IMG/VR virus record: IMGVR_UViG_3300037264_003623
Coordinates: 1-64,000 of that record
Length of the DNA stretch: 64,000 nt
DNA from: a virus
Reading direction: 5' to 3' (one strand)
Each line of letters begins with the position of its first letter. Positions within the stretch are counted from its first letter, which is position 1. A program made the position numbers and the translations under genes. Of the stretch, positions 1 to 64,000 are shown piece by piece. The notes beneath the pieces were generated by a model. The model had not been told where the DNA came from, made no database searches, and was given only the letters and a program-made list of their open reading frames with translations.

Positions 1-1
1 G

Positions 2-196
2 CCCTACCACTTCAAGGTTCCCTGGGGGCTGCCGGACGATTTCATAGACGTCAGGAAGTATGCGAGGGATCGGATCTCCGTCGAGTGTCTGGACAACGGG
101 GGTGTCTCGATCGACGTTAGAGTCTCATTCGAGAGCATGACCTGCGAGCTGACCGAGGAGCAGTTGGTCGCGCAGAAGATGCTGTCCGGGGGGTAG
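2..196 (+). CDS. 3' end of an unknown protein (partial)
   Basis: An open frame enters from the left edge and ends at TAG 194-196, giving about 64 residues starting PYHFKVPWGLPDD. The composition is ordinary for this genome: acidic, with frequent AGG and GTC codons. I recognise no motif, and the start lies outside the window. It is followed directly by a gene-free stretch with its own promoter, so it probably ends a transcription unit. Confidence 0.6.
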   Translation, partial: PYHFKVPWGLPDDFIDVRKYARDRISVECLDNGGVSIDVRVSFESMTCELTEEQLVAQKMLSGG

Positions 197-735
197 GGGT
201 CAAGGAAAAAACGCAAGGAATTGTGGCGAAGGGTTCGCAAGGCTCTGCCTGCGGTAGTCGTTGGAAAATCTGGAGTTGCGGAAGTTTCCCGGTTGACCTT
301 CGGAGGTGTTCGCATATAATTCTTCCATCAGGGTATTGCCTTTGCGGGGCCCGTGCCCCATAATATAGACGGTCAAGGCCGCTGGCAACGGCCCAGAGAA
401 CGGGAAAGGAAGCGAGCAGGTGGGAATGAAGACGGACTCCATTGGAAAACCGGTGTCGGTTTGCCGACCGATTCCGGGGGGGCGAAGCGGGGAATCTTCC
501 CACTGCTCGCCCTGCGTAGCCCCCGAAAAAAACAACCAGGCCGCGAAGCCTCGAAAGAGGCCGCGGCCTGTTCTATCTCAAGGTCGTGAGGGGAAGGCCA
601 GGGCGAGGTGCGACAGGAGGAGCCGCCTGGACGACGAGCCAGACGGCTCTTTCCCTTTCGGGCCCGAGGACGACGGCGGGGGGCCGAGGTTCCCGGGCCA
701 GGGCGAGGGGCCGGAGTCGATGTTCTGAGGCAGCA
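197..735. other. 540-nt stretch without a convincing gene
   Basis: Holds a strong sigma70-type promoter (293-320) followed by GC-rich sequence with two clear hairpins: GGGGC-CCGT-GCCCC near 345-358, and a long stem in which outer arms AGGCCGCG/CGCGGCCT enclose GCCTC-GAAA-GAGGC (about 538-569). A roughly 100-codon open frame at 420-728 is low-complexity (Arg/Gly/Pro-rich) and unconvincing. A transcribed structured RNA or long leader is the likelier content. Confidence 0.4.
293..320 (+). promoter_or_regulatory. Promoter, TTGACC-16-TATAAT
   Basis: -35 TTGACC at 293-298 and perfect -10 TATAAT at 315-320 with a 16-nt spacer, the spacing used by most promoters here. No start codon follows closely, so the transcript begins with about 400 nt of apparently non-coding sequence. 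Confidence 0.75.
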
Positions 736-1071
736 ATGAGAATCTCTCTGAAGAAGCGACGGGGCGGTGGGTGGATCCTGTCCTACGAGACCGATCCCGG
801 CGAGGAAGGGGTGATCGAAACGCAGCTCGACTTCTTCATGAAAACGGTCGGGTTCTTTGGGGGAAACAGCGAGGAGACGATGGAGGGACGAAGGATCTGG
901 GCCAGGCTGTTCAAGCAATTTCACGGGAGGCCGTTCATAGCCGGGGGGGTAAGGTACAAGTGGTTCGAGAATCTGATTGAGGAGGGCCTTATCCTCGATT
1001 GCGATAGCGATTATGCGAAGGCCATCCTTGCCGAAGAGGAGCGTCGCCGAGTGACCGGCGTTGATGGATAG
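736..1071 (+). CDS. Hypothetical protein, 111 aa
   Basis: Starts at ATG 736, chosen because the upstream in-frame sequence is low-complexity. Begins MRISLKKRRGGGWILSYETD and ends VTGVDG. Mixed alpha/beta composition, no signal peptide or membrane segment, no motif I recognise. It lies 38 nt upstream of the replication-initiator-like gene and probably shares its transcript. Function unknown. Confidence 0.6.
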   Translation: MRISLKKRRGGGWILSYETDPGEEGVIETQLDFFMKTVGFFGGNSEETMEGRRIWARLFKQFHGRPFIAGGVRYKWFENLIEEGLILDCDSDYAKAILAEEERRRVTGVDG

Positions 1072-1109
1072 GATCCTTCCCTGAAGTGAGGCGGGGACGA
1101 AAGGCAACG

Positions 1110-2489
1110 ATGATGTTTTCGAGAGACGACATTCAATACATCCCGATCGGGTTCAGCTTTCTTGACTGCGGGTACATGAGGGAGATTGGGATGGGGCCCA
1201 TGTGGGTCTATGTGGCGCTCCGCCGCAACGCATGGAGGAGCGACAAGGGGGAGCTCGGGAAGCACTGGTTGGGAGGGAAGATCGTCAGCCGTATCGGCCA
1301 TGAGGGAGTGGCGGAGAGGCTCGACATCGGGAAAATGTCGGTAAAGAGGTATCTGGACGTCCTCTACAAGAAGGGATGGGTGAAGAGGCTGGATGAGAGA
1401 ACGGGTAGGGCTCTCGTGTACGTCCTCGGGAGCGTGATAGAGACGGCGGAGGGGCCGGTCGAGTCGTTCTTCGCGGACGTCCTGACGGCAAGGAAGGTGG
1501 CCGAGTGGAAGGCCAAGAACGAGAAGGAACAAGGCCGAGGGGCCAAATTGATCCATCAGGGGGATCAAATTGATCTATCAGAGGGATCAAATCGGTCTAC
1601 AGAATATAGAACGGGGAATAGAGAAGAACCAATAGAGAACTTTGTCCCGTCGCCTTCGGCTCCGGGACATACCGCTCAACCCGGAAATAGGCCCGCCGAC
1701 GAGGTGAAGGCACTCCCCGTTAGCGAGCATGGCGGCGGAACGCCGGAAATGCCCCAGGACGCGAGCGGGGTGGGGGGAGGGGGTGATCGTGCTTTGGAGG
1801 GTCCGAAGGCCAGCGCGGCGGGGCAGCCGTCGGCCTCCCCGTCTATCCTGGAGGTTCCCTCTACCCCGAAAGAGGGGGGTGGGGGTGGGGAGGGAGAGAA
1901 CAATGTTCTCAAAGCGCACACCGTGTGCGCCGGGGCCGGGCAGAAGGTGATGCCGTGGGAGGTGGAGGAGGAGGAGGGGGGTCGGAAGCCGAAGAAGCCC
2001 CGGAAGAGAGGCCTGTACGACCCTGCCAAGTCGGTGTCCGAGTGGAACGGGAACGATCTGGTCGGGTACTTCCGGGTTCGCTTCAAGGCGATGTGGCCCG
2101 GGGAGGGGGCCCCGGACGTTCGGATCGAGGACCTGGCGGCGGCGAAGCGGCGGATCGTCTGGATGAAGGACGAGAAGATGGACATGTGCCTGGCGAAGAG
2201 GGCGATCGACCACCTGTTCGCCAACTGGTCGGACGGCCTCCCTGGTCGTCTCCGGTGGAAGGGGTCGAGGCCGGGGATCGCCATCATCGAGAACGCGAGG
2301 CTGTTCGAGATGCTCGTCCGTGAGGTCCAGAACGGGACAGGGGGGGCGGCGAAGGTGGACGACTGGAAGGGGGAAACCCCCGAGGTCAAGAGGTATCAGG
2401 AGCGGGAGACCATCAGAGCGAGGTTGCTGAATGAGGGTGCCACACTGGAACAGGCGACCCGTGAGGCCAACCGACTGGCTGGCCTCTAA
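1110..2489 (+). CDS. Winged-helix replication initiator-like protein
   Basis: About 459 aa. ATG 1110 is preferred over an upstream GTG. The first ~120 residues look like a winged-helix domain of the kind in phage O/DnaD-type initiators (IGHEGVAERLDIGKMSVKRY, then LYKKGWVKRLDE). A long low-complexity linker (~residues 150-290) follows, then a C-terminal charged helical domain. The next gene is a DnaC/IstB-like ATPase overlapping its 3' end, the classic initiator plus helicase-loader pair, and the DnaB-like helicase is 6 kb downstream. The inferred role is origin recognition or primosome assembly. A 17-bp palindrome (1914-1930) lies within the linker codons. The fold assignment is by pattern only. 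Confidence 0.6.
   Translation: MMFSRDDIQYIPIGFSFLDCGYMREIGMGPMWVYVALRRNAWRSDKGELGKHWLGGKIVSRIGHEGVAERLDIGKMSVKRYLDVLYKKGWVKRLDERTGRALVYVLGSVIETAEGPVESFFADVLTARKVAEWKAKNEKEQGRGAKLIHQGDQIDLSEGSNRSTEYRTGNREEPIENFVPSPSAPGHTAQPGNRPADEVKALPVSEHGGGTPEMPQDASGVGGGGDRALEGPKASAAGQPSASPSILEVPSTPKEGGGGGEGENNVLKAHTVCAGAGQKVMPWEVEEEEGGRKPKKPRKRGLYDPAKSVSEWNGNDLVGYFRVRFKAMWPGEGAPDVRIEDLAAAKRRIVWMKDEKMDMCLAKRAIDHLFANWSDGLPGRLRWKGSRPGIAIIENARLFEMLVREVQNGTGGAAKVDDWKGETPEVKRYQERETIRARLLNEGATLEQATREANRLAGL
1914..1930. repeat. Dispersed 17-bp palindrome, copy 1
   Basis: Perfect inverted repeat GCGCACAC-C-GTGTGCGC. This is the only one of five copies lying inside a coding region rather than just upstream of a start codon. 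Confidence 0.7.
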
Positions 2490-3012
2490 CGTGCCGGAGG
2501 GCAAGTGGGGCGCGAGGCTTGACCTGGTCCCACAGGGATTGCCATTCGTCGGGACGGTCCGGTCGTACGTCGAGAACCTCCAGGCGAACGTGGAGGCGGG
2601 TCGGGGTCTGATCCTCTGGGGCCCGTACCGTGGGGGCAAGTCCTGCCTCGCCGCGGTCATCGTGGGTGAGGCGCTCGCCTACCGGCTGTACTCCTACTGG
2701 GTCGAGTCGTTCGACGTCGCGGACGCCTGGATCGGCAAGGCGAAGGGGAGGCGGGAGGCGATCCGTGGCGCCGGGCTCCTCGTCGTGGACGACCTCGGGA
2801 TGGAGTCGAAGGGATCGTCGGACTGGCCGAAGGATATCATGCACGACCTCATGCGGTATCGCCTGGAGCGGCTCCGCCCCACCATCATCACCACGAACAT
2901 GAGCACCGCGGAGATCCAGAAGGTCTACGGGGAGAAGATGTGGGCGCTGCTCCAGGAGTACATGTCCGACGTCCTCGTGAAGGGGGCCGAGGACCACTGG
3001 AGGAAGCGGTGA
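2431..3012 (+). CDS. DnaC/IstB-like helicase-loader ATPase
   Basis: 193 aa, one AAA+ domain. Walker A is GPYRGGKS (~residues 64-71) and Walker B is LLVVDD (~116-121). A sensor-like ITTNMS follows near residue 155. The size and motif order match the DnaC/IstB family, which loads the hexameric replicative helicase on DNA. The start overlaps the end of the initiator-like gene by 59 nt, and the stop overlaps the next start (TGATG). With the initiator upstream and the DnaB-like helicase downstream, a loader role is well supported. Only the ATPase core is present; I see no separate N-terminal helicase-binding domain. Confidence 0.8.
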   Translation: MRVPHWNRRPVRPTDWLASNVPEGKWGARLDLVPQGLPFVGTVRSYVENLQANVEAGRGLILWGPYRGGKSCLAAVIVGEALAYRLYSYWVESFDVADAWIGKAKGRREAIRGAGLLVVDDLGMESKGSSDWPKDIMHDLMRYRLERLRPTIITTNMSTAEIQKVYGEKMWALLQEYMSDVLVKGAEDHWRKR

Positions 3013-3323
3013 TGGGGGGCAAGACCTTCTCGTTTCCAGGCGGCCTCTCGCCCCACTTGGCGGTGCATGGTGTGGGGATGGAGAAGGACGACCTTCATTT
3101 CGACATGAACACGAAGGTGGGGGACAAGACGATCGACGACTGGATGAATGAGATGGGGGCGAAGATGAGCGCGATCGAGGTGGAGGTTAGCACGATCCTG
3201 GAGGCGATCGCGTTGAACCATCAGAAGGGCCCAGACGGGAAGTGCATCCAGGACTGCTGGTCTTGTCGGGTCATCGAAACGATGGAGGGAATCCGGGTCT
3301 CGAATCGAATCAGTGGGGGTTAG
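3012..3323 (+). CDS. Small protein with C-terminal zinc-type motif
   Basis: 103 aa, starting at ATG 3012 in a TGATG overlap with the loader stop. The C-terminal half reads ILEAIALNHQKGPDGKC then CWSC, an H-x-K-G-x-D-G-K-C...C-x-x-C pattern likely to bind zinc. The gene at 3737 carries the same C-terminal module (HEKGEDGKC...CSGC), so the two are paralogues. Function unknown. Confidence 0.65.
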   Translation: MGGKTFSFPGGLSPHLAVHGVGMEKDDLHFDMNTKVGDKTIDDWMNEMGAKMSAIEVEVSTILEAIALNHQKGPDGKCIQDCWSCRVIETMEGIRVSNRISGG

Positions 3324-3365
3324 AGGAAGAAGTTGTGACTCGCTGCTGGGAGAGAAAGACTGCCG

Positions 3366-3740
3366 ATGGCGAAGGACAGGAAGCCCGTCGCCTTCGGTCA
3401 GAGGTTGCTCCAGTTGCGCCACGAAGTGGAGGCCAGGATCACGGTCATGTGCCCCCATCCATTGGGGAGCCGGGCGGAGAAGGCGTGGATGGCGTGGGCC
3501 AGGGGCGTGGCCTTCGGGTGTGTGGTGGTCCAGGACTCTGACACAGGGCCTGGGGCGGACCTCGGGACCGACGTGTGCTCTGAGAAGATTTCCTCCTCAC
3601 GAGGTTCGAGGCGGAGGGGAATTGTCGTCTGCAAGGATCCTACCGACGCCCACGGGTCGAGGGGAGAGCAGGCGGTCAGGAGGCAGAGGTTCGCGGAGGA
3701 CAGGAAGGGATGGAAAGGGAAGGACGGATCGAAAGGATGA
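3366..3740 (+). CDS. Hypothetical protein, 124 aa
   Basis: Starts MAKDRKPVAFGQRLLQLRHE; GGGAG sits 12-16 nt upstream of ATG 3366. Arg/Lys-rich, with a basic disordered tail. It ends in an ATGA overlap with the next gene, which supports it as a real translated frame. No domain recognised. Confidence 0.5.
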   Translation: MAKDRKPVAFGQRLLQLRHEVEARITVMCPHPLGSRAEKAWMAWARGVAFGCVVVQDSDTGPGADLGTDVCSEKISSSRGSRRRGIVVCKDPTDAHGSRGEQAVRRQRFAEDRKGWKGKDGSKG

Positions 3741-4042
3741 GGACGCTGACTGGGCAGCCTCCCAACCCTTTGGATGGGGACATCTACTACAACCCCGTCG
3801 TGGACGCCTTCTTCGTCTACTCCGACGGAGATTGGATCGACATGCCGGGGGCGTCGCCCGACGAGCTCGGGGTAATCAAGAGGAGGTTCGCCGATTTGTC
3901 GTCGTCCCTCAACGTGGTGATGGAGGCCATCGAGATGAGCCACGAGAAGGGGGAGGACGGTAAGTGCAGGCCGAGGTGCTCCGGGTGCGCGGTCAAGGAA
4001 CGGGTGGAGACATTGGCGACGGCGCGAAGGCTGATGGAGTAG
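3737..4042 (+). CDS. Small zinc-motif protein, paralogue of 3012 gene
   Basis: About 101 aa. ATG 3737 is chosen because it forms an ATGA overlap with the preceding stop. N-terminal part NPLDGDIYYNPVVDAFFVYSDG looks like a small beta domain. The C-terminal part HEKGEDGKC...CSGC matches the module in the protein at 3012. Unknown function; the duplicated module suggests a shared binding partner. Confidence 0.6.
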   Translation: MRTLTGQPPNPLDGDIYYNPVVDAFFVYSDGDWIDMPGASPDELGVIKRRFADLSSSLNVVMEAIEMSHEKGEDGKCRPRCSGCAVKERVETLATARRLME

Positions 4043-4090
4043 TCAGGAGTCATGGGCAGATCGATGGGCGCTACAGGAAGGAGCGGCGTT

Positions 4091-7000
4091 ATGGCTCGCA
4101 AGGGAATCAGCATCCCCAGGCTCTTCTGCCCTGGGGACGATCCATACTCTCTGTTCAAGTGGGTCAGGAAGAACGTCGATGCGAAGGACAAGGATGGGAA
4201 GCCGGTGACGTCCCACGAGGGGGTGGAGGTCCCCGACTTCTGGAGTGACAGTGCAGCGTTCATCCTCTCGGACAAGTACTTCCGAGCAGCCCACGGGTCA
4301 TGCCCGAGGGAGATCTCCCTCAAGCAAACGCTCGACCGGGTGGTCAACGAGATCGTCAAGTGGGGGGTCGAGCACGGCTACTTCGACAAGGCTAACGGAG
4401 CCGTCTTCGGGAACGAGCTCCGGGTGATGATCGCGTCCCAGCGGTTCTCGTTCAACAGCCCCGTCTACTTCAACGTGGGGTGCATGGACAAGCCGCAGTG
4501 CGCCGCGTGTTTCATCCTCGTCGTCTACGACGACCTGGGCAGTATCTCCGCGATGGTCCCGGTCATCGTGCATGTGTTCTCGCATGGGTCGGGATGCGGG
4601 TTCAATCTGTCCCTGCTCCGTGAGATGGGTGCCCCCCTCTCCAGGGGTGGGGTCGCGTCCGGGCCGAAGTCCTTCCTGCTCGGCTACAACTCCTTCGCCG
4701 GGATCATCAAGTCGGGCGGCATCCAGCGCAGGGCGGCCATGCTCGCCAGGCTGGACGACACTCACCCCGATGTCCTCGACTTCATCGAGATGAAGAGCGT
4801 CGAGGAGCGGAAGGCCCGCGCCCTTGTTCGGAAGGGGTACACGGTCGAGGAGGCGTACAAGACTGTTGCCTTCCAGAACGTGAACCTCTCCATCGGGATC
4901 TCCGACGCATTGATGAAGGCGGCCCTGGAGGGGAAGGACTGGGTGCTGAAGTCCGTTCTCACGGGGAAGACGGTCAAGGTCATCAAGGCGATGGACCTTC
5001 TCGACATGATCGCTCACGGGGCTCACTTCTGCGGGGACCCCGGCATCCAGTTGGACGATACGATGAACCGGGGCAACCCCCTGATCCGGGTCTCGAAGAT
5101 CCTCTCTACGAACCCGTGCGTTGTCGGGTCCACTAATGTCTACGTCAAGGAGGGGAAGAAGACGGTCCTCAAGCGGGTAGACCGGATCAAGGAGGGGTCC
5201 GCCAAGATCCTCAGCTACGACTTCGAGAAGCGGAAGCCGGTGTTCGCTAAGGCGACCTTCTTGGGGAAGACGCGGCAGAACGCCAAAGTCGTGAAGTTGA
5301 AAACGGCGAAGGGGGAGATCCGCCTGACACCGGATCACGAAGTCATGACGAGCAGGGGGTGGATCAAGGCGGCGGACATCCAGAAAGGGGACAAGATCTA
5401 CCGGGTGAAGGTGATAGGAGGAGTTTCAGGAGAGTTTGGAGATTCGCAGACATACCCCGGCAGAACGAGCCAGGTCGTCGTCCCCGATGGCAATGTCGAA
5501 GAGATCGAGGTCCTGGGGATGGAGGAATGCGAGGAGGGGGAAGATGTCTACGATTTCAGCGTCCCGAAGCATCATGCCTTCTTCACGGAGGAGGCTCTTG
5601 TCTCGAATTGCGCCGAGTTCGTCTGCATCCCCAATACCGCATGCAACCTAGCCTCCATGAACCTCGCCATGTTCTACCGAGACGGGGCGTTCCAGCACGA
5701 GGAGTTCCGCCACGCGGTCAGGATTTCCATCGTGGCGCAGGACATCCTCGTGGGGCTGAGCGGGTACCCGACGCCGGAGATCGACAAGAACTCGAACGAG
5801 TACCGGCCGCTGGGCCTCGGGTTCACGAACCTCGGTGGGATGTTCATCAAGATGGGCATCCCCTACGACAGCGACCAGGCCAGGATGCTCGCCTCGGCCG
5901 TCTCCGCCGACATGACGGCGACGGCGTACCAGGCATCGGTGGACATCGCCAAGGTCCTTGGCCCCTTCTCCGGGTTCGAGTACAACCGGAAGGCGATGCT
6001 CGCCGTCTTGAAGGCGCACAAGAACAAGTTCAACGCCCTCGCGGACGCCCACAGCGGGGCAGCAGACCTCGACGGGATATCAGACGAGTGGGAGAAGGTG
6101 TGCCAGGAGGCGGTGAAGCACGGGATCAGGAACTGCCAGGTGACGCTGGTGCCCCCCGCGGGGACGATCTCGAACATCCTCGACTGCACGACGGCTGGGA
6201 TCGAGCCGATCCTGTTCAGCGCGACCAAGAGGAGGCTCGACGCGGGCGGGGAGCTGATCGTCCCCTCGTTCGAGATCGACCGGGGCCTGGAGGGTCTCGG
6301 GTACTCGAAGGAGGAGAGGGCGATAATCACGAAGTACATCGAGTCGAACGGGACCCTCTCCGGGGCACCGGTGGTCAAGCCGCAGCACCTTCCCGTCTTC
6401 GACCCGGTGTACCCCCTGAAGGTCGGGGACAGGCGGGTGTCGGCAATGGCCCAGATCCAGATGATGGGGGCGGTCCAGCCGTTCATCTCCGGCTCCATCT
6501 CCAAGACGATCGGCCTGCCGGAGTCGGCGAGCGTGGAGGAGGTGAAGGAGACCATCATCCAGGCGTGGAAGCTCGGCCTGAAGGCGATCTCCTTCTATCG
6601 CTCCAACTCGAAGATGAGCCAGCCCCTCGTGAACGCCATCCTGGAACAGGAGAAGATGGAAGAGGAGGAGGGGGGTCCCGCGAGAAGAGTCATGCCGCAG
6701 GAGGTCAGGGCGCACATCCACCGCGGGGTGGTCGGGCCGGGTTCGACGTCGGAGACGAAGCTCTACATCATCCCGGGGGAGCGCGAGGACGGCACGCTTG
6801 GGGAGGTATTCGTCACGCTCGCCAAGGAGGGGTCTGCCCTTCGCGGACTGGTGGACGCCCTCATGACGGCGGTCTCCATCGGGCTCCAGTACGGGGTGCC
6901 CCTGGAGGTCTTCTGCAAGAAGTTCATCGGGACCAAGTTCGAGCCGATGGGGTGGACTAGGAACGAGAAGATCAAGTTCGCCACGAGCCTGGTGGATTAC

Positions 7001-7261
7001 ATCTTCAAGTACCTCGGGTCGCGCTACCTGGGGATGTCGTTCGAGGCACCGAAGGCGATCGATGAGGACGCCCCGAAGGAGCCGAGCAAGAGCGACGAGG
7101 AGCTACGCAGGGCGGTGATCAGGGCGCTCCGGCATCCGACGCAGTACAACACCTTCGACCTCTGCGATTGCGGCGGGATGCTCTACATGGAGGGACCGTG
7201 CAAGAAGTGCTCGAACAAGCTCTGCAAGAGGAACACGGAGAGCGGCGGGTGCGGGGGATAG
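4091..7261 (+). CDS. nrdJ: Class II (B12-dependent) ribonucleotide reductase, intein-containing
   Basis: Adenosylcobalamin-dependent ribonucleotide reductase, reducing ribonucleotides to deoxyribonucleotides for phage DNA synthesis. Family signatures are a CAACFILVVYDDL block, SHGSGCGFNLS, the NP-C-(A)-E active-site motif with TACNLASMN, a PPAGTISNI-like loop and a C-terminal Cys-rich tail (CDCGG...CKKC) expected to shuttle electrons. The frame also opens at ATG 4052; ATG 4091 follows a better Shine-Dalgarno (AAGGAG, 8 nt away). A 164-aa intein (5117-5608) sits immediately before the catalytic Cys of NPCAE, so the enzyme is inactive until splicing. Without it the protein is about 890-905 aa, normal for the NrdJ family. 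Confidence 0.93.
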   Translation: MARKGISIPRLFCPGDDPYSLFKWVRKNVDAKDKDGKPVTSHEGVEVPDFWSDSAAFILSDKYFRAAHGSCPREISLKQTLDRVVNEIVKWGVEHGYFDKANGAVFGNELRVMIASQRFSFNSPVYFNVGCMDKPQCAACFILVVYDDLGSISAMVPVIVHVFSHGSGCGFNLSLLREMGAPLSRGGVASGPKSFLLGYNSFAGIIKSGGIQRRAAMLARLDDTHPDVLDFIEMKSVEERKARALVRKGYTVEEAYKTVAFQNVNLSIGISDALMKAALEGKDWVLKSVLTGKTVKVIKAMDLLDMIAHGAHFCGDPGIQLDDTMNRGNPLIRVSKILSTNPCVVGSTNVYVKEGKKTVLKRVDRIKEGSAKILSYDFEKRKPVFAKATFLGKTRQNAKVVKLKTAKGEIRLTPDHEVMTSRGWIKAADIQKGDKIYRVKVIGGVSGEFGDSQTYPGRTSQVVVPDGNVEEIEVLGMEECEEGEDVYDFSVPKHHAFFTEEALVSNCAEFVCIPNTACNLASMNLAMFYRDGAFQHEEFRHAVRISIVAQDILVGLSGYPTPEIDKNSNEYRPLGLGFTNLGGMFIKMGIPYDSDQARMLASAVSADMTATAYQASVDIAKVLGPFSGFEYNRKAMLAVLKAHKNKFNALADAHSGAADLDGISDEWEKVCQEAVKHGIRNCQVTLVPPAGTISNILDCTTAGIEPILFSATKRRLDAGGELIVPSFEIDRGLEGLGYSKEERAIITKYIESNGTLSGAPVVKPQHLPVFDPVYPLKVGDRRVSAMAQIQMMGAVQPFISGSISKTIGLPESASVEEVKETIIQAWKLGLKAISFYRSNSKMSQPLVNAILEQEKMEEEEGGPARRVMPQEVRAHIHRGVVGPGSTSETKLYIIPGEREDGTLGEVFVTLAKEGSALRGLVDALMTAVSIGLQYGVPLEVFCKKFIGTKFEPMGWTRNEKIKFATSLVDYIFKYLGSRYLGMSFEAPKAIDEDAPKEPSKSDEELRRAVIRALRHPTQYNTFDLCDCGGMLYMEGPCKKCSNKLCKRNTESGGCGG
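5117..5608 (+). mobile_element. Mini-intein in nrdJ (164 aa, no endonuclease)
   Basis: Begins with Cys (CVVGSTNVYV) after extein NP and ends ...EEALVSN before extein CAEF. Splicing block B is visible as LTPDHEVMTSRGW. The length leaves no room for a homing endonuclease, so it is a mini-intein. The penultimate residue is Ser instead of the usual His; the +1 extein residue is Cys, the enzyme's own active-site cysteine. Confidence 0.92.
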
Positions 7262-7263
7262 GT

Positions 7264-7291
7264 TTGACGATTTCCCGAAAGGGGATATAAC
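7264..7291 (+). promoter_or_regulatory. Promoter, TTGACG-16-TATAAC, leaderless
   Basis: -35 TTGACG 7264-7269 and -10 TATAAC 7286-7291. ATG 7298 follows only 6 nt after the -10 box, so transcription should start at or next to the start codon. Confidence 0.75.
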
Positions 7292-7297
7292 AAGATC

Positions 7298-7534
7298 ATG
7301 GGAAAGAAGATGATGATGGTCGATTTCCAGATGGTCGTCGGTGGCAAGCCGCTGCCGGAGGCCATCGAGGGGGCGACGATCAGGACCACTAACGGAAGAG
7401 CTATGATCCTGCCTCCCCCGTCGGGCAAGTGTCAGGAATGCGCGGTGGACCACAAGCCGGAAGAACCCCACAACAGGGACAGCCTCTACTACCAGATGGC
7501 TTTCAGGCAGAAGCATGGCCGGTGGCCGACGTGA
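7298..7534 (+). CDS. Hypothetical protein, 78 aa
   Basis: Starts MGKKMMMVDFQMVVGGKPLP; contains CQECAVDH, a possible metal site. Expressed from its own leaderless promoter between the reductase and the HNH gene. Function unknown. Confidence 0.6.
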   Translation: MGKKMMMVDFQMVVGGKPLPEAIEGATIRTTNGRAMILPPPSGKCQECAVDHKPEEPHNRDSLYYQMAFRQKHGRWPT

Positions 7535-7538
7535 GGAC

Positions 7539-7567
7539 TTGATTTTGTTGGCCCGCCCTGTTAGTAT
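7539..7567 (+). promoter_or_regulatory. Promoter of HNH gene, TTGATT-17-TAGTAT
   Basis: -35 TTGATT 7539-7544 and -10 TAGTAT 7562-7567, 17-nt spacer, 20 nt upstream of the HNH start. The sequence differs from the TTGACGAAA promoters of the phage genes, consistent with an acquired cassette. Confidence 0.5.
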
Positions 7568-7586
7568 GCAATCAGGGAGGTGGGCC

Positions 7587-8093
7587 ATGAATCCAATGAT
7601 TCATCATCGAGGGAAGCCTCGGGGGTGGCGGAGACCCATAAAGGAACGGTTTGAGGAGAAGGTCGAAAAATCGGATGAGTGTTGGCCCTGGGTTGGATGT
7701 CTAACTCCGAAAGGGTACGGGCAGATCAACAGCGGTGGACGTGGATCGCCAGTGGCGGTACATCGTCTTGCGTATTTTCTCCTTTTTGGGCCCATCCCGA
7801 AAGGGATGTTGGTTTTGCATAGATGCGACAATCCGGCATGTGTTCGACCAGATCATCTTTTTTTGGGAACGGCTCAGGACAACTCAAGCGACATGGTTCG
7901 GAAAGGACGGGCACGGGGAATTCGTGGAAACCATCCCAAGGCCAAACTCAGGGAGGAACAGGTGATAGAGATTCGCCGACGTTACGCTCTGGGGAATGTC
8001 TCTATGAGGGGTTTGGCGAAGATATTCGGGGTTGGCTCTGACCAGATTTGTCGAATCGTGAATCGAAAGAAGTGGGCGTGGCTGGAACCTTGA
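7587..8093 (+). CDS. HNH homing endonuclease (free-standing)
   Basis: 168 aa. ATG 7587 follows GGGAGG by 6 nt. N-terminal HNH domain of the CWPW...GYG...VHRLAY...LHRCDNPACVRPDHLFLGT type, with zinc and catalytic His positions visible. A C-terminal helix-turn-helix (LAKIFGVGSDQICRIVNRK) probably gives DNA specificity. The gene is AT-richer than its neighbours. It lies between two phage genes, and I found no displaced target fragment here, unlike three other HNH loci in the window. Known relatives are intron- or phage-encoded mobile endonucleases. Confidence 0.88.
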   Translation: MNPMIHHRGKPRGWRRPIKERFEEKVEKSDECWPWVGCLTPKGYGQINSGGRGSPVAVHRLAYFLLFGPIPKGMLVLHRCDNPACVRPDHLFLGTAQDNSSDMVRKGRARGIRGNHPKAKLREEQVIEIRRRYALGNVSMRGLAKIFGVGSDQICRIVNRKKWAWLEP

Positions 8094-8107
8094 TTGAAGG
8101 ATCGACC

Positions 8108-8455
8108 ATGGCCGGAAGAAAAGGGCCAACCATGAACCTCGTCCGAAGGCTCGGGGAGGTGAACCCCGAAAGGCTCGCGGGCGAGGTCGCAAGTCTCCGT
8201 AAGGAGAGCGAGAACCTTCGCCTCGCCCTTGGTGTGAAGGTCGCGACCTACGTTAGGACGATCAACCTGGGGAAGGGTGATGTCCTCGTCGTTCGGCCCC
8301 CGAAGGGGATTTCCATCAGGCCGGAGGCGTGGGTCGCTGTCCTGGAGCACGTCTCGAAGCTGATGAAGGATCGGCTCGGGTGGGAGGGTCCGATCCTGTT
8401 CGAGGGGAACATGGAGATCAGCAAGCAGGTCGGAGGCTCTGATGGTCAGCATTGA
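8108..8455 (+). CDS. Hypothetical protein, 115 aa
   Basis: Starts at ATG 8108 (an alternative is ATG 8132). Contains a short coiled-coil-like segment (EVASLRKESENLRLAL) and a C-terminal alpha/beta part (KGDVLVVRPPKGISIRPEAW). The stop overlaps the start of the helicase gene by 14 nt, so the two are probably translated together. Function unknown. Confidence 0.6.
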   Translation: MAGRKGPTMNLVRRLGEVNPERLAGEVASLRKESENLRLALGVKVATYVRTINLGKGDVLVVRPPKGISIRPEAWVAVLEHVSKLMKDRLGWEGPILFEGNMEISKQVGGSDGQH

Positions 8456-11045
8456 CATGGGACTCGTCGCCCACATCGTCCACGGCGGATGCTTCGGCGT
8501 CGTCGTGGAGCAGGGGGTGGGAGGCGAGCACCTGTTCGCGGAGGCGAGGGTCGCCTTCGACTACATCCTCGTCCACTACTCGAAGTACGGGAAGGTCCCG
8601 GACGCCGCGACGATCGAGAGGGACACGAAGGTGGTGGTTCCTCCCCTCTCCGACGTGAAGGAACCGGTCGGCTACTACATCGACAAGGTGAAGGAGCGGG
8701 CCAGGGACAACCTTGCGAAGGAGGGCGTCAAGAGCCAGGTCCGGGCGATGGAGTCGGGCCGGACGCAGGAGGCGATCGACGCCGCAGCCAAGCTCTCCGA
8801 GGACCTCGCCAGACTGAACCTCCAGTCAGACCCGGTCGACGACTGGACGAGGCGCACCGAGGATCGGGAGGCCGAGTACAACAAGGCGAAGCTGATCGGG
8901 ACCGGGCTCATGGGCGTCGAGACGCCGTGGCCCGGCCTGAACGAGCTGACGCAGGGGATCTGTGAGGGCGACTTCTGGGTGATGTGTGGCAGACCTGGAG
9001 AAGGAAAGTGTGTCGCCGCCGGGACGCGGTTGGTCGATCCGGAGACCGGGATTGTGCTACCGGTCGAGGATGTCGTGGCCCGAAGGCGCCGGGTTCTGAC
9101 GTTCGACCGGGGGGATGGTCGGGTGCGTCCCATTACTCCTGTGGCATGGGTGTCTACGGGGAGGAAGGAGTGTCTGGCCGTCACCGTGGGTATCGGGAGG
9201 AAGCTACTCGTCACGTCGGAGCACCCGCTTCTGACGAGCCGGGGCTGGGTGAGGGCGGACGAGATCGCGGTGTCCGACAAGGTGGTCTGCGCCGCGAGGA
9301 TCCCGGAACCCGAGATGCCCGTGGCGTTGCCGGATTGCGACGTGGATCTTCTGGCGATTCTGCTGTCGGAAGGTAGTTATAGCGGGAATCATGTCGGGTT
9401 CTCGACGTCCGATCCGGTCTTCCTGGATGTCGCGAGGAAGGCGGCCGAGGGGCTTGGGATGAGGGTCGTCTATAGGGGGATGTACGATTACGATTTCGTG
9501 GGGAGGATGGTAGACAACGGGAAGAGGTCGATCGCGAGGGCTTTCCTTGAAAAGTACGGCCTCGGGCGTCGCATCGCGAGGAAGAAACGTATCCCTGATG
9601 CCATATTTTCCATCCCGAATCAGCATCTATCGAGGTTCCTGACCGTTTTTCTGATGGCCGACGGGTACGTGTCCCAGAAGGAGACGGGGGTGACGCTCGC
9701 GTCCGAGGGGATGATCGACGACATCCAGACATTGCTGCTCAGATTCGGTGTCGTCGCCAGGAAGAGATACAAGCGGTCCCGTTGCGGGGGGAAGGAGTTC
9801 GACGCATGGAAGCTCCGGGTGGATTCGTGGTGCTATCCCAACGTCAAGGGAGCTCTTTGCGGGATGTGGGGGGAGAAGGGGAGGCGGCTGCGGTCTCTTG
9901 AGGCGAGGGGGACTAACGTGGATAGCGTAGATGTCTCCGACAGGATGCGGTCCCAGATGGCCGATGCCTCCGAAAAGTATCGGAGGTCGGACGGCCCGAT
10001 CGCTGAGAGGCGCGGCCTGTTCAGGGACGCAGGGAGAAGGCTCGGACATGAGAAGGCCGAGGGACGGGACTTTATGGACAGGCATGGGTCCGGGAGGGTG
10101 TCGAGAAGGCTCTTGGCGGCGATCGTGGAGCAGGCGGACGGCCTTCTTGATGATCTGACGTGGATGACGAGCACGGACATAATGTTCGACGACGTCGTGT
10201 CCATCGAACGAGTCGGGGAGATGGACGTGTATGACATGAGCGTCGTCGGGACGCACAACTTCGTGGCCGAGGGGATCGTTTGCCACAACACTTGGTTCTT
10301 GGTGAAGATGGCGATGACGGCGTGGGCCAAGGGCGAGATTGTCCTTTTCATCTCGATGGAGATGAACAAGAGGAAGATCAAGCGGCGCATGGACGCCGTC
10401 CACCTGAAGCTGAACTACCACGACTTGAAGAGGGGGAAGCTCGGGATCGGGATCGAGGAGGAGTACATCAAGGCACTCAAGGAGCTCCGTGAGAAGCAGG
10501 CGGTGAACCCGCTCTATGTGGCCTCGGCGAGGAACGTCCGGCGCATCCGGGACATCGCCGTCCTGGTCCGTCTGTTCAAGCCCAAGGTGGTGTTCCTGGA
10601 CGGGCTCTACAAGCTCCGGCCCCCGAACATCGGGGTGTCCTCCTACTGGGAGCGCATCCAGGCGATCGCCAACGACCTCCAGCTCCTCGTCGGGGACATC
10701 GACACCAGGATGGTGGCGACGACTCAGCTCCGGCGCGAGGGCGGGAAGAACATGAAGAGGAAGCGCGGGGCGTCGGTGGAGATCGGGCTGGAGGACATCG
10801 CCTTCGCGGATGCCATCGGGCAGAACGCGGACGTGGTTCTCGGATTGGGCTCGACGAGGAGCATGAAAGACGATCACGAGCAGGTCCTCCAGGTGGTCAA
10901 GAACCGCGAGGACGAGAGGGGGGCGTGGCGCGTGAAGTTCGACCCCGGCTTCGGTGCCTTCGACGAGATCGAGCCCTACGAGCCCCAGACGACCCCGGAC
11001 GAGGACAGTGGGGGGGACGACGGGACGGTGGAGTACAGCCGATGA
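8442..11045 (+). CDS. DnaB-like replicative helicase, intein-containing
   Basis: 867 codons; about 440 aa after splicing. RecA-fold helicase of the DnaB/SF4 type. An N-terminal helical domain precedes GVETPWPGLNELTQGICEGDFWVMCGRPGEGK, whose P-loop continues with T after the intein. Walker B-like VVFLDGLYKL, then a QL-type motif (MVATTQLRREGG) and GLEDIAFADAIGQNADVVL follow. The intein (9009-10289) splits the P-loop Lys-Thr pair, so unspliced protein cannot bind ATP. The stop overlaps the primase start (ATGA). Acts at the replication fork with the loader (2431) and primase (11042). Confidence 0.88.
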   Translation: MVSIDMGLVAHIVHGGCFGVVVEQGVGGEHLFAEARVAFDYILVHYSKYGKVPDAATIERDTKVVVPPLSDVKEPVGYYIDKVKERARDNLAKEGVKSQVRAMESGRTQEAIDAAAKLSEDLARLNLQSDPVDDWTRRTEDREAEYNKAKLIGTGLMGVETPWPGLNELTQGICEGDFWVMCGRPGEGKCVAAGTRLVDPETGIVLPVEDVVARRRRVLTFDRGDGRVRPITPVAWVSTGRKECLAVTVGIGRKLLVTSEHPLLTSRGWVRADEIAVSDKVVCAARIPEPEMPVALPDCDVDLLAILLSEGSYSGNHVGFSTSDPVFLDVARKAAEGLGMRVVYRGMYDYDFVGRMVDNGKRSIARAFLEKYGLGRRIARKKRIPDAIFSIPNQHLSRFLTVFLMADGYVSQKETGVTLASEGMIDDIQTLLLRFGVVARKRYKRSRCGGKEFDAWKLRVDSWCYPNVKGALCGMWGEKGRRLRSLEARGTNVDSVDVSDRMRSQMADASEKYRRSDGPIAERRGLFRDAGRRLGHEKAEGRDFMDRHGSGRVSRRLLAAIVEQADGLLDDLTWMTSTDIMFDDVVSIERVGEMDVYDMSVVGTHNFVAEGIVCHNTWFLVKMAMTAWAKGEIVLFISMEMNKRKIKRRMDAVHLKLNYHDLKRGKLGIGIEEEYIKALKELREKQAVNPLYVASARNVRRIRDIAVLVRLFKPKVVFLDGLYKLRPPNIGVSSYWERIQAIANDLQLLVGDIDTRMVATTQLRREGGKNMKRKRGASVEIGLEDIAFADAIGQNADVVLGLGSTRSMKDDHEQVLQVVKNREDERGAWRVKFDPGFGAFDEIEPYEPQTTPDEDSGGDDGTVEYSR
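9009..10289 (+). mobile_element. Intein with LAGLIDADG endonuclease in helicase (427 aa)
   Basis: From CVAAGTRLVDPETG to ...GIVCHN, between extein GRPGEGK and T. Block B reads LLVTSEHPLLTSRGW and block F/G reads VYDMSVVGTHNFVAEGIVCHN. The two LAGLIDADG-type helices are LLAILLSEGSY and LTVFLMADGYV. The insertion point inside the Walker A motif is a classic intein site. Terminal His-Asn is intact. Confidence 0.93.
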
Positions 11046-13207
11046 GGGCAGAGGCGATCGTCAAGCTGGCGGACCTTCTTGGGGTGAGGGCGAAAGCGCC
11101 GAAGGCGACCTACGTCCTGATGGAGTGCTTTCCCCAGGGAACCAAGGTTCTCACGGACAAAGGAGTGCTGCCGATAGAGAGTGTCTCCATCGGGACTCGT
11201 GTGCTTTCTCTTGAGGGCGGATTTCAGCCCGTTGTGGCCCTGCATCAGAGGGAGTATTCCGGGATCTTGGTGAAGGTTTGGATCAGGGGGTTGAACTACG
11301 ACTTCGAGATGACGGCGAAGCATCGGGTGCCGGTATTTGTCGCAGAGACCGTTCGCAAGATGCGGGGGAGATTGAGACAGCGAGAGAATCGTTCTTCGGG
11401 TACATCATATGGTTTCTCCTCTATGCGGATGGATATTGATAGTGAAATTTGTGAGGCGAGGAACTTGTCGGTCGGGGATTTCCTTTCCGTTCCGCTGTCG
11501 CCCGATTCTGGTGAAGAAACAGTCGTGCTGGATGTCGATAAATACATCTATCGGTGCCCTATGCCGAAGGGCGGGGTGAGGGTTCCGAAGATCAAGGTAC
11601 CGACAGAGTATTGCATAGATGGGCGACTTTCCTATCTGTTGGGATTGTGGGTTGCAGAGGGTAGTGTGCTCAATGGATCCGGTCGTCCTGTCGCTCTCGA
11701 TTTTGCATTCAGGATGGGGGAGCCTGCTGTGGCGAGGTGTGTGAGACTGGTAAGGGATCTTTTCGGAATAGACCCGGCAGTTTACGAGAAACCAGAGGAG
11801 CATTCTTGCGTAGTTCGAGTCCATGATTGGCTCTTGTCCAGGTGGTTCCCGGACATTATGGGATGCGGAGCCGAAAACAAGCGGGTACCGGAGTTCATTT
11901 TCGGCGCTTCGGCGGATGTCTTGAGAGATTTCGTTGAGGGGATTCATGCCGGAGACAACGACGATCATGCTAAAAGGAAAAAGAAATATGAAGGATCGTG
12001 GCACGGCATCTCGACGATTTCGGAGCATCTGAGCTACCAGATACCAATCTTGCTCGCGAAGCTTGGGGTAGCATGTCGGAGAGTCAGGAGGGCGGAACGC
12101 AAGGATTTTGCCGGGGTGAAGCACAGGACTTCTTGGGGGGTGTTCTGGTCGCTTTCTCAATGGCATTGTGCGGGGCGGAGATTGGGCCGCAATATGGGTT
12201 ACCCGATTCGTCAAGTGGAATCTCGTGTTGGGAAGGAGATTGTTTACAATCTTACGGTCGCCGTTGACGAGACATATACTATCGGAAGTCTTGCGGTCAA
12301 GAATTGCCCGCTCGCCCCAGTGACCCACAAGACGGGTACGGATAACACGCCCAGCCTCTCCGTGCTGGTGAAGGACGGGGACCGGTCGGGCTGGATATGC
12401 CACTCGTGCGGGGCGAAGGGGACGCTCCCCGGTCTCGTGGTCCAGTGGGCGGTCTACTTCAACAAGGATCCCGGGCCTGCCCTGGACCTCATCAACCAGG
12501 AGGAGAACTCCGTCGAGGCGGTGTGCGGGCGCATCGACCACAGGTGGGACGAGAAGTGGAAGGAGCGCGACACGGCGGCGGTGGCGGGGGTGGACTTCGA
12601 GGTGTTTGGGGAGGTGGAGATCGCCCCGTTCATGGGGAAGGTTCCCAAGTACATCATCGATCGCGGCTTCTCCCTGGAAACGTGCAAGGCGTGGCAGCTC
12701 GGGTTCGACAAGGAGTGGAAGGACACGGATGGGAATCGTAGGCCCAGGCTGACGATCCCGATCCGGCGTAAGGACGGGAAGCTGGTCGGGATGGTGGGCC
12801 GGGCGCTCGATGACGGGAAGGGCGAGAAGTACTGGAACTACTGGCACTTCCACAAGAGCCGCTTCCTCTTCGGCCAGGATCGGACGGAGCAGGAGAAGAC
12901 GATCATCTCCGTGGTCGAGGGCTACCTCGATGTCATTCGGTGGTGGGAGTACGGGATCAACGTCGTGGGCATCATGGGGTCTCACCCGAGCGACGAGCAG
13001 GTCAGACTCCTGTCGTGCTACGAGGACATCTTCCTCGCGCTCGACAAGGACGACGCCGGGTTCAAGGGAAGGGACGAGATCGCGGCCCAGTTGAAGAACC
13101 GGGTCGCCCTATGGGATACGGAGTTCCCGGCGGGGAAGACGGATCCGAAGCAGCTCACGAAGGAGGAGGCGGAGTACTGCCTTCTGCACGCGAAGAAAAT
13201 CATCTGA
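11042..13207 (+). CDS. DNA primase (zinc + TOPRIM), intein-containing
   Basis: 721 codons; about 328 aa after splicing. ATG 11042 overlaps the helicase stop (ATGA). After the intein the protein has a primase-type zinc motif (CPLAPVTH...CHSCG), then a TOPRIM domain with the conserved Glu in VVEGYLDV and the Asp pair in LALDKDDAG. It makes RNA primers for lagging-strand synthesis and is adjacent to the helicase. The intein (11126-12304) interrupts the protein just before the first zinc-binding Cys. Spliced length suits a compact phage primase without a fused helicase. Confidence 0.88.
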   Translation: MRAEAIVKLADLLGVRAKAPKATYVLMECFPQGTKVLTDKGVLPIESVSIGTRVLSLEGGFQPVVALHQREYSGILVKVWIRGLNYDFEMTAKHRVPVFVAETVRKMRGRLRQRENRSSGTSYGFSSMRMDIDSEICEARNLSVGDFLSVPLSPDSGEETVVLDVDKYIYRCPMPKGGVRVPKIKVPTEYCIDGRLSYLLGLWVAEGSVLNGSGRPVALDFAFRMGEPAVARCVRLVRDLFGIDPAVYEKPEEHSCVVRVHDWLLSRWFPDIMGCGAENKRVPEFIFGASADVLRDFVEGIHAGDNDDHAKRKKKYEGSWHGISTISEHLSYQIPILLAKLGVACRRVRRAERKDFAGVKHRTSWGVFWSLSQWHCAGRRLGRNMGYPIRQVESRVGKEIVYNLTVAVDETYTIGSLAVKNCPLAPVTHKTGTDNTPSLSVLVKDGDRSGWICHSCGAKGTLPGLVVQWAVYFNKDPGPALDLINQEENSVEAVCGRIDHRWDEKWKERDTAAVAGVDFEVFGEVEIAPFMGKVPKYIIDRGFSLETCKAWQLGFDKEWKDTDGNRRPRLTIPIRRKDGKLVGMVGRALDDGKGEKYWNYWHFHKSRFLFGQDRTEQEKTIISVVEGYLDVIRWWEYGINVVGIMGSHPSDEQVRLLSCYEDIFLALDKDDAGFKGRDEIAAQLKNRVALWDTEFPAGKTDPKQLTKEEAEYCLLHAKKII
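11126..12304 (+). mobile_element. Intein with LAGLIDADG-type endonuclease in primase (393 aa)
   Basis: Begins CFPQGTKVLTDKGVLPIESV and ends ...ETYTIGSLAVKN before extein CPLAP. Endonuclease helices are YLLGLWVAEGSV and FVEGIHAGDNDD. The coding sequence is noticeably AT-richer than the extein, indicating recent arrival. The penultimate residue is Lys rather than His; the +1 residue is Cys, which is also a zinc ligand of the primase. Confidence 0.92.
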
Positions 13208-13214
13208 CGATCGG

Positions 13215-13242
13215 TTGACGAAGTAGCAAAAGATGGTATAAT
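13215..13242 (+). promoter_or_regulatory. Promoter, TTGACG-16-TATAAT, upstream of SSB gene
   Basis: -35 TTGACG 13215-13220, -10 TATAAT 13237-13242. Gives the ssDNA-binding protein gene its own strong transcript, with a leader of about 160 nt that includes a small frame. Confidence 0.8.
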
Positions 13243-13270
13243 AATGGTTGCTGGATGGGGCGAATGCTCC

Positions 13271-13414
13271 ATGAAGGAGGTGCGTCGTCAGGGCGACATG
13301 GTTGCGGTATGGGGTGCATGCCCCTGGAAGGAGGTGTACCGGCAGCGCGACGAGATGGTGAGAGTCATTTTGGTGATAGTCGAAGCAGAGAAGATGAAAG
13401 GAACACTACGATGA
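13271..13414 (+). CDS. Possible 47-aa leader peptide with internal repeat
   Basis: ATG 13271 to TGA 13412-13414, overlapping the SSB start as ATGA. The peptide contains two related stretches, MKEVRRQGDMV and WKEVYRQRDEMV. No strong Shine-Dalgarno precedes it. It could be a coupled leader peptide that sets SSB translation, or merely a repeat-containing leader RNA. Confidence 0.35.
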   Translation: MKEVRRQGDMVAVWGACPWKEVYRQRDEMVRVILVIVEAEKMKGTLR

Positions 13415-14232
13415 GCGATTGGTTTGACACCGGGAAGAGCGCGGTGGACCGCGCCAATCAGAAGTCCACGGGCAGCAAGATTTCCCTGCGGTTCTACCTC
13501 AAGCCCAACTCCGAGGCGACCGCCCTGTTCGTCGACGGCGACAACACTCCAGAGGAGCCGATCGGGAACTTCAAGGAGCACGCCTTCGAGACGACCGACG
13601 GCAAGTGGCCCAACTTCTGCACCTGCGTCGGTCCGGCGAAGTGCCCGGTGTGCAAGGAGGGCCTGCGGCCCTACGACGCATGGCCGCTGACCATCGTCCA
13701 GCTCCGGCCTTCGTGGACGGGGCGGGACGGCAAGGAGCACAAGTTCGAGCGCAAGCTCCTGATCGCCAAGAAGGAGGCGATGCAGAAGATCCTGCGGTTC
13801 GCGGCCCAGCGGAAGGGCCTCGTGGGCACGGTCTGGAACATCTTCCGCACGGGCGACCGCGCCTACACCATCGGCGACGACTGGCAGTTCGTCTCGAAGG
13901 TCGGCGGCGAGGGCATCCTCACCCCGGCCCAACGGCGGGTGGAGATGGCGAAGCCGTTCGACATCTCGGTCATCGGGTCGGACGGGAAGCAGATCGACAT
14001 CCGCGCCGAGATCCCGACCGAGAACGTCCAGCCGCTCAACTACCGGGAGCTGCTCAAGCCCAGGACCTACGAGGAGCTGATGCAGGACGGCATCGACTTC
14101 GAGGGGACGAAGCGCCGGGCGGCCTCCTGGGGCGACAAGGACGGCAAGGGGGGCGGAGGACGGGGAGGCCAGCGCGGCGGCGGGGGGCCGGGGGGCGGCG
14201 GGAAGGGCAGCGAGGACGAGGTTCCGTACTAA
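13411..14232 (+). CDS. Single-stranded DNA-binding protein (gp32-like)
   Basis: 273 aa. Starts MSDWFDTGKSAVDRANQ. Central domain with a zinc-type cluster FCTCVGPAKCPVCKEG (~residues 69-85), followed by beta-rich sequence of the phage gp32-like OB-fold type. A Gly/Arg-rich linker follows, and the protein ends in an acidic tail SEDEVPY as in ssDNA-binding proteins that recruit replication partners. Strong dedicated promoter, expected for a protein needed in stoichiometric amounts. It lies between primase and polymerase. Assignment rests on overall architecture; sequence identity to T4 gp32 is not obvious by eye. Confidence 0.75.
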   Translation: MSDWFDTGKSAVDRANQKSTGSKISLRFYLKPNSEATALFVDGDNTPEEPIGNFKEHAFETTDGKWPNFCTCVGPAKCPVCKEGLRPYDAWPLTIVQLRPSWTGRDGKEHKFERKLLIAKKEAMQKILRFAAQRKGLVGTVWNIFRTGDRAYTIGDDWQFVSKVGGEGILTPAQRRVEMAKPFDISVIGSDGKQIDIRAEIPTENVQPLNYRELLKPRTYEELMQDGIDFEGTKRRAASWGDKDGKGGGGRGGQRGGGGPGGGGKGSEDEVPY

Positions 14233-14277
14233 CCCGGGAGGTGTCCATTAGGGGGCCCTTCGGGGCTCCCTTTATGT

Positions 14278-14354
14278 AGCGGGATTGAGGAGCTGGTTAC
14301 CTCGCCGGGCTCATAATCCGGAGCAGGTCGGTTCGATTCCGACTCCCGCTACCA
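14278..14354 (+). tRNA. tRNA-Met (CAT)
   Basis: Acceptor AGCGGGA pairs with TCCCGCT, the anticodon loop has CAT, the T-arm is GTCGGTTCGATTCCGAC, and ACCA is encoded at the 3' end. Could be elongator Met or, if modified, Ile2. Two tRNA 3'-end-like remnants and two HNH genes follow downstream. Confidence 0.88.
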
Positions 14355-14703
14355 TTGATTCGTGTAGTTTTCGGTGACAGTTGGCACATAGGATAAGGCA
14401 CTTTGCGACTTCTTGAAGGATTTTGGCTTTCCCCCATCCTTTTTTGTGGATGAGATGGCTGATCGTGGTTTCCTTTAGGGAAGGATCGATGTGATGAAAG
14501 TCAAGGCAGATGATATCTGATTCTCCGCAAGTTTTGCATTTTAGGGTGGACTTGAGCGAGGCGATCCATGAGGCAAGACGATCCTCTCTTGAGCGGACGT
14601 ATTGAAGATGTCTTGCTCGATTTTTCCGATACTAGATTTTCATGTAGGCTGCGTGCTTTCGTGCGCCTTCTTTGGGATCTTTGTAGGGCATGATGATCCT
14701 CAT
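14311..14703 (-). pseudogene. HNH endonuclease remnant with in-frame amber stop
   Basis: On the minus strand from ATG 14703. After 23 codons (MPYKDPKEGARKHAAYMKI) there is a TAG at 14634-14632. The same frame then continues YRKNRARHLQYVRS... with a full HNH core: CKTCGESD, LDFHHIDP, LILCANCHRK. The last codons run antisense through the tRNA-Met 3' half. Either inactivated by one nonsense mutation or, less likely, read through. AT-rich compared with the phage background. Confidence 0.7.
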
Positions 14704-14718
14704 AACTAAACGTTGTGG

Positions 14719-15375
14719 TTATGATACCATGTTCGGGAGGCGATGGCAAGAGGGTTCGACTCCGGCTCCCGCAACCAGTTGCTCCCCAGGGATGGGGTGA
14801 TCGAATTCCCAATGATGATTGGGGCATAGGGCCACAAGGTTGTTGGCCGCGTTGATCTTGGTGAGTTTGGTTTCAGGGGGGAAATCCTTGACCGGTTTCT
14901 TGTGGCAGACTTCCGCATGGCGGGAGTAACTACAGACCTCACAGACGAGTTTTGGATGGGTTTTGAGGTAGACAGCGCGGGCATGAGAACGGATCACACT
15001 ATGAGAGGAACTTGGGGTATTCCTCGAAAAGATGTCTGCCTTCGTGAGGCGGGATGCGCGGCAGTCGTCGCACACCTCCCGCTTGAGGGTTTGTCCGGAA
15101 GGCCGTCTTTTCCTGGGAATCTCTTTTCCACAAGAGCGGCAGATGTCGTGCAACACTTTTCTGACTCGCTTGGAGGCATGAAAGAGGGCGTTGCACTGCT
15201 GATTGCAGAACCGTTTCACTTTGACGTCGGAAACCTTCTGCCCGTCGCGAACGGGGATGGGCTTCCCGCACGACAGGCAGATAACAGGGTTTGCGAGATA
15301 TCGGGCGATGGTGGCGGCGCGAAGTTTCAGTGCGGTTGCTTTTCCACCGGCTTGCTGGCCAGAAAGGGAAGGCAT
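14719..15375 (-). CDS. HNH endonuclease, minus strand
   Basis: 218 aa from ATG 15375 with GGAGG 7 nt upstream. Several zinc-type Cys pairs (CLSCGKP, CNQQC, CRSCGKE, CDDC) are followed by a C-terminal HNH core CEVCSYSRHAEVCHKKPVKDF...NNLVALCPNHHWEFD. Its C-terminus (AGAGVEPS) is encoded antisense to a tRNA 3'-end-like sequence at 14731-14777. AT-rich relative to neighbours. Opposite in orientation to all phage genes nearby, so an acquired mobile gene. Confidence 0.85.
   Translation of the reverse strand: MPSLSGQQAGGKATALKLRAATIARYLANPVICLSCGKPIPVRDGQKVSDVKVKRFCNQQCNALFHASKRVRKVLHDICRSCGKEIPRKRRPSGQTLKREVCDDCRASRLTKADIFSRNTPSSSHSVIRSHARAVYLKTHPKLVCEVCSYSRHAEVCHKKPVKDFPPETKLTKINAANNLVALCPNHHWEFDHPIPGEQLVAGAGVEPSCHRLPNMVS
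14731..14777 (+). pseudogene. tRNA 3'-end-like remnant
   Basis: Ends GGTTCGACTCCGGCTCCCGCAACCA, with the acceptor-like CTCCCG preceded at the 5' side by CGGGAG. No complete D or anticodon arm and an imperfect T-stem. Interpreted as a displaced tRNA 3' end left between the two HNH genes. Confidence 0.5.
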
Positions 15376-15412
15376 AGTAACCTCCGAACAGGTACTAACA
15401 AGATACTAACAT

Positions 15413-15465
15413 AGCGGGGTGGGGAAAGCAGGAGGTCGGCGGTTCAAGTCCGCCCCCCGCTACCA
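15413..15465 (+). pseudogene. tRNA acceptor/T-arm minihelix remnant
   Basis: 53 nt: AGCGGGG pairs perfectly with CCCCGCT, GGCGG-TTCAAGT-CCGCC is a perfect T-arm, and ACCA follows. Only 18 nt replace the D, anticodon and variable regions. The acceptor resembles the intact tRNA-Met at 14278, so it is best read as the displaced original 3' half of that tRNA. Confidence 0.6.
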
Positions 15466-15520
15466 GGGTGAAGAGAATGGCGGATTCATGCAGAAGGGGA
15501 GTCCGCGTTCCGTCCCCGAA

Positions 15521-15593
15521 GGGCGGATAGCTCAGCCGGTAGAGCGCCACGCTGATAACGTGGAGGCCGGGCGTTCGACTCGCCCTTCGCCCA
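15521..15593 (+). tRNA. tRNA-Ile (GAT)
   Basis: Acceptor GGGCGGA pairs with TTCGCCC (one G-T pair), the anticodon arm is CCACG-CTGATAA-CGTGG with anticodon GAT, and the T-arm is GGGCG-TTCGACT-CGCCC. No CCA encoded. It lies directly upstream of the polymerase gene. Confidence 0.92.
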
Positions 15594-15637
15594 TGAGACG
15601 GCGGAAGGGCGCGGCCACGGTTCGGCATCGAGCTCAC

Positions 15638-18600
15638 ATGGCCGAGGAGAAGAGGATCCAAGACGCCAAGGGCAGGCTTCTCACCCTCCTGCGTAAGGGG
15701 GGCGGCGACGAGGGCCTGCGCTCGCTCCTGGAGTCGGACCCGGCGGCGGTTCAGGCCGCGGCCAGGCGAGACGAGGCGAGGAGGAAGGGGATGTCCAACA
15801 TCGAAGAGGCGGTGGCCTCCCTCACGAAGGCGGCGGCGTTCTCTCTGGACCTGGAGACGGACGGGCCGTCGAGGGCAGAGGCGACCGACCCGCTCCGGGG
15901 AAAGATCGTCGGGGTCTCGTTCGGGGTGGACTTCAAGCCGGGCTCGTCGTGGTGGTTCCCATTCGAGGGGGGAGCCGCGGCGGGGGAACAGGTCTTCTCT
16001 CAGGTCGAGGTATTCCGGGCCGTCCAGCCAATCCTTCTCGATCCTGCCAAGACACTCATCGGGTCCAACTGCAAGTTCGACCTCATGTTCTTGAAGATGA
16101 ACGGGGTGGAGGTCAGGAACAGGCTGTTCGACACGGTGGTCGCCGACTGGATGATGAACGAGAACAACCGGCGGCACGGCCTGAAGGAGATCGTCAAGAG
16201 GGAGTTCGACGTCGAGCTGGAGAAGTTCACGACGGCGTGGGCGTCGAGGGACCTCGTGGGGGGGAGCCGGTTCTCTGAGTACGCGGTGAACGACGCGAGG
16301 TATGCCTTCAAGCTGTGGCGCGACGTCCACATGAAGTTTCTGGAGGCGAAGGGGAGCGAGAGGCTCAGCAAGCTCTTCCACTCTGTCGAGATGGAGATCG
16401 TCCACATCTTCATGGAGGCCGAGATGGAGGGCGTGTGCATCGACCTCGCCTACATCGCGGCCCTCAAGGAGAGGATGGAGACGGCTAAGAAGGAGGCCGC
16501 CGACCGGGCGTTCTCGATCATGGGGCGGCCCTTCAAGATCAGCTCCCCGGAGGAAGTCAGCATCATCCTCTTCGGGGTTCCGCCGGAGGAGGCGCTTAGG
16601 TCCGCGATGGAGTCCAGGGAGCGAAGGAAGCCCAAAGCCGCCAAGAAGGACCTAGTCGAGAAGTTCAACACAAAGGGGCTGTTCGGTGCCCCGAAGGGCA
16701 TGTTCCCGGTCCCCCTGGACAGGAAGGGGAGATCGGTCCTCCCGGGCGACAACGGGTTCTACTCCACGGACGACTCGGTTCTCAATGGGTACGACCATCC
16801 CTTCGTCAAGGCCCTTCTCGATTACCGGAGCGCGAGCCAGACGCTCAAGTTCTTCGTGTACGCCTACATCGGCGGGGACCCGGACGATCCCAAGAAGGTC
16901 GGGTCCGTTCGTGACGGGCGGGTGTACCCCGATTTCCATCAGGCAGGCACGATCGCGGGCCGGTTCTGCGTTTCGGGAGATACGGTGCTGGAGACATCGG
17001 TTGGGATTTGTCGTATTTCTGATTTAGAATTGCCTAATAATCAGCAAGTATCTATAATCACTCATAGAGGACAGCCCCGGCGGATCCTCGGCAAGTACTA
17101 CCTCGGGAGGGAGGAGATGTTCCGGGTCGTGCTCGATAACGGGTCGAGCATCGCCGGGACGAGGGGGCATCGGGTTCTGACGTCGGGGGGATGGAGACAT
17201 CTCTATGAGTTGCGGTGCGGCTCCAGGGTGCTTAGTTCCTGTGATTCGGCTCGACGGGGCGGTGTACAAGGGCAGGCGGCATGTGTTGCCGGAGGACGTA
17301 TTCAGGAAGCTGCTGGAGGAGGAGGATATCTGGGAGGCGGAGCTCCTGCGGAAGTACCGGATAGGGAGGCATGTCTGGTATGCCTCGAAGTATCTGTACG
17401 GGGAGAAGTACGGGGAGCAGATTCGGCGACTGCACCGGAATCGGCTTTCGATGGCCTTGACCGGGAACCGGAATGGGGAGCGGAAACCGGCCAGGATGGT
17501 CCCCAAGGAGATCCTCCAGTCATTTCTGGATGTGGGGTACAATCTTCCGGAGATGGCGCGGAGGTTGGGGATGAGCGAGTTTCTGATTCGGAGGAATCTT
17601 TCGCTTCATGGATTGGCTCGGACGGGGCAGTTACCTCGGCACATGCAGGCGACGGACTTGGAAATGGTTCGTCGGCTGGACACTCTTTCCCCCGGGCTTA
17701 TGGAGGCGGCGAAGCAATATCACGAGAGGCCGAAGGAGTTCTACGACGCCCTGTATGTCGCCTTCGCGAGGCTTGTCCAGCATCTCTGGTTCATCCAGGG
17801 ACTCTCGGGGGGCTATCGGTATCTAAGGGACCGGAAGCGTCTCCCGAAGAATCATGTTTGTTGGAGCATGAACAGGGCGGAGCTGCAACTATCGATGGCT
17901 CTTCTCGACGCGGGGATACCCCATGTTCGCCAGTTCTTCATGGAGAGGTACATGGTGGACTTTGCCTTTCCGGAGGCGAATCTACTGGTGGAGGTGGACG
18001 GGGAATACCACAAGGCGGACGCGGTTACGAAATGTCGGGACGTCAGAAAGGCGGCGAAGATTCAGGAACGGGGATGGGGGGTTCTGCATTTCACGACGAA
18101 GCAAGTCGAGACGAATCCTGGGGAAGTGGTTTCGTCTATCCGACGGCGGCTGTCGTCAGCATTGAGTCCATAGGCGAGCAGGACGTATGGGACATAGAGG
18201 TGGAGGAGGACCACTCCTTCATCGCCAATGGTTTCGTGAACCACAACTCGTGCAGCGAACCCAACCTTCAGCAGGTAAGTGGCAAGAAGGGCCTGGTCAA
18301 GCCGATGTTCGTCCCGCCTTCCGGACATAAGTTAGTAGTTGGTGACTTCAACCAGCTCCAGTTCCGCCTGGCGGGGCACTACGCCAAGACATGGTTCGGG
18401 AAGTCGAACATCGCGGACGCCTACCTGGCCGGGATGGACCTTCACACGAGGACGATGAGGGAGCTCGGGTTCGACAAGAAGTACCCGGACCCGAAGGAGG
18501 CACGGAAAGAGGCCAAGAGGGTCAACTTCTCATTCATCTTCGGGAGGGGCGCCTCGTCGTTCGCCGAGGAGAACAAGCGTCCTTCCGCCGAGGCCACGAT

Positions 18601-19090
18601 GTTCTACAACGGGTTCCACAAGTCGTACCCCGAGATCCGTTGGTGCTCGAACAAGTGCCGCAAGGACCTCTGCGAGAAGGGATATGTGGAGTCGATCCTC
18701 GGCAGGCGGAGGAACTTCCCGCAGCACAAGGGCAAGGACCCCAACGCATACGAGAAGAAGGAGGAGGACGGCGGGCCCCGGAGCAACCTCTGGTGGGATG
18801 GGTGGGTGGCGTGGAACGCGGTGGTCCAGGGCGCGGAGTCGGATCTGGTTCGGATCGTCATGCGGAACATCTACCGCGAGATCCTGGAGCGGCGGAAGGC
18901 AGATCCGAGGTGGAACACGGTCAAGATGCTCATTCAGGTCCACGACGAGATCGTCTATCAGGCGCCCGACGAGATCGCCGAGGACATGGCGACGTTGATG
19001 CGCGAGAAGGGGTCGAACTTGCTCACCCTAAAAATCCCCATCATCTTGGACGTCGGTGTGGGAGTGACGTGGGAGGCTGCTAAGAAATGA
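15638..19090 (+). CDS. polA: DNA polymerase I-type (3'-5' exo + pol), intein-containing
   Basis: Family A polymerase. The frame is open from 15419, across the tRNA-Ile; ATG 15638 is taken as start (ATG 15593 overlaps the tRNA end). Exonuclease motifs: LDLETDGP (~residue 70), GSNCKFDLMF and EYAVNDARYAFKLW. Polymerase motifs: GRF/SCSEPNLQQ, motif A VVGDFNQLQFRLAG, O-helix KRVNFSFIFGRGA and motif C QVHDEIVYQAP. No 5'-3' exonuclease domain, as usual for phage replicases. A 427-codon intein (16967-18247) interrupts the conserved GRF^S motif; spliced length is about 723 aa. The stop overlaps the next gene by ATGA. Confidence 0.93.
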   Translation: MAEEKRIQDAKGRLLTLLRKGGGDEGLRSLLESDPAAVQAAARRDEARRKGMSNIEEAVASLTKAAAFSLDLETDGPSRAEATDPLRGKIVGVSFGVDFKPGSSWWFPFEGGAAAGEQVFSQVEVFRAVQPILLDPAKTLIGSNCKFDLMFLKMNGVEVRNRLFDTVVADWMMNENNRRHGLKEIVKREFDVELEKFTTAWASRDLVGGSRFSEYAVNDARYAFKLWRDVHMKFLEAKGSERLSKLFHSVEMEIVHIFMEAEMEGVCIDLAYIAALKERMETAKKEAADRAFSIMGRPFKISSPEEVSIILFGVPPEEALRSAMESRERRKPKAAKKDLVEKFNTKGLFGAPKGMFPVPLDRKGRSVLPGDNGFYSTDDSVLNGYDHPFVKALLDYRSASQTLKFFVYAYIGGDPDDPKKVGSVRDGRVYPDFHQAGTIAGRFCVSGDTVLETSVGICRISDLELPNNQQVSIITHRGQPRRILGKYYLGREEMFRVVLDNGSSIAGTRGHRVLTSGGWRHLYELRCGSRVLSSCDSARRGGVQGQAACVAGGRIQEAAGGGGYLGGGAPAEVPDREACLVCLEVSVRGEVRGADSATAPESAFDGLDREPEWGAETGQDGPQGDPPVISGCGVQSSGDGAEVGDERVSDSEESFASWIGSDGAVTSAHAGDGLGNGSSAGHSFPRAYGGGEAISREAEGVLRRPVCRLREACPASLVHPGTLGGLSVSKGPEASPEESCLLEHEQGGAATIDGSSRRGDTPCSPVLHGEVHGGLCLSGGESTGGGGRGIPQGGRGYEMSGRQKGGEDSGTGMGGSAFHDEASRDESWGSGFVYPTAAVVSIESIGEQDVWDIEVEEDHSFIANGFVNHNSCSEPNLQQVSGKKGLVKPMFVPPSGHKLVVGDFNQLQFRLAGHYAKTWFGKSNIADAYLAGMDLHTRTMRELGFDKKYPDPKEARKEAKRVNFSFIFGRGASSFAEENKRPSAEATMFYNGFHKSYPEIRWCSNKCRKDLCEKGYVESILGRRRNFPQHKGKDPNAYEKKEEDGGPRSNLWWDGWVAWNAVVQGAESDLVRIVMRNIYREILERRKADPRWNTVKMLIQVHDEIVYQAPDEIAEDMATLMREKGSNLLTLKIPIILDVGVGVTWEAAKK
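16967..18247 (+). mobile_element. Pol I intein whose endonuclease is in another frame
   Basis: Starts CVSGDTVLETSVG after GRF and ends EEDHSFIANGFVNHN before SCSEPNLQQ. Splicing blocks A, B (GTRGHRVLTSGGW) and F/G are in the polymerase frame. The ~300 codons between them read as low-complexity Gly/Ser-rich sequence with no stop, while the +1 frame encodes a complete 322-aa endonuclease (17205-18173). Thus the intein frame appears to be kept open across an overprinted gene. Cis-splicing of the whole 427-aa insert is possible; a split arrangement restarting at an internal ATG is not excluded. Confidence 0.85.
17205..18173 (+). CDS. Vsr/DUF559-like homing endonuclease nested in Pol I intein
   Basis: 322 aa in the +1 frame relative to the polymerase. 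ATG 17205 has GGAG 8 nt upstream. The middle part has HTH-like stretches (NLPEMARRLGMSEFLIRRNL). The C-terminal ~100 aa match the PD-(D/E)XK/Vsr-type DUF559 pattern: ELQLSMALLDAGI, YMVDFAFPEANLLVEVDGEYH, then RDVRKAAKIQERGWGVLHFTTKQV. Its stop overlaps the start of the intein C-terminal block. Vsr-like endonucleases are known from split inteins in fractured genes; here the host frame is not visibly fractured. Probably homes into the polA GRF site. Confidence 0.85.
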   Translation: MSCGAAPGCLVPVIRLDGAVYKGRRHVLPEDVFRKLLEEEDIWEAELLRKYRIGRHVWYASKYLYGEKYGEQIRRLHRNRLSMALTGNRNGERKPARMVPKEILQSFLDVGYNLPEMARRLGMSEFLIRRNLSLHGLARTGQLPRHMQATDLEMVRRLDTLSPGLMEAAKQYHERPKEFYDALYVAFARLVQHLWFIQGLSGGYRYLRDRKRLPKNHVCWSMNRAELQLSMALLDAGIPHVRQFFMERYMVDFAFPEANLLVEVDGEYHKADAVTKCRDVRKAAKIQERGWGVLHFTTKQVETNPGEVVSSIRRRLSSALSP

Positions 19091-19620
19091 GCGAAATCGA
19101 TCCGGTCATCGTGGCCTCGAAGATGGGCATGCTCCCGGAGCCCTCGAAGGAGTTCTTGGAGGCGTTCAGGGAGGGGTCGGCGGGGATGGTTGTCGAGTGC
19201 GACTTCTGCGGGAGGGTGTACTTCGCCACGGACGACGGCGGCGACTTCGAGGAGGGGGAGCTGGAGGATCTTCGGGCGCGGGCGGAGAAGGAGCCCGACA
19301 AGTGCATCGAGGTGAGCGGCTTCGCTACTCGGATCATAGTCAACGGGAAGTACTACGCCGAGGGCTGCAAGTGCAACCTGATTCGCCCATACGAGGACTT
19401 TATCTGGTTGCACCGCAGGGGGATCCTCGCGTACATCAAGGCCAGGTCGGAGAAGAGGCTCAAGGCCGCCAAGGAGGACGCGGAGGCGACGGAAGCGACC
19501 ATGACGGCGGCGGTGATGGCCGACGAGACGGCGACGGAGGAGCGTTTGCTTCTGCGGAAGCTCCTGAACAAGTACCCCGATGAGAACGGGGTTTACTCAA
19601 TCGGGGAAAGCGTTGGTTGA
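19087..19620 (+). CDS. Hypothetical zinc-motif protein, 177 aa
   Basis: Overlaps the polymerase stop (ATGA). Contains CDFCGRVYF near the N-terminus and GCKCNL near residue 97, likely a single zinc site. The C-terminal third is helical and charged (RSEKRLKAAKEDAEATEATM). Translationally coupled to the polymerase, so possibly a replication accessory. No family recognised. Confidence 0.65.
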   Translation: MSEIDPVIVASKMGMLPEPSKEFLEAFREGSAGMVVECDFCGRVYFATDDGGDFEEGELEDLRARAEKEPDKCIEVSGFATRIIVNGKYYAEGCKCNLIRPYEDFIWLHRRGILAYIKARSEKRLKAAKEDAEATEATMTAAVMADETATEERLLLRKLLNKYPDENGVYSIGESVG

Positions 19621-19644
19621 CGAAAGGCGTAACTCTCCTATAAC
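19617..19644 (+). promoter_or_regulatory. Promoter, TTGACG-16-TATAAC, for SF2 helicase
   Basis: -35 TTGACG 19617-19622 followed by AAAGG, -10 TATAAC 19639-19644. A 17-bp palindrome (19653-19669) lies just downstream and could modulate this promoter or the mRNA leader. Confidence 0.78.
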
Positions 19645-19652
19645 ATAGTCGG

Positions 19653-19669
19653 GCGCACACGGTGTGCGG
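19653..19669. repeat. Dispersed 17-bp palindrome, copy 2
   Basis: GCGCACAC-G-GTGTGCGG, between the -10 box and the GTG start of the helicase gene. Its right arm merges into the Shine-Dalgarno GGAGGG. Confidence 0.7.
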
Positions 19670-19677
19670 AGGGCGAC

Positions 19678-21036
19678 GTGAGGAAGATAGGGTCTAGCTA
19701 CATCACGGACGAGGTTCCGGCCGCGATGAACCGGTTCGTCAAGAAGGACCTGGTCCTGAAGCAGCGCGGTGGCGAGGACTACGGGTTCGCCGCGGGCCAG
19801 AAGGTCGTCCTCTACCGCGAGGGCCTGTTCGGCATCGAGGTGCCGAGGGCGTATGGGCGGAAGGAGTTCGGCCTGCCGTCCGTGGACGAGACCGTCCAGG
19901 TCCCTATCCCGCCGTTCGCCTTCACCAAGGAGCTCCGGCCCTACCAGCCTCCCCTCATCGGGGAGTTCCTGGGCAGGGTCAAGGCCGGGCGGGGCTCGGA
20001 CGCCTACGGGGGCGTCTTCAACGCACCCTGCGGGACTGGCAAGACCGTCAGCGCGATCAAGATGCTGTCGGAGATGGGCCAGGCCGCTATCGTTCTCGTC
20101 CACACGGGGGCTCTCATGCAGCAGTGGCGGGACGAGCTCCTGAAGTTCACGGACCTGCGGCCGGACCAGGTCGGGAAGGTCCAGCAGGACGAGTGCGACT
20201 GGAGGGGCAAGTCGGTCGTGGTGGGGATGATCGAGTCCCTCGCCAGGCGGGAGTACGAGCCGGACATGTACCGGGCGTTCGGGGTTGTCGTGGGGGATGA
20301 GATCCACCGGCATGCGGCAGCGACCTGGCATAAGGTGATTCCCATGTTCCCCGCGAGAATGAGGATAGGTCTATCGGCAACGCCGAGGAGATCGGATGGG
20401 CTGTGGAAGATCATCAAGCACCACATCGGGGATGTGCTCGCCTCCGGGGAGGCCGGGGGCACGGCGAAGGTCTTCCGGGTCATGACCGGCGTGGGGATCC
20501 CACCCAACCGCTACATCTGGAACGGCCAGGTGTACCTCGGGGCGCTCCTGAAGGCGATCACTAACGTGGGCAGGAGGAACGAGCTGATCGCGGACGAGGT
20601 TGTGAGGGCCGTCAGGAAGGGACGCAGGGTCCTGGTGCTGTCGGACCGGCTCGCCCATCTCGACGGAATCGGGAAGCTGGTCGGTGAGAGGATGGGGGAG
20701 GGGGACGGGCTGAAGGCGGGGAGGTATGTCGGGGGCATCAGCGCGGAGGACCTCGCCGCGGCGCGTGGGTGCAACCTCCTCCTGGGGACCTTCCAGTATG
20801 CGAAGGAGGGGCTGGACGATCCGGGCCTCGACACCCTCATGCTGGCGGTCCCGAAGGGGGACGTGGAGCAGCCGATCGGTCGTATCCTCCGGACGGTGGA
20901 CGGGAAGAGGGAACCGATCGTGGTGGATTTCGTGGACGACAACACGGGGCTATGCAGGGACTTCGCGGACAAGAGGCTTCGGCAGTACCAGCGGCTGGGG
21001 TACGAGGTTGTGGAGATATCCGCGAAAGTCTCTTGA
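19678..21036 (+). CDS. SF2 DNA helicase (UvsW/RAD25-like)
   Basis: 452 aa from GTG 19678 with GGAGGG upstream. Superfamily 2 motifs in order: a Q-like LRPYQPPLI, Walker A NAPCGTGKT (~residue 117), motif Ia LVHTGALMQQWRDEL, DEIH (~207), SAT as LSATPRRSDG, then motif V/VI GTFQYAKEGLDDPGLD and QPIGRILR. A branch-migrating or recombination-related helicase is typical in phage replication clusters. Ends just before another TTGACG promoter. Confidence 0.88.
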   Translation: MRKIGSSYITDEVPAAMNRFVKKDLVLKQRGGEDYGFAAGQKVVLYREGLFGIEVPRAYGRKEFGLPSVDETVQVPIPPFAFTKELRPYQPPLIGEFLGRVKAGRGSDAYGGVFNAPCGTGKTVSAIKMLSEMGQAAIVLVHTGALMQQWRDELLKFTDLRPDQVGKVQQDECDWRGKSVVVGMIESLARREYEPDMYRAFGVVVGDEIHRHAAATWHKVIPMFPARMRIGLSATPRRSDGLWKIIKHHIGDVLASGEAGGTAKVFRVMTGVGIPPNRYIWNGQVYLGALLKAITNVGRRNELIADEVVRAVRKGRRVLVLSDRLAHLDGIGKLVGERMGEGDGLKAGRYVGGISAEDLAAARGCNLLLGTFQYAKEGLDDPGLDTLMLAVPKGDVEQPIGRILRTVDGKREPIVVDFVDDNTGLCRDFADKRLRQYQRLGYEVVEISAKVS

Positions 21037-21060
21037 CGAATGAGCGAAAACATCTATAAT
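21033..21060 (+). promoter_or_regulatory. Promoter, TTGACG-16-TATAAT
   Basis: -35 TTGACG 21033-21038, -10 TATAAT 21055-21060; drives the HTH gene at 21107 and probably the recA unit. Confidence 0.78.
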
Positions 21061-21106
21061 AAGGGTGTAGTTTTGCGGGCGTAGGTTCCGGATTGGAGGT
21101 AGGGTC

Positions 21107-21577
21107 ATGGCCGAGGTGGACAAGGAGAAGGAGTACCAGAAGAAGTACTACGAGACGAACCGGGATGCCCTCTCCCAGAAGCGGAAGGCGCGGTACGCCA
21201 GAGACCCGGACGTCCGAAAGCTGGCGAGGGAGAAGGCGCTGGCCCGGTACGAGCAGACGCGCTCCGTGGTGAAGGAGCGGAAGGTCCGGCGGTACAACCT
21301 CCCGAAGGTGGTCGAGGCCAGGGGTACGACTTGCCTCTACCACTGCGTCCGGAAGTTCGCCGACGCCGTGGGCCGGAACGTCCACACCATCACTCAGTGG
21401 GAGCGCGGGGCCGTGATCCCGAAGCCCACGATGGTCGACGAGCAGGGCCGCCGGTGGTACTCCGAGGGGCACATCGCCCTTGTCGCGGCGGCGGTCAAGC
21501 GGTACGACGAGATCGGAGAGAGAGACCTCGACATCCTGAAGCGTCTGGTGGTTGAGGAGAGGAAGAAGAGGGTGTGA
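21107..21577 (+). CDS. Small DNA-binding protein, MerR-like HTH
   Basis: 156 aa. Strongly basic N-terminal half (KARYARDPDVRKLAREKALARYE). The C-terminal part resembles a MerR-type helix-turn-helix with wing: FADAVGRNVHTITQWERGAVIPKPTMVDEQGRRWYSEGHI. It stands first in the transcript that leads to recA, so may be a regulator or accessory binding protein. The HTH call is by pattern. Confidence 0.65.
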   Translation: MAEVDKEKEYQKKYYETNRDALSQKRKARYARDPDVRKLAREKALARYEQTRSVVKERKVRRYNLPKVVEARGTTCLYHCVRKFADAVGRNVHTITQWERGAVIPKPTMVDEQGRRWYSEGHIALVAAAVKRYDEIGERDLDILKRLVVEERKKRV

Positions 21578-21594
21578 GTCAAGAGGAGGAGAGC

Positions 21595-22008
21595 ATGTCG
21601 GCACCGAACGGGCACGACAAGAAAGTCGCGGAGGTGGAAGCCAAGGCCGCGGGGATGGCGGCGGAGGGATCGGACGACGGTTTCGAGTGGGTCGTCAGCA
21701 CCAAAGAACGCATTCTGGGGCGCGGCGAGAAAGAGACCTTGTCCGAGAAGTCGGAGGAACGTCTCATCAAGGTCGGCATCTTCAAGACCGCTCCGGCGCA
21801 GGTCATCCAGAAGAAGGGCCTGACGATCAACCTGGGCAACTTCGAGTCGGCCAGGGTGGACGTGGGGTACGTCATGCCCTGCTACGTCGAGGAGACTAAG
21901 GAGATCGAGGGCGTCGTCAACGACATGATCGAGGAGCGCCTCCAGCGCGAGGTCGTCGAGGTCCGGGGGAAGGACATCCGCCCCGGCTTCGAGGAGAAGC
22001 GCAAGTAG
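21595..22008 (+). CDS. Conserved phage-type protein upstream of recA
   Basis: 137 aa. ATG 21595 has an excellent Shine-Dalgarno (GAGGAGGAG); a GTG at 21574 overlapping the previous stop is the alternative. The stretch TINLGNFESARVDVGYVMPCYVEE resembles a family of small phage proteins found near recombination genes. Unknown biochemical role; position suggests a recombination or ssDNA function. Confidence 0.55.
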   Translation: MSAPNGHDKKVAEVEAKAAGMAAEGSDDGFEWVVSTKERILGRGEKETLSEKSEERLIKVGIFKTAPAQVIQKKGLTINLGNFESARVDVGYVMPCYVEETKEIEGVVNDMIEERLQREVVEVRGKDIRPGFEEKRK

Positions 22009-22030
22009 ATGAGGCGGCAGGTGGTGAGGT

Positions 22031-22053
22031 GACCCCCGCTGAAAGGCGGGGGT
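22031..22053 (+). promoter_or_regulatory. 9-bp hairpin upstream of recA
   Basis: GACCCCCGC-TGAAA-GCGGGGGTC forms a perfect stem 8 nt before the recA Shine-Dalgarno. It has no U-tract, so an mRNA processing or translational control hairpin is more likely than a terminator. Confidence 0.5.
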
Positions 22054-22071
22054 CTACCTTTGGAGGCGATC

Positions 22072-24477
22072 ATGGGAGACAAGCTTCAGGACCTCTTCAA
22101 CGGCGTCAGGAAGCAGCACGGGAAGTTGAGCGTCAGGAAGGCATCGGAGCTGGAGGGGGGGATCCCGAGGATCCCCACCGGCATCTTCTGGCTCGACGCC
22201 GACATGGGCGGCGGGATTCCCATCGGTCGGATGACCGAGGTTGTCGGCCTCAAGTCGTCGGGGAAGTCTTCCCTCATGGCGAAGATCGTCGCCAGCGCCC
22301 AGCGGCTCTGCCGGAAGTGCTTCCGCCCGATCACGGAGTGGGAGGAGGAGGAGCGGGAGCGCAAGTCCGTCTCCGTGGATGTGGCGACCGGCGAGGTCAT
22401 CGAGAAGATGGTCCCCTACATGGTGAAGGTCGCGAAGGACTGCGCCAATAAGTGCAGGGAGGATTCCGACGGGAAGAAGAAGAAGCACCCGGGCCGGATG
22501 ACCGTCCTGTGGGTGGATCAGGAGGGCTGCGTCTCGGAAGACAACGAGATCCTCGACCCGATGACGGGTCGAATCGCAACGGTGGGAGAGTGGGTTCGAG
22601 GCCAGGGCTGCAACGTCGAATCATTGGCGGGAAATCGCCTTTCCGTGGTCCCGATTTCCTCGAAGTGCGATTCTGGTATCCGTCCGGTTTTGCGGATCTT
22701 CACGGCGACCGGCTGGGTGGAAGTCACTCCGAATCATCCTCTTCTCGTTTGGAGAAGAGGGCAAACGTGGATTCCTGCGGCTGAAATTCAGCCAGGGGAC
22801 TACATCGCTCGTCCGCGATGGAGCTCGTTCGAGGGGGGGCGGCATCCTGATGCGGAGGTCGCGGGCCTTCTGGGGTATATGCTCGGAGATGGCGGGATCG
22901 CGGAATCGGCCAGTAGTCCTACGATCACAAACAAGGGTGATCCAGAGATCATGCGCCGGTTTTCGGAACTGGTTTCTTATTTTGGGTGCAAGATCAAGAA
23001 GTACGATGACCGGCACTATCGGATCATCGGGGAGGATAGTAACGGGAGTAGCGGGGCCAATAAGGGGCGGAACGGGGTGAAGAACTGGTTTCGAGAGAGG
23101 GGGATGCTCGTTCCATGCTACGAGAAGTTTCTACCGGAGGAGGTATTCCAGTGGGACAACATCTCCGTCGGGAGGCTTCTTGTTGGCCTGTTCATGACGG
23201 ACGGGTCCGTCAACATTGCTAGGGCATCGGCGGTTATCGGGTTCACTTCTAGGCGGTTAATTTTGCAAGTTCGGCACCTTCTCTCCAGATTGGGAATCTT
23301 GGCGCACTTGAGCATCTACCGGTACAAGAATCCCCGCCACCGGGATCAGCATACGCTTGCTATCAATGGGGTGCCTAATCTTCAGCGATTCAGGGAGTTC
23401 GTTCCCCTGTATGGAGAGAAGGGCTCGAAGCTCGATTCCTGGTGTCTTTCGGAACGGAAGCAGATTCATTATCCCGACGATTTCTACCTTCCTGGATACA
23501 GGAACGCGATGTGGAGTCATCGGGGGGCGTTCGAGAACGAATCCGATGTATGGTGGGATAAGGTGGTGAAGATCGAGCCGAGAGGGGAGAAGCATTGCTG
23601 GGACTTTGGGGTTCCCCCGCATAAGAACTTCGTTGTCAACGATTTCGTGGGGCACAATACCTTCACCCCGGACTTCTACAGGAACTTCGGGGTGGACTGC
23701 GACGACGTCTACCTTTCGTCTCCCGAGACGGGGGAGCAGGCGGTGGACCTCATCGATGCGGCCATGCGGACCGAGGAGGTGGACCTGATCGTGGTGGACT
23801 CCGTGGCGGCCATGACCCCGAGCGTGGAGCGTGAGGCGTCTGCCGAGGACCTCCAGGTCAGCCTCCAGGCGAGGAACGTGAACAAGGGGCTCCGGGTGTG
23901 GACGGCGAGCCTCAACGCCCTCGGCAACCGGGAGGGGAACGACTGCACCCTGCTTCTGGTGAACCAGCTCCGCACGAAGATCGCTTCCTTCTACACCGGG
24001 TACGTCAAGCCGGGTGGGGTGGGACAGGAGTTCGCGACCAGTGCTGAGCTCTTCCTCAAGCAGAAGGACTACATCCTCGACACGAAGGGCGCTACCGTGG
24101 CGGAAGAGGTCGAATACCTGGTCGACAAGAACAAGGTCGGGACTCCGAAGGGGGTGGGGAGGTATAGGATGTGCCTCAAGGCGCACCCGGCCTTCCCGGG
24201 GATGCCCGACCCCTTGCGGCTGCCGGGCGACACATGGGACGACGCCACGGTGCTCAGCGTGCTAAGTGAGCGCGGGTTCCTGGCCGAGGACCAGAAGACC
24301 AAGGAGGTGATCCTCTTCGGCCAGCGGTTCCCAGACCAGCAGGCCCTCCAGATGGCCCTGTTCCAGAAGGGGGACCTCTACTGGAAGGCGCGGAATGCCC
24401 TGATCCAGTTGATCGTCAACACGCCGAGCGACGGGAAGCTCAAGGAGAAGAAGAAGAAGGGCGACAAGGAGGAGTGA
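22072..24477 (+). CDS. recA: RecA-like recombinase, intein-containing
   Basis: 801 codons; about 424 aa after splicing. ATG 22072 with GGAGG 5 nt upstream. RecA fold: GIFWLDADMGGGIPIGRMTEVVGLKSSGKSS (Walker A ~residues 58-66), an unusual inserted Cys-pair region (CRKCFRPITEW), TVLWVDQEG before the intein, and after it VDLIVVDSVAAMTP (Walker B), LVNQLRTK and a C-terminal domain. Mediates strand exchange. The intein (22528-23658) lies at the position equivalent to RecA's FIDAE region. It differs from bacterial RecA in length and in the extra zinc-like insertion, closer to large-phage RecA/UvsX types. Confidence 0.88.
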   Translation: MGDKLQDLFNGVRKQHGKLSVRKASELEGGIPRIPTGIFWLDADMGGGIPIGRMTEVVGLKSSGKSSLMAKIVASAQRLCRKCFRPITEWEEEERERKSVSVDVATGEVIEKMVPYMVKVAKDCANKCREDSDGKKKKHPGRMTVLWVDQEGCVSEDNEILDPMTGRIATVGEWVRGQGCNVESLAGNRLSVVPISSKCDSGIRPVLRIFTATGWVEVTPNHPLLVWRRGQTWIPAAEIQPGDYIARPRWSSFEGGRHPDAEVAGLLGYMLGDGGIAESASSPTITNKGDPEIMRRFSELVSYFGCKIKKYDDRHYRIIGEDSNGSSGANKGRNGVKNWFRERGMLVPCYEKFLPEEVFQWDNISVGRLLVGLFMTDGSVNIARASAVIGFTSRRLILQVRHLLSRLGILAHLSIYRYKNPRHRDQHTLAINGVPNLQRFREFVPLYGEKGSKLDSWCLSERKQIHYPDDFYLPGYRNAMWSHRGAFENESDVWWDKVVKIEPRGEKHCWDFGVPPHKNFVVNDFVGHNTFTPDFYRNFGVDCDDVYLSSPETGEQAVDLIDAAMRTEEVDLIVVDSVAAMTPSVEREASAEDLQVSLQARNVNKGLRVWTASLNALGNREGNDCTLLLVNQLRTKIASFYTGYVKPGGVGQEFATSAELFLKQKDYILDTKGATVAEEVEYLVDKNKVGTPKGVGRYRMCLKAHPAFPGMPDPLRLPGDTWDDATVLSVLSERGFLAEDQKTKEVILFGQRFPDQQALQMALFQKGDLYWKARNALIQLIVNTPSDGKLKEKKKKGDKEE
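22528..23658 (+). mobile_element. Intein with LAGLIDADG endonuclease in recA (377 aa)
   Basis: CVSEDNEILDPMTG to ...VVNDFVGHN, between extein VDQEG and TFTP. Endonuclease helices LLGYMLGDGGI and LLVGLFMTDGSV; block B VTPNHPLLVWRRG. AT-richer than the extein. His-Asn terminus intact. Confidence 0.93.
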
Positions 24478-24788
24478 TCGTGGCCCGGTCGAGGTCGAAC
24501 ATCAGCCGGATGAAGGATCGGGCCAAGGTTCTATCGTCCAGGATTAGGATGCTGGAGGAGGAGAACAAGGCGCTGAGGGTCATGGTCGACATCAGCAGCG
24601 TCAGCGTGGAGCACAAGACTGCGGGGACCAGGATGGCGGGGCCAGGGAACAAGAGCAAGGAAGTTACGCTTGGACTGGTGATGATGCCTCTTCCGAAGGG
24701 ATGGAGATGCGACGGTCAGCTCGGTTCGTTTCCCATCACGAGGCACGGCCAGAACTATGTTGCGGTGCATCTTGTCAAGGAGGACTGA
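24474..24788 (+). CDS. Hypothetical protein with coiled-coil N-terminus
   Basis: 104 aa from GTG 24474 (GTGA overlap with recA stop). Helical stretch DRAKVLSSRIRMLEEENKALR looks like a short coiled coil; the rest is beta-rich. Coupled to recA. Function unknown. Confidence 0.55.
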   Translation: MIVARSRSNISRMKDRAKVLSSRIRMLEEENKALRVMVDISSVSVEHKTAGTRMAGPGNKSKEVTLGLVMMPLPKGWRCDGQLGSFPITRHGQNYVAVHLVKED

Positions 24789-24789
24789 T

Positions 24790-25026
24790 ATGCCCGAGAA
24801 GCGCGTTTCAACTGAGGATGTCGAGAGGTACAAGAGATGGGCGATGATCCGGTTCCGTGCCCTTCTCCGCGGCAACAGGGTCACGGAGCAGATCCAGCGT
24901 TGGCTGGCCGGGGAGCTCGGGCCGGAGTACCGGTTCTCGATCGAGTTCACCTTCAACGACGATGCCGTCTCGTTCGTCGGGAACCCGTCGAACGCGGATG
25001 CCCTCTCGCAGGAGAAGCTGACGTAG
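24790..25026 (+). CDS. Hypothetical protein, 78 aa
   Basis: ATG 24790, two nt after the preceding stop. Starts MPEKRVSTEDVERYKRWAMI. No motif recognised; the operon position with recA is the only clue. Confidence 0.55.
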   Translation: MPEKRVSTEDVERYKRWAMIRFRALLRGNRVTEQIQRWLAGELGPEYRFSIEFTFNDDAVSFVGNPSNADALSQEKLT

Positions 25027-25036
25027 GAGGATTCCC

Positions 25037-25549
25037 ATGCCCTCTGTGCCTCCCGACGCGGGCCGGGCGGATGCCAGAATCGTCGTCTGGTTCGACCATC
25101 CCAGGGACTGCCTATGCTTCGCCACGAGGGTGGGCCTGGAGCCAGGGCAGGACATCCCTGACGGCAGGATCGTCAGGATCCCTCTGAAGCTGGGCGAGGA
25201 CTTCCTTGACGCGGTGATGAATGCCGCCACGAGCGCGGCCATCATGGGGGCGGGGACGAAGGACTACGACAACGTGATGTATGGTGTCCAGATGTTGCTC
25301 GACCAGAGGATGGTCCGGGCGATCGAGATTGCCGAGGAGTTCAGGGCGCAAAGGCGGAAGAACGCCGGGGGCGGGGTGGTCGACAAGGCGAACGAGATGG
25401 TCGGCGTGTGCGCCTCCGAGTTCGCGAGGCTCGAACGCCTGAGGGAGTGGGTGGTGGGGGAGTTCAAGGGGCCGGAGGTTCGGGACAATACACAGATCGT
25501 GGTTGACCTGGACGAATGGCTCGCGGAGAACGGCTTCTATGAATCCTGA
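25037..25549 (+). CDS. Hypothetical protein, 170 aa, 3' end abuts the IS insertion
   Basis: Starts MPSVPPDAGRADARIVVWFD. Helical, acidic. The last codons GAA TCC TGA lie at the left border of the TnpB element. Before insertion the frame would have ended GAA TCC TAA, so the insertion did not alter the protein. Function unknown. Confidence 0.6.
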   Translation: MPSVPPDAGRADARIVVWFDHPRDCLCFATRVGLEPGQDIPDGRIVRIPLKLGEDFLDAVMNAATSAAIMGAGTKDYDNVMYGVQMLLDQRMVRAIEIAEEFRAQRRKNAGGGVVDKANEMVGVCASEFARLERLREWVVGEFKGPEVRDNTQIVVDLDEWLAENGFYES

Positions 25550-25610
25550 ACGTAGAAAACCCTGCTCTTTAGAGCGGGGATGAATGCGCGCCTTCTCTAA
25601 AAAAAGGACT

Positions 25611-25639
25611 TGACATGCCGGGGAACGTATCGTACAAAC
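25611..25639 (+). promoter_or_regulatory. Promoter of tnpB, TTGACA-17-TACAAA
   Basis: Consensus -35 TTGACA with weak -10 TACAAA, about 75 nt upstream of the preferred tnpB start. Confidence 0.45.
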
Positions 25640-25713
25640 AAAGCAGGACCGGAAGTCGTTTGCGCGACCTTCGGTCCCTGACCAACACCGTCCTCGGACG
25701 AGAAGGATCGGCG

Positions 25714-26844
25714 ATGGCTGAAACCAACGTAGCAGGTTTCCGAAGGTCCTTCAAGTACCGTCTCTGTCCTTCCAAGCGTCAGGAAGCCGTCCTGGGATCT
25801 CTTATCGACGCCGCACGCCACCTCTACAACGACGCGCTTGAACAGCGTCGAGATGCCTGGAAGGCACGGAAGGTCTCCGTCAATCTCTACACTCAATCTG
25901 CCCAACTTACTGATGCAAGAGCCGAGTTCGAGGAACTCCGCGCTCTTCCCGCCCAGGTCGGACAAGATGTCCTCCACCGACTCCAGAGCGCGTTCGATGG
26001 TTTCTTCAGGCGCTTGAGGCGAGGAGAGACCCCGGGCTACCCGCGCTTCCAAGGACGGGACCGCTTCGACTCCATCACATTCCCGCAGTACCCTTGCGGA
26101 GTTCGGCTCCTCGACCGGAAGATTCGCGTCCAGAATGTCGGAGATCTCCGTATCCGACTTCATCGCCCCGTCGAGGGCTCGATCAAAACGGTCACTCTCA
26201 AGCGCGAGACGGGCAAGTGGTTTGCCGTGTTCTCGTGCGATCAAGTTTCCGCCCGAGCCTACCCCTCGGCAACCGCTGAGATCGGTATCGACATGGGTTT
26301 GGAATCCTTCGCAACCCTCTCCACGGGGGAAAAGATCGAGAACCCTCGCTGGTTCCGGGCTTCCGAGACTCGACTCGCAGAGGCCCAGCGTAGCCTGGAA
26401 CGCAAGAAGAAGGGTGGCAATCGTCGCCGCAAGGCCAAGCAATGTGTCGCCCGCCTTCATGCGAAGATCGCCAACCAGCGCCGGGACTTCCAGCACAAGC
26501 TGTCTCACCAAATCGTCTCCGAGAATGCGCTCATCGCCGTGGAGGATCTCGAACCGGGTCGGATGGCTGAGAGAGCCCCCTCGGGGCTCTCAAAGTCGAT
26601 ACATGACGCCTCGTGGTCGATGTTCTTTCTCATGCTCGCGAGCAAAGCGGCGGAAGCTGGCCGAGAGTTTGTGAAAGTTCCCCCACGAGGAACGAGTTCA
26701 ACGTGTTCGCGTTGTGGCGCGATCAAAGCCAAGGCGCTCTCCGAGCGCACGCATGAGTGTCCTTGCGGCCTTGTCCTTGATCGTGACATCAACGCCTCTC
26801 TGAACATTCTAAGGCTCGGAAGGAGCCTTCAGGCGTCAGCCTGA
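25714..26844 (+). CDS. tnpB: TnpB RNA-guided nuclease
   Basis: 376 aa from ATG 25714 (frame open from 25615). Typical TnpB: N-terminal helical part (FRRSFKYRLCPSKRQEAVLGSLIDAARHLYN), RuvC-I GIDMGL (~191), RuvC-II AVEDLEPG (~275), zinc finger CSRCG...CPCG (~331-352), RuvC-III DRDINASLNI (~356). All three catalytic acids are present, so it should be active, guided by an omega RNA from the 3' end of the element. Maintains and spreads the element by cutting the empty site. Confidence 0.93.
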   Translation: MAETNVAGFRRSFKYRLCPSKRQEAVLGSLIDAARHLYNDALEQRRDAWKARKVSVNLYTQSAQLTDARAEFEELRALPAQVGQDVLHRLQSAFDGFFRRLRRGETPGYPRFQGRDRFDSITFPQYPCGVRLLDRKIRVQNVGDLRIRLHRPVEGSIKTVTLKRETGKWFAVFSCDQVSARAYPSATAEIGIDMGLESFATLSTGEKIENPRWFRASETRLAEAQRSLERKKKGGNRRRKAKQCVARLHAKIANQRRDFQHKLSHQIVSENALIAVEDLEPGRMAERAPSGLSKSIHDASWSMFFLMLASKAAEAGREFVKVPPRGTSSTCSRCGAIKAKALSERTHECPCGLVLDRDINASLNILRLGRSLQASA

Positions 26845-26883
26845 GAAGCCCCGGACTTTAGTCAGAGGTGCTTCACGAATCCT
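26845..26883 (+). ncRNA. Likely omega-RNA 3' scaffold / element right end
   Basis: Sequence after the tnpB stop contains the CCCCGGACTTTAGTCAGAGG hairpin-like block and GCTTCAC typical of TnpB-associated RNA ends. The guide would be the flanking sequence beginning near 26884. Exact RNA ends cannot be set from sequence. Confidence 0.5.
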
Positions 26884-26898
26884 AACCGCTATGGCGAG

Positions 26899-27393
26899 GT
26901 GAAGGGGGAGCCGGGGTTCGGCAGGAGAGGGCAGAGAATCGCCCATAGGGGCAAGTTCGCGGACCCTACACCGCAGGACGTGAGTCGGGAGCAGGAGGAT
27001 CGGGTCGCCAGGCGGATGGGTGGGGAGAAGATCGCGGGGAGCGGGGCCGGTCGGGATCGTGTCGGGCGGGGTCCCAAACACCAGACGTGGCGCGGGGCGG
27101 GTCTGATGGCGAAGGCGGCGGAGAAGGGGGACGTGTCGACCGACGTCGCCCTGGTCGAGTGCAAGACGACGATGAGGGCCTCGATTTCCATCAAGAAGGA
27201 TTACCTGGTCAAGATCGCGGGGGAGGCCAAGAGTGTTCACAAGACCCCGGCGCTGGTGGTCTCCTTCCATGAGATGCCCTACGGGGTGGACCAGGACTGG
27301 CTTCTCATCCCGATGCGCCTGTGGGAGAAAATGCGGAAAGAAGCCGGATTGGCCCATGACGAAAAGCGAGAAAGAGGTATAACAGAGGTATGA
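26899..27393 (+). CDS. PD-(D/E)XK nuclease, Holliday-junction resolvase-like; start displaced by IS
   Basis: 164 aa from GTG 26899. Pattern SREQEDRVARRMGGEKIAGSG...KGDVSTDVALVECKTTMRASISIKKDYLVKIAGEA matches small phage PD-(D/E)XK resolvase/endonuclease proteins, with E, D and ECK catalytic positions visible. Removing the TnpB element joins ATGAATCCT to AACCGC and restores an upstream ATG (protein MNPNRYGEVKG...), overlapping the previous gene by 11 nt. The insertion therefore removed the original start; GTG 26899 is a poor substitute. A role in recombination or packaging is inferred. Confidence 0.7.
   Translation: MKGEPGFGRRGQRIAHRGKFADPTPQDVSREQEDRVARRMGGEKIAGSGAGRDRVGRGPKHQTWRGAGLMAKAAEKGDVSTDVALVECKTTMRASISIKKDYLVKIAGEAKSVHKTPALVVSFHEMPYGVDQDWLLIPMRLWEKMRKEAGLAHDEKRERGITEV
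27356..27383 (+). promoter_or_regulatory. Promoter, ATGACG-16-TATAAC, leaderless
   Basis: -35 ATGACG 27356-27361 followed by AAAA, -10 TATAAC 27378-27383; ATG 27390 is 6 nt further on. Lies inside the 3' end of the preceding gene. Confidence 0.55.
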
Positions 27394-28319
27394 GCCTGAA
27401 GGACATTCTGGCCGCGTCCAAGCAAACGCCGAAGGAGCCCGAGTGGAACCTGGGGGAGGTGCTCTGGGCGTACCAGGCCTCGCTGAGCGACGCGGAGGAC
27501 GAGTCCAGGGAGGAGGGGTTCCACCCATCCCAGCTCTTCGACTTCTGCCCGCGGCGGAGCGTCCTCGCCCACTTCTTCCCGAAGCCCGGCGAGGGGTATT
27601 TCTCGCCGGAGACGCGGACTCGCTTCGACTGGGGCACGGCGTGGCACTGGTTCGTCCAGAACCACTACTTCGGCACGATGGGCCTACTCTACGGGTCATG
27701 GCGGTGCAACCGGTGCGGGAAGGTGATGAGGGACTCCCTCATGCCTCCGCCGGACCTAGACTGCACCCCCAGCACGGGCCCCCGCCACGAGGCCGAGATC
27801 GTCCGCCTCGTGCAGGCGGAGAAGGAGATCGCGGCGGGTAAGCGGGTCCGCAGGGGCGGGTACTGGACGTACCAGGAGATGCGCGTCCACACCGAGGAGG
27901 GGATCGTCGGACACATCGACGGCATCCTCGTCATGCCCTGGGGGGAGAAGGTCCTCCTCGAAGTCAAGACGATGGACGGGAAGTGGTTCAAGAGCCTGTC
28001 CACCCCCGATCCGAAGTACATCTTCCAGATCAGCGTCTACCTGTGGGCGCTGGGCATAGACCGCTGCCTCCTGACCTACTTCTCCAAGGACGCCGATGCC
28101 CCGAAGCCCAAGACATTCTGGGTGAAGAGGGACGACGGGGTGGTGGAGGCGGTCAAGAGCAGGATCGCCCTCTACAAGATGTCGTGGCCGGAGAAGCGGC
28201 TGTGCGTCGGGAACTGCAAGAGGGACACGGAGCGGGCCGCCGAGCGTTGCTCGCACCGGCTGGAGTGCTTCCGGGAGGACATCGAGGAGGTCGTCGAGAA
28301 GATGAGGGCGACGGCGTGA
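27390..28319 (+). CDS. Cas4/RecB-like PD-(D/E)XK exonuclease with Fe-S cysteines
   Basis: 309 aa. One Cys near residue 52 (FDFCPRR) and three in the C-terminal CVGNCKRDTERAAERCSHRLEC region form the Fe-S-type arrangement of Cas4/AddB nucleases. Nuclease motifs GHIDGILV (~174), LLEVKT (~189) and QISVYLWAL follow family order. A further Cys pair (CNRCGK) lies near residue 110. Likely a 5'-end or recombination exonuclease working with the RecA-like protein. No CRISPR array is present, so an adaptation role is not implied. Confidence 0.82.
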   Translation: MSLKDILAASKQTPKEPEWNLGEVLWAYQASLSDAEDESREEGFHPSQLFDFCPRRSVLAHFFPKPGEGYFSPETRTRFDWGTAWHWFVQNHYFGTMGLLYGSWRCNRCGKVMRDSLMPPPDLDCTPSTGPRHEAEIVRLVQAEKEIAAGKRVRRGGYWTYQEMRVHTEEGIVGHIDGILVMPWGEKVLLEVKTMDGKWFKSLSTPDPKYIFQISVYLWALGIDRCLLTYFSKDADAPKPKTFWVKRDDGVVEAVKSRIALYKMSWPEKRLCVGNCKRDTERAAERCSHRLECFREDIEEVVEKMRATA

Positions 28320-28555
28320 TCACGGACGAGGAGAGGGCGGCGCTGATGGTGGGAGGAGTTGATGCCATTCGGCAGGCTATCAGCGAGCGCAAGATGAAGC
28401 TCCATGATGTCCTGATGAAGCTGGTCGACGTCAAACTACTGGGGGATGGTTTCTCCTTGGAGCGAAGGAAGGCCCAGGCGGACATTAGGGTGGAGATACA
28501 GGATCTCATAGAGATGGAAGGGCGCATACTGGATGCGTCTGGGGGGCGGAGGTGA
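28316..28555 (+). CDS. Hypothetical protein, 79 aa
   Basis: GTG 28316 in a GTGA overlap with the nuclease stop. Helical and charged (MITDEERAALMVGGVDAIRQ). Coupled to the Cas4-like gene; function unknown. Confidence 0.6.
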   Translation: MITDEERAALMVGGVDAIRQAISERKMKLHDVLMKLVDVKLLGDGFSLERRKAQADIRVEIQDLIEMEGRILDASGGRR

Positions 28556-28587
28556 GTAGCCCGAGATAGTGAGGTCGTCGAGAAGGA

Positions 28588-28604
28588 GCGCACACGGTGT
28601 GCGC
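28588..28604. repeat. Dispersed 17-bp palindrome, copy 3
   Basis: Perfect GCGCACAC-G-GTGTGCGC, 14 nt upstream of the next start codon (GTG 28619). Confidence 0.72.
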
Positions 28605-28618
28605 CGGGAGTGTGAATT

Positions 28619-29278
28619 GTGGGCGATACGCCCTGGAAAAAGCTAGAACGCCGGGTGGCGGTATTTTTCAGCCGTTGGCTGGCGCAGGGGGAGACGGGTG
28701 TGGAGTCCGAGAGGATCCTCTCCAGACAGGCACTAATGGGGAGGATGATCGAGCGGACCTACGGCGACATCACCGTCCACCCGAAGTGCTCCGCTCGCTT
28801 CCTGCCGATGGCGAAGTGGTTCATGGCGCACATCCAGGTGGACGCGAAAAACAGGAAGGCGTTCCGCCTGCCCGGCCTCCTGACTGCTCCCGCCCACCCC
28901 TTCTGGAGCTGGTGGGACAAGCTGTCGGAGGAGACGCCGAGGTACAGCCGGACGCTCATTCCGGGGGCGCTTACCGAGCCGGTTCGGAGGATCGAAGAGC
29001 GGGGAAAGGTCAGGATGATGGTCATCCTGAACTGCCCCTCGAAGGAGCATCTCCTCGCGCTCGGGTTCGGGGACTTGGAGTTCATCGAGAGCGCGTTGGG
29101 AAAGATGAGCAGGGCGATTCCCACGTTCGAGATCCGTCGGGTGAGGACGGAGGACGCGGTGAAGATCGTGGTCCTGGAGGATTTCCTTGCGTGGGCGGAC
29201 CCAGTATCCCTGGGTTGCCCGAAGGTGGAGGAGGAGAGCTATGTTCCTGAAAAGCCTGGAGAAGCTGGCGGCAAGTAA
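28619..29278 (+). CDS. Hypothetical protein, 219 aa
   Basis: GTG 28619. Starts MGDTPWKKLERRVAVFFSRW. Mixed alpha/beta with aromatic-rich centre (HPFWSWWDKL). No motif I can assign. Between nuclease genes, so possibly DNA-related. Confidence 0.6.
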   Translation: MGDTPWKKLERRVAVFFSRWLAQGETGVESERILSRQALMGRMIERTYGDITVHPKCSARFLPMAKWFMAHIQVDAKNRKAFRLPGLLTAPAHPFWSWWDKLSEETPRYSRTLIPGALTEPVRRIEERGKVRMMVILNCPSKEHLLALGFGDLEFIESALGKMSRAIPTFEIRRVRTEDAVKIVVLEDFLAWADPVSLGCPKVEEESYVPEKPGEAGGK

Positions 29279-29603
29279 CGGTCTGACGCCGGAGCGCGTT
29301 CTTCGAGACGTCTGTGAGAAGCGACGGCTCTCCTGCGGTCAGCTCGCGAAGGACCTTCGGTGCGCCAGGAAGGAGGTTCTGTTCTGGGCTGATGCCTTCA
29401 ACGTCGCCACGGTGGACTATCTCCCGAAGATCGTTCGGGCGGCCCGGGGGAAGAAGATGTCCCTTCGGAGCTATTTCCTCAAGTACTTCGGCAAGGGGGT
29501 GGGGTGGATGGCCGAGGACCTGGGCGTTGCATACACGACCGTCGAGGAGTACTACGCCATCTTCAGGGATGGCGAGACGTGGAGGATAGAGCATCTTCCC
29601 TAA
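29241..29603 (+). CDS. Small helix-turn-helix-like protein, 120 aa
   Basis: ATG 29241 with GGAGGAGGAG upstream. Helical throughout; LSCGQLAKDLRCARKEVLFWADAF and MAEDLGVAYTTVEEYYAIF each look like HTH units. Probably DNA-binding. Overlaps the previous gene by 38 nt. Confidence 0.55.
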   Translation: MFLKSLEKLAASNGLTPERVLRDVCEKRRLSCGQLAKDLRCARKEVLFWADAFNVATVDYLPKIVRAARGKKMSLRSYFLKYFGKGVGWMAEDLGVAYTTVEEYYAIFRDGETWRIEHLP

Positions 29604-29643
29604 AATCTGGACAATCCTGTAAAAACTTTTCGCTAGAAACCAC

Positions 29644-29672
29644 TTGACAGATACCAAAGTGGGGTTTATAAT
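29644..29672 (+). promoter_or_regulatory. Consensus promoter TTGACA-17-TATAAT, leaderless
   Basis: Perfect -35 and -10 hexamers, unlike the TTGACG type of the phage genes. ATG 29678 lies 5 nt after the -10 box. Drives the RHH/TnpB-like pair. Confidence 0.85.
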
Positions 29673-29677
29673 ACAGC

Positions 29678-29866
29678 ATGAGCAGACGGAAGCAGAATAC
29701 CGAGAAGGTGTTCGTATGGCTCGCGCCGGACGTAAAAGCGTGGCTTGATCTCCGGTGCGCCGAACTCGGGTTGGGAAAATCTGGCTATTTCCGGATGCTG
29801 CTCTTGCAGGAGATATCACGGTGCGAATCGTCGCACATGGCGAAGTCTGGTTCCCGAAAGAAGTAG
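29678..29866 (+). CDS. RHH-type small protein upstream of TnpB-like gene
   Basis: 62 aa: MSRRKQNTEKVFVWLAPDVK...LGLGKSGYFRMLL has the beta-strand, helix, G-x-S, helix pattern of ribbon-helix-helix regulators. Overlaps the following tnpB-like gene by 46 nt in another frame. May repress the shared promoter. Confidence 0.65.
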   Translation: MSRRKQNTEKVFVWLAPDVKAWLDLRCAELGLGKSGYFRMLLLQEISRCESSHMAKSGSRKK

Positions 29867-31146
29867 TCCCGCGCATACTGGAGCTGATGAAACTTCAGTG
29901 CTCGGCGACTCGCTCGGCTTATCAAGCTATTCATAAGCACGGTCTATCGGGCAACACGATCAAGCAGTACGTCAAGCGACACTACTTTCCCGAATTGAAC
30001 CAGCGGTACGTAGCTGATGCGTGCGTTGTCGCGTTCGGGATCAAGCAGGAAGGTGTGCTCTTCGGCGGGAGGCGGGCATGGGAACGGTTGCGGACGGGCA
30101 CGTTGTCCAAGGCCGATTGGCAGGCGCGGCGCAACACCCGTCTGTACTCGCGCGGGGACAGGACACACAAGGGCAACCCAAACCTGCGGGTCGAGGGCGA
30201 TCGGCTGTTGGTGAATGATCCCGCAAAGCGAGGAAAGTGGCTCGAAGGCCGATTGTTCATCCCGGCCAAATGGAAGCCTGACCCTGCCTGCTACGATGCT
30301 CGGCTGCTCTACCAGGACGGGAATTTCACGGTCAAGGTCTCATGGACGGAGTCCGATCCGCCGATCCTTACAGACCGCGCTAACGGCGTCCTCGGGATCG
30401 ACACGAACCCGTCCGGCGTCGGAGTCGCCGACGTGTCGGCGGACGGAAACTTGCTGGCACACGGATTCGCCCCATGTCCGCGTGTCCAGTTCTCGGGCGA
30501 GGCCAAGCGGGATAACGACGTGCGCCTCATGGCGAAGACTGTCGTCGATGAGGCGGTCGCCAAGGCGAAGCCCATCGCTCTGGAAGATCTGAAGTTCGCG
30601 GCGTCTTCACAGTCAAAAGGTTCCCGCAAGTTCCGCCGGGCAAAGGCCAACTTCCTCTTCAAGAAGATCGTGGGGTCCATCGAATCAAGAGCGAGGAAAT
30701 GCGGAGTAGCGGTCGTGAAGGTCAACCCCGCGTTCACGTCGATCCTTGGGAACTTGAAATACGCGGAGCCGTTTTCGCTCAATCGGCACGCCGCCGCCGC
30801 TCTGGTGATCGGGCGTCGCGCCATCGGATTCCTTGAACGTGAGACTTTCACGGTTGCGCCGGACGGGTCGGCTCGTACTCGCCTGAACCTGGAAGGAAGA
30901 GGGCGATCCCACCATCTGACTCCGAAGGCGTACTCGTGGCTTCAAGATCGGTTCTTGAAGCCGAAACCATCCGGGCTCACAGCCCCGCTTCTGGAACCGG
31001 GTTCAAGACCCGGCATAGGGAGTAGCGCAGGCGAGATCCCTGCGGGAGAGTCGCTTCCTACAACTGGTCGGGAGCGCGAACGGGAAACCGTTTTAGGTGG
31101 AAGAAAGGCCACCTTGGAAGCCTGCAATCTTTTGCAAGTTTCCTAA
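29821..31146 (+). CDS. Divergent TnpB-like protein (no zinc finger, altered RuvC-III)
   Basis: 441 aa from GTG 29821 (AGGAG 8 nt upstream; ATG 29887 possible). Belongs to the TnpB-related OrfB group. RuvC-I GIDTNPSGVGVADVS (~193), RuvC-II ALEDLKF (~254), NPAFTSILG (~302) and LNRHAAAALVIGRRAIGF (~320) are visible. The canonical CxxC zinc finger is absent and the RuvC-III Asp (DRDxN) is replaced by N-R-H. Downstream it has a basic, disordered tail. Either a distinct nuclease clade or a nuclease-weakened, guide-dependent binding protein. No classic IS ends were identified. Confidence 0.8.
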   Translation: MRIVAHGEVWFPKEVVPRILELMKLQCSATRSAYQAIHKHGLSGNTIKQYVKRHYFPELNQRYVADACVVAFGIKQEGVLFGGRRAWERLRTGTLSKADWQARRNTRLYSRGDRTHKGNPNLRVEGDRLLVNDPAKRGKWLEGRLFIPAKWKPDPACYDARLLYQDGNFTVKVSWTESDPPILTDRANGVLGIDTNPSGVGVADVSADGNLLAHGFAPCPRVQFSGEAKRDNDVRLMAKTVVDEAVAKAKPIALEDLKFAASSQSKGSRKFRRAKANFLFKKIVGSIESRARKCGVAVVKVNPAFTSILGNLKYAEPFSLNRHAAAALVIGRRAIGFLERETFTVAPDGSARTRLNLEGRGRSHHLTPKAYSWLQDRFLKPKPSGLTAPLLEPGSRPGIGSSAGEIPAGESLPTTGRERERETVLGGRKATLEACNLLQVS

Positions 31147-31159
31147 ACCAGGATAGAGC

Positions 31160-31990
31160 ATGTCAGAGGCCGTGGCCACAAGGCCTGACAAGGGGAACGT
31201 CACCGAGGCAAAGTGGACGCTGAAGCGCGTCGACGAGCTGGTCAGGATCGTCAACCAGTCCTACCTGGAGCTCAGCGAGCTGCTCTACAAGGTGCGCGAG
31301 CACGAGTGGTTCCGCATGCTGGAGGGGAAGGACGGCGAGCTCTACGCAACCTTCGAGGAGTACGTCGCCGACCGCCTCGGGTGGAAAGACCGCAAGGCCC
31401 AGCTCTTCGTCAGGATACAGAAAGAGCTCATGCTCCCGGCGGGGCTCAAACGCGAGGACATGGCCGGGCTCGACTACTCCAAGGCCTACCACCTCTCCAC
31501 ACTCCCGCCCGAGGAGCGGACGCCCGAGAAGATGAGGGGATGGCTGGAAAAGGCGAAGACGGAGAACGTGAAGAGCCTCACCGTCGAGGTCAACAAGGTC
31601 CGCAACAGGGCAGAGTCCAAGAAGGCGGAGGACAAGCGCAGAGTCTTCAGGACCGAGATGACGAGCGAGGCCAACTTCCTCCTCGACCCCGACCAGAGGA
31701 AGAACGTGGAGCTGGCGCTGGAGGTCGCCCGAAAGGTCGCGGGCCCGAACTGCACCAGGGGATTCCTCCTCGACATGGTCTGCCTGGAGTTCCTCTCCGA
31801 CCGGATCGTCGAGGGGAAGGTCATGGCGAGCCGCCTCCTCAAGAGGGCCGAGGAGATCTTCGGGATCATGATCGTCGCCTGGAGGGAGACGGAGGGAGGG
31901 GGGGCGGAGATCGAGTATGGGGAGAAGGCGGCGAAGAAGTACGGGATCGAGATCGAGCACAAGCCGAAGGGGGTCAATCTCGATGGATGA
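31160..31990 (+). CDS. Hypothetical protein, 276 aa
   Basis: Starts MSEAVATRPDKGNVTEAKWT. Almost entirely helical, with EYVADRLGWKDRKAQLFVRIQ and LPPEERTPEKMRGWL. Similar-looking proteins occur in phages as uncharacterised families; I cannot name one. Followed by an overlapping SWIM-motif gene. Confidence 0.6.
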   Translation: MSEAVATRPDKGNVTEAKWTLKRVDELVRIVNQSYLELSELLYKVREHEWFRMLEGKDGELYATFEEYVADRLGWKDRKAQLFVRIQKELMLPAGLKREDMAGLDYSKAYHLSTLPPEERTPEKMRGWLEKAKTENVKSLTVEVNKVRNRAESKKAEDKRRVFRTEMTSEANFLLDPDQRKNVELALEVARKVAGPNCTRGFLLDMVCLEFLSDRIVEGKVMASRLLKRAEEIFGIMIVAWRETEGGGAEIEYGEKAAKKYGIEIEHKPKGVNLDG

Positions 31991-32693
31991 GACGTTCGAC
32001 AGGCTGTTCCGGTTCCCTGACGTGGTCAAGGCGTCCCTGTTCGTCAGGTGGCTCGACGTGGAGGGGGTCAGCGTCAGGGCATGGGTCGGCCCCTTCGTGC
32101 GCGTGCGGATCGGGGAGGGCCGGAGAATCAGGATCGAGGTTTGGGCGAAGGGGTACGGCGGGACGCCCATCGGGGAGTGGGGGGAGCCTGTGCCGTCGGT
32201 ATGGAGGGGTATCGCGATGTCTACGGCGGAATCGAAGACGAAGACCGAGTGGGCCTACCTTGTGGACAAGGGTGGGGAGGGTGAGTGGACGGTCCGCAAG
32301 GTGGACCTCTCCGCCCCGGACCAGGTCGTGGCCGAGCACAGGGTGCTGGCGGGCCGCTGCGATTGTGAAGGATTCGGCCGGTCGCAGGACCTCCGGTGCA
32401 GGCACACCGACATGGTGCTCACCAACCCGACGATCACGGACCACAAGACCGCCCGGAAGGCCGCCGCTGAGGTGATTTCCATGTGGGGGGACCGGTTCGA
32501 CCGGCTCATCTTCGACGACTACGTGGAGTTCGATCCCGCTGATGGCGACGTGTTTGCGGCCCCGGGCGAGGAGGCGGGGGTCAGGGCGGTGAGGCTGATG
32601 GCGAAGGGGGAGCCCATCAGGTCCAAAGGGAAGGAGTACCGGCGGGTGTTCTGCGTCCGCCGGAAGGTGCAGGTCATCGTGGATGTCTCATGA
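31983..32693 (+). CDS. SWIM zinc-finger-like protein
   Basis: 236 aa. ATG 31983 overlaps the previous stop by 8 nt. A CDCEGFGRSQDLRCRH motif (~residues 128-143) fits the SWIM pattern C-x-C-x(n)-C-x-H, a DNA- or protein-binding zinc motif. The rest is unfamiliar. Confidence 0.65.
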   Translation: MDETFDRLFRFPDVVKASLFVRWLDVEGVSVRAWVGPFVRVRIGEGRRIRIEVWAKGYGGTPIGEWGEPVPSVWRGIAMSTAESKTKTEWAYLVDKGGEGEWTVRKVDLSAPDQVVAEHRVLAGRCDCEGFGRSQDLRCRHTDMVLTNPTITDHKTARKAAAEVISMWGDRFDRLIFDDYVEFDPADGDVFAAPGEEAGVRAVRLMAKGEPIRSKGKEYRRVFCVRRKVQVIVDVS

Positions 32694-32701
32694 GGTGAAA
32701 C

Positions 32702-33085
32702 ATGAAGAAGGGTCAGAAGCGCGGCGGTGCCGCAAAGCCTCCGGTGGTTCGCATGACAGCGGCCAGGTACGTGAACGAGAAGTACGGCGAGAAGGGTCTT
32801 CGCGCCCTTCGGGCGATGGGCCCCGACTTCGCCAGGGATCTTCAGGACGAGATCCTGATCGTCAGGAAGCGGGGGGTACTTTCGGCCAGGAGGGACAGGG
32901 CGATGGCTGCCCTGCGGAACATCGAGGTGTTGATCGAGGACATTCCCGACGGGGATGGGACCCTTTTCCGCAAGATCCAGACCGTCATTGACGCTCTGCC
33001 TGACATCATCAAGGAGAAGCCGAAGGCGGAGGAGGAGGCGAAGGCCGCCGAGCCCGTCGAGGTCAGCGCCCAGAGTGGGGGATAG
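32702..33085 (+). CDS. Hypothetical protein, 127 aa
   Basis: Helical protein starting MKKGQKRGGAAKPPVVRMTA with a long helix around residues 55-80 and an acidic Ala/Glu tail. Followed by a structured terminator-like element. Function unknown. Confidence 0.55.
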   Translation: MKKGQKRGGAAKPPVVRMTAARYVNEKYGEKGLRALRAMGPDFARDLQDEILIVRKRGVLSARRDRAMAALRNIEVLIEDIPDGDGTLFRKIQTVIDALPDIIKEKPKAEEEAKAAEPVEVSAQSGG

Positions 33086-33106
33086 CGGGTAGTGGCGTGG
33101 GCGCGG

Positions 33107-33198
33107 TGGCAAGTGGTGCCCCGACAACCCTATGGGGCCCGTAGACGCCGTTACCAAATGGCTGCCGAGGACCGGGCTTGGGGGCACCGCCATTTTTT
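33107..33198 (+). terminator. Structured terminator-like element ending in T6
   Basis: TGGC-AAGT-GGTGCCCC (33107-33122) pairs with GGGGCACC-GCCA (33181-33192) and is followed by TTTTTT. The 58-nt interior has its own stem GCCCG/CGGGC. The large internal structure is unusual for a simple terminator. Confidence 0.5.
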
Positions 33199-33209
33199 CG
33201 AGGTGAGTC

Positions 33210-33608
33210 ATGGGCGAGGAACTCCCGCCCCAGCATCCGCAGAACGTCCCGTTGAAGCCGCCTTCCCCGAGGCCAGAGGAGAATCTGGCCTTATACTCGG
33301 CTGTCTGCTCGATCTTCCACCTGCTTGACAGCCAACAGGTCTGCATCTCCCTCGACTACCCGAGGCTGGTGCAGTGGTACAGGGAGCGGATCGGGATTCC
33401 CATTACACTGGCGGCCTGGGAAGAGGTGGAGAGGACGATTCTGTTCCGGCTGGATGAGGTGAAACCATTCCTTCAGAAGAAGGGGAAGCCGATCCACGTC
33501 AGGATCATCGGTCCCCTGTCAGCATGGGAGGGGATGCGCCTCTATCGGATGTTCTATCCCCATGCGGAGAAGGTGTATCTCGTGGGGGAGGCGGTCATCG
33601 AGGTCTGA
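33210..33608 (+). CDS. Hypothetical protein, 132 aa
   Basis: Starts MGEELPPQHPQNVPLKPPSP; Pro-rich N-terminus, then an alpha/beta part with PLSAWEGMRLYRMFYPHAEKVYLVGEAVIE. No family recognised. Confidence 0.55.
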   Translation: MGEELPPQHPQNVPLKPPSPRPEENLALYSAVCSIFHLLDSQQVCISLDYPRLVQWYRERIGIPITLAAWEEVERTILFRLDEVKPFLQKKGKPIHVRIIGPLSAWEGMRLYRMFYPHAEKVYLVGEAVIEV

Positions 33609-33732
33609 CATGATCGAGGGGGTCAACGAGGGAAGAAGCGATTCAATGTAGGGAATTGTGGGATATCGAAAACGGGGCGACTCTTTGCATTGATTGTCAC
33701 GAAAACAGATACCTTTGCTTTGGAGAAGAAGC

Positions 33733-34098
33733 ATGAAAGTTGCAAAGGAGATGGTACAGCAAAACCAAGACAAGGAGAGTCTTGCCAAGGAACTCGAAAT
33801 GCTTGCTGGAGAAGCAAAGGGTATCAGCAAGGAGATCGACCGGATCAAACGGAAACTCCTCCCGCTCATGAGCCTGGGCGAGCGCATCGGCCTCGTCGAG
33901 AAGTCCCAGCGCGAGTCGCTCGACGTCTCCGAGGAGATGCTCGCGGCCCTGGAGGTGGAGCTGGGTTCGGAGGTGGTCCGCAAGGAGCTGAACACCTCGT
34001 GGCTCAGGGAGAGGATGGCGGAGGACACGACCCTCGACAAGCGCATCCCGCGCAAGGCTGGGGACCCGTTTCTCACGGTCGGGGAGAAGAAGTCGTGA
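33733..34098 (+). CDS. Hypothetical coiled-coil protein, 121 aa
   Basis: ATG 33733 with GGAG upstream. N-terminal helix LAKELEMLAGEAKGISKEID looks coiled-coil. The ~120 nt upstream are AT-richer and hold no gene. Coupled by GTGA overlap to the next gene. Confidence 0.55.
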   Translation: MKVAKEMVQQNQDKESLAKELEMLAGEAKGISKEIDRIKRKLLPLMSLGERIGLVEKSQRESLDVSEEMLAALEVELGSEVVRKELNTSWLRERMAEDTTLDKRIPRKAGDPFLTVGEKKS

Positions 34099-34538
34099 TC
34101 GTCGAGGTTTACCTCCTAGTCAACATCCATGGCACGAAGACCAAGCAGTGGGTCGTCGTGGGCGCGGGCAGAGCGTTCCCCGAGGTCATCGCCAATCTGG
34201 AGGTGGCGAAGAGGATGGCGTGGCTCCTCGGGCGGGCGACCTCGCTGAAATCCGACATCGGCGTGAAGGACCGGGAGAAGGCGTGGAAGGACGCCGAGAA
34301 GGCGCTCGTCGGGGAGATCAAGAGGTCCATCTCCGTCGAGAAGAGCAAGTGCCCGCAGGGCAGGATGTGGACCGGGATGGACGACATCGGATTCACGGCG
34401 TGCGTCAGGTGCCTGCACCTGAGGGAGGACAGGGATCGGTTCAGGGTTGCCCCGGAAATGGGCACGGGCGTACCCGCGTGGGAGTGCGGGGCGATCCTCC
34501 AGGAGGTCCGGGTGGCTCGCAAGCTCGCGGACAGGTAG
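34095..34538 (+). CDS. Hypothetical zinc-motif protein, 147 aa
   Basis: GTG 34095. MIVEVYLLVNIHGTKTKQWV start; C-terminal CPQGRMW...CVRCLHL...ECGAIL suggests a treble-clef-like zinc site. Unknown role. Confidence 0.55.
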   Translation: MIVEVYLLVNIHGTKTKQWVVVGAGRAFPEVIANLEVAKRMAWLLGRATSLKSDIGVKDREKAWKDAEKALVGEIKRSISVEKSKCPQGRMWTGMDDIGFTACVRCLHLREDRDRFRVAPEMGTGVPAWECGAILQEVRVARKLADR

Positions 34539-34541
34539 GGC

Positions 34542-34880
34542 ATGGCGAACAATGGCTGGTACAAGACGGGCTGCATGCCCAAGGAAGATCCGGCCACCGA
34601 CAAGCAGCTCTGGTTCATCAGGAAGTACCACGAGGCGGTCCTCGACGTGCTGGAGCCGGAGGAGCGGGTCTCCGTCGAGCTGATGGGGTTCCAGGAGTGG
34701 ATGGGGACCCTCACCAAGGCGGAGGCGTCGGGGGTCATCGGGATTCTGAAAGGCGAAACTGTGGCCCACGCGGTGTCCAGGAGCACCGAGGTTGGATCGC
34801 GGATGGTCGCCATGTCGATCGAAAAGAAGCCCAGTAGGAAGTGGTTCGACACCGGAATGACAAGGAGGAAAAGGTCATGA
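34542..34880 (+). CDS. DUF3072-like small protein
   Basis: 112 aa. PATDKQLWFIRKYHEAVLD and LTKAEASGVIGILKG match the short helical module (A-T-x-K-Q ... L-T-K-x-E-A-S) common in phage and plasmid proteins. No activity is established for the module. Confidence 0.55.
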   Translation: MANNGWYKTGCMPKEDPATDKQLWFIRKYHEAVLDVLEPEERVSVELMGFQEWMGTLTKAEASGVIGILKGETVAHAVSRSTEVGSRMVAMSIEKKPSRKWFDTGMTRRKRS

Positions 34881-35317
34881 CGAAGAGGATCATCAGGGAC
34901 GCTGAGGTGGCCGAGTTCCTGGCGTCGTTCAGGGAGAGGATACAGGGGGAGCAGGAGCGGAGCCCCGTCTGGCAGGAGCTGGTCTCGTTCCCCGGATGGG
35001 GTATGGCGAAGTTCACGCCCGAGTTGGCGAAGATTCCCATCATCCCCACGGCGGAGCTCCCAGACCCGAGGATGACCGCGCAGGGCAGGGCCGACTTCGT
35101 GAAGGGGCAAGAGGGCGCGGTCACCGACGAGGGGAAGGGTAAGCCGACTCCGGGTGCGATGACCTCCGTGGCGATGCCGGGCGGGGTCAACCCGTGGGCG
35201 GACGTCCGCAGGCCGACTGACAAGGGCCCGGTCTTCCTCGCGTCGAAGACCGACGTCCCGCCGCCGTTCCCGGGGGCGTGGGAGAAGCGCGAGGGGGGAT
35301 GGTTCAGGAAGGAGTAG
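34877..35317 (+). CDS. Hypothetical protein, 146 aa
   Basis: ATG 34877 in an ATGA overlap, AGGAGG upstream. Pro/Gly-rich C-terminal half suggests disorder. Unknown function. Confidence 0.55.
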   Translation: MTKRIIRDAEVAEFLASFRERIQGEQERSPVWQELVSFPGWGMAKFTPELAKIPIIPTAELPDPRMTAQGRADFVKGQEGAVTDEGKGKPTPGAMTSVAMPGGVNPWADVRRPTDKGPVFLASKTDVPPPFPGAWEKREGGWFRKE

Positions 35318-35320
35318 ACC

Positions 35321-35491
35321 GTGCTGGAAGAACTGGGAAGCGGGATCAGCCACGGCTGGATTCCCAAGATCATCTTCGGGATGGGGATCGCCTTCCTCGC
35401 TGCGGGGCTGGTGAGAGAAGAGGATTGGCTGATGGTCGCCGGGACGTTGATGATTACGGGCGGAGCGATCTTGAAGTGGGAGAAGGAGTGA
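35321..35491 (+). CDS. Small membrane protein, 56 aa
   Basis: GTG 35321 with GGAAGGAG 8 nt upstream. Two hydrophobic helices, about residues 17-32 (PKIIFGMGIAFLAAGLV) and 36-51 (DWLMVAGTLMITGGAIL), with a short charged turn between and a basic/acidic tail KWEKE. A two-helix topology fits small holins or membrane-interacting phage proteins, but no endolysin lies nearby, so the role is open. Confidence 0.6.
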   Translation: MLEELGSGISHGWIPKIIFGMGIAFLAAGLVREEDWLMVAGTLMITGGAILKWEKE

Positions 35492-35494
35492 CCC

Positions 35495-35683
35495 ATGCCC
35501 GGCAGGGAAGACCTTATCGACGCCAAGCGCAGGCTATACGTCGAGCTTCTCAAGATGCAGCCCGACCAGGCAACCGACTCTGACCTGGAGCTGATGACTG
35601 CCCTCATGAAGGACGCGGGCATCCAGAGGATTCTCGACAAGCGGCTGAAGGAAAGGTCAGGGCCATGCCCTACGAATCAGTAA
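35495..35683 (+). CDS. Hypothetical protein, 62 aa
   Basis: ATG 35495 three nt after the membrane-protein stop, with AGAAGGAG upstream. Helical: DAKRRLYVELLKMQPDQATD. Overlaps the next gene by 19 nt. Confidence 0.55.
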   Translation: MPGREDLIDAKRRLYVELLKMQPDQATDSDLELMTALMKDAGIQRILDKRLKERSGPCPTNQ

Positions 35684-36111
35684 GCTCGAATTGCTACAGG
35701 ACGGGGCAGCAGAACTGCCACATCTGCGAGAACGCGGACTGCGGCGACAACACAACCCCAGACATCGTCAGGCTAAGGGAAGATCTGGCGGCTGCTCAGA
35801 AGGAGCGCGAGGAGATCATCCGGGCCGCGAAGCACTCTACTACCGACCCGAAACTTGCGGCAGCCAACGTAGTGATCAAGAACATGAAGCAGGATCTCAA
35901 GATCGCCAAGGAGATGCTGAAGCGGGCGGAGAAGCAGCGGGACGAGATCGCGGACGAGTGCCAGAAGATGGGGGCGCGGCTCGACGAGATGGAGAAGGTG
36001 GTGGTCGAGGCACTCGTCACGTTCGGTGGGAAGACAATCCCCCTGAAGGAGATGGTTGACGCGGTGAAGACGGCCAAAATTATCGGGAAAAGCCTTGACG
36101 AAAGCAAGTAA
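35665..36111 (+). CDS. Coiled-coil protein with N-terminal Cys cluster
   Basis: 148 aa. N-terminal CYRTGQQNCHICENADCG may bind metal. The remainder is a long coiled coil (LREDLAAAQKEREEI ... MLKRAEKQRDEIADECQKM). Function unknown. Confidence 0.6.
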   Translation: MPYESVSSNCYRTGQQNCHICENADCGDNTTPDIVRLREDLAAAQKEREEIIRAAKHSTTDPKLAAANVVIKNMKQDLKIAKEMLKRAEKQRDEIADECQKMGARLDEMEKVVVEALVTFGGKTIPLKEMVDAVKTAKIIGKSLDESK

Positions 36112-36122
36112 TCAGATATAAT
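36095..36122 (+). promoter_or_regulatory. Promoter, TTGACG-16-TATAAT
   Basis: -35 TTGACG 36095-36100 followed by AAAG, -10 TATAAT 36117-36122; upstream of the nucleotidyltransferase GTG at 36149. Confidence 0.78.
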
Positions 36123-36148
36123 AAAGGCGTCGAGTAAGTGAGGCGGTC

Positions 36149-36880
36149 GTGAAGATCGTGGACGGAAGGATCGTGGTCCTTGATCTGATAGCGGGGAGCC
36201 ACCTCTACGGGACCAACACGCCGGAGTCGGACGTGGACCTGCGCGGGGTGGTCCTCCCGAAGCCCGAGGAGATCATCGGCCTCGCCCGGTTCGAGCAGCA
36301 GGAGAAGCACGGGGGCGAGGATACCCTGTACTACTCCCTCCCGCGGTACATCCAGCTCCTTCTGAAGGGGAATCCCAACGTCATGGAGTGGATGCACGCA
36401 GACAAGAACGACTATCTCGTATGGGGGAAGATCCCCGCTGAGTTGTGGGCGAACCGGGACCGGTTCCTCTCCAAAAAGCTCGGCCTCGCGGCCCTGGGCT
36501 ACCTCAATGGGATGACCAAGAACATGCACTTCGGTGGGCCTACGCGGGACCTCGGGGCGAAGCGGAAGGCTCTTGTAGAGAAGTATCATTACGACACGAA
36601 GAACGCCGGGCATGCGGTCAGGATGGCCCGGGAGATCGCGGAGCTCTTCGAGACGGGCATCTTCAACGTCAAGAGGACGAAGGACCGGGAGGAGCTGATC
36701 GCCATTCGCAACGGCTCTCTCACCCTGGAGCAGGCGGAGGAGCTGATCGCCAGGGAGACCGAGCACGCTGAGCATGCGTTCGAGTTCAACTGGGCTGGCA
36801 TCGCCGAGAAGCCTGACACGGCCTGGGCGAACGACTTCCTCATGAGGGTCCAGAAGGCCATCGTCGTCGGGGAGGCGTAG
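36149..36880 (+). CDS. RlaP-like nucleotidyltransferase
   Basis: 243 aa from GTG 36149. Polymerase-beta-superfamily signature GSHLYGTNTPESDVDLRGV (~residues 16-34) supplies the G-S and D-x-D metal ligands. Downstream helices (YIQLLLKGNPNVMEWMHA, FLSKKLGLAALGYLNGM) follow the RlaP/YcgL family. Phage relatives are common; the substrate (RNA ligation partner, tRNA or a small molecule) is not known from sequence. Confidence 0.82.
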   Translation: MKIVDGRIVVLDLIAGSHLYGTNTPESDVDLRGVVLPKPEEIIGLARFEQQEKHGGEDTLYYSLPRYIQLLLKGNPNVMEWMHADKNDYLVWGKIPAELWANRDRFLSKKLGLAALGYLNGMTKNMHFGGPTRDLGAKRKALVEKYHYDTKNAGHAVRMAREIAELFETGIFNVKRTKDREELIAIRNGSLTLEQAEELIARETEHAEHAFEFNWAGIAEKPDTAWANDFLMRVQKAIVVGEA

Positions 36881-36884
36881 CTAA

Positions 36885-37352
36885 ATGCCGAGGTACGCAA
36901 GTCAGACGGAAGTGACCGTTGACCGTTCGAGGTCTGAGATCGAGCGGACCTTGGCCCGGTATGGAGCTGACCAGTTCATCTACGGATGGAACGCCAAAGG
37001 CGCGACGGTGGGCTTCCGCATGTGCGGTCGGATGATCCGATTCAACCTTGTGCTTCCGCCCAAGGACAACGAGGCGTTCACGAGGACGCCGGGGGGCAGG
37101 CGGGAGCGAAGCTCCGAGGCGGCCCTCGTAGTTTGGGAGCAGGCATGCAGGCAACGGTGGAGGGCACTCGCCCTGGTCATCAAGGCGAAGTTGGAGGCGG
37201 TTGAATCCGGGATCACCACGTTCGAGGATGAGTTCCTCGGGGCAACCCTTCTTCCCGATGGGAAGACGGTTGCGGAGTCAATCGGGGGCCAAATCACAGA
37301 TGCGTACAGGTCGGGCAATGTCCCGAAATTGCTCCCGATGCTGGAGGGATAG
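36885..37352 (+). CDS. Hypothetical protein, 155 aa
   Basis: Starts MPRYASQTEVTVDRSRSEIE. Contains GADQFIYGWNAKGATVGFRMCGRMIRFNLVLPPKD and RQRWRALALVIKAKLEAVESG, a pattern seen in uncharacterised phage proteins of similar size. No catalytic motif visible. Confidence 0.6.
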   Translation: MPRYASQTEVTVDRSRSEIERTLARYGADQFIYGWNAKGATVGFRMCGRMIRFNLVLPPKDNEAFTRTPGGRRERSSEAALVVWEQACRQRWRALALVIKAKLEAVESGITTFEDEFLGATLLPDGKTVAESIGGQITDAYRSGNVPKLLPMLEG

Positions 37353-37625
37353 ATGCAGTTCCGCGTCATCGATACGAAGACGGGCAAGGAGCCCGACCTG
37401 GAACAGATCGCCATCAACGAGGACTGGGCGAAGCGCCTCATGTACTGCGACATGGAGGGCTTCGCCGTTGAGGACGATGGCACCCTGCTTTTGCTCGACG
37501 AATGCGGGAACTTCGCCTACTGCCCGCCGGGCCGGTTCAAGGTGGTTCCCGACTTCTCCGCCCTGGTGGAGGCCAAGGAGGTCGGAGAGATCATGGGGGC
37601 GGACGATGAGAAAGTCGGGCGATAG
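37353..37625 (+). CDS. Hypothetical protein, 90 aa
   Basis: Begins directly after the previous stop. DMEGFAVEDDGTLLLLDECGNFAYCPPGRF suggests a small beta domain. Unknown. Confidence 0.58.
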   Translation: MQFRVIDTKTGKEPDLEQIAINEDWAKRLMYCDMEGFAVEDDGTLLLLDECGNFAYCPPGRFKVVPDFSALVEAKEVGEIMGADDEKVGR

Positions 37626-37783
37626 GGTCGGGGCTATGTCGCACCAGGAGGAAGGGACATCTTCGTCACCCCCGAGGTGAGGGAGATGATCGAGGTCGCC
37701 GCGGTGGGGAGGGAGGGTGCGGCCGGATGAGGACGTAGGACCGACGGATGGTAGAATGGGTCTGACTTGGGGCGGAGGTTTCC

Positions 37784-38335
37784 ATGAAGAAGTGCCCGGT
37801 GTGTGGCAAGGACAAGAGCGAGTTCGAGATGCGGCCCCTGGTGAATGTCGAGGAGCTGGCGGTCGGGGACGCAATGAGCGACCAGGACTCGAAGCAGGAC
37901 GTGGGCGGGGCGAAGGTCCACGTCGTCTGCCGGTCGTGCTGGCTCGCCCTCCTGGATGGCAAGTCCAAGGCCGAGATCATGGAGCTCCTGGAGACGATCT
38001 GCGGCATCCTCTTCGAGGTCGCGAGGGAGAGGCGGGAGAAGGGTCTCTGGGCCGAGCCCGCCGTCCTGATCGAGAAGATGAGTACGTTTCCCCATCCCAT
38101 CATGCCCATGCTCGCCGTAAGCCCGTGCTGCCCCACGCTCATTCCTTTTCCTGGATCGACCGGGGATATCCAGATTTCCGACGGGACCCACCGAGGCAAC
38201 TTCCTCATCAATAACATCTCGGAATCGGGGGTGGGAAACAACATGTCCATCAGGAATCTCGCCGCCCAGTGGGGCGATATGATGTTCGAGTCAGACGACG
38301 GGGAGGCGTGGTCCTCCAACAAGAAGTCGAGGTAG
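37784..38335 (+). CDS. Hypothetical zinc-motif protein, 183 aa
   Basis: ATG 37784 preceded by GGAGG. N-terminal CPVCGKDKSEFEMRPL and later CRSCW give a plausible four-Cys zinc site. The last ~85 residues (from MSTFPHPIMP) have a different composition and could be a separate small frame. Confidence 0.5.
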   Translation: MKKCPVCGKDKSEFEMRPLVNVEELAVGDAMSDQDSKQDVGGAKVHVVCRSCWLALLDGKSKAEIMELLETICGILFEVARERREKGLWAEPAVLIEKMSTFPHPIMPMLAVSPCCPTLIPFPGSTGDIQISDGTHRGNFLINNISESGVGNNMSIRNLAAQWGDMMFESDDGEAWSSNKKSR

Positions 38336-38337
38336 GC

Positions 38338-39693
38338 ATGGCCGAGCCGAAGGAATGGAAACCTGTTCTCAGGGAGGCGTTCCACCCGCCGCACGCGCAG
38401 GACGAGCTGGCCCTGGTGGAGCTGGGCGTCCCCTTCCACGAGCAGCGGTCGTTCGAGAAGCAGGTCCCGAGCTGGCGCTGGCCCCTGTGGGGGGTCGCCA
38501 TCGAGGAGATCGTCGGGAAGGAAGGCTCTGGGTGGAAGAGGGGGAAGACGATCGGGCTGTACGGGGAGAGGCCCCCCGTGTTCGCCCCGGTCGATGTGGC
38601 CCTGGGCAAGACCAGGATGGTCTCCGGGGAGCTGGCTGGGGTCGTCTCCTACAAGGACGCTAAGGGGAACCCGCAGAAGTTCGTCATGGTCGTGGAGCCT
38701 CAGTTCAAGACTGTCAAGGTCGCCCTCATGGGGAAGGCGGACCAGACGCAAGACGCGGAGCGCCTGTTCTCCGAGATTGCGAAGTGGACCGCGGAGCACA
38801 ACTTCTACAAGGGACAGAAGATCGACGCGACGGGGAAGTTCCTCGACCTTTCCGACATCGAGGAGGCCGACCTGATCTTGGCCGAGAAGACCAAGCACGA
38901 CATCTTCTTCAACGTCAAGACCATGGTGGAGAGGTGGAGCGACTACGCGCAGTACGGCATTGCCGCGAAGCGCGGGGTCATCTTGAGCGGGCCACCTGGG
39001 TGCGGTAAGTCCATGTCCCTCAAGGTGTTGGCGAAATCCCTTCCCTGCACATTCGTGTGGGCGACGCCTATGCACGTCATGAAGGCGGATGGGTTCGTCG
39101 ACATCTACGACTTGGCGAGGGAGCTCGCGCCCACGGTCGTGCTCCTGGAGGACGTGGACGTGTACGGGCTGGATCGGCGGCTCGCCGGGACCAACCCGCT
39201 CCTGGGGGACCTCCTCAACTCGATGGATGGGCTGGTCGAGAATAAGGGTGTGGTGACCATCGCGTCGAGCAACTATGCCGAGGTTCTCGACACCGCCCTC
39301 ACCAACAGACCGGGTCGGTTCGATGTGCGGGTCGCCGTCGGATATCCCGGGCCTAAGGAGGCCGAGGCCATCATTCGCAGGTCGCTGGAGAAGCGGAAGG
39401 TCGCCTTCAAGGGCGATCCAGGGGAGATCGTCAAGCTCTCGGGTGCCCTCTCCAACGTCTCGGCCAGCGGAGCGCACGTCGCCGAGGCGGTGAACTTCGC
39501 TATGATGCTGGCTGTCGAACGTGGGCGCGGGCGCGGCGGTCGCTTGTCCGTGGATGCGACGGACCTCCAGGATGCGGTCCAGCGGATCGTGGCGGATCTC
39601 GGCCAGAACGACGCGACCGAGAAGTCCATCGTCCAGGAGAACGTCCTGAAGTGGGGCAACTGGGCTAAGGACTTGTGGAAGTCGAGGAGGTGA
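38338..39693 (+). CDS. AAA+ ATPase (FtsH/Cdc48-like core)
   Basis: 451 aa. Unfamiliar ~180-aa N-terminal region, then an AAA module: Walker A GPPGCGKS (~219-226), Walker B VVLLEDVD (~266-273), sensor-1 IASSNY, arginine-finger region NRPGRFD, and a C-terminal lid helix. AAA+ proteins of this type remodel proteins or nucleoprotein complexes; no protease domain is attached. It stands at the border between the replication genes and the motif-rich region. Confidence 0.85.
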   Translation: MAEPKEWKPVLREAFHPPHAQDELALVELGVPFHEQRSFEKQVPSWRWPLWGVAIEEIVGKEGSGWKRGKTIGLYGERPPVFAPVDVALGKTRMVSGELAGVVSYKDAKGNPQKFVMVVEPQFKTVKVALMGKADQTQDAERLFSEIAKWTAEHNFYKGQKIDATGKFLDLSDIEEADLILAEKTKHDIFFNVKTMVERWSDYAQYGIAAKRGVILSGPPGCGKSMSLKVLAKSLPCTFVWATPMHVMKADGFVDIYDLARELAPTVVLLEDVDVYGLDRRLAGTNPLLGDLLNSMDGLVENKGVVTIASSNYAEVLDTALTNRPGRFDVRVAVGYPGPKEAEAIIRRSLEKRKVAFKGDPGEIVKLSGALSNVSASGAHVAEAVNFAMMLAVERGRGRGGRLSVDATDLQDAVQRIVADLGQNDATEKSIVQENVLKWGNWAKDLWKSRR

Positions 39694-39696
39694 TCC

Positions 39697-40089
39697 GTGA
39701 AGGGCCGAGTGAATGGCCGGGACAGGAAGGTTCTGCAATTCAGGCAGAATGCGGGCGAGGGGCAACCGAAGGTGGTCGTGATGCCCTCTCCCGAAGCGGT
39801 CAGGCGGGTGGCGCAGGAAGCGGCGCGCCATGACGTCGGCGAGGTCGCCAGGGTCCTCAGCGAGAAGATTTCCATGATCTTCGCCGAGGAGGTCAAGTCG
39901 GCGGTGCTCCTCAACGCCCTGATCGAGATCCTCATCCAGAAGGGTGTCTTCACCAAGGATGAGTACAAGGAGCTGGTCAAGAAGCGCGAGGAAGAGACGC
40001 AGGACCGGTACGTCAGGGCGAAGGAGGCGATCAGAAGGGGCGAGGACCCCGGCCCCATCGTCCTGGGCAAGGAAGGCGAGGGGGGGTAG
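39697..40089 (+). CDS. Hypothetical protein, 130 aa
   Basis: GTG 39697, three nt after the AAA+ stop. Helical C-terminal half (FTKDEYKELVKKREEETQDR). Probably co-expressed with the ATPase. Confidence 0.55.
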   Translation: MKGRVNGRDRKVLQFRQNAGEGQPKVVVMPSPEAVRRVAQEAARHDVGEVARVLSEKISMIFAEEVKSAVLLNALIEILIQKGVFTKDEYKELVKKREEETQDRYVRAKEAIRRGEDPGPIVLGKEGEGG

Positions 40090-40818
40090 ATGCACGAGCT
40101 CTCTTCGATCTGGACGAAGGCCTTCGACAGGGCGTCTGGGGATTCGAGGAGGCTCGTCGTCAGGAGCGAGTGCGACATCCCTGTCCCGCCCGAGATCGTG
40201 GGGTGGTGGCAGGATGTGGCCGAGGATCGGGACGTCTCGGGCACCCTTCGCGTGCTGGAGTTCAATCCCAGCCTCCCGTTCGGCGAGGCCATCCAGGACG
40301 ACTCGGCGGTCGTCTACATCTCCAGGGATGAGAGGGTCATCCCCCACGTCTTCCTGAGGTCCAACGGGGCCCACGAGATACGGCACCTGGAGCAGAGGAT
40401 GAGGCCGTGGCTCGTGGACTGGTTCGTCCGCGAGAAGCTGATCCAGAACTTGCTCAAGGCGGACGGCCTGAAGAACCCCGACGCGGACTTCTTCAACCGG
40501 CACCACGAGGAGCTCCCCGACGAGGCCGACGCCTTCATGTTCGAGAAGGAGGTCGCAGGGTTCGACGCGAGACCCTTCGCGGCGGCGGTCAGGAAGGCGC
40601 TCAACGGTGGGGACGTGTGGCCCAACCCGTCGAAGTACGTCGTTCAGGTGACACGCCCCCTCGGCAGGTCGAAGACGCTGTTCGATCGGGCGCGGTCCCC
40701 GAATCAGATGGAGAAGCAGGCCAGCGACTCCTGCCCCAACGCGCCGGACGGGAAGCACGCATTCCTCTTCAACAGCCCGCAGTGCCTCAGATGCAGGAAG
40801 GTCTTCGACAGGAGGTAG
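40090..40818 (+). CDS. HExxH zincin-like protein
   Basis: 242 aa. NGAHEIRHLEQ (~residues 97-107) contains HExxH, and EADAFMFEKEVAG ~45 residues later supplies a possible third ligand (Glu), an arrangement like gluzincin metallopeptidases. The C-terminal CPNAPDGKHAFLFNSPQCLRC is a separate zinc-type tail. Peptidase activity is inferred from the motif only. Confidence 0.55.
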   Translation: MHELSSIWTKAFDRASGDSRRLVVRSECDIPVPPEIVGWWQDVAEDRDVSGTLRVLEFNPSLPFGEAIQDDSAVVYISRDERVIPHVFLRSNGAHEIRHLEQRMRPWLVDWFVREKLIQNLLKADGLKNPDADFFNRHHEELPDEADAFMFEKEVAGFDARPFAAAVRKALNGGDVWPNPSKYVVQVTRPLGRSKTLFDRARSPNQMEKQASDSCPNAPDGKHAFLFNSPQCLRCRKVFDRR

Positions 40819-40820
40819 CA

Positions 40821-41228
40821 GTGCAGACGAACCGCAGCCAGAGGTGGGGCAAGAACATTTCCATCTCCCTCTCGAAGGCGGACAAGCCGGACCTCAAGAA
40901 GGCGGTCATGGACTTCCTGGAGAAGAACCCGGAGCCGAGCGACGACGCATGGCACGCATGGGCGGAGAGGGAGGGGTTCGACGTCCACCAGGCGGAGGCG
41001 GTCGCCTACGCCCTGGCTGGGCGGCTCGTCAAATTCCTTCGGGGAGGGCGGTCCAAGGGAGTACGACCGACAGGGGCGTCCGATGAGGAGGTCGTACTGG
41101 GCGTCGAGATCGAGTCCGAGCATGTCGACGACGAGGAGATCCAGAGGAAGATCGCCTACGACCACCTGGAGGAGTTCGAGAACTACAACACCGAGCTTCG
41201 CGACATGGAGGAGAGGCTGAACGGGTAG
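40821..41228 (+). CDS. DUF5661-like protein
   Basis: 135 aa from GTG 40821 with GGAGG upstream. AWHAWAEREGFDVHQAEAVAYALAGRLVKFL resembles the short helical DUF5661 module of phage proteins. Acidic C-terminus. Unknown function. Confidence 0.5.
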   Translation: MQTNRSQRWGKNISISLSKADKPDLKKAVMDFLEKNPEPSDDAWHAWAEREGFDVHQAEAVAYALAGRLVKFLRGGRSKGVRPTGASDEEVVLGVEIESEHVDDEEIQRKIAYDHLEEFENYNTELRDMEERLNG

Positions 41229-41267
41229 GGGATTATCTTCCTGATCGGTTCGGATATGATGAGGGAA

Positions 41268-41294
41268 ACCGGCGCGGGCCGGTCCTTTTGCTTT
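41268..41294 (+). promoter_or_regulatory. Hairpin with pyrimidine tract in leader
   Basis: ACCGGC-GCGG-GCCGGT followed by CCTTTTGCTTT, just before the GGAGG of the next gene. Works as a terminator of the upstream unit or as a 5' stabilising hairpin. Confidence 0.5.
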
Positions 41295-41303
41295 GGAGGC
41301 AAA

Positions 41304-42305
41304 ATGAACACCAAGGAAAGCAAGGTATGGGGGGCCAAGCTCGCGTCGGTCCTGGGCACCACGATCGAGAAAGGAACGCGAGAGGGTAAGAGGGAGGAGA
41401 CTCTATGCCTTGAGGAAGGCGAGGAATTGCTGACTCGCGGAGGCCCAGGTTCAGGCCATTTCGGGCATGCCGGGCGTCCCGGCGCGGTGGGTGGCAGCGT
41501 CGAGGGAGGGGTGCAGGCCGGTCGGGCCGAGGCTCCCGAGTCCCCCGAGCACTTCAAGTGGTCGGGCAAGTTCGAGATGAAGCGCAAGGCGGGGCCGGGC
41601 GTGAACCTCTCGATCATCAAGGACCCCCGCCAGCGCCACTTCGAGGTCCACGGGGCGGCTGACGCCAAGGGCAAGCCGAAGCGAGGGAAGGCCGTCATCC
41701 GGACCAACGGAGACACCATCGAGCTCGATCACGATGAGCTCCACGACCTTCGGTCGAAGATGCGCTACGTCCAGATGACGAATACCCGCGACATCCAGGA
41801 GATCGCGGGGAGGGAGATCGTCAGGGGAAACACGATCGAGGTCGAGCACAAGGGGAAGACGGTGAGGATCCCCGTGAACGAGGACACCGTCCGCGAGATT
41901 GATCGCGCCTCCCATGCCTCGAAGAAGGAGGGGTTCTCCTTCACAGGCGAGAGCAAGCGGGAGATCCACAGGGCATACGACAAGATGTCGCGGGGGAACC
42001 CGATCCACATCGTGAAGGACATGGGGTTCTCCAAGGCCGGGAAGTTCGCGGCGTTCCGGGCCTATGTGGACGGGCCGAAGCGGTCGAAGAAGGACGTGGA
42101 CCGCTTGGTCGAGAGCAAGCGCGGCGTGGTGTCGAAGTCGACGGTCCAGGCCCTTCGACGGACGGCGAAGCAGTTCTTCGAGACTAGGAAGTCGGGATGG
42201 GATGCGAGGGACGGGCGATCCGCCACGGACGCCATGAAGCACTACCAGAAGGCGGCGGCCCTGTTCTCCCGGATCGAGAAGTCGGGCGAGCGGAAGAGGA
42301 GGTGA
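41304..42305 (+). CDS. Modular protein with GGPGSGHFGHAGRPG motif
   Basis: 333 aa from ATG 41304 (GGAGG 5 nt upstream). Residues ~46-65 carry TRGGPGSGHFGHAGRPGAVG, a Gly/His-rich tag I associate with phage head-associated proteins. The rest is Lys/Arg-rich with a beta-rich centre (HFEVHGAADAKGKPKRGKAV) and helical C-terminus. It opens a run of proteins that share appended motifs. Enzymatic role unknown; ADP-ribosyltransferase-like or structural functions cannot be confirmed. Confidence 0.55.
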   Translation: MNTKESKVWGAKLASVLGTTIEKGTREGKREETLCLEEGEELLTRGGPGSGHFGHAGRPGAVGGSVEGGVQAGRAEAPESPEHFKWSGKFEMKRKAGPGVNLSIIKDPRQRHFEVHGAADAKGKPKRGKAVIRTNGDTIELDHDELHDLRSKMRYVQMTNTRDIQEIAGREIVRGNTIEVEHKGKTVRIPVNEDTVREIDRASHASKKEGFSFTGESKREIHRAYDKMSRGNPIHIVKDMGFSKAGKFAAFRAYVDGPKRSKKDVDRLVESKRGVVSKSTVQALRRTAKQFFETRKSGWDARDGRSATDAMKHYQKAAALFSRIEKSGERKRR

Positions 42306-42308
42306 AAA

Positions 42309-42599
42309 ATGGAGATCCCGAGCAATCTCAAGCCCTTCATCACACAGGAACAGTGGAGCCGCCTGCGGGTCGGAAATCTCTCCCCCGAGGACCAGGCGAC
42401 CGTGCTCGACATCCTCAACGGCGGGTTCGAGGGGATGGACCCCGAGAAGATCGACCCTGAGGACGTCGAGGAGACGGTGGATTTCGTCGAGGGGATCGTG
42501 GACGACCTCCTGGAGGAGGTCCCCGACCTTGACGAGGATGAGCTGGTTGCCGCGGAACAGACATCCGACGCCATCCTCGAAGAGATGGCCGAGGAGTGA
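42309..42599 (+). CDS. Acidic hypothetical protein, 96 aa
   Basis: Very acidic helical protein (GMDPEKIDPEDVEETVDFVEGIVDDLLEEV), three nt after the previous stop. Could be a scaffold or DNA-mimic-like protein, but composition is the only evidence. Confidence 0.55.
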   Translation: MEIPSNLKPFITQEQWSRLRVGNLSPEDQATVLDILNGGFEGMDPEKIDPEDVEETVDFVEGIVDDLLEEVPDLDEDELVAAEQTSDAILEEMAEE

Positions 42600-42605
42600 A
42601 GCACC

Positions 42606-42621
42606 GCCGCCTGAAGGCGGC
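42606..42621 (+). terminator. Hairpin GCCGCC-TGAA-GGCGGC
   Basis: Six G-C pairs with a TGAA loop, followed 10 nt later by ATTTTTG. Weak terminator or leader hairpin before speD. Confidence 0.4.
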
Positions 42622-42655
42622 TCTCGCCACATTTTTGTAGACGGAGGGACTCTCG

Positions 42656-43060
42656 ATGGGGGAGCAGGCGGACGGGCGATTCTACGGCCCTCACCTGACG
42701 ATCGACGCCTACGGGTGCTCCAAGGAGAGGCTCGCGAGCCTGGAGGCCGCGTTCGACTTCCTGGACCGGATGCCGGGGGTCATCGGGATGGAGAAGATCA
42801 CCAAGCCTTACGTGTTCCGGCATCTCGCGCCGCCGGACCCGGAGTGGGGAATCACGGGGGTGGTCATCATCGCCACGAGTCATGTGAGTTTTCATTCTTA
42901 TCCCCAGATGGGGGTGTGCTTCGTGGACGTCTTCTCATGCAGGCCGTTCGATACGCGGAGGGCCGTGGATTTCTTCCAGGAGACGTTCGGAGGGGACGAG
43001 GTCGAGATCCGCGAGGTGAAGCGCGGTCTCCATTTCCACGAGACAGGAGGCGCTCGGTGA
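42656..43060 (+). CDS. speD: S-adenosylmethionine decarboxylase homologue (SpeD)
   Basis: 134 aa, full length for class 1B SpeD. YGPHLTIDAYGCSKERL, GMEKITKPYVFR, WGITGVVIIATSHVSFHSYP and FVDVFSCRPFD match the family; the Ser in TSHVSFHS would become the pyruvoyl group after self-cleavage and FSC supplies the proton-donor Cys. The residue before the Ser is Thr instead of the usual Glu. SpeD makes aminopropyl donor for spermidine; some phage homologues are reported to act on ornithine or arginine instead, so the substrate is uncertain. Confidence 0.85.
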   Translation: MGEQADGRFYGPHLTIDAYGCSKERLASLEAAFDFLDRMPGVIGMEKITKPYVFRHLAPPDPEWGITGVVIIATSHVSFHSYPQMGVCFVDVFSCRPFDTRRAVDFFQETFGGDEVEIREVKRGLHFHETGGAR

Positions 43061-43323
43061 GCGTAAAAAAGGTTCCGTGCCCGGTGTGCAACAAGGACAT
43101 GGAGTACGCGGGGCAGGAGGGAGGGCACAAGGAGCGGGCCAAGAGCGGCGAGGTCATCGAAACCGTCCATGTGTTCTTCATGTGCGAGAAGTGCGACACG
43201 TCGGTTCGCCTTCGCTTCCGGAAGGACGGCCAGACGGGGGACCTCTGGCGGGAGATCCAGAGGCGGAAAGCGGTAGGCAAGGTGGTCACCGACTTCGGTG
43301 GGAAGTTCGGAGAGATGGGATGA
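43057..43323 (+). CDS. Zinc-ribbon protein, 88 aa
   Basis: GTG 43057 (GTGA overlap). CPVCNKDMEY near the N-terminus and CEKCDTSVRL ~38 residues later form a C4 zinc ribbon. Overlaps the kinase-like gene start by ATGA. Confidence 0.6.
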   Translation: MSVKKVPCPVCNKDMEYAGQEGGHKERAKSGEVIETVHVFFMCEKCDTSVRLRFRKDGQTGDLWREIQRRKAVGKVVTDFGGKFGEMG

Positions 43324-45161
43324 GAACGCAGGATAGCAAGCGGTTCGCAGGCCTTCTCCTGGGCTCCCTGAACAAGGCGGAGTTCGAGGAGGAGGCGCAC
43401 CCGAGGGACGCCACGGGGAAGTTTGCCCCGAAGGAGGAATCCGCCCCTGCCGAGTCCGAGCACAGGAACCTTCGGTCCCTCGCCAGGGAGGCGTCCGCCC
43501 TGAGGGCCATCGGGGACGAAGGGGCAGCCAGGAAGATCGAGCAGAAGCTCCAGGCCGCCAGGGGGAAGGCAGAGGAGGGCCGTAGGGAGAGGATGCCGAA
43601 GCCGCTCGCTCCCCCTCGCCCCCAGCCAGCGCCCGCACCGAGGCCGCCGAGGGCGGCACCCGTTCCCCCTCCCCCGCCTCCATCTCCACCGAAACCGGCG
43701 AGATCTCCTCTTCCAAGGGCCGGGCCCGTCGATGTGGCCCATGAGCAGATAAGGATCGACAACGCGAGGGCGAAGGGGGATCTCTTCCGCGCCATGCGGA
43801 GGAGGATGGACGCGATCAAGGATCCGGCGAAGATGATGAACTTCGCTGATGCCCTGGACAGGAACAAGTACGATCAACTGGCCCAGGAGGCCAGGAACAA
43901 GCTCTTCGGCATGGGGTATGACAGGGATGGGAAGCCGGTCGATTTCGGGGCGAAGCCTCCTGCACCGTCTCCCGAGCCTCCTCCCTCGCCCGCGCCGCAG
44001 AGGCCCGCTCTGGCCGTCGCGGAACCTAAGCAACTGAGGCACGAGAAGGAGGCCGTCGGCGAGCTGAAGCGCAGGGCGTCCGGCTTCGACGATCTGGAGT
44101 CCAGGGTCAGGGAGAGGGTTCTGAGGCTCAAGAACCAGCAGAATAATCCACAGAAGGTTCGGAGCTTCGCCGATGAGCTGGAGGCACAGGGGGAGAAGTA
44201 TCTTGCGGAGGAGGCCAGGAACGCCCTCTGGGAGATGGGGTACAAGCCCGACGGCAGTCCGGTGCCGGAGGGCGAGAGGTTCGCGAGGCCCGCGCACGGT
44301 GTCCCGAGGCCAGCCGCGCCGCCTCCTCCTTCTCCTCTTCCTGAGGCCAGGGGTGCGACCGGCGTGAAGCACCCGATGTCGTCCGTCCACGACAGCGGGG
44401 CCGCCATGAAGGATGTCCAGTTCAATTTCCACGACAAGATTCACAAGGCGAAGGAGATGGGTGGCGGGATCGGGGAGACGCACAGGATCGAATTCAAGGA
44501 TGGGAACAAGGCCATCTACAAGCCGACGGCGGGGTCGGGGCTCCAGCATTACCACGATATGGGCCGTGATGTTAGGCGGACGATCGACTGGCAGATTCCG
44601 GAGGGGCAGCGGGAGGCCGTCGCCTACGCGATCAGCCGGGAGGCGGGTTTCGACATCGTGCCTCATGTCGAGCTGGTGAACTACCCGGTCGGGCGTCCGG
44701 GCGGGGGACACGCGATGGCTTGGGTGGAAGGTCAGGAGGCGGCCCACGCGGGGCAAAAGCTGAGGGATGATGCGAACGCCAATCATCCAGACCTGCACCG
44801 GATTGTCGCTCTCGACTTCATCATGGGCAACACCGACAGGCACTCCAGGAACTTCATGGGTGGCAAGGATGGACGATGGTACGCGATCGACAACGGGCTC
44901 GCCGGGTGCAAGGACATGGACATGTCGGAGTACAGGTCCGGACCCCATAGTATGTTGGAGGGGAGTCGGATACCTGACGAGGTCAAGGCCGAGATTCGAG
45001 CGATCAAGCCCGATGTGGTCAAAGGTGCCATGCAGAAGGCGGGATTCAAGCCGGTGGACATCAAGGGTGCCCTCGCCAGAATCGACTATTTGTCGAAGGC
45101 TCGAACATGGAAGAGCACCTGGGATGACAGTAGTGCAGCCAAGAGGCTCTACGAGGAGTAG
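43320..45161 (+). CDS. PI3/4-kinase-fold protein with HPRD tag (copy 1)
   Basis: 613 aa. N-terminal tag AHPRDATGKFAPK (~25-37), long Pro-rich linkers separating two similar helical repeats (IKDPAKMMNFADALDRNKYDQLAQEARNKLFGMGYD and the NPQKVRSFADELEAQGEKYLAEEARNALWEMGYK-type repeat), and a C-terminal kinase-like domain. There AIYKPTAG (~399) gives the ATP-binding Lys, LDFIMGNTDRHSRNF (~498-512) the catalytic loop and YAIDNG (~522) the metal-binding Asp, as in PI3/4-kinase/HipA-like folds. Substrate unknown. Followed by a ~105-aa partner; the pair is duplicated at 45496-47006. Confidence 0.75.
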   Translation: MRTQDSKRFAGLLLGSLNKAEFEEEAHPRDATGKFAPKEESAPAESEHRNLRSLAREASALRAIGDEGAARKIEQKLQAARGKAEEGRRERMPKPLAPPRPQPAPAPRPPRAAPVPPPPPPSPPKPARSPLPRAGPVDVAHEQIRIDNARAKGDLFRAMRRRMDAIKDPAKMMNFADALDRNKYDQLAQEARNKLFGMGYDRDGKPVDFGAKPPAPSPEPPPSPAPQRPALAVAEPKQLRHEKEAVGELKRRASGFDDLESRVRERVLRLKNQQNNPQKVRSFADELEAQGEKYLAEEARNALWEMGYKPDGSPVPEGERFARPAHGVPRPAAPPPPSPLPEARGATGVKHPMSSVHDSGAAMKDVQFNFHDKIHKAKEMGGGIGETHRIEFKDGNKAIYKPTAGSGLQHYHDMGRDVRRTIDWQIPEGQREAVAYAISREAGFDIVPHVELVNYPVGRPGGGHAMAWVEGQEAAHAGQKLRDDANANHPDLHRIVALDFIMGNTDRHSRNFMGGKDGRWYAIDNGLAGCKDMDMSEYRSGPHSMLEGSRIPDEVKAEIRAIKPDVVKGAMQKAGFKPVDIKGALARIDYLSKARTWKSTWDDSSAAKRLYEE

Positions 45162-45181
45162 AGCGGGTCAGGAGGAGAAAC

Positions 45182-45499
45182 ATGCTCATCGGGATGAGGG
45201 TTCGGAAGGACACGGATAAGGGCGAGGCTACCGTGTTCGAGTACCGGATGGGCCAGAATGGCAGGGTGGCCCTTACGGTCGGGGATCCGAACGAGATCGT
45301 CTCGGAGATCACGCTGGGGTCGGGGGACAACACGATGATCGAGGACATGGGCGGGTCATACGGGGTGAGGATGCCCCCGTTCGCGAAGGGGGCCGAGAAG
45401 ACATACACCCCCGCCGACGGGGTGAGCTTCATCCTTGCGCTCCTCGTCCAGTTCAGCAGGAACAACGGCTACTCGTGGGCGGAGCCGATCCTCTCATGA
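45182..45499 (+). CDS. Kinase partner protein (copy 1), 105 aa
   Basis: ATG 45182 with GGAGGAG upstream. Reads MLIGMRVRKDTDKGEATVFE ... ADGVSFILALLVQFSRNNGYSWAEPI. Clearly homologous to the 106-aa protein at 46686 (ADGV/DDGV-F-ALLV-ARN-GY-EPI). Overlaps kinase copy 2 by ATGA. May regulate or be modified by the kinase. Confidence 0.65.
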   Translation: MLIGMRVRKDTDKGEATVFEYRMGQNGRVALTVGDPNEIVSEITLGSGDNTMIEDMGGSYGVRMPPFAKGAEKTYTPADGVSFILALLVQFSRNNGYSWAEPILS

Positions 45500-46689
45500 A
45501 GACGTTCTACTCCAGGAAGTTCGCGAGGTTCATGGGTTCCATCCTGGCGAAGGCCACATGGGACCCGGATCTCCACCCGAGGAGCGAGGGCGGGAAGTTC
45601 TCCAGGACCGAGGGAGTCTCTGAGGAGAGGCGGGTCGCGGAGAGGCTCATGGGGACCTCGGCGGATCAGCTTGAGGCGGAGGCACGGGAGACCGAGCGGG
45701 AGGCTTCCGCGCTGAGGGCGATGGGGAAGGGCGAGAAGGCCGCGATGGCCGACGCCGTGGCGAGGGACCTGATGGAGAGGGCGAAACTGGCGAGGGAGCC
45801 GGTCAGGGTGTTCAGGCCGGGATCGGAGCCGAGGAGGCCCGCCCCGCCGATAGATCCCACGAGGCATCCGCAGGAGTCCGTGAGGGGGAGGGCAGAGACG
45901 ATGAGAAAAGCCTCGGGGAAGCCTGAGGCTTTCATCATGAACACGCGCAGGGTCATGGGGGGCAAGGGAGAGTGCCACCGAGTCCTCTTCGACGACGGGA
46001 CCAGGGCCGCCTACAAGCCGACGGCGGGGTCCGTCCTTGTGCAGATGGAGAAGCAGGGCCGGGGTGAGGAGATCACGATCGACCCGAAGATCCCGGAATC
46101 GAAGCGCGAACGGGCCGTCTTCGATCTCAGCGCGATGGCCGGGTTCGACGTGGTGCCCCCGGTCGAGCTCGTGGACTACGATGGGGTGGGGTCCCCCGGG
46201 GGCGGGCACGCTATGGCATGGGTGGACGGGCAGGAGGCCATTGACATCGAGGACCAGTACTACAAGGACATCTCCGCGAACCATCCCGACCTTCACCGGA
46301 TTGCGGCGCTCGACTTCATCACGGGCAATGTAGACCGGCACCAGGGGAACTTCATGAGGGGGAAGGACGGGCGCTGGTACGCGATCGACAATGGCCTCTG
46401 CTTCACCAGGGACATGGAGCTCGGGATGTCGTGGTCCGATGTCATGCGGAAGCTCATGATGCACGTCACGCCGCCGGAGGTGCGGGCGGAGATCGCCTCG
46501 ATCGACAAGGACGCTATGGGCGGAATCATGAAGGAGGCGGGCTTCGACGCCGTGGACATCAAGGCCGCGCAGACGAGGCTGGATGTGCTCAAGGCCTTGG
46601 GCGGGTGGGGGACGGAGGGGCAAATGTACGGGGCGGCCGAGGACGCCTACTTCCAGGCGGGTGGGCGCAGGCGGCCAGGGAGGGAATGA
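45496..46689 (+). CDS. PI3/4-kinase-fold protein with HPR tag (copy 2)
   Basis: 397 aa. Tag WDPDLHPRSEGGKFSR (~22-37), short helical region, then the same kinase-like domain as at 43320: AAYKPTAGS (~173), GGGHAMAWVDGQEA, LDFITGNVDRHQGNF (~274-288), YAIDNG (~296). Lacks the long Pro-rich linkers of copy 1. Paired with the small protein at 46686 with ATGA overlap. Confidence 0.75.
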   Translation: MKTFYSRKFARFMGSILAKATWDPDLHPRSEGGKFSRTEGVSEERRVAERLMGTSADQLEAEARETEREASALRAMGKGEKAAMADAVARDLMERAKLAREPVRVFRPGSEPRRPAPPIDPTRHPQESVRGRAETMRKASGKPEAFIMNTRRVMGGKGECHRVLFDDGTRAAYKPTAGSVLVQMEKQGRGEEITIDPKIPESKRERAVFDLSAMAGFDVVPPVELVDYDGVGSPGGGHAMAWVDGQEAIDIEDQYYKDISANHPDLHRIAALDFITGNVDRHQGNFMRGKDGRWYAIDNGLCFTRDMELGMSWSDVMRKLMMHVTPPEVRAEIASIDKDAMGGIMKEAGFDAVDIKAAQTRLDVLKALGGWGTEGQMYGAAEDAYFQAGGRRRPGRE

Positions 46690-47006
46690 TCGTGCTCATT
46701 GGGGTAAGATGGGTGAGGGACGTGGACACCGGGCGGGATGTGTCGTTCGAGTACAGGCTGGACCCGAGGACCGGCAAGGCTGTCCAGGTCGCGGGGCCCG
46801 CGAGGGCGAACGACGAGGTGATCCTCTCCCCGTGGGATGGGGTGATGGGCCCCGAGATCGCCAAGTATCACGGGATGGATTTCAAGCCGGTTCCGAAGGG
46901 CGGGAGGAGGCTGACCCCGGACGACGGGGTTGACTTCCTTCTCGCCGTTCTCGTCAAGTACGCGAGGAACACCGGCTACGGCAGGGTCGAGCCGATCAGC
47001 CGATAG
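46686..47006 (+). CDS. Kinase partner protein (copy 2), 106 aa
   Basis: ATG 46686 (ATGA overlap). Homologue of the protein at 45182; contains GRDVSFEYRLDPRTGKAVQV and DDGVDFLLAVLVKYARNTGY. The conserved pairing with a kinase-fold gene suggests a functional unit. Confidence 0.65.
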   Translation: MIVLIGVRWVRDVDTGRDVSFEYRLDPRTGKAVQVAGPARANDEVILSPWDGVMGPEIAKYHGMDFKPVPKGGRRLTPDDGVDFLLAVLVKYARNTGYGRVEPISR

Positions 47007-47015
47007 GAGGATCAG

Positions 47016-48341
47016 ATGGAGACGCCGTCGAGCAGGGCCACGAGCAATCTGATTTCCAAGTCCCTGGAGACCGTCCAGGAGACGCCGGGCCAGGTGTCCT
47101 CGAAGGAGATGCAGGACCTCTCCGCGATGATCCTGAAGGCGATGGACGACCCCGCCTTCGTCGAGACGGTCTGCCCGAGCGGCGGCTGCCCCGAGCTCCG
47201 CGGCCTCCTCCTGGAGGTGGTCGAGCGGGCCAAGGAGGAGGACGACTCCCCCGAGGTCAAGGCGTGCGTCTCGAAGAAGATCCCGATCCTCATCGAAGAG
47301 GGATATCCGAGAGCCCAAAGTGTCGCGATCGCGTTCTCGGTTTGCCGCAAGGACCCGTCCGTCGCCGACAAGGCGGTGAAGGTCGAGGGGACGCCCCGCT
47401 ACATGACCGAGGCGGAGCTCCGCGCCATGAAGCCGAAGAAGCCGGAGACCGACACGGACACGGAGATCGAGTCCGCGATCGGGTGCGATCTCGACGCGCT
47501 CAACAGGACGACTTCCGTCCTGATTTCCAAGGCCGGGACCTCTGATGGCGCGAAGCTGGGGTGGGAGACCCGTAGGGGCGGAGCGCCCACTGATGAACCC
47601 AAGGCTGGGATGCCCTCCAGGCAGGAGTGGGATGGGTTCCAATCGAACGCTGATGCGGTATTCGATGTCAGCAGGGGCGCGGTCAAAGAGGTTGAACGGA
47701 TCGAGGAGAGGGCCATAGAAGCGGAAGAGGAGGGTAGATCCCGCCTACATCCGTTCGGCGTGAAAGAGCCGACGACGCCGAAGGGCGTGGAGCAGGCTCT
47801 GAACAAGCTGGCGGATGTCGCGCCGAAGGCCGCTGACCTCGCGGCGAGACTGAAAGGCGTCCCTGGGGTGGACGAGGGGAAGAGGAAGGCCGCTGAGGAC
47901 AAGATGCGGGGATGGAAAGGTGGGGTGCCCCGTGAGGAGATGCAGGATTTCAACGACATCGTGTCCGACATCTACACGATGGTAGACAGCGCCAGGGCGG
48001 ACCATGACCCGAAGTACATGGAGGGGTCCGAGCCCGTGACGCGGCCTTCCGTGGGCAAGGAGCTCGTTCTGAACCTGGGCGTGCAGAAGCGGTTCTTGTC
48101 CCTGCAAGACCTTGAGGGATTCAAGCCGACGAAACCGGAGGACGTCCGCCCGCCACGGGAGAGCACCAGGCACGAGGGCGAGCCGGAAGACTCGGGGCTT
48201 CGTCGCCTCATCATGCCGGGATGGGCCCGAAAGGGCGGCCAGGTTGCGCCTCCCGGTGACGTCCCGAAGGATAGGATCAGGGGCGATGGCTTGACCGAGA
48301 TGCTCATGCCGAGCAGGAAAGAGGACGAGCCCAAGGAATAG
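47016..48341 (+). CDS. Modular protein with GTSDGAKLGWETRR motif
   Basis: 441 aa. N-terminal ~120 residues are helical with Cys pairs (CPSGGCPEL, VCRKDPSV); KAGTSDGAKLGWETRRGG lies near residues 172-189; the rest is a helical/disordered charged region. Shares the motif with the next three proteins. Virion-associated or scaffold-like function is possible; no enzyme motif. Confidence 0.55.
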   Translation: METPSSRATSNLISKSLETVQETPGQVSSKEMQDLSAMILKAMDDPAFVETVCPSGGCPELRGLLLEVVERAKEEDDSPEVKACVSKKIPILIEEGYPRAQSVAIAFSVCRKDPSVADKAVKVEGTPRYMTEAELRAMKPKKPETDTDTEIESAIGCDLDALNRTTSVLISKAGTSDGAKLGWETRRGGAPTDEPKAGMPSRQEWDGFQSNADAVFDVSRGAVKEVERIEERAIEAEEEGRSRLHPFGVKEPTTPKGVEQALNKLADVAPKAADLAARLKGVPGVDEGKRKAAEDKMRGWKGGVPREEMQDFNDIVSDIYTMVDSARADHDPKYMEGSEPVTRPSVGKELVLNLGVQKRFLSLQDLEGFKPTKPEDVRPPRESTRHEGEPEDSGLRRLIMPGWARKGGQVAPPGDVPKDRIRGDGLTEMLMPSRKEDEPKE

Positions 48342-48357
48342 CGCACACGATGTGCGG
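48341..48357. repeat. Dispersed 17-bp palindrome, copy 4
   Basis: GCGCACAC-G-ATGTGCGG, one mismatch from the consensus, starting at the last base of the previous stop codon and 18 nt before GTG 48376. Confidence 0.6.
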
Positions 48358-48375
48358 AAACCGGAGGAATACCCC

Positions 48376-49059
48376 GTGAAAGAGCGCAAGGACAAGGACC
48401 TGGGCTCGATTTTCAACGCCAAGTCCCTCCTCGACGGGCAGGGGACCCCACAGCGGGACACCGCCCAGAGCAGGAAGGTCGCCCTGGACTTCGCCGGGAT
48501 GCTCGCGAAGGATGGCACGAGCGAGGGTGCGAAGAAGGGCTGGGAAACTCGACGCGGCGCGGCAGCCCTGTCCGAGGGCCCCAAGGAGTTCAGAGACTTC
48601 ATGGTAGGAGCCATCGCCCAGCGCGACACCCCTGATGCCAAGGCGACGAAGGAGATGGCGGAGAATCTCAAGGACAGTGATGTTCCCCTGAAGGATGCTT
48701 TTACCGCCGCTCAGAAACGGGTTGACCAGGCCGACGCCCTCGCCGGGGAGACCCTCAAGCGGTTCGGCTCCGCCCTTTCCCAGTATCACGTCGACAACAT
48801 CAATCGCGAGCGGGAGACGATCAAGCGGGCCATGGATGTCGCCGACAGGCATGTCCGGGAGAACAGCCGGGGGTATGCCGCCGACGCCATCAGCAACGCC
48901 GTCGAGGGCGCGGACCTCATGTCGATCTGGGCATCTTCCGCGGTCGGAGAAGTCTGGAAAAAGCAGACCCGGGAGAGGGGGGTGGGGAAGTCCGGCACTT
49001 CCGAGGGGGTCCCGAAGACCCTCAAGGGGTCGTTCCTGACCGAAGGCGACACACAATAG
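48376..49059 (+). CDS. Modular protein with GTSEGAKKGWETRR motif
   Basis: 227 aa from GTG 48376 (GGAGG upstream). KDGTSEGAKKGWETRRGAA at ~45-63, then a long helical coiled region; a degenerate copy GTSEGVPKTLKGS sits near the C-terminus. Function unknown. Confidence 0.55.
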   Translation: MKERKDKDLGSIFNAKSLLDGQGTPQRDTAQSRKVALDFAGMLAKDGTSEGAKKGWETRRGAAALSEGPKEFRDFMVGAIAQRDTPDAKATKEMAENLKDSDVPLKDAFTAAQKRVDQADALAGETLKRFGSALSQYHVDNINRERETIKRAMDVADRHVRENSRGYAADAISNAVEGADLMSIWASSAVGEVWKKQTRERGVGKSGTSEGVPKTLKGSFLTEGDTQ

Positions 49060-49084
49060 GTTGCGTTTCCCATCCGGTTCCTTC

Positions 49085-49112
49085 TTGGCGAATACGCTAA
49101 AGGGTGTATAAT
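49085..49112 (+). promoter_or_regulatory. Promoter, TTGGCG-16-TATAAT, leaderless
   Basis: -35 TTGGCG 49085-49090, -10 TATAAT 49107-49112, ATG 49119 after 6 nt. Confidence 0.7.
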
Positions 49113-49118
49113 AGGATC

Positions 49119-50681
49119 ATGGAAGTGGGCGCGATCTATGACGTCCAGAAGGAAGGCACCTCCGAGGGTGCCTACCGCGGGTGGGAGACTAGGAGAGACG
49201 GCCCGAGGGCCGCCCCTTTCGTCGAAGCGCGGAGGAAGATTGGGAGCATGGTGGAGGAGGCCAACGAGGAGTTCAAGAGGGAGGTTGCTCTTCACCTGAA
49301 GGGTATCCCGAGCGACTACGCGGGGATGACACGCAGGGACAGGGAGAACAGAGCCGAAGGCCTGAGGCTCGTTCGGGATGCAGTCGAGAGACTGAGGGGG
49401 GCCGAGGTCGCGGAGGCGGACAGGGGTACGCTCGCCAGGATGATCGACTACGCGGAGCGGGAAGCCCCCATCATCAGCGAGCGCGACAAGGGGGACCGGA
49501 GGTGGCACGAGGAGTTCGACGCCTTCCTCGCCGAAGCCGAGGAGGTCGCGTCCAGGGCGAAGGAGCCCGAGGGAATGGAAAAGGGCGAGGTCGTCGTCTG
49601 GGAGCCGAGCAGGCATCCCCGGGGGGAGGGGGGCCGGTTCGCCCAGGCCGAGGCCAGGGATCCCGAGGAGAGGCGGAGGCTGGTCGAGTCCGCGGCGTCC
49701 GAGGCCGCCAGGCGGGTTATCGACAGCATGGGCCGAGACGCGAACAGGGTGATCTACGATACGGTGAGCGAGTTCGGCCTGTCCGGCAACGACGCGGCCG
49801 AGGCGTTCCAGATGGCCGACCGGAGGCTGCGGAAGGAGCGGGAGCTGGATGTGCTCCGCAAGGCCACTGGGGACCTGCTCTCGAAGGTCGAGTTCGAGGA
49901 GGACGAGCACCCGAGGGACCCCGCAGGCAGGTTCGCCTCCAGGGGAGAAGGGGTCGCGCCGAGGGCCGATGCCGTCTCGAAGGAGGAGATCGACAGGGTG
50001 TTCGACGGCAGGGCGAAGAACCCGAGCACGCCCGATGAGCAGAGCCGCCTGCACCAGGAGATCGAGGCCTCGGCGGACAGGGCGAGTCGGATGTCGCAGG
50101 AGGACCACATCTCCGGGGTGCCCGAGAGGATGACCAAGGTATCCGAGAGGGCGGAGGCCGTCGTGATGTCCCTCGGCAGGAGGATCATGGAGGAGGGCGC
50201 AGCTAACTGGAAGGAGTTCGTCTTCGCGGTGGAGAACGGGAGCGGGGACGTGGTGGGGATGAGGGAGGGCGACAAGGAATCAGCGTCGTGCGTCGGGATC
50301 TACGGGGGGATGGACAGGGATAGGGGATACACGTTCGTCCACAACCATCCCACAAGCAACTCCTTCTCGGACGTGGACGTGATCATATTCACTAGGATCC
50401 CCCAGTTTACGAGGGCGGTGGTGGTCAGCGGGATGTGGACGTACATTCTGGAGAAGCCGCCGGGGTGGAACTTCAGGAAGGTTTGGGGCGTGGACGATGC
50501 CAGGGCGGAGTACCTCCGCCAGAGCGACGTGCTGACGCCCAAGTACAAGCCCCCCGCCAACCCGGACGGGACGAGGGACGACGCCAGGGACAGGGTCGCG
50601 TGGCGGGAGCAGGGCCATGAGGTGATATCCAACCTGGCGAAGCTCTACGGGCTGTCCTACAGGAGGGAGAAGAGGGCATGA
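49119..50681 (+). CDS. Multi-tag protein with C-terminal JAMM/MPN-like domain
   Basis: 520 aa. KEGTSEGAYRGWETRR (~11-26), SRHPRGEGGRFAQ (~162-174) and EHPRDPAGRFASRGE (~260-274) are three appended motifs. The C-terminal ~160 aa contain FVHNHPTSNSFSDVDV (~406-421), the H-x-H...S-x-x-D signature of JAMM/MPN metallo-isopeptidases, with a plausible catalytic Glu upstream. Such domains remove ubiquitin-like modifiers or act as peptidases in phage tail and defence proteins. Leaderless promoter. Substrate unknown. Confidence 0.7.
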   Translation: MEVGAIYDVQKEGTSEGAYRGWETRRDGPRAAPFVEARRKIGSMVEEANEEFKREVALHLKGIPSDYAGMTRRDRENRAEGLRLVRDAVERLRGAEVAEADRGTLARMIDYAEREAPIISERDKGDRRWHEEFDAFLAEAEEVASRAKEPEGMEKGEVVVWEPSRHPRGEGGRFAQAEARDPEERRRLVESAASEAARRVIDSMGRDANRVIYDTVSEFGLSGNDAAEAFQMADRRLRKERELDVLRKATGDLLSKVEFEEDEHPRDPAGRFASRGEGVAPRADAVSKEEIDRVFDGRAKNPSTPDEQSRLHQEIEASADRASRMSQEDHISGVPERMTKVSERAEAVVMSLGRRIMEEGAANWKEFVFAVENGSGDVVGMREGDKESASCVGIYGGMDRDRGYTFVHNHPTSNSFSDVDVIIFTRIPQFTRAVVVSGMWTYILEKPPGWNFRKVWGVDDARAEYLRQSDVLTPKYKPPANPDGTRDDARDRVAWREQGHEVISNLAKLYGLSYRREKRA

Positions 50682-51787
50682 AGGATCCGAAGGTGCCGAT
50701 CACCGAGTGGGACATCGACGACCGCGGCAACGTGCCTCCCTACGGGAACGCCGTCGCGAAGGAGGGCACTTCTGAAGGGGCGAAGCTGGGATGGGAAACG
50801 AGGCGGGAGGGCGGACAGGCGGAGGAGAAGAAGCCGGACGCCTCATCCTTCGAGACGCCCCCCGAGAATTGGCAGCAAAGTCTGCCGTACCAGCATCGGC
50901 TGAACTTGGGTGCATGGACGGAGTGGCTCACCAACCTGAGGATGTCCCATGTCTACCGCCAGGGGGGCGAGGCCAAGCCCTACCGGCCAGAGTTCGCCGA
51001 CGTCGCGGCTCGGCGCGAGGTCGGGCGGTGGCTCGATCGCAACGACGATAAGATGATCTACCACATCTCGCGGAAGGTGGACATCTCGCATGGGCCGAGG
51101 GACGAGAAGATCGGCGAGGCGGTCGGGCTGGTTCAGGAGATCGTTCGCATGGCCCAGGCCGAGGCGCGGAGGGAGGCCGAGACGCAGGCCAAGAAGAACC
51201 CTCTGTCCGGCGTCCTGTTCGGGAAGGCCAGGGTCGTGGGCGGATTCCCACTCACGCAGGAGGACGCGCTCGCGAAGGAAGGCACGTCCGAAGGCGCCAA
51301 GAAAGGGTGGGAGACCAGGCGCGAGGGCGGCGGGGCGCTATCCGAAGAGGAGCGCAAGAGGGCCATTCGATCCCTTGAGGTGCGGGGCGCGGCGGACAGG
51401 GGCGACGTGTCCGTGAAGATCGTCCCCCTTCTTACCGGGGAGGGGTTCGGGGTGGAGACCACGGTGGCTGGCGACAGGAGGAACCCGAGGGAGCCCGCCA
51501 TGACGATGGAGGAGGCACGCAGGTTCGCCCTGGAGCAGCTCCAGAGCCCCCGCCCGACCCAGACCCCCGAGATGAAGCCGAAGCCCGAGGCGGAGGAGAA
51601 GAAGCCCTCTCCGACGCCCGTGAGGCCCTACAGGAACCCCGGAGACTTGGCCGCCGACTACAAGCGGCAAGGTATCCCGAAGCAACGTGCCTGGGATCAG
51701 TTCATCATCGACACTGTCCTCTCCCCGAAGTTCCGGTCGGAGCAGGTGGACGCGAGGGAGTTCTTCCAGGCCTACGATAGGGCGTAG
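50678..51787 (+). CDS. Modular protein with two GTSEGAK-GWETRR motifs
   Basis: 369 aa, ATGA overlap. Motif copies at ~28-43 (KEGTSEGAKLGWETRR) and ~200-215 (KEGTSEGAKKGWETRR) separate a helical domain from a beta-rich domain (DVSVKIVPLLTGEGFGVETT) and a disordered tail. The repeated tag bordering each domain suggests that domains were added together with the motif. Confidence 0.55.
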   Translation: MKDPKVPITEWDIDDRGNVPPYGNAVAKEGTSEGAKLGWETRREGGQAEEKKPDASSFETPPENWQQSLPYQHRLNLGAWTEWLTNLRMSHVYRQGGEAKPYRPEFADVAARREVGRWLDRNDDKMIYHISRKVDISHGPRDEKIGEAVGLVQEIVRMAQAEARREAETQAKKNPLSGVLFGKARVVGGFPLTQEDALAKEGTSEGAKKGWETRREGGGALSEEERKRAIRSLEVRGAADRGDVSVKIVPLLTGEGFGVETTVAGDRRNPREPAMTMEEARRFALEQLQSPRPTQTPEMKPKPEAEEKKPSPTPVRPYRNPGDLAADYKRQGIPKQRAWDQFIIDTVLSPKFRSEQVDAREFFQAYDRA

Positions 51788-51871
51788 GTCGCGGGGAGAT
51801 GGAACGGTGGAGGCAGACTGCATCCTATCTCTGCTTCTTGCCCTACCAGATCCTGCGGCTTGAGCACAGAG

Positions 51872-51888
51872 GCGCACACGGTGTGCGG
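51872..51888. repeat. Dispersed 17-bp palindrome, copy 5
   Basis: GCGCACAC-G-GTGTGCGG, 13 nt before ATG 51902. Confidence 0.68.
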
Positions 51889-51901
51889 GAATGGGTGTCA
51901 C

Positions 51902-52480
51902 ATGGCGGAGGCGGGAGGAAGGGTTTGCTCGTGCGGCCATCCCGAGTCGTCGCACGACCGGTTCGGCTGCCACTATGGCGGCTGCCCTTGTCCCCGCTTC
52001 GACCCCTTGCCTTCCTTGGCAGAGAACTTCAAGGAGGTCATCGACCTTGTGCGCCTCGCAATCGAGCTGCACCCACAGCTCAAGATGTACTGGTATTACT
52101 CTCCTCGGGGTCACCGGCGCTACCTGATGCCCACCCGGGTTGGGAAGTCGAGGCGCTACTCGACGGGCACCCTGAAAGGTGACACGGAAGCGGCCCCCGT
52201 AGGGCTCGGATCCGGGTCGGCCGCGCCCTCAAACCCCTCCGGAATCGGTCGCGGGGCCGTCCAGGCTGCCCCCAGGAACCAGCGCGAAGCCTCTTGGGCC
52301 ACTTCCCCGCATGGGCGCGGCGGCCTCCTCGCTCCGGGCCGCGGGCGCCGTCTCCCCTTCTCCATCAACGACTTGCATCCCACCAGGAACCAGGACGCAC
52401 ACGCATACCCCCTCGATGGGTATGCGCCGGCTCTCAAAAACGTCGCAAGTCCTCGCGCACGAGGGATTTACGTCAGATAG
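51902..52480 (+). CDS. Zinc-motif protein, 192 aa
   Basis: ATG 51902. N-terminal CSCGHPESSHDRFGCHYGGC is a Cys/His-rich, probably zinc-binding cluster. The central DLVRLAIELHPQLKMYW is repeated almost exactly in a broken copy at 53113-53219. The C-terminal ~100 residues are low-complexity and may be poorly conserved. Confidence 0.5.
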   Translation: MAEAGGRVCSCGHPESSHDRFGCHYGGCPCPRFDPLPSLAENFKEVIDLVRLAIELHPQLKMYWYYSPRGHRRYLMPTRVGKSRRYSTGTLKGDTEAAPVGLGSGSAAPSNPSGIGRGAVQAAPRNQREASWATSPHGRGGLLAPGRGRRLPFSINDLHPTRNQDAHAYPLDGYAPALKNVASPRARGIYVR

Positions 52481-52500
52481 AGAAGTCATAGGAGGAGGCT

Positions 52501-52710
52501 ATGAGAGCGGAAACGAGTGAGGAAACGAGGTCCCCGACGAGGGTGATGTCGTCTGCCCTGGAGAAGGCGGGGTTCCGGGACCTGGGGGCGTACTTCCGGG
52601 CGAGGACGAGGGCGACGTTCGTCGTAATGTCAAGGGAGATGGGGGTTTCGGGCGAGACAGTGAGGCGGTGGTACAGGGATTGGTCGGGGGTGAACTCGGA
52701 CTGCTCGTAG
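52501..52710 (+). CDS. Small HTH protein, 69 aa
   Basis: ATG 52501 preceded by GGAGG. FVVMSREMGVSGETVRRWYRDWSG is a compact helix-turn-helix. Basic; likely a DNA-binding regulator. Followed by the three tandem operator-promoters. Confidence 0.62.
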   Translation: MRAETSEETRSPTRVMSSALEKAGFRDLGAYFRARTRATFVVMSREMGVSGETVRRWYRDWSGVNSDCS

Positions 52711-52735
52711 GAAGACGATTCCCAACTCTCCGTCT

Positions 52736-52763
52736 TTGCATGCCTCTTGGAGAGGCGTGTTAT
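52736..52763 (+). promoter_or_regulatory. Operator-promoter P1, TTGCAT-16-TGTTAT
   Basis: The spacer contains the palindrome GCCTCTTGGAGAGGC (52742-52756). Weakest of the three by hexamer match. Confidence 0.65.
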
Positions 52764-52767
52764 TCCC

Positions 52768-52796
52768 TTGATCCGCCTCTGGGAGAGGCGTATTAT
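52768..52796 (+). promoter_or_regulatory. Operator-promoter P2, TTGATC-17-TATTAT
   Basis: Spacer holds GCCTCTGGGAGAGGC (52775-52789), 33 bp from the P1 operator. Confidence 0.72.
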
Positions 52797-52810
52797 CCCC
52801 AGGAAAGCAC

Positions 52811-52839
52811 TTGACCAGCCTCTCGGAGAGGCGTATAAT
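52811..52839 (+). promoter_or_regulatory. Operator-promoter P3, TTGACC-17-TATAAT
   Basis: Spacer holds GCCTCTCGGAGAGGC (52818-52832), 43 bp from the P2 operator. ATG 52846 is 6 nt after the -10 box. Repressor bound in the spacer would block RNA polymerase directly. Confidence 0.8.
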
Positions 52840-52845
52840 AGAGAC

Positions 52846-53112
52846 ATGACCAGAACGAGGAAGCACACGAAGGAGATCCGGGTCTGGGTCACGCCGGAGC
52901 TCGACGCTCTGTTGGGGGAGAAGGCAGGGACGGAGGGCCGGAGCAAGTCCGATTTCGTGAGGAGGCTGTTGGAGGGGGTGCTGTCTCCAGGCCAGGCGGA
53001 TTCCCATCGAGCGGCCCCCGCTGATGCTTCCTCCCGCGCCGCGCCTTGGGGGACATCGGTGAAGTTGACGCGGACCAGCATGAGCTCGGACGAGTTCCTG
53101 AAGGACACGTAG
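52846..53112 (+). CDS. RHH (CopG/Arc-type) repressor, probably autoregulated
   Basis: 88 aa, leaderless from P3. KEIRVWVTPELDALLGEKAGTEGRSKSDFVRRLLEG has the ribbon strand followed by two helices and the G-R-S-K-S turn of CopG/Arc repressors. The C-terminal ~45 residues are disordered. Three palindromic operators overlap its promoters, so it very probably binds GCCTCTNGGAGAGGC as dimers and controls itself. Confidence 0.78.
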   Translation: MTRTRKHTKEIRVWVTPELDALLGEKAGTEGRSKSDFVRRLLEGVLSPGQADSHRAAPADASSRAAPWGTSVKLTRTSMSSDEFLKDT

Positions 53113-53219
53113 GATTCGACCTAGTGCGCCTCGCACTGGATCTGCACCCGCAACTCAAGATGTATTGGGATCACTCTCCACGTCGATGGAGGCGTCACCT
53201 GATCTGGAGGACGCGATGA
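53113..53219 (+). pseudogene. Broken duplicate of the 51902 gene
   Basis: Reads FDLVRLALDLHPQLKMYW...SPRRWRRHLI and a stop at 53217-53219, matching about 35 residues of the protein at 51902 (DLVRLAIELHPQLKMYW...SPRGHRRYLM). No upstream part and no good start remain. Confidence 0.65.
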
Positions 53220-53632
53220 GGAAGGCTCGGTTCAAGGTGAAGAAGGCGGAGCCCTGGCTGTGCCTGCTGTGCGGGAAGCCCGTGTCCCAGCCCGTGCTCC
53301 TGAGGGGGAGGGGCGGGGCGAACGTGGTCTCCCACGAGTTCGGCCAGGCCCTGCACTTCTACATGCCGGGGAACTGGGGCTCGGGCATCTGGGACCCCTG
53401 CTCTACGAGCTCCACGCAGACGAGGCTGGAGGGCGCGATCTGCGACGTCTGCCTGATGCCTCTGCTCAAGAGGGTGCGCGTGGTGCGCTTCAGGGAGGAG
53501 TACCACGAGGTCTACAGCGAGCCGCACCCTGTGTGGGAGAAGGAGCAGAAGAGGCTGCACAGGGAGAGGCTCAAACACGAGAGGCGCGAGAAGGCCAGGA
53601 GGGGGAGATGCCGGGTGAAGAAGAGTTCGTGA
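53216..53632 (+). CDS. Zinc-motif protein, 138 aa
   Basis: ATG 53216 with GGAGG 6 nt upstream. CLLCGKPVSQP and CDVCLMPLLKR form a likely zinc site around a GANVVSHEFGQALHFYMPG segment. Highly basic C-terminus (RERLKHERREKARRGRCRVK). Probably nucleic-acid-binding. Confidence 0.58.
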   Translation: MRKARFKVKKAEPWLCLLCGKPVSQPVLLRGRGGANVVSHEFGQALHFYMPGNWGSGIWDPCSTSSTQTRLEGAICDVCLMPLLKRVRVVRFREEYHEVYSEPHPVWEKEQKRLHRERLKHERREKARRGRCRVKKSS

Positions 53633-53856
53633 AGTGCGCGTGCTGCAAGGAAGAGGTCGCGGGCGAGGACATCATCAAGTGCTCGCGCTGCAAGCGCGGT
53701 GTGTGTGACGAGTGCTACCTCGTGACGTGCGCGGGCAGCATGTGTGAGGACTGCGCCGCGGGCGAGGAAGAGGACGACGAGGATCCCGGCGATAGTGATG
53801 AGCGTGATGAGTGGGATGAAGAGGAAGAAGAGGAAGAGGACACTGACGAGGACTGA
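53608..53856 (+). CDS. Zinc ribbon protein with acidic tail, 82 aa
   Basis: ATG 53608. CACCKEEV, CSRCKRGVCDEC, CAGSMCEDC: up to nine Cys in a RING/ribbon-like series, then a run of Asp/Glu. Overlaps the previous gene. Confidence 0.58.
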   Translation: MPGEEEFVKCACCKEEVAGEDIIKCSRCKRGVCDECYLVTCAGSMCEDCAAGEEEDDEDPGDSDERDEWDEEEEEEEDTDED

Positions 53857-54121
53857 CAGTGCTGACTCCGAGTGACAGGAGGAGGCATCTTCTACACGGG
53901 CATGAGACCAGGGGGGTGGTCAAACTTTCCTCCGCATGCCGATCGATCGCCCCCTGCACCGCCTCCCATCGCCCCTCCCGCCTTGCACATACTGGGCGGA
54001 ATTATGCGGGGTCGGGGCGTGTCGGCCTGCCCACAATGTTCCCTCCTGTGGATCGGATCGGCTCCCCGGATGGCCTCCGGAAATTTCGGTGGATTTCCCC
54101 CCGGTTTTTCGGGGATTCTAC
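53857..54121. other. Gene-poor stretch
   Basis: About 265 nt before the next promoter. Contains CCCCCCGGTTTTTCGGGG near 54098-54115, a hairpin-like inverted repeat without a following T-tract. The frames open here are low-complexity and start poorly. I see no gene. Confidence 0.45.
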
Positions 54122-54149
54122 TTGACGAAAGGCCAGAAACACATATAAT
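54122..54149 (+). promoter_or_regulatory. Promoter, TTGACG-16-TATAAT
   Basis: -35 TTGACG 54122-54127 followed by AAAGG, -10 TATAAT 54144-54149. The downstream leader ATGTGTGTCAAGA...AAGGAG resembles the leader of the promoter at 60182. Confidence 0.82.
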
Positions 54150-54176
54150 ATGTGTGTCAAGATAAAGGAGTCAGAG

Positions 54177-54452
54177 ATGAGCGAGACGAACGTGGACTTG
54201 GGGACGGCGTACATCGCGGTGCGTAGGGAGGGGGCGACGGGGATCGAGTTCGGCGACTCCTCGACGTTGAGCCGCTACTTGGTGGACGCGGTTCGGTCCG
54301 CGAGAAGGCATGACAAGCTTCGTGATTCTGCGTCCAGCGACTACCCTGTGGTGCGGTTCGCCACGGTGCAGTTGGTCGAGGTGGCGGACGCGACGAAGGA
54401 TGCCTGCATGGAGGAGATCGAGGCGGCTATGGGCCTGCGGGGGGAGGGGTAG
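54177..54452 (+). CDS. Hypothetical protein, 91 aa
   Basis: ATG 54177. MSETNVDLGTAYIAVRREGA start; alpha/beta composition. Own promoter, monocistronic-looking. Unknown. Confidence 0.58.
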   Translation: MSETNVDLGTAYIAVRREGATGIEFGDSSTLSRYLVDAVRSARRHDKLRDSASSDYPVVRFATVQLVEVADATKDACMEEIEAAMGLRGEG

Positions 54453-54521
54453 GGGGAGATCAATCCGAGGTGCCACTGGTTCAAGAACACGAGGGAGAGG
54501 GCGGCATAGCCGGTCTTTCTT

Positions 54522-54549
54522 TTGACGAAGGCGGGAAAACGCCTATAAC
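54522..54549 (+). promoter_or_regulatory. Promoter, TTGACG-16-TATAAC
   Basis: -35 TTGACG 54522-54527, -10 TATAAC 54544-54549, upstream of the gene at 54582. Confidence 0.76.
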
Positions 54550-54581
54550 ATGGGTGTTGTTTCAAGGCAAGGGAGGAAGCG

Positions 54582-54839
54582 ATGGTGATCAAGCTGAGGT
54601 CCGAGCGCAAGGGCGGGCACGTCCACGAGCGGGTGTTCGTCGGCCCCGACGAGGGGCACCTCGCCCTGGCGGGGACTCTGGTGCTCGACGTCGGGCAGTG
54701 GCAGGAGCTCGGGGCCGCGCTGCTCCTCGGGGCGGGCAGGATGCACGGGAGAGTGAAGGTGCTGCTGGAGGGGGATCGGCAGGTCGTCGGCGGGTTCGAC
54801 GAGATCCCGGAGGTCACCGAGGGGAGGGTCGAGGGGTGA
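54582..54839 (+). CDS. Hypothetical protein, 85 aa
   Basis: ATG 54582 with GGGAGGAAGCG upstream. Beta-rich (HERVFVGPDEGHLALAGTLV). Overlaps the next start by GTGA. Unknown. Confidence 0.6.
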   Translation: MVIKLRSERKGGHVHERVFVGPDEGHLALAGTLVLDVGQWQELGAALLLGAGRMHGRVKVLLEGDRQVVGGFDEIPEVTEGRVEG

Positions 54840-55318
54840 GCAAGGGCCGGAGGATCTTCAGGCGGGTCAACCCGTTCGTCGGTCGCTCGAAGTGCGCGCC
54901 GAAGTCGAAGGTCGACCACTACCTAGATCTCCCCGGCGGGCTCTTCGTCGTCTACAAGGACGGGACGAAGATCAGGTCCGGCTACTCGCTCTACGACCTC
55001 CTTGGGCCGGACAAGCCGGAGGGCGACATCATCGAGGTCGACGGGCAGGGCCGGGAGATCAAGGCGTGGCGGGGGCTGGGCGAGGATCGGGAGGGGGAGA
55101 GGATGACCGAGGAACGGAAGACCCTGATCAGGCGGGCGAGGCGCGAGTGCTCTAAGTGCTACCGCGGGCCGAAGATCGTGGGGCATGCGTTCACGGCCTT
55201 CATCTGCTCCCTGTGCGGGGAGGAGAAGTCTTACCCAAACACGGGCGTCCCGAAGGTCTGCGACGAGTGTTGCGAGAAGAAGGGGGTCTGCTGTAGATGC
55301 GGCGGGCCTATGGATTGA
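54836..55318 (+). CDS. Zinc-motif protein, 160 aa
   Basis: GTG 54836. Beta-rich N-terminal half (LPGGLFVVYKDGTKIRSGYS); C-terminal Cys series CSKCYRG, CSLCGEEKSY, CDECCEKKGVCCRCGG indicates two zinc sites. A second start at ATG 55103 could yield the zinc half alone. Confidence 0.58.
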   Translation: MSKGRRIFRRVNPFVGRSKCAPKSKVDHYLDLPGGLFVVYKDGTKIRSGYSLYDLLGPDKPEGDIIEVDGQGREIKAWRGLGEDREGERMTEERKTLIRRARRECSKCYRGPKIVGHAFTAFICSLCGEEKSYPNTGVPKVCDECCEKKGVCCRCGGPMD

Positions 55319-55319
55319 C

Positions 55320-55577
55320 ATGAGCGCCAAGAAGAAGCGGATGTCGCTGCAAGAGGTCGTCAATGAACTTGAGAGGAGAACCGGCAGGACCCCGGTGTTC
55401 GTTGACGGTCAGTTCAGGGACCCCAAGACGTGCTCGAAGTCCAAGGACAGGAGGTGCCCGAAGTGCAAGTCGGTCCTGAGGCTAGGCTACGGCTTCGCCG
55501 GGGGCTACGGACTCGGGGGGTACAACTACTGTGAGAAGTGCCACAAGGTCTACGATTTCGTCGAGGACAAGGAGTAG
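55320..55577 (+). CDS. Zinc-ribbon protein, 85 aa
   Basis: ATG 55320, one nt after the previous stop. CPKCKSVLRLGYGFAGG and CEKCHKVYDF form a C4 ribbon. Unknown function. Confidence 0.58.
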   Translation: MSAKKKRMSLQEVVNELERRTGRTPVFVDGQFRDPKTCSKSKDRRCPKCKSVLRLGYGFAGGYGLGGYNYCEKCHKVYDFVEDKE

Positions 55578-55580
55578 GGG

Positions 55581-56093
55581 ATGGTCGAGTACACCCACAA
55601 GTCGGCGGTCCTGTCCGAGGACGGGAAGTACCGGTACGTGTTGCGTCGCCAGTGGTCGATGTGCGATGCGACCCAGTTCTTCACCCCCGTCTTCATATGC
55701 TTAAATCCTTCGACCGCCGACGAATCGGTGGACGACCCGACCGTCCGCAGGTGCGTGGGGTTCGCGAAGGCGTGGGGCTGGTGTGAGGTGACCATCCTGA
55801 ACCTCTTCGCCCTGCGCTGCACCGACCCGAGGGGCCTGGTCGGCCATCCCGATCCTCGTGGCCCCGAGAACGAGAAACACCTCCTGGAGTTCGGAAAGTT
55901 CAACCAGGCGATCGCGTGCTGGGGCGTCGGTGGGGCGCTGATGGGAGAGGGGAAGAGGGTAAGCCAGATGCTCGCGTTCCACGGGTGCGAGCTTCTGCAC
56001 CTCGGGCTGACGAAGGATGGGTATCCCAGGCACCCGCTGTATCTCCCATCCTCGGCGAGGCCGGTCTCGTGGGTGTGGCGAAGGAGGATTTGA
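55581..56093 (+). CDS. DUF1643 family protein
   Basis: 170 aa. LRRQWSM...VFICLNPSTADESVDDPTVRRCVGFAKAWG...ILNLFALR...GHPDP and CWGVGG match the DUF1643 family found in phages and bacteria; its activity is not established. The stop overlaps the next start (TGATG). Confidence 0.85.
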   Translation: MVEYTHKSAVLSEDGKYRYVLRRQWSMCDATQFFTPVFICLNPSTADESVDDPTVRRCVGFAKAWGWCEVTILNLFALRCTDPRGLVGHPDPRGPENEKHLLEFGKFNQAIACWGVGGALMGEGKRVSQMLAFHGCELLHLGLTKDGYPRHPLYLPSSARPVSWVWRRRI

Positions 56094-56578
56094 TGGACAG
56101 CTACGGTGACACGATGAAGCACATCGGCAGGGTGAGGGAGATCCTGTCGATCGTGGCGGAGAGGCTGAAGAATAGGGGAGTGGGCCACGACCGGTCCAAG
56201 CTGGAGTCTCCGGAGAAGGATGTCCTCGACGAGTTCACCCCGAAGCTGGCTGGGTCCGAGTACGGGGGCGAGGAGTACAAGGGCTTCCTCAAGGCGATGA
56301 AGCCTGCCCTGGACCACCACTACGCGGAGAGCCCTCACCACCCGGAACATTACCCGAACGGAATCAACGACATGACCCTGATCGATCTGGTGGAGATGAT
56401 GGCGGACTGGGCCGCCGCGTCAGAAAGACACCAGAGCGGAAGTGTGGCACGGTCGGTCGAGGTGAACCGGAAACGGTTCGGGCTAACGGACCAGCTTGCC
56501 ACCATCTTCCTCAACACCTACAGGGAACTGGGACTGCTTCCGAAACCGAACGATGCTGGCGCACAAGTCAAGGAATAG
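56093..56578 (+). CDS. DUF5662 family protein with replaced C-terminus
   Basis: 161 aa. HDRSKLESPEKDVLDEF and HHYAESPHHPEHYPNGINDMTLIDLVEMMADWAAASERH match DUF5662, an HD-like helical phage family. From the GCGTCAGAAAG sequence (56417-56427) onward, the C-terminal ~50 codons appear to come with the adjacent HNH cassette. The original 3' end, encoding a homologous C-terminus, survives at 57329-57463. The HNH gene runs antisense over the last 96 nt. Confidence 0.82.
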   Translation: MDSYGDTMKHIGRVREILSIVAERLKNRGVGHDRSKLESPEKDVLDEFTPKLAGSEYGGEEYKGFLKAMKPALDHHYAESPHHPEHYPNGINDMTLIDLVEMMADWAAASERHQSGSVARSVEVNRKRFGLTDQLATIFLNTYRELGLLPKPNDAGAQVKE

Positions 56579-57268
56579 CGGCTCATGAATCTTATTCTTC
56601 ATGACATTCACGATCGAGCAGACGAACTGGAAGTTGCCGATCTCGTACCCGAGCCCGGAATCTATCCTATCAATGGACGGGCGGTACGGGGATGCCTTGT
56701 CCACGATCATCGTGATGCCGGACAGGGCGCAGATTCCTCCCTGGAGGAGGAACTGATGGTCGAGATCCTCCTTTGTCAGATTCCACTCGTGGCCCCGGCG
56801 TGCGGCGCTGAACTTCCAGGCGAAGATCAATCGTCCCGCAAAGTTCTCGGAGCCGGTCCAGTTCGCGGTTCGACCGCCGTGCATCTTCATGACGGCGTGG
56901 CGAACGCACCGGGGGCACAGATTCCGGTCGAACACCTTCTTTCCGTGCTGGGGCGTATTCCTGATCAGATGCTTGCCGCAATCTTCGCAGGTGTACTCGA
57001 TCAGAACGGTTCGGTCCCTGGAGGCGAAGCAGGAGCGGCACCACGACGAAAGACCGTCGCTGGAGCGAGAGTTCTTCGTAAACGACGCGGCGGGTCTCAT
57101 GACCCCGCAATGACTGCATGTCTTGGACTTTACCAAGCGCGGCGGTTGTCTCTGCGCCTCGACTTGGCACCGGTGCGAGCAGTAGACGCGGGTGTGGCAC
57201 CTCGGATGGAAGACTTCTTTGCATGTGGGACAGATGATCGACGTGAGGTGATGATAGATTCGGGCCAT
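56483..57268 (-). CDS. HNH-type homing endonuclease, minus strand
   Basis: 261 aa from ATG 57268 (AAGGAGG upstream). Multiple Cys pairs (CPTCKEVF, CSHRC, CSHCGVM, CRSC, CEDCGKHL, CPRC) precede a C-terminal domain with ICALSGITM, YRPSIDRIDSGLGYEIGNFQFVCSIVNVMKNK, the pattern of phage HNH endonucleases that use an S-I-D-R-I-D active-site core. Convergent with DUF5662; its last 32 codons overlap that gene's new 3' end. Confidence 0.82.
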   Translation of the reverse strand: MARIYHHLTSIICPTCKEVFHPRCHTRVYCSHRCQVEAQRQPPRLVKSKTCSHCGVMRPAASFTKNSRSSDGLSSWCRSCFASRDRTVLIEYTCEDCGKHLIRNTPQHGKKVFDRNLCPRCVRHAVMKMHGGRTANWTGSENFAGRLIFAWKFSAARRGHEWNLTKEDLDHQFLLQGGICALSGITMIVDKASPYRPSIDRIDSGLGYEIGNFQFVCSIVNVMKNKIHEPLFLDLCASIVRFRKQSQFPVGVEEDGGKLVR

Positions 57269-57298
57269 GCTTCCTCCTTGTTAAAAGTTCCTATCTCT

Positions 57299-57326
57299 AT
57301 TATACCTGATAGCAGCTACAAGGCAA
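57299..57326 (-). promoter_or_regulatory. Promoter of minus-strand HNH, TTGCCT-16-TATAAT
   Basis: On the minus strand: -35 TTGCCT (57326-57321), -10 TATAAT (57304-57299), about 30 nt before the HNH start. Confidence 0.65.
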
Positions 57327-57328
57327 TA

Positions 57329-57463
57329 GCGTCAGAAAGGCACATCACGGGGGATGTGCTCAAGAGCATCGAGATCAACACGAAGCGGTTCTCGATCTCT
57401 CCCCAGCTCGCGGCGATTCTGGTGAACACGGTGAGGGAGATATGGCCGAAGAAGGAGGGGTAG
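57329..57463 (+). pseudogene. Displaced original 3' end of the DUF5662 gene
   Basis: Translates as ASERHITGDVLKSIEINTKR...QLAAILVNTVREIWPKKEG, homologous to the C-terminus now attached to DUF5662 (ASERHQSGSVARSVEVNRKR...QLATIFLNTYREL). It begins at the second GCGTCAGAAAG repeat and lacks a start. Confidence 0.8.
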
Positions 57464-57700
57464 ATGCCGATTCTCAGCATCGAGATCACCTGCTTGAAGA
57501 CGCGGTGCGAGGGGTGCTACCACTGCCACTATGGGAAGGAGCGCAGGCTTGTCCCGGACATCACCTGTTCTCTCTTCGGTAGGGCGCTCCAGGCCCCGGG
57601 CGGGAGCCCGCTGCGCCTGAAGCAGTGCGTAGCGGCGGAGGCAAGGGCGCACCTTACCGAGACGGCGCGTAAGGCCCTGGCGATGTGCGGGGTGGTGTGA
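57464..57700 (+). CDS. Cys-rich small protein, 78 aa
   Basis: ATG 57464 immediately after the displaced DUF5662 stop, showing these two were originally adjacent genes. CLKTRCEGCYHCHYG is a dense Cys/His cluster. Overlaps the next gene (TGATG). Confidence 0.6.
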   Translation: MPILSIEITCLKTRCEGCYHCHYGKERRLVPDITCSLFGRALQAPGGSPLRLKQCVAAEARAHLTETARKALAMCGVV

Positions 57701-57882
57701 TGTGGACCGTGATCCGCGACGAGAAGGGGATGGCCGTTGCCCTCGGGTGGGACCCGAGGCCGGATCCCCCGAAACTGAGGATTCCCAAGCAGCGGCCCTA
57801 CCCTCAGGCGGAGCGGTGGTGCCGTGAACGCGGGATGCTCGACGGGGACGGGTGCCTCAAGGAGGAGGAGAAGTCGAAGTGA
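57700..57882 (+). CDS. Hypothetical protein, 60 aa
   Basis: ATG 57700. MWTVIRDEKGMAVALGWDPR; small and basic. Unknown. Confidence 0.55.
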   Translation: MWTVIRDEKGMAVALGWDPRPDPPKLRIPKQRPYPQAERWCRERGMLDGDGCLKEEEKSK

Positions 57883-57923
57883 ACATCATCGACGGGAAGT
57901 GGCGGAAGTACAAGCGGGACTAG

Positions 57924-58607
57924 ATGGTCGCGCTGAAGGAGCCGGTCCAGGTCGTGAAGGTCGGCTACGAGGTTGGCCGGGACGAGATCATGGAGCAGCT
58001 CGCGAGGGAGGCGAGCCCGGTGCCCGCGGATGCTCCGACCGGTTTCGAGGGGGACTACTTCCCGTTCAAGGACTTCGTCTTCCATGTCGTGTCGGGGCAC
58101 AACCTTCTCTGGAAGTACTGGAACGATAGGGAGAACTTCAGGAAGCATCTCGACTCGCTCCTGGGGGACGCCCTTGGATCCGCCGACATCGGCGAGGTCC
58201 TCCAGTCCATCGACATGGCGGTGGTGAGGCGGATGGTCCGGGCGCGGGTCCGGCAGGAGCTTGTCGGGAATCGAAAGCGGATCCTCTGGACCGAGCCGAT
58301 CGAAGGTGATGCGGATGAATCGTGGAGGGGGCCCTGGGCGGTGCGCGGGTGGAGGATGGCGACCACCGGGACGTACACCCCCGGGTATGGGGGTGGGTAT
58401 GGGGGTGGGGAGGATGAGGAGGGACCCTCGATCAGGAACGTGAAGCACCATGTCCTTCTGCTGGTCGAATGGGTCGGGGAAGGCGGGCTTAGGGGGGGCA
58501 GTTACGTCGTCGAAAAGGGGAACACTTACCCCTGGACGAATGTGGCGACGGCGAACACCCTGATGGAGGAGGATCGGTCATTGATGTTGGTCGATCCGTT
58601 TGCATGA
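57924..58607 (+). CDS. Hypothetical protein, 227 aa
   Basis: Starts MVALKEPVQVVKVGYEVGRD. Helical N-terminal half, Gly/Tyr-rich insert (TYTPGYGGGYGGGEDEE) and a beta C-terminal part. Overlaps the next gene by ATGA. Unknown. Confidence 0.6.
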   Translation: MVALKEPVQVVKVGYEVGRDEIMEQLAREASPVPADAPTGFEGDYFPFKDFVFHVVSGHNLLWKYWNDRENFRKHLDSLLGDALGSADIGEVLQSIDMAVVRRMVRARVRQELVGNRKRILWTEPIEGDADESWRGPWAVRGWRMATTGTYTPGYGGGYGGGEDEEGPSIRNVKHHVLLLVEWVGEGGLRGGSYVVEKGNTYPWTNVATANTLMEEDRSLMLVDPFA

Positions 58608-58984
58608 TGAGCGAGTGCGTGAGGTGCGGGTACTGCTGCACGGTAGCCTCGTGTGGTTTCGGGGAGTGGAACCCGACGCTGGGGCAGTGCAGGTTCCTGA
58701 CCGGCGACAACCTCTGTGGCAAGCACGAGGAGATCTTCGTCATGGAAGGATCCGACGTCAGCCCCGCGTTCGGGAAGGGGTGTCCCTCCTCGCTGTTCAA
58801 CGAGCGGCGGGACGCGAAGATTAGGGGGGACTGGCCCAAGACATCGCAGGGGAAGGACATCGACATGAGCTTGGAGTTCGTTGGCCGGTTTCTCCGGTTC
58901 CCGGACGTGAACGAGGATTTCGAGTTCGGAGGGTACGCCTACGTCTACAAGGGCAACCGGGTGTGGGAAAGGAAGAAGGGATGA
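58604..58984 (+). CDS. YkgJ/CxxCxxCC-type protein, 126 aa
   Basis: CVRCGYCCTVASCGFG at the N-terminus and later CRFL...CGKHEE resemble the YkgJ-type Cys cluster (zinc or Fe-S) proteins. Coupled to rnhB by an ATGA overlap. Confidence 0.6.
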   Translation: MMSECVRCGYCCTVASCGFGEWNPTLGQCRFLTGDNLCGKHEEIFVMEGSDVSPAFGKGCPSSLFNERRDAKIRGDWPKTSQGKDIDMSLEFVGRFLRFPDVNEDFEFGGYAYVYKGNRVWERKKG

Positions 58985-59553
58985 GCCTACTTGTGGGGAT
59001 CGACGAGGTGGGGCTCGGGCCTCTCGCGGGTCCCGTTGTGGCGGCGGCGGTCCTGATCGAGGACGGCGCGGTGCCCGGGGTGCGCGACTCGAAGAAGGTG
59101 CCGGAAGGGCGGCGGTACGCCCTGGCGGAGGAGATCCGGCAGAAGGCCAAGTGGTTCCACATCGCCCGGCGGGGGCCGGAGGACGTGAACGCCCACAACA
59201 CGATCTGGTGCTGGCGGGCGGTCCTATACGAGGCGGCGAAGGCGGCGCACCTCGCCTGGCCGGAGGTGGAAATCCTGATCGACGGGCCGGGGAAGAAGGA
59301 GTGGCGGGGGACGCTGACCTACGCCCGGTTCGTCCCCGGCGGCGACGACAACGTGTACCAGGTTGCGGCGGCCTCCCTGTTGGCGAAGGCGGCGAGGGAC
59401 CTGGAGATGATCGAGATGGGGGAGAAGTTCCCGAAGTACACCTTCGGCCACCACAAGGGATATGGAGTTCCGGCCCATCTGGCCGAGATCCGGCGGTGGG
59501 GACTGTGCGAGATCCACCGGCGCGTGCCCGCGATGCACGCGATCGAACGGTGA
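58981..59553 (+). CDS. rnhB: Ribonuclease HII
   Basis: 190 aa, normal length. GIDEVGLGPLAGPVVAAAVL (~6-25) gives the catalytic Asp-Glu pair, RDSKKV the DSKK motif, EILIDGPGK the third acid, and AAASLLAKAARDLEM the fourth. Removes RNA primers or ribonucleotides from DNA; fits the phage replication set. Confidence 0.92.
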   Translation: MSLLVGIDEVGLGPLAGPVVAAAVLIEDGAVPGVRDSKKVPEGRRYALAEEIRQKAKWFHIARRGPEDVNAHNTIWCWRAVLYEAAKAAHLAWPEVEILIDGPGKKEWRGTLTYARFVPGGDDNVYQVAAASLLAKAARDLEMIEMGEKFPKYTFGHHKGYGVPAHLAEIRRWGLCEIHRRVPAMHAIER

Positions 59554-59557
59554 GGAC

Positions 59558-59629
59558 GCCAGCGTGGCGCAACGGTAGCGCGGCGGTTTTGTAAATCGCA
59601 GGTTGGGAGTTCGAGTCTCCCCGCTGGCT
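59558..59629 (+). tRNA. tRNA-Thr (TGT)
   Basis: Acceptor GCCAGCG pairs with CGCTGGC, the anticodon arm is GCGGT-TTTGTAA-ATCGC (anticodon TGT), and the T-arm is GGGAG-TTCGAGT-CTCCC. No CCA. Followed by CGGTTTTTTC, a possible terminator. Confidence 0.88.
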
Positions 59630-59745
59630 CTCGGTTTTTTCAGGATTCCTTGCCCAATCCCCGGGTTCTCCGTCATTCCTTGTCACGGATTCTCGTACAT
59701 AGGGATGTGAGGGGCGAAGTGAAACGCCCCGAAAGGAGGACGGAG

Positions 59746-59955
59746 ATGGGCAGGTTCTACGACTTTTTCGATGAGGTGGACGGGATCGGCAACCTAGTCA
59801 ACGCCGAGGCGATCCTGGGGGAGAGGTACTTCCAGGAGGGGTACAGGGGCAAGGCGCTCCGCCGGAAGGTCCGGTGGGCGATGATCATGATCCGGCACAT
59901 GGATCGGCTCGACATGGCCGACGTTGTCCCCCTCTGGGAGATGGAGGTGGGGTAG
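59746..59955 (+). CDS. Hypothetical protein, 69 aa
   Basis: ATG 59746 preceded by AAAGGAGGACGGAG and, just upstream, a GGGGCG/CGCCCC hairpin. MGRFYDFFDEVDGIGNLVNA. Unknown. Confidence 0.58.
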   Translation: MGRFYDFFDEVDGIGNLVNAEAILGERYFQEGYRGKALRRKVRWAMIMIRHMDRLDMADVVPLWEMEVG

Positions 59956-59985
59956 AATGGGAGGTGGACCTTCGGGGGCCGACCG

Positions 59986-60156
59986 ATGGAAGACAGAGAC
60001 AAGCCCTGGTACCACTGGCAGATCCGGTGCCAGGAGGATGGGGACGACGGGTGGACGTGCATCGCTAACATCAACGGGGGCAAGGCGGGCCCCTGCATGT
60101 TCAGGAGCAGGGGTGAGGCGGAGAGGAAGTGCCCCGTCTACAAGCCGGAGGGATGA
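59986..60156 (+). CDS. Small protein, 56 aa
   Basis: MEDRDKPWYHWQIRCQEDGD ... CIANINGGKAGPC ... KCPVYKPEG. Contains four Cys. A small, phage-like gene between promoters; unknown function. Confidence 0.5.
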   Translation: MEDRDKPWYHWQIRCQEDGDDGWTCIANINGGKAGPCMFRSRGEAERKCPVYKPEG

Positions 60157-60181
60157 CCTCCGATTTTTTTTGTTTTCCCCC

Positions 60182-60209
60182 TTGACGAAAGGGACGAAAC
60201 GCATATAAT
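60182..60209 (+). promoter_or_regulatory. Promoter, TTGACG-16-TATAAT
   Basis: -35 TTGACG 60182-60187 followed by AAAGG, -10 TATAAT 60204-60209; preceded by a T-rich tract (60165-60178). Confidence 0.82.
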
Positions 60210-60237
60210 ATGAGTGTCAAGAGCGAAGGAGATGATG

Positions 60238-60468
60238 ATGGCCGAGACGACGACCCTGACGGCGGAACAGCAGAAGGAGTTCGTGAGGCTGGTGGGGGCG
60301 CTCTCCCCGGAGAACCTGTACTGCGACGGCGAGATCTCGCACGCCCAGGGCGTCAAGAAGTACAAGGCCCTGCGGAAGCAGTGGTGGGCCCTGGAGATCA
60401 GGGTCGGCCGCAAGGTGACCGAGGACGAGGTGTGGGCGGCCCACATGGCCGAGAATCGAAAGGAGTAG
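60238..60468 (+). CDS. Hypothetical protein, 76 aa
   Basis: ATG 60238 chosen for its 6-nt distance from AAGGAG; two ATGs lie just upstream. MAETTTLTAEQQKEFVRLVG ... KKYKALRKQWWALEIRVGRK. Helical. Unknown. Confidence 0.6.
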   Translation: MAETTTLTAEQQKEFVRLVGALSPENLYCDGEISHAQGVKKYKALRKQWWALEIRVGRKVTEDEVWAAHMAENRKE

Positions 60469-60824
60469 AGGCCCCCTGGAAGAGGGGAGGGAGGGGCGCT
60501 GGCCGATCCGCAGGTAGCCGGTGCCCTATGCTCCGGGGGATGCGGGCCCCTGGCTTGTCCTTCCACGCAGGCCTCCGTCGCCCCTACGGTGGCGGAGGAC
60601 CTGCGGGTGGGCTCGGTTCTCCTCTCTTTCAGCGGGCTTCTGGGGAAGCGGACAGAAAATGATCTCAGGGGGCCAGCCAGCGCCGGTTCCCGCCACGGTA
60701 CTTGGAGTCGTGGGATCGGGGCCGATAAGCGTGGGCCGTGGAGGCCAGCGGCAGGAGGGGGGCCAAGCCTCTGAATGTCGTCGCGGGTTCGAGGCCCGTC
60801 CCTGGGGCCAGATGCGTGGGGGTC
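60469..60824. other. Gene-free stretch with tRNA-like 3' end
   Basis: No convincing gene. Near its end, GCGGGTTCGAGGCCCGT-CCCTGGGGCCA (about 60783-60810) looks like a tRNA T-arm, acceptor strand and CCA. A matching 5' strand CTCAGGG occurs about 140 nt upstream (60664-60670). Too long for a normal tRNA; could be an interrupted tRNA, a tRNA-like structured RNA, or chance. Confidence 0.4.
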
Positions 60825-60962
60825 ATGATGAAGCGGTTCGAGAACAAGGTCGATACCGACGCGGACTGCGTCCGGGCCGGGCCTCCGATTCCCCCTCCGG
60901 GGTGCGAACTCTCGTTCGTGAGGAGGATGGTGGCCTTGTGGCGGGAGAGGAGCAAGCGATGA
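60825..60962 (+). CDS. Possible small protein, 45 aa
   Basis: MMKRFENKVDTDADCVRAGP...LSFVRRMVALWRERSKR; ends in an ATGA overlap with the next gene. Supported mainly by the overlap. Confidence 0.4.
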   Translation: MMKRFENKVDTDADCVRAGPPIPPPGCELSFVRRMVALWRERSKR

Positions 60963-61222
60963 CCGAATCCAAGGGAGAGCCGACGGGATTCCTGGCGGGG
61001 AAGCGGTACCGCAGGATGGCGCTGGCGCAGCACGTCATGGTGGTCGCCGTGTTCGACCTGGAAGTGGGGGACTGGTCGGCCTACATCGACGCCGTGCCGG
61101 GGAACGACCACGCGGCGGAGTGGGGGTCCGTGGTGGACCATGGCGACAAGATCCCGAAGGACGTAGCGGCGGTGCTGTTCCCCGGCCTCGCGGCGGACAA
61201 GGGGCTGAAGTGGAGAGAGTGA
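60959..61222 (+). CDS. Hypothetical protein, 87 aa
   Basis: ATG 60959 with GGGAGAGGAG upstream. MTESKGEPTGFLAGKRYRRM ... VVDHGDKIPKDVAAVLFPGL. Similar to small phage proteins of unknown function. Confidence 0.58.
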   Translation: MTESKGEPTGFLAGKRYRRMALAQHVMVVAVFDLEVGDWSAYIDAVPGNDHAAEWGSVVDHGDKIPKDVAAVLFPGLAADKGLKWRE

Positions 61223-61488
61223 CGGAGGAAGAGATGGCCTTGCCGATGGAAGGGGCGAAGCTCGACCTCTGCCGGGAGGCGGTGAAGACGCTCCCCGAGA
61301 GGGCCTGTGCCTACTACGCCGAGAGGTTTCGGCGGGGTTTCATGGAACAACATCGCCCAAGCCCCGACGACGCGGCCCTGGAGATCTACCGCTACGCCTT
61401 CTTAGGGGAGAAGCCCCCGAGGCGGTTCCGTGAACTGGTCAGGCCGATCCTGGTGGCGTTGAGGTTCGCGGCAGATGGAGATGATTGA
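61219..61488 (+). CDS. Hypothetical protein, 89 aa
   Basis: GTG 61219 (GTGA overlap). Helical (CREAVKTLPERACAYYAERF). Part of a chain of coupled small genes from 60959 to 62254. Unknown. Confidence 0.55.
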   Translation: MTEEEMALPMEGAKLDLCREAVKTLPERACAYYAERFRRGFMEQHRPSPDDAALEIYRYAFLGEKPPRRFRELVRPILVALRFAADGDD

Positions 61489-61741
61489 GATCCTGCGGCG
61501 GCTGGGTACCGTCGAGAAGAGGAAGGGGGGAGTCCTGCGAGACGGGATGCAGATAGGGATGATCCGTCTTGTTCTTTTCTCGGACGGGAGCGGGGAGGTG
61601 CAGGCGGACTGGGCCAAGTATGACGAGGAAATGTGCCGGGAGGAGAAACTTCTTCATGCGATATTCTCGGTCGACGGTCCTATCTTCGAGTTTGAGAAGA
61701 TCGAGCAGTTAGAGGCGTGGCTGGTGGAGCAGAGCGGATGA
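61475..61741 (+). CDS. Hypothetical protein, 88 aa
   Basis: ATG 61475 overlaps the previous gene by 14 nt. Alpha/beta (GMIRLVLFSDGSGEVQADWA). Unknown. Confidence 0.55.
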   Translation: MEMIEILRRLGTVEKRKGGVLRDGMQIGMIRLVLFSDGSGEVQADWAKYDEEMCREEKLLHAIFSVDGPIFEFEKIEQLEAWLVEQSG

Positions 61742-62025
61742 ATGAGCATGGAGGGCCGGACTCGAAGGTGATGTCCAGGTGGGAGGAGTGCTACTTCGCC
61801 GCCAAGGATCTCCCGTCGTTTGTCTGCGTCCGTCTTGCCAGGAGGACTCGGGCGAGGATGAACTGGACGGCGGGGGGGTCGACGGAGAGCGTTGCGGCCT
61901 CGGAGATCTACGCGATCGCCTTCGAGGGGGTTCCGATCCTTCGTAGCGTCGAGGAGCATCTTCAGCCGGTCCTCGACCGGCTCAGGGCGTTGCAAGTGGC
62001 CGAGAGGATGATGGGCGATGAGTAG
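61738..62025 (+). CDS. Hypothetical protein, 95 aa
   Basis: ATG 61738 (ATGA overlap). Its C-terminal part (AASEIYAIAFEGVPILRSVEEHLQPVLDRL) resembles that of the protein at 61219 (AALEIYRYAFLG...RELVRPILVAL), so the two are paralogues. Confidence 0.55.
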   Translation: MNEHGGPDSKVMSRWEECYFAAKDLPSFVCVRLARRTRARMNWTAGGSTESVAASEIYAIAFEGVPILRSVEEHLQPVLDRLRALQVAERMMGDE

Positions 62026-62254
62026 AGACCTCAAGTGCAGGACATGCGGGGAGTGGATGAAGGAGATTGCCTGTCACGAGGACTCCAACGCTCGCGACTG
62101 GATCACGATGTGGTGCCCGGAGTGCGGGACCATCTGCGGATCCTTCGAGTCGGTGTCAGGTCCGCAGGATTACCACTGGGAGTTCCCGAAGATGGCATCC
62201 CTCCCCGAGGTCGGGGCCGCACTTTCTCTCATGCGTGACAGGAACAAGGGTTGA
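62018..62254 (+). CDS. Zinc-ribbon protein, 78 aa
   Basis: CRTCGEWMKEIACH and CPECGTICG give a zinc ribbon. Last gene before the tRNA array. Unknown. Confidence 0.6.
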   Translation: MSRDLKCRTCGEWMKEIACHEDSNARDWITMWCPECGTICGSFESVSGPQDYHWEFPKMASLPEVGAALSLMRDRNKG

Positions 62255-62278
62255 CGGAGAGGCGAAACCGCCTATAAT
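62251..62278 (+). promoter_or_regulatory. Promoter of tRNA array, TTGACG-16-TATAAT
   Basis: -35 TTGACG 62251-62256, -10 TATAAT 62273-62278. A 36-codon frame starts at ATG 62285, 6 nt after the -10, but the promoter most likely serves the tRNAs that begin 180 nt downstream. Confidence 0.78.
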
Positions 62279-62460
62279 AGGGTCATGAAGATCGGTGCTG
62301 ACATCCGCGAGGGAAACCGGGGGGCGGCCACGCTCCTCTGGTCCAGCACCACGCCAACATCATGCCTTAGCTTCCACTACCCGCTGTCCTTGTAGGGCCG
62401 CCAGGCCTCTTCGACTCGGTTCCTTGGTCTGGCGGCGGAAACCCCTTCGGGAACCACTGC

Positions 62461-62545
62461 GGGCAGGTCGGATAGCGGCAAGTCCACCTGGCTGTAAACC
62501 AGGCGCCTCAGGCTTACGTGAGTTCGAGTCTCACCCTGCCCACCA
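62461..62545 (+). tRNA. tRNA-Tyr (GTA)
   Basis: Acceptor GGGCAGG/CCTGCCC, anticodon arm CCTGG-CTGTAAA-CCAGG, long variable arm, encoded ACCA. Confidence 0.9.
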
Positions 62546-62620
62546 CGCGCTGTGGCCCAGTCTGGCTAGGGCGCCTGCTTCGGGAGCAGGAAAACGCCGG
62601 TTCGATTCCGGCCAGCGCGA
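62546..62620 (+). tRNA. tRNA-Pro (CGG)
   Basis: Acceptor CGCGCTG/CAGCGCG, anticodon loop CTTCGGG with anticodon CGG, T-arm GCCGG-TTCGATT-CCGGC. Begins directly after tRNA-Tyr; no CCA. Confidence 0.9.
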
Positions 62621-62621
62621 T

Positions 62622-62698
62622 GCTGGGATAGCTCAGACGGTAGTAGCACTGGACTGAAAATCCAGGTGTCGCCGGTTCGATTCCGGCTCCCAGCGCCA
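62622..62698 (+). tRNA. tRNA-Phe (GAA)
   Basis: Acceptor GCTGGGA/TCCCAGC, anticodon loop CTGAAAA, T-arm GCCGG-TTCGATT-CCGGC, encoded GCCA. Confidence 0.9.
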
Positions 62699-62786
62699 GC
62701 GGAAGTGGCGGAACGGCTAACGCACCCGGTTCAAGGCCGGGCGGCTCGAAAGGGCCTTGCGGGTTCGAGTCCCGCCTTCCGCACCA
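62699..62786 (+). tRNA. tRNA-Leu (CAA)
   Basis: Acceptor GCGGAAG/CTTCCGC, anticodon arm CCCGG-TTCAAGG-CCGGG, long variable arm, encoded ACCA. Confidence 0.9.
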
Positions 62787-62870
62787 GGGCGAGTGGTGGA
62801 GTTGGCAGACACCTGTGTTTGAGGGGCACAGGCCCGAAAGGGCATGCGGGTTCGACCCCCGCCTCGCCCA
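62787..62870 (+). tRNA. tRNA-Leu (GAG), intact
   Basis: Acceptor GGGCGAG/CTCGCCC, anticodon loop TTGAGGG, variable arm GCCCGAAAGGGC, T-arm GCGGG-TTCGACC-CCCGC. Abuts the previous tRNA with no spacer. No CCA. Confidence 0.85.
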
Positions 62871-62872
62871 TT

Positions 62873-62904
62873 GCCGGGGTGGTGAAGTTGGCAGACGCGC
62901 TGGC
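62873..62904 (+). pseudogene. 5' half of an interrupted tRNA-Leu (GAG)
   Basis: GCCGGGG acceptor strand, D-arm and anticodon 5' stem CTGGC. Its missing 3' half lies at 63584-63638; joined, they make a perfect 87-nt type II tRNA with CCA. Confidence 0.85.
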
Positions 62905-62905
62905 A

Positions 62906-62991
62906 TGTTGGAGTGGCGTAATGGCTAACGCACCGGACTCAGGATCCGGGTCCGAAAGGACACCTGTGGGTTCGACTCCCACCTCCGACAT
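62906..62991 (+). tRNA. tRNA-Leu (CAG), carried by the insert
   Basis: Acceptor TGTTGGA/TCCGACA, anticodon arm CCGGA-CTCAGGA-TCCGG, variable arm GTCCGAAAGGAC, T-arm GTGGG-TTCGACT-CCCAC. No CCA. Confidence 0.87.
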
Positions 62992-62998
62992 TAAAGAC

Positions 62999-63027
62999 TT
63001 GGCAGACTCATAGGAACGGGTTATAAT
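62999..63027 (+). promoter_or_regulatory. Promoter of HNH gene, TTGGCA-17-TATAAT
   Basis: -35 TTGGCA 62999-63004, -10 TATAAT 63022-63027; AGGAGGAC precedes ATG 63054. Confidence 0.7.
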
Positions 63028-63053
63028 ATGTCGTCCAAGTAGGAGGACGACAG

Positions 63054-63587
63054 ATGAGAAGGGAAGAGGATCTGCGAAGGGTGGTTTCCGAGTGCGTGTC
63101 TTTTGCCCAGGTTCTTCGACGTTTGGGATTGAAGCAGGCTGGCGGAAGTCAGAGCGAGTTGAAGAAGAGGGTGGAGGCGCTCGGGATAAGCACAAGTCAT
63201 TTCCTTGGCAGGAGGACGAACTCGGGGGCGCACCATCGCGGCGGGTGCCCCAAGAAGGCTTGCTCGGAGGTATTGGTTCGTAGCGTGAGGCGGCATCCCT
63301 ACCTTCTTCGCCGGGCCTTGCTCGAATCGGGGAGGGAGTACCGCTGCCAAGGAGACGGTTGCCCGGTAAGGGATGAATGGCTTGGGAAGAAGATCGTCTT
63401 GCAGGTGGATCACGTTGATGGAGACAGGAGCAACAATAGGGCTTCCAACCTTCGATTCCTTTGCCCCAACTGTCATTCGCAGACAGGCAACTGGGGAAAG
63501 AACGAAGGGGGAACGGATCTGACCACTAACGCGAGGCAGTGCCAGAACTGGAGACGGAAACGCCGGGAAGCATCGGGCACGGTTTGA
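63054..63587 (+). CDS. HNH homing endonuclease in tRNA array
   Basis: 177 aa. N-terminal HTH-like region (SFAQVLRRLGLKQAGGSQSELKK), then an HNH core: CQGDGC, LQVDHVDGDRSNNRASNLRFLCPNCHSQT. The stop TGA (63585-63587) lies in the anticodon loop of the displaced tRNA-Leu half. Together with the tRNA-Leu(CAG) it forms the insert that splits tRNA-Leu(GAG). Confidence 0.88.
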   Translation: MRREEDLRRVVSECVSFAQVLRRLGLKQAGGSQSELKKRVEALGISTSHFLGRRTNSGAHHRGGCPKKACSEVLVRSVRRHPYLLRRALLESGREYRCQGDGCPVRDEWLGKKIVLQVDHVDGDRSNNRASNLRFLCPNCHSQTGNWGKNEGGTDLTTNARQCQNWRRKRREASGTV

Positions 63588-63638
63588 GGAGCCAGTGCCC
63601 GAAAGGGCGTGCGAGTTCGACCCTCGCCCCCGGCACCA
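63584..63638 (+). pseudogene. 3' half of the interrupted tRNA-Leu (GAG)
   Basis: Anticodon loop TTGAGGA, 3' stem GCCAG, variable arm TGCCCGAAAGGGC, T-arm GCGAG-TTCGACC-CTCGC, acceptor CCCCGGC and ACCA. Confidence 0.85.
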
Positions 63639-63639
63639 T

Positions 63640-63713
63640 GTGGTCGTGGTCCAGCGGTAGGGCGCTTGGTTGTGCCCCAAGAGATGGCGGTTCGACTCCG
63701 CCCGATCACCCCA
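63640..63713 (+). tRNA. tRNA-His (GTG)
   Basis: Acceptor GTGGTCG/CGATCAC, anticodon loop TTGTGCC, T-arm GGCGG-TTCGACT-CCGCC, C73 and encoded CCA. The base before G1 is T, so the histidine-specific G-1 is not encoded in the usual form. Confidence 0.88.
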
Positions 63714-63789
63714 GCCCTCGTAGCTCAGTTGGTAGAGCGGCGCTTTCGTAAAGCGCAGGCCGCAGGTCCGATGCCTGCCGGGGGCTCCA
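63714..63789 (+). tRNA. tRNA-Thr (CGT), unusual T-loop
   Basis: Acceptor GCCCTCG/CGGGGGC (one G-T), anticodon arm GCGCT-TTCGTAA-AGCGC, T-arm GCAGG-TCCGATG-CCTGC, encoded TCCA. The T-loop has TCC instead of TTC. Confidence 0.82.
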
Positions 63790-63794
63790 GGGGC

Positions 63795-64000
63795 ATGGAA
63801 ATCGCGGATAGCCTATCCGCGCCGCTATACCGCATCTATATCCGGAACGGTGAGTTCACCCCTCGGGACCTACCCCCGGCGATCTTTTTCCCCCTTCTCC
63901 AGATGTGGATTCCTGTCGAACTTCGCACTTCTCGCGGAATAGGAGGGAATCAGAGGACGATTCCTGTAAGAAACGCGATCGACAGGTGTTCAGGAGGGAT
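63795..64000 (+). CDS. Possible 5' end of a gene running off the window
   Basis: AT G 63795 opens a frame that has no stop to the right edge (68 codons): MEIADSLSAPLYRIYIRNGE ... LRTSRGIGGNQRT. The upstream GGGG is a weak Shine-Dalgarno and the composition is not typical, so this is tentative. Confidence 0.35.
   Translation, partial: MEIADSLSAPLYRIYIRNGEFTPRDLPPAIFFPLLQMWIPVELRTSRGIGGNQRTIPVRNAIDRCSGG

What the first reader, a model, noticed from the sequence alone, without database searches (positions are those of the whole stretch)
16967..18247. Pol I intein with its endonuclease overprinted in a different reading frame
Seen: the polymerase/intein frame is open without interruption through the whole insert, with splicing blocks at both ends, while a 322-codon Vsr/DUF559-like endonuclease with its own GGAG and ATG occupies the +1 frame from 17205 to 18173. 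The intein frame there reads as low-complexity linker. Established: Vsr-like homing endonucleases occur as free-standing genes within split (fractured) inteins. Inference: this may be an intermediate, or a solution that keeps cis-splicing possible by preserving an open overprinted frame of more than 300 codons.
Basis: partly seen in the sequence, partly recalled or inferred. Interest (0 to 1): 0.9.

Follow-up and report, generated by a model that had tools for sequence, protein, structure and literature searches.

The report
Intein hiding its endonuclease in another frame
A phage DNA polymerase gene carries a self-splicing insert (an intein) whose DNA-cutting enzyme is written in a second, overlapping reading frame, and searches show that this double use of one stretch of DNA recurs in many unrelated phages, where it had been annotated as one ordinary gene.

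Summary
A cis-intein fills 16967-18247 of a phage family A DNA polymerase gene; two related phages have empty sites there. A 322-codon DUF559 endonuclease (17205-18173; best fold match the homing endonuclease I-Bth0305I) lies in the +1 frame. By codon-position composition that is the coding frame; the polymerase frame there is a stop-free filler. Stop avoidance is real: 0 polymerase-frame stops, 11.7 expected by same-amino-acid codon permutation; corrected for genome background, P is about 0.0001 to 0.002. Forty-seven kb of coding sequence aligned to relatives shows no frameshift, so sequencing error is unlikely.

It is not a one-off. Ten more inteins of this design turned up among 178 viral intein loci, with DUF559 or several HNH-type endonucleases, always +1. 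Searching by endonuclease similarity alone, 31 of 31 terminase-intein loci and 8 of 8 isolate-phage loci examined had an open host frame (25 non-redundant loci: 0 stops, about 235 expected). The isolates include Corynebacterium phi673, Gordonia Clown and Synechococcus S-EIVl, each annotated as one gene.

Best explanation: the polymerase precursor is translated straight through and splices in cis; the endonuclease is made separately from an internal Shine-Dalgarno/ATG and drives homing. It looks stable, not an intermediate. No expression or splicing data exist.

The parts
15638..16966 (+). N-extein of family A (Pol I-type) DNA polymerase with 3'-5' exonuclease domain
   Evidence: PF01612 E=4e-13, PF00476 E=2e-54 over the whole frame
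16967..17233 (+). Intein N-terminal splicing region (CVSGDT... GTRGHRVLTSGGWRHLYELRCGSRVL), Cys1
   Evidence: TIGR01445 weak; phmmer to RecA mini-intein residues 45-94; empty sites in relatives
17193..17196 (+). GGAG, Shine-Dalgarno-like, 8 nt before the endonuclease ATG
   Evidence: sequence
17205..18173 (+). Overprinted homing endonuclease ORF (322 codons), +1 relative to the polymerase frame
   Evidence: DUF559 E=5e-14; coding-frame composition; fold match I-Bth0305I 3r3p, TM 0.83 normalised to the target
17874..18164 (+). Endonuclease catalytic domain (PD-(D/E)XK / EDxHD-like), pLDDT mostly 76-96; D252, E263, D265 invariant in A3
17234..18148 (+). Polymerase-frame filler overprinting the endonuclease: 305 codons, no stop, Gly/Glu/Asp/Ser-rich
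   Evidence: disordered in a poor model
17231..17235 (+). Joint 1: reading 'CTT A' as one step gives GSRVL|VPVIRLDG, the likely ancestral in-frame junction (inference)
   Evidence: sequence; comparison with the other inteins of this phage
18149..18247 (+). Intein C-terminal splicing region (VVSIESIGEQDVWDIEVEEDHSFIANGFVNHN), ends HN|S
   Evidence: TIGR01443 E=3e-7; PF14890
18248..19090 (+). C-extein of the DNA polymerase (+1 Ser)
   Evidence: PF00476; 83% identical to intein-free L004

Best explanation
This is a two-frame intein. Step 1 (inferred; open frame and splicing blocks shown): ribosomes read the polymerase frame 15638-19090 straight through; the Hint domain is formed from about 89 N-terminal and 34 C-terminal residues around a 305-residue unstructured filler, and the intein excises in cis to give active polymerase. 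Step 2 (inferred; SD, ATG, frame and fold shown): other ribosomes start inside the N-terminal splicing block at GGAG-8nt-ATG (17205) and make a separate 322-residue endonuclease. Step 3 (inferred): the endonuclease cuts intein-free polymerase genes of co-infecting phages at the conserved AGRF|S site, and repair copies the intein. Only stop avoidance constrains the polymerase frame in the overlap; the endonuclease frame carries the protein-level constraint (shown for relatives). In this intein the state probably arose from an ancestral in-frame endonuclease by a +1 indel at 17231-17235 and a -1 indel near 18150, both at the domain borders (inference).
For: Open host frame, exact intein borders, empty sites. 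Coding signature in the endonuclease frame. Stop depletion beyond permutation and background. DUF559 and I-Bth0305I fold. In-frame DUF559 terminase intein in the same phage and its relative as the ordinary counterpart. No frameshift in 47 kb of homologous coding sequence. Recurrence: 10 more overprinted inteins among 178 viral intein loci, all +1, with HNH_3, HNH or DUF559 matches in the shifted frame. 31 of 31 terminase loci found by endonuclease similarity have an open host frame, while free-standing relatives L388, L391 and L392 have 16-24 stops there. Endonuclease-frame identity exceeds host-frame identity in 325 of 325 pairs, with changes concentrated at endonuclease codon position 3. Isolate phages show the same, with GAGGT or TAAGG 5-8 nt before the endonuclease ATG in five helicase inteins. 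Strong SDs also precede the ATG in L094, L077, L090, L152 and L162.
Against: No expression, splicing or cleavage data for any member. The GGAG of the window is only moderate, and SD enrichment across the terminase family is modest (56% vs 25% with at least 5 matching bases). The N-terminal splicing block scores weakly in the window, and the AlphaFold model of the polymerase-frame intein is too poor to judge. No close relative of this particular endonuclease was found, so the window case rests on one contig plus analogy.
Confidence: 0.82

Rival explanations
1. Two compensating sequencing or assembly indels in an ordinary in-frame DUF559 intein.
For: Single metagenome-derived record; joint 1 and joint 2 each look like one-base shifts of a canonical intein.
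Against: No frameshift in 47 kb of coding sequence aligned to relatives; an open polymerase frame by accident has P about 0.0001-0.002; the same layout recurs in isolate genomes.
Confidence: 0.05
2. Programmed +1 ribosomal frameshifting at 'AGGGTG CTT AGT' (17225-17236) makes an N-extein/intein-N/endonuclease fusion instead of independent initiation.
For: CTT-A with a rare following codon and an upstream SD-like AGGG resembles known +1 sites (own knowledge); all 11 overprinted cases of the survey are +1.
Against: SD plus ATG at the same position in many relatives; the fusion would lack the C-terminal splicing block; the +1 preference has a simpler reason, since in +1 every host-frame stop can be avoided by synonymous choice.
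Confidence: 0.1
3. Split (fractured) intein: the C-half is made separately from an internal polymerase-frame start (18032 or 18074) and splices in trans.
For: In-frame ATG 18074 has AGGA 6 nt upstream (and sequence); Pectobacterium phage helicases are split with the same geometry.
Against: No stop in the polymerase frame, so the full precursor must be made; stop avoidance would be pointless if trans-splicing sufficed.
Confidence: 0.06
4. The endonuclease is a decaying relic and the open polymerase frame is survivorship after a recent double frameshift.
For: Only one copy of this intein is known; openness could be a precondition for survival.
Against: Catalytic residues are intact; coding periodicity is intact; the chance of pre-existing openness is low; the architecture is old and stable in other families.
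Confidence: 0.1

Closest known systems
[quoted passage not shown]
   Same: A homing endonuclease hidden in another frame inside an insertion that stays open in the host frame
   Different: The ShiLan insertion has no splicing domain and is thought to stay in the protein, with no detectable ribosome binding site; here a real intein surrounds the endonuclease, an SD is present, and the class spans several host genes and endonuclease families
Fractured genes with split inteins and free-standing EDxHD/Vsr-like endonucleases (own knowledge; family represented by I-Bth0305I, 3r3p)
   Same: Same endonuclease fold, endonuclease as its own ORF between intein halves
   Different: Those host genes are broken into two ORFs and need trans-splicing; here the host frame is continuous
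Pectobacterium phages Ymer, Koroua, Amona, Abuela, Sabo helicase
   Same: Host N- and C-halves in one frame, LAGLIDADG endonuclease in a shifted frame overlapping both
   Different: 13 stops in the host frame between the halves, so split
In-frame DUF559 terminase intein of the same phage and of G001
   Same: Intein plus DUF559 endonuclease in the same genome
   Different: Endonuclease fused in frame as in classical inteins
Overprinted terminase and helicase inteins found here (Gordonia Clown gp5, Synechococcus S-EIVl, Corynebacterium phi673 gp43, Vibrio and Pseudomonas phages)
   Same: Continuous host frame, +1 endonuclease
   Different: Other host genes; HNH or another DUF559 branch; their own annotation shows one CDS only

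Membership tests
Cis-splicing intein | Insertion in a conserved motif with intein-free homologues | tested here: met
   L004 and L005 lack it at the same codon
Cis-splicing intein | Nucleophile at position 1, terminal HN, nucleophile at +1 | tested here: met
   C1, H426-N427, S+1
Cis-splicing intein | N- and C-terminal splicing blocks recognised by family models | tested here: inconclusive
   C-terminal TIGR01443 over cut-off; N-terminal TIGR01445 E=0.034 and PF14890 below cut-off
Cis-splicing intein | Splicing activity | not testable with these tools
   needs expression
DUF559 / EDxHD (I-Bth0305I-like) homing endonuclease | Sequence family match | tested here: met
   PF04480 52.5 bits against cut-off 20.6
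DUF559 / EDxHD (I-Bth0305I-like) homing endonuclease | Vsr-like catalytic fold with conserved acidic residues | tested here: met
   Foldseek 3r3p E=4e-4, TM 0.83 normalised to target; D252, E263, D265 invariant in A3
DUF559 / EDxHD (I-Bth0305I-like) homing endonuclease | Cleavage at the intein-free site | not testable with these tools
   needs biochemistry
Fractured gene / split intein | Host gene broken into two ORFs | tested here: not met
   host frame 15638-19090 continuous
ShiLan-type insertion | Insertion without a splicing domain | tested here: not met
   intein blocks present
Two-frame intein (class described here) | Endonuclease in +1 frame with host-frame stops depleted | tested here: met
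   window, 10 surveyed viral inteins, 31 terminase loci, 8 isolate records

The most novel reading that the evidence does not exclude
Phage inteins include a widespread, stable and so far unnamed class in which the homing endonuclease is a separate +1-frame gene overprinted on a continuous intein frame. It was reached several times with different endonuclease families, and lets the parasite express its nuclease independently of the host protein without splitting the host gene.
Probability: 0.8. Interest if true: 0.88.

Novelty: new variant of a known kind. Interest (0 to 1): 0.86.

Why it matters
Inteins are described as carrying their endonuclease in frame, having lost it, or being split around a free-standing one. 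This adds a fourth arrangement that is easy to miss, since annotation shows only one long host gene. It supplies a large, testable set of same-strand overlapping genes in which one frame is constrained only to lack stops, suggests a route between cis and split inteins, and uncouples nuclease dose from host-protein expression. Several members are in isolate phages, so the question is open to direct experiment.

Tried and rejected
Close relatives of the window endonuclease: none in viral contigs or isolate phages; plasmid hits are only bacterial DUF559 proteins. DUF559 relatives from A2 (L033-L055) are free-standing, with no intein C-terminus found by the motif used. pYD6-A ribonucleotide reductase looked like an overlap, but its CDS is joined from two pieces, as for an intron, not an intein. 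Apparent frameshifts between G000 and G001 were spurious antisense ORFs; sense-strand genes show none. Reading CTTA as one step over the whole gene failed because the word occurs elsewhere in frame. Many long shifted ORFs in GC-rich loci of the surveys are chance and were set aside by codon-position composition and content. No member of the class was recognised among 116 cellular intein loci. AlphaFold of the polymerase-frame intein is uninformative (pLDDT 34). A DUF559 tree does not settle whether the window endonuclease shares an origin with the helicase group.

Full report
What is in the window. The polymerase frame runs from ATG 15638 to the stop at 19090 without interruption. It encodes a family A DNA polymerase with a 3'-5' exonuclease domain. 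An intein sits exactly at 16967-18247: it begins CVSGDT, ends FIANGFVNHN, and is followed by Ser. Two related phages, 83% and 58% identical over the C-extein, have no intein at this codon. Inside the intein, in the +1 frame, an ORF from ATG 17205 to 18173 encodes 322 residues with a C-terminal DUF559 domain (E=5e-14), preceded by GGAG at 8 nt. The predicted catalytic domain is confident (pLDDT mostly 76-96) and its best fold matches are the homing endonuclease I-Bth0305I (E=4e-4, TM 0.83 to target) and, further down, Vsr.

Which frame codes. In 17235-18149 the G+C by codon position is .62/.38/.74 in the endonuclease frame, the pattern of real genes of this phage, and .74/.62/.38 in the polymerase frame. 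So the polymerase-frame residues here are filler, rich in Gly, Glu, Asp and Ser.

Is the open polymerase frame chance? Shuffling synonymous codons of the endonuclease among equal amino acids gives 11.7 polymerase-frame stops on average and never fewer than 2 in 20,000 shuffles; 0 are seen. The third frame has 7, exactly as expected. The genes of this phage and two relatives show fewer such stops than shuffling predicts in general (ratio 0.55-0.67). With that correction the chance of no stop is 7e-5 to 2e-3, and none of 229 comparable 305-codon windows had fewer than 2. The other inteins of this phage carry 2 to 17 stops in that frame. Sequencing error is unlikely: 72 gene queries covering 47 kb of the genome's + strand show no frame change.

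Origin in this phage. The phage holds eight inteins (ribonucleotide reductase, DnaB-like, Pol I, RecA, portal, and three in the terminase). The third terminase intein carries an in-frame DUF559 endonuclease, also present in frame in the relative G001. In the Pol I intein, skipping one base at CTT-A (17231) would give GSRVL-VPVIRLDG, and a one-base shift near 18150 would rejoin VVSIES. A compensating pair of indels at the two borders of the endonuclease is therefore a plausible origin. This is inference.

It is a class. A scan of viral contigs for one intein C-terminal motif gave 58 loci, and a second gave 120. Among these 178, ten distinct inteins besides the window have an open host frame and an endonuclease in the +1 frame: L094 (DNA polymerase, HNH_3), L077 (terminase, HNH-like by eye, no Pfam match), L090 and L080 (HNH_3), L152, L164, L165, L200 and L211 (terminase, zinc-ribbon HNH) and L162 (helicase, DUF559). 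Host-frame stops are 0 in each, against shuffled means of 11.0, 9.1, 9.8, 2.4, 16.8, 8.8, 14.8, 9.1, 13.8 and 7.6 for L094, L077, L090, L080, L152, L164, L165, L200, L211 and L162; these ten were picked partly because the frame is open, so their zeros are not independent evidence. All are +1. None was recognised among 116 cellular intein loci.

Unconditioned tests. A search with the terminase-intein endonucleases alone (alignment A5, no requirement on the host frame) returned 31 strong relatives; in all 31 the terminase/intein frame is open over the endonuclease, at G+C from 0.39 to 0.67 (a few of the 31 are near-copies of one another). Distant free-standing relatives L388, L391 and L392 have 16-24 stops there, as expected. 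Over 18 non-redundant loci with clean endonuclease frames the total is 0 stops against 187 expected; for 7 isolate loci it is 0 against 49. In 325 of 325 pairs the endonuclease frame is more conserved than the host frame, and nucleotide changes pile up at endonuclease codon position 3 (e.g. 46/41/136). In L360 the endonuclease has a nonsense codon but the host frame is still open, as expected if the intein outlives its nuclease.

Isolate phages. The same hidden +1 endonuclease lies inside a single annotated CDS in Vibrio phages CP-T1, 1.194.O, 1.088.O and 104E43.1, Pseudomonas phage MR14, Corynebacterium phage phi673, Gordonia phage Clown and Synechococcus phage S-EIVl. For CP-T1, phi673 and Clown the family models put the splicing domain in the host frame and DUF559 or HNH in the shifted frame.

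How the endonuclease is probably made. GAGGT or TAAGG lies 5-8 nt before an ATG at the end of the N-terminal splicing block in five helicase inteins; GGAGG or AAGGAG precedes the ATG in L094, L077, L090, L152 and L162; GGAG in the window. In some terminase cases the signal is weak. Independent initiation is the best reading; programmed +1 frameshifting at AGGGTG-CTT-AGT is the main rival for the window. The preference for +1 may simply reflect that every host-frame stop can then be avoided by synonymous choice (reasoning, not tested).

What is known. The nearest published case is the ShiLan domain, an out-of-frame HNH in a methylase insertion without any splicing domain (PMC11855218). Fractured genes with split inteins and Vsr-like free-standing endonucleases (own knowledge) share the nuclease fold but break the host gene; Pectobacterium phage Ymer and four relatives show that state with the same kind of geometry and 13 host-frame stops. 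Searches of the held literature for inteins with endonucleases in another frame found nothing else; the library lacks most subscription papers.

Limits. Nothing here shows expression, splicing or cleavage. The window case is a single metagenome-derived record with no close copy of its endonuclease. The surveys used two or three C-terminal motifs and hand inspection, so prevalence figures are rough.

Noticed in passing
G000 (109,083 bases): window 5117-5608, 9009-10289, 16967-18247, 22528-23658; G000 85219-86388, 86761-87798, 88714-89871, 104453-105511: Eight inteins in one 109 kb phage record (ribonucleotide reductase, DnaB-like helicase, Pol I, RecA, three in one terminase gene, portal with HNH); relative G001 lacks most of them.
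   Followed up: partly
L058-L062 (Pectobacterium phages Ymer, Amona, Abuela, Sabo; also Koroua): Helicase fractured by an intein; both halves lie in one frame and a LAGLIDADG endonuclease in a shifted frame overlaps both; 13 stops in the host frame between the halves.
   Followed up: partly
L112 2713-4113 and L113 2504-3937 (oriented): DUF559-like endonuclease in frame with the intein N-half while the C-half is in another frame: apparently split inteins of a different layout.
   Followed up: no
L360 2983-3852: Overprinted terminase-intein endonuclease with a nonsense codon but an intact host frame: decay of the nuclease with retention of the intein.
   Followed up: partly
window 14719-15375 (-), between tRNA-Met 14278-14354 and tRNA-Ile 15521-15593: Free-standing ORF with zinc-finger cysteines and an HNH-like end, opposite strand to its neighbours, beside the polymerase gene.
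   Followed up: no
G000, G001, G002 genes: Stops in one shifted frame (last base of a codon plus first two of the next) are only 0.55-0.67 of the codon-shuffled expectation across all genes, a general bias that must be corrected for in overprinting tests.
   Followed up: partly
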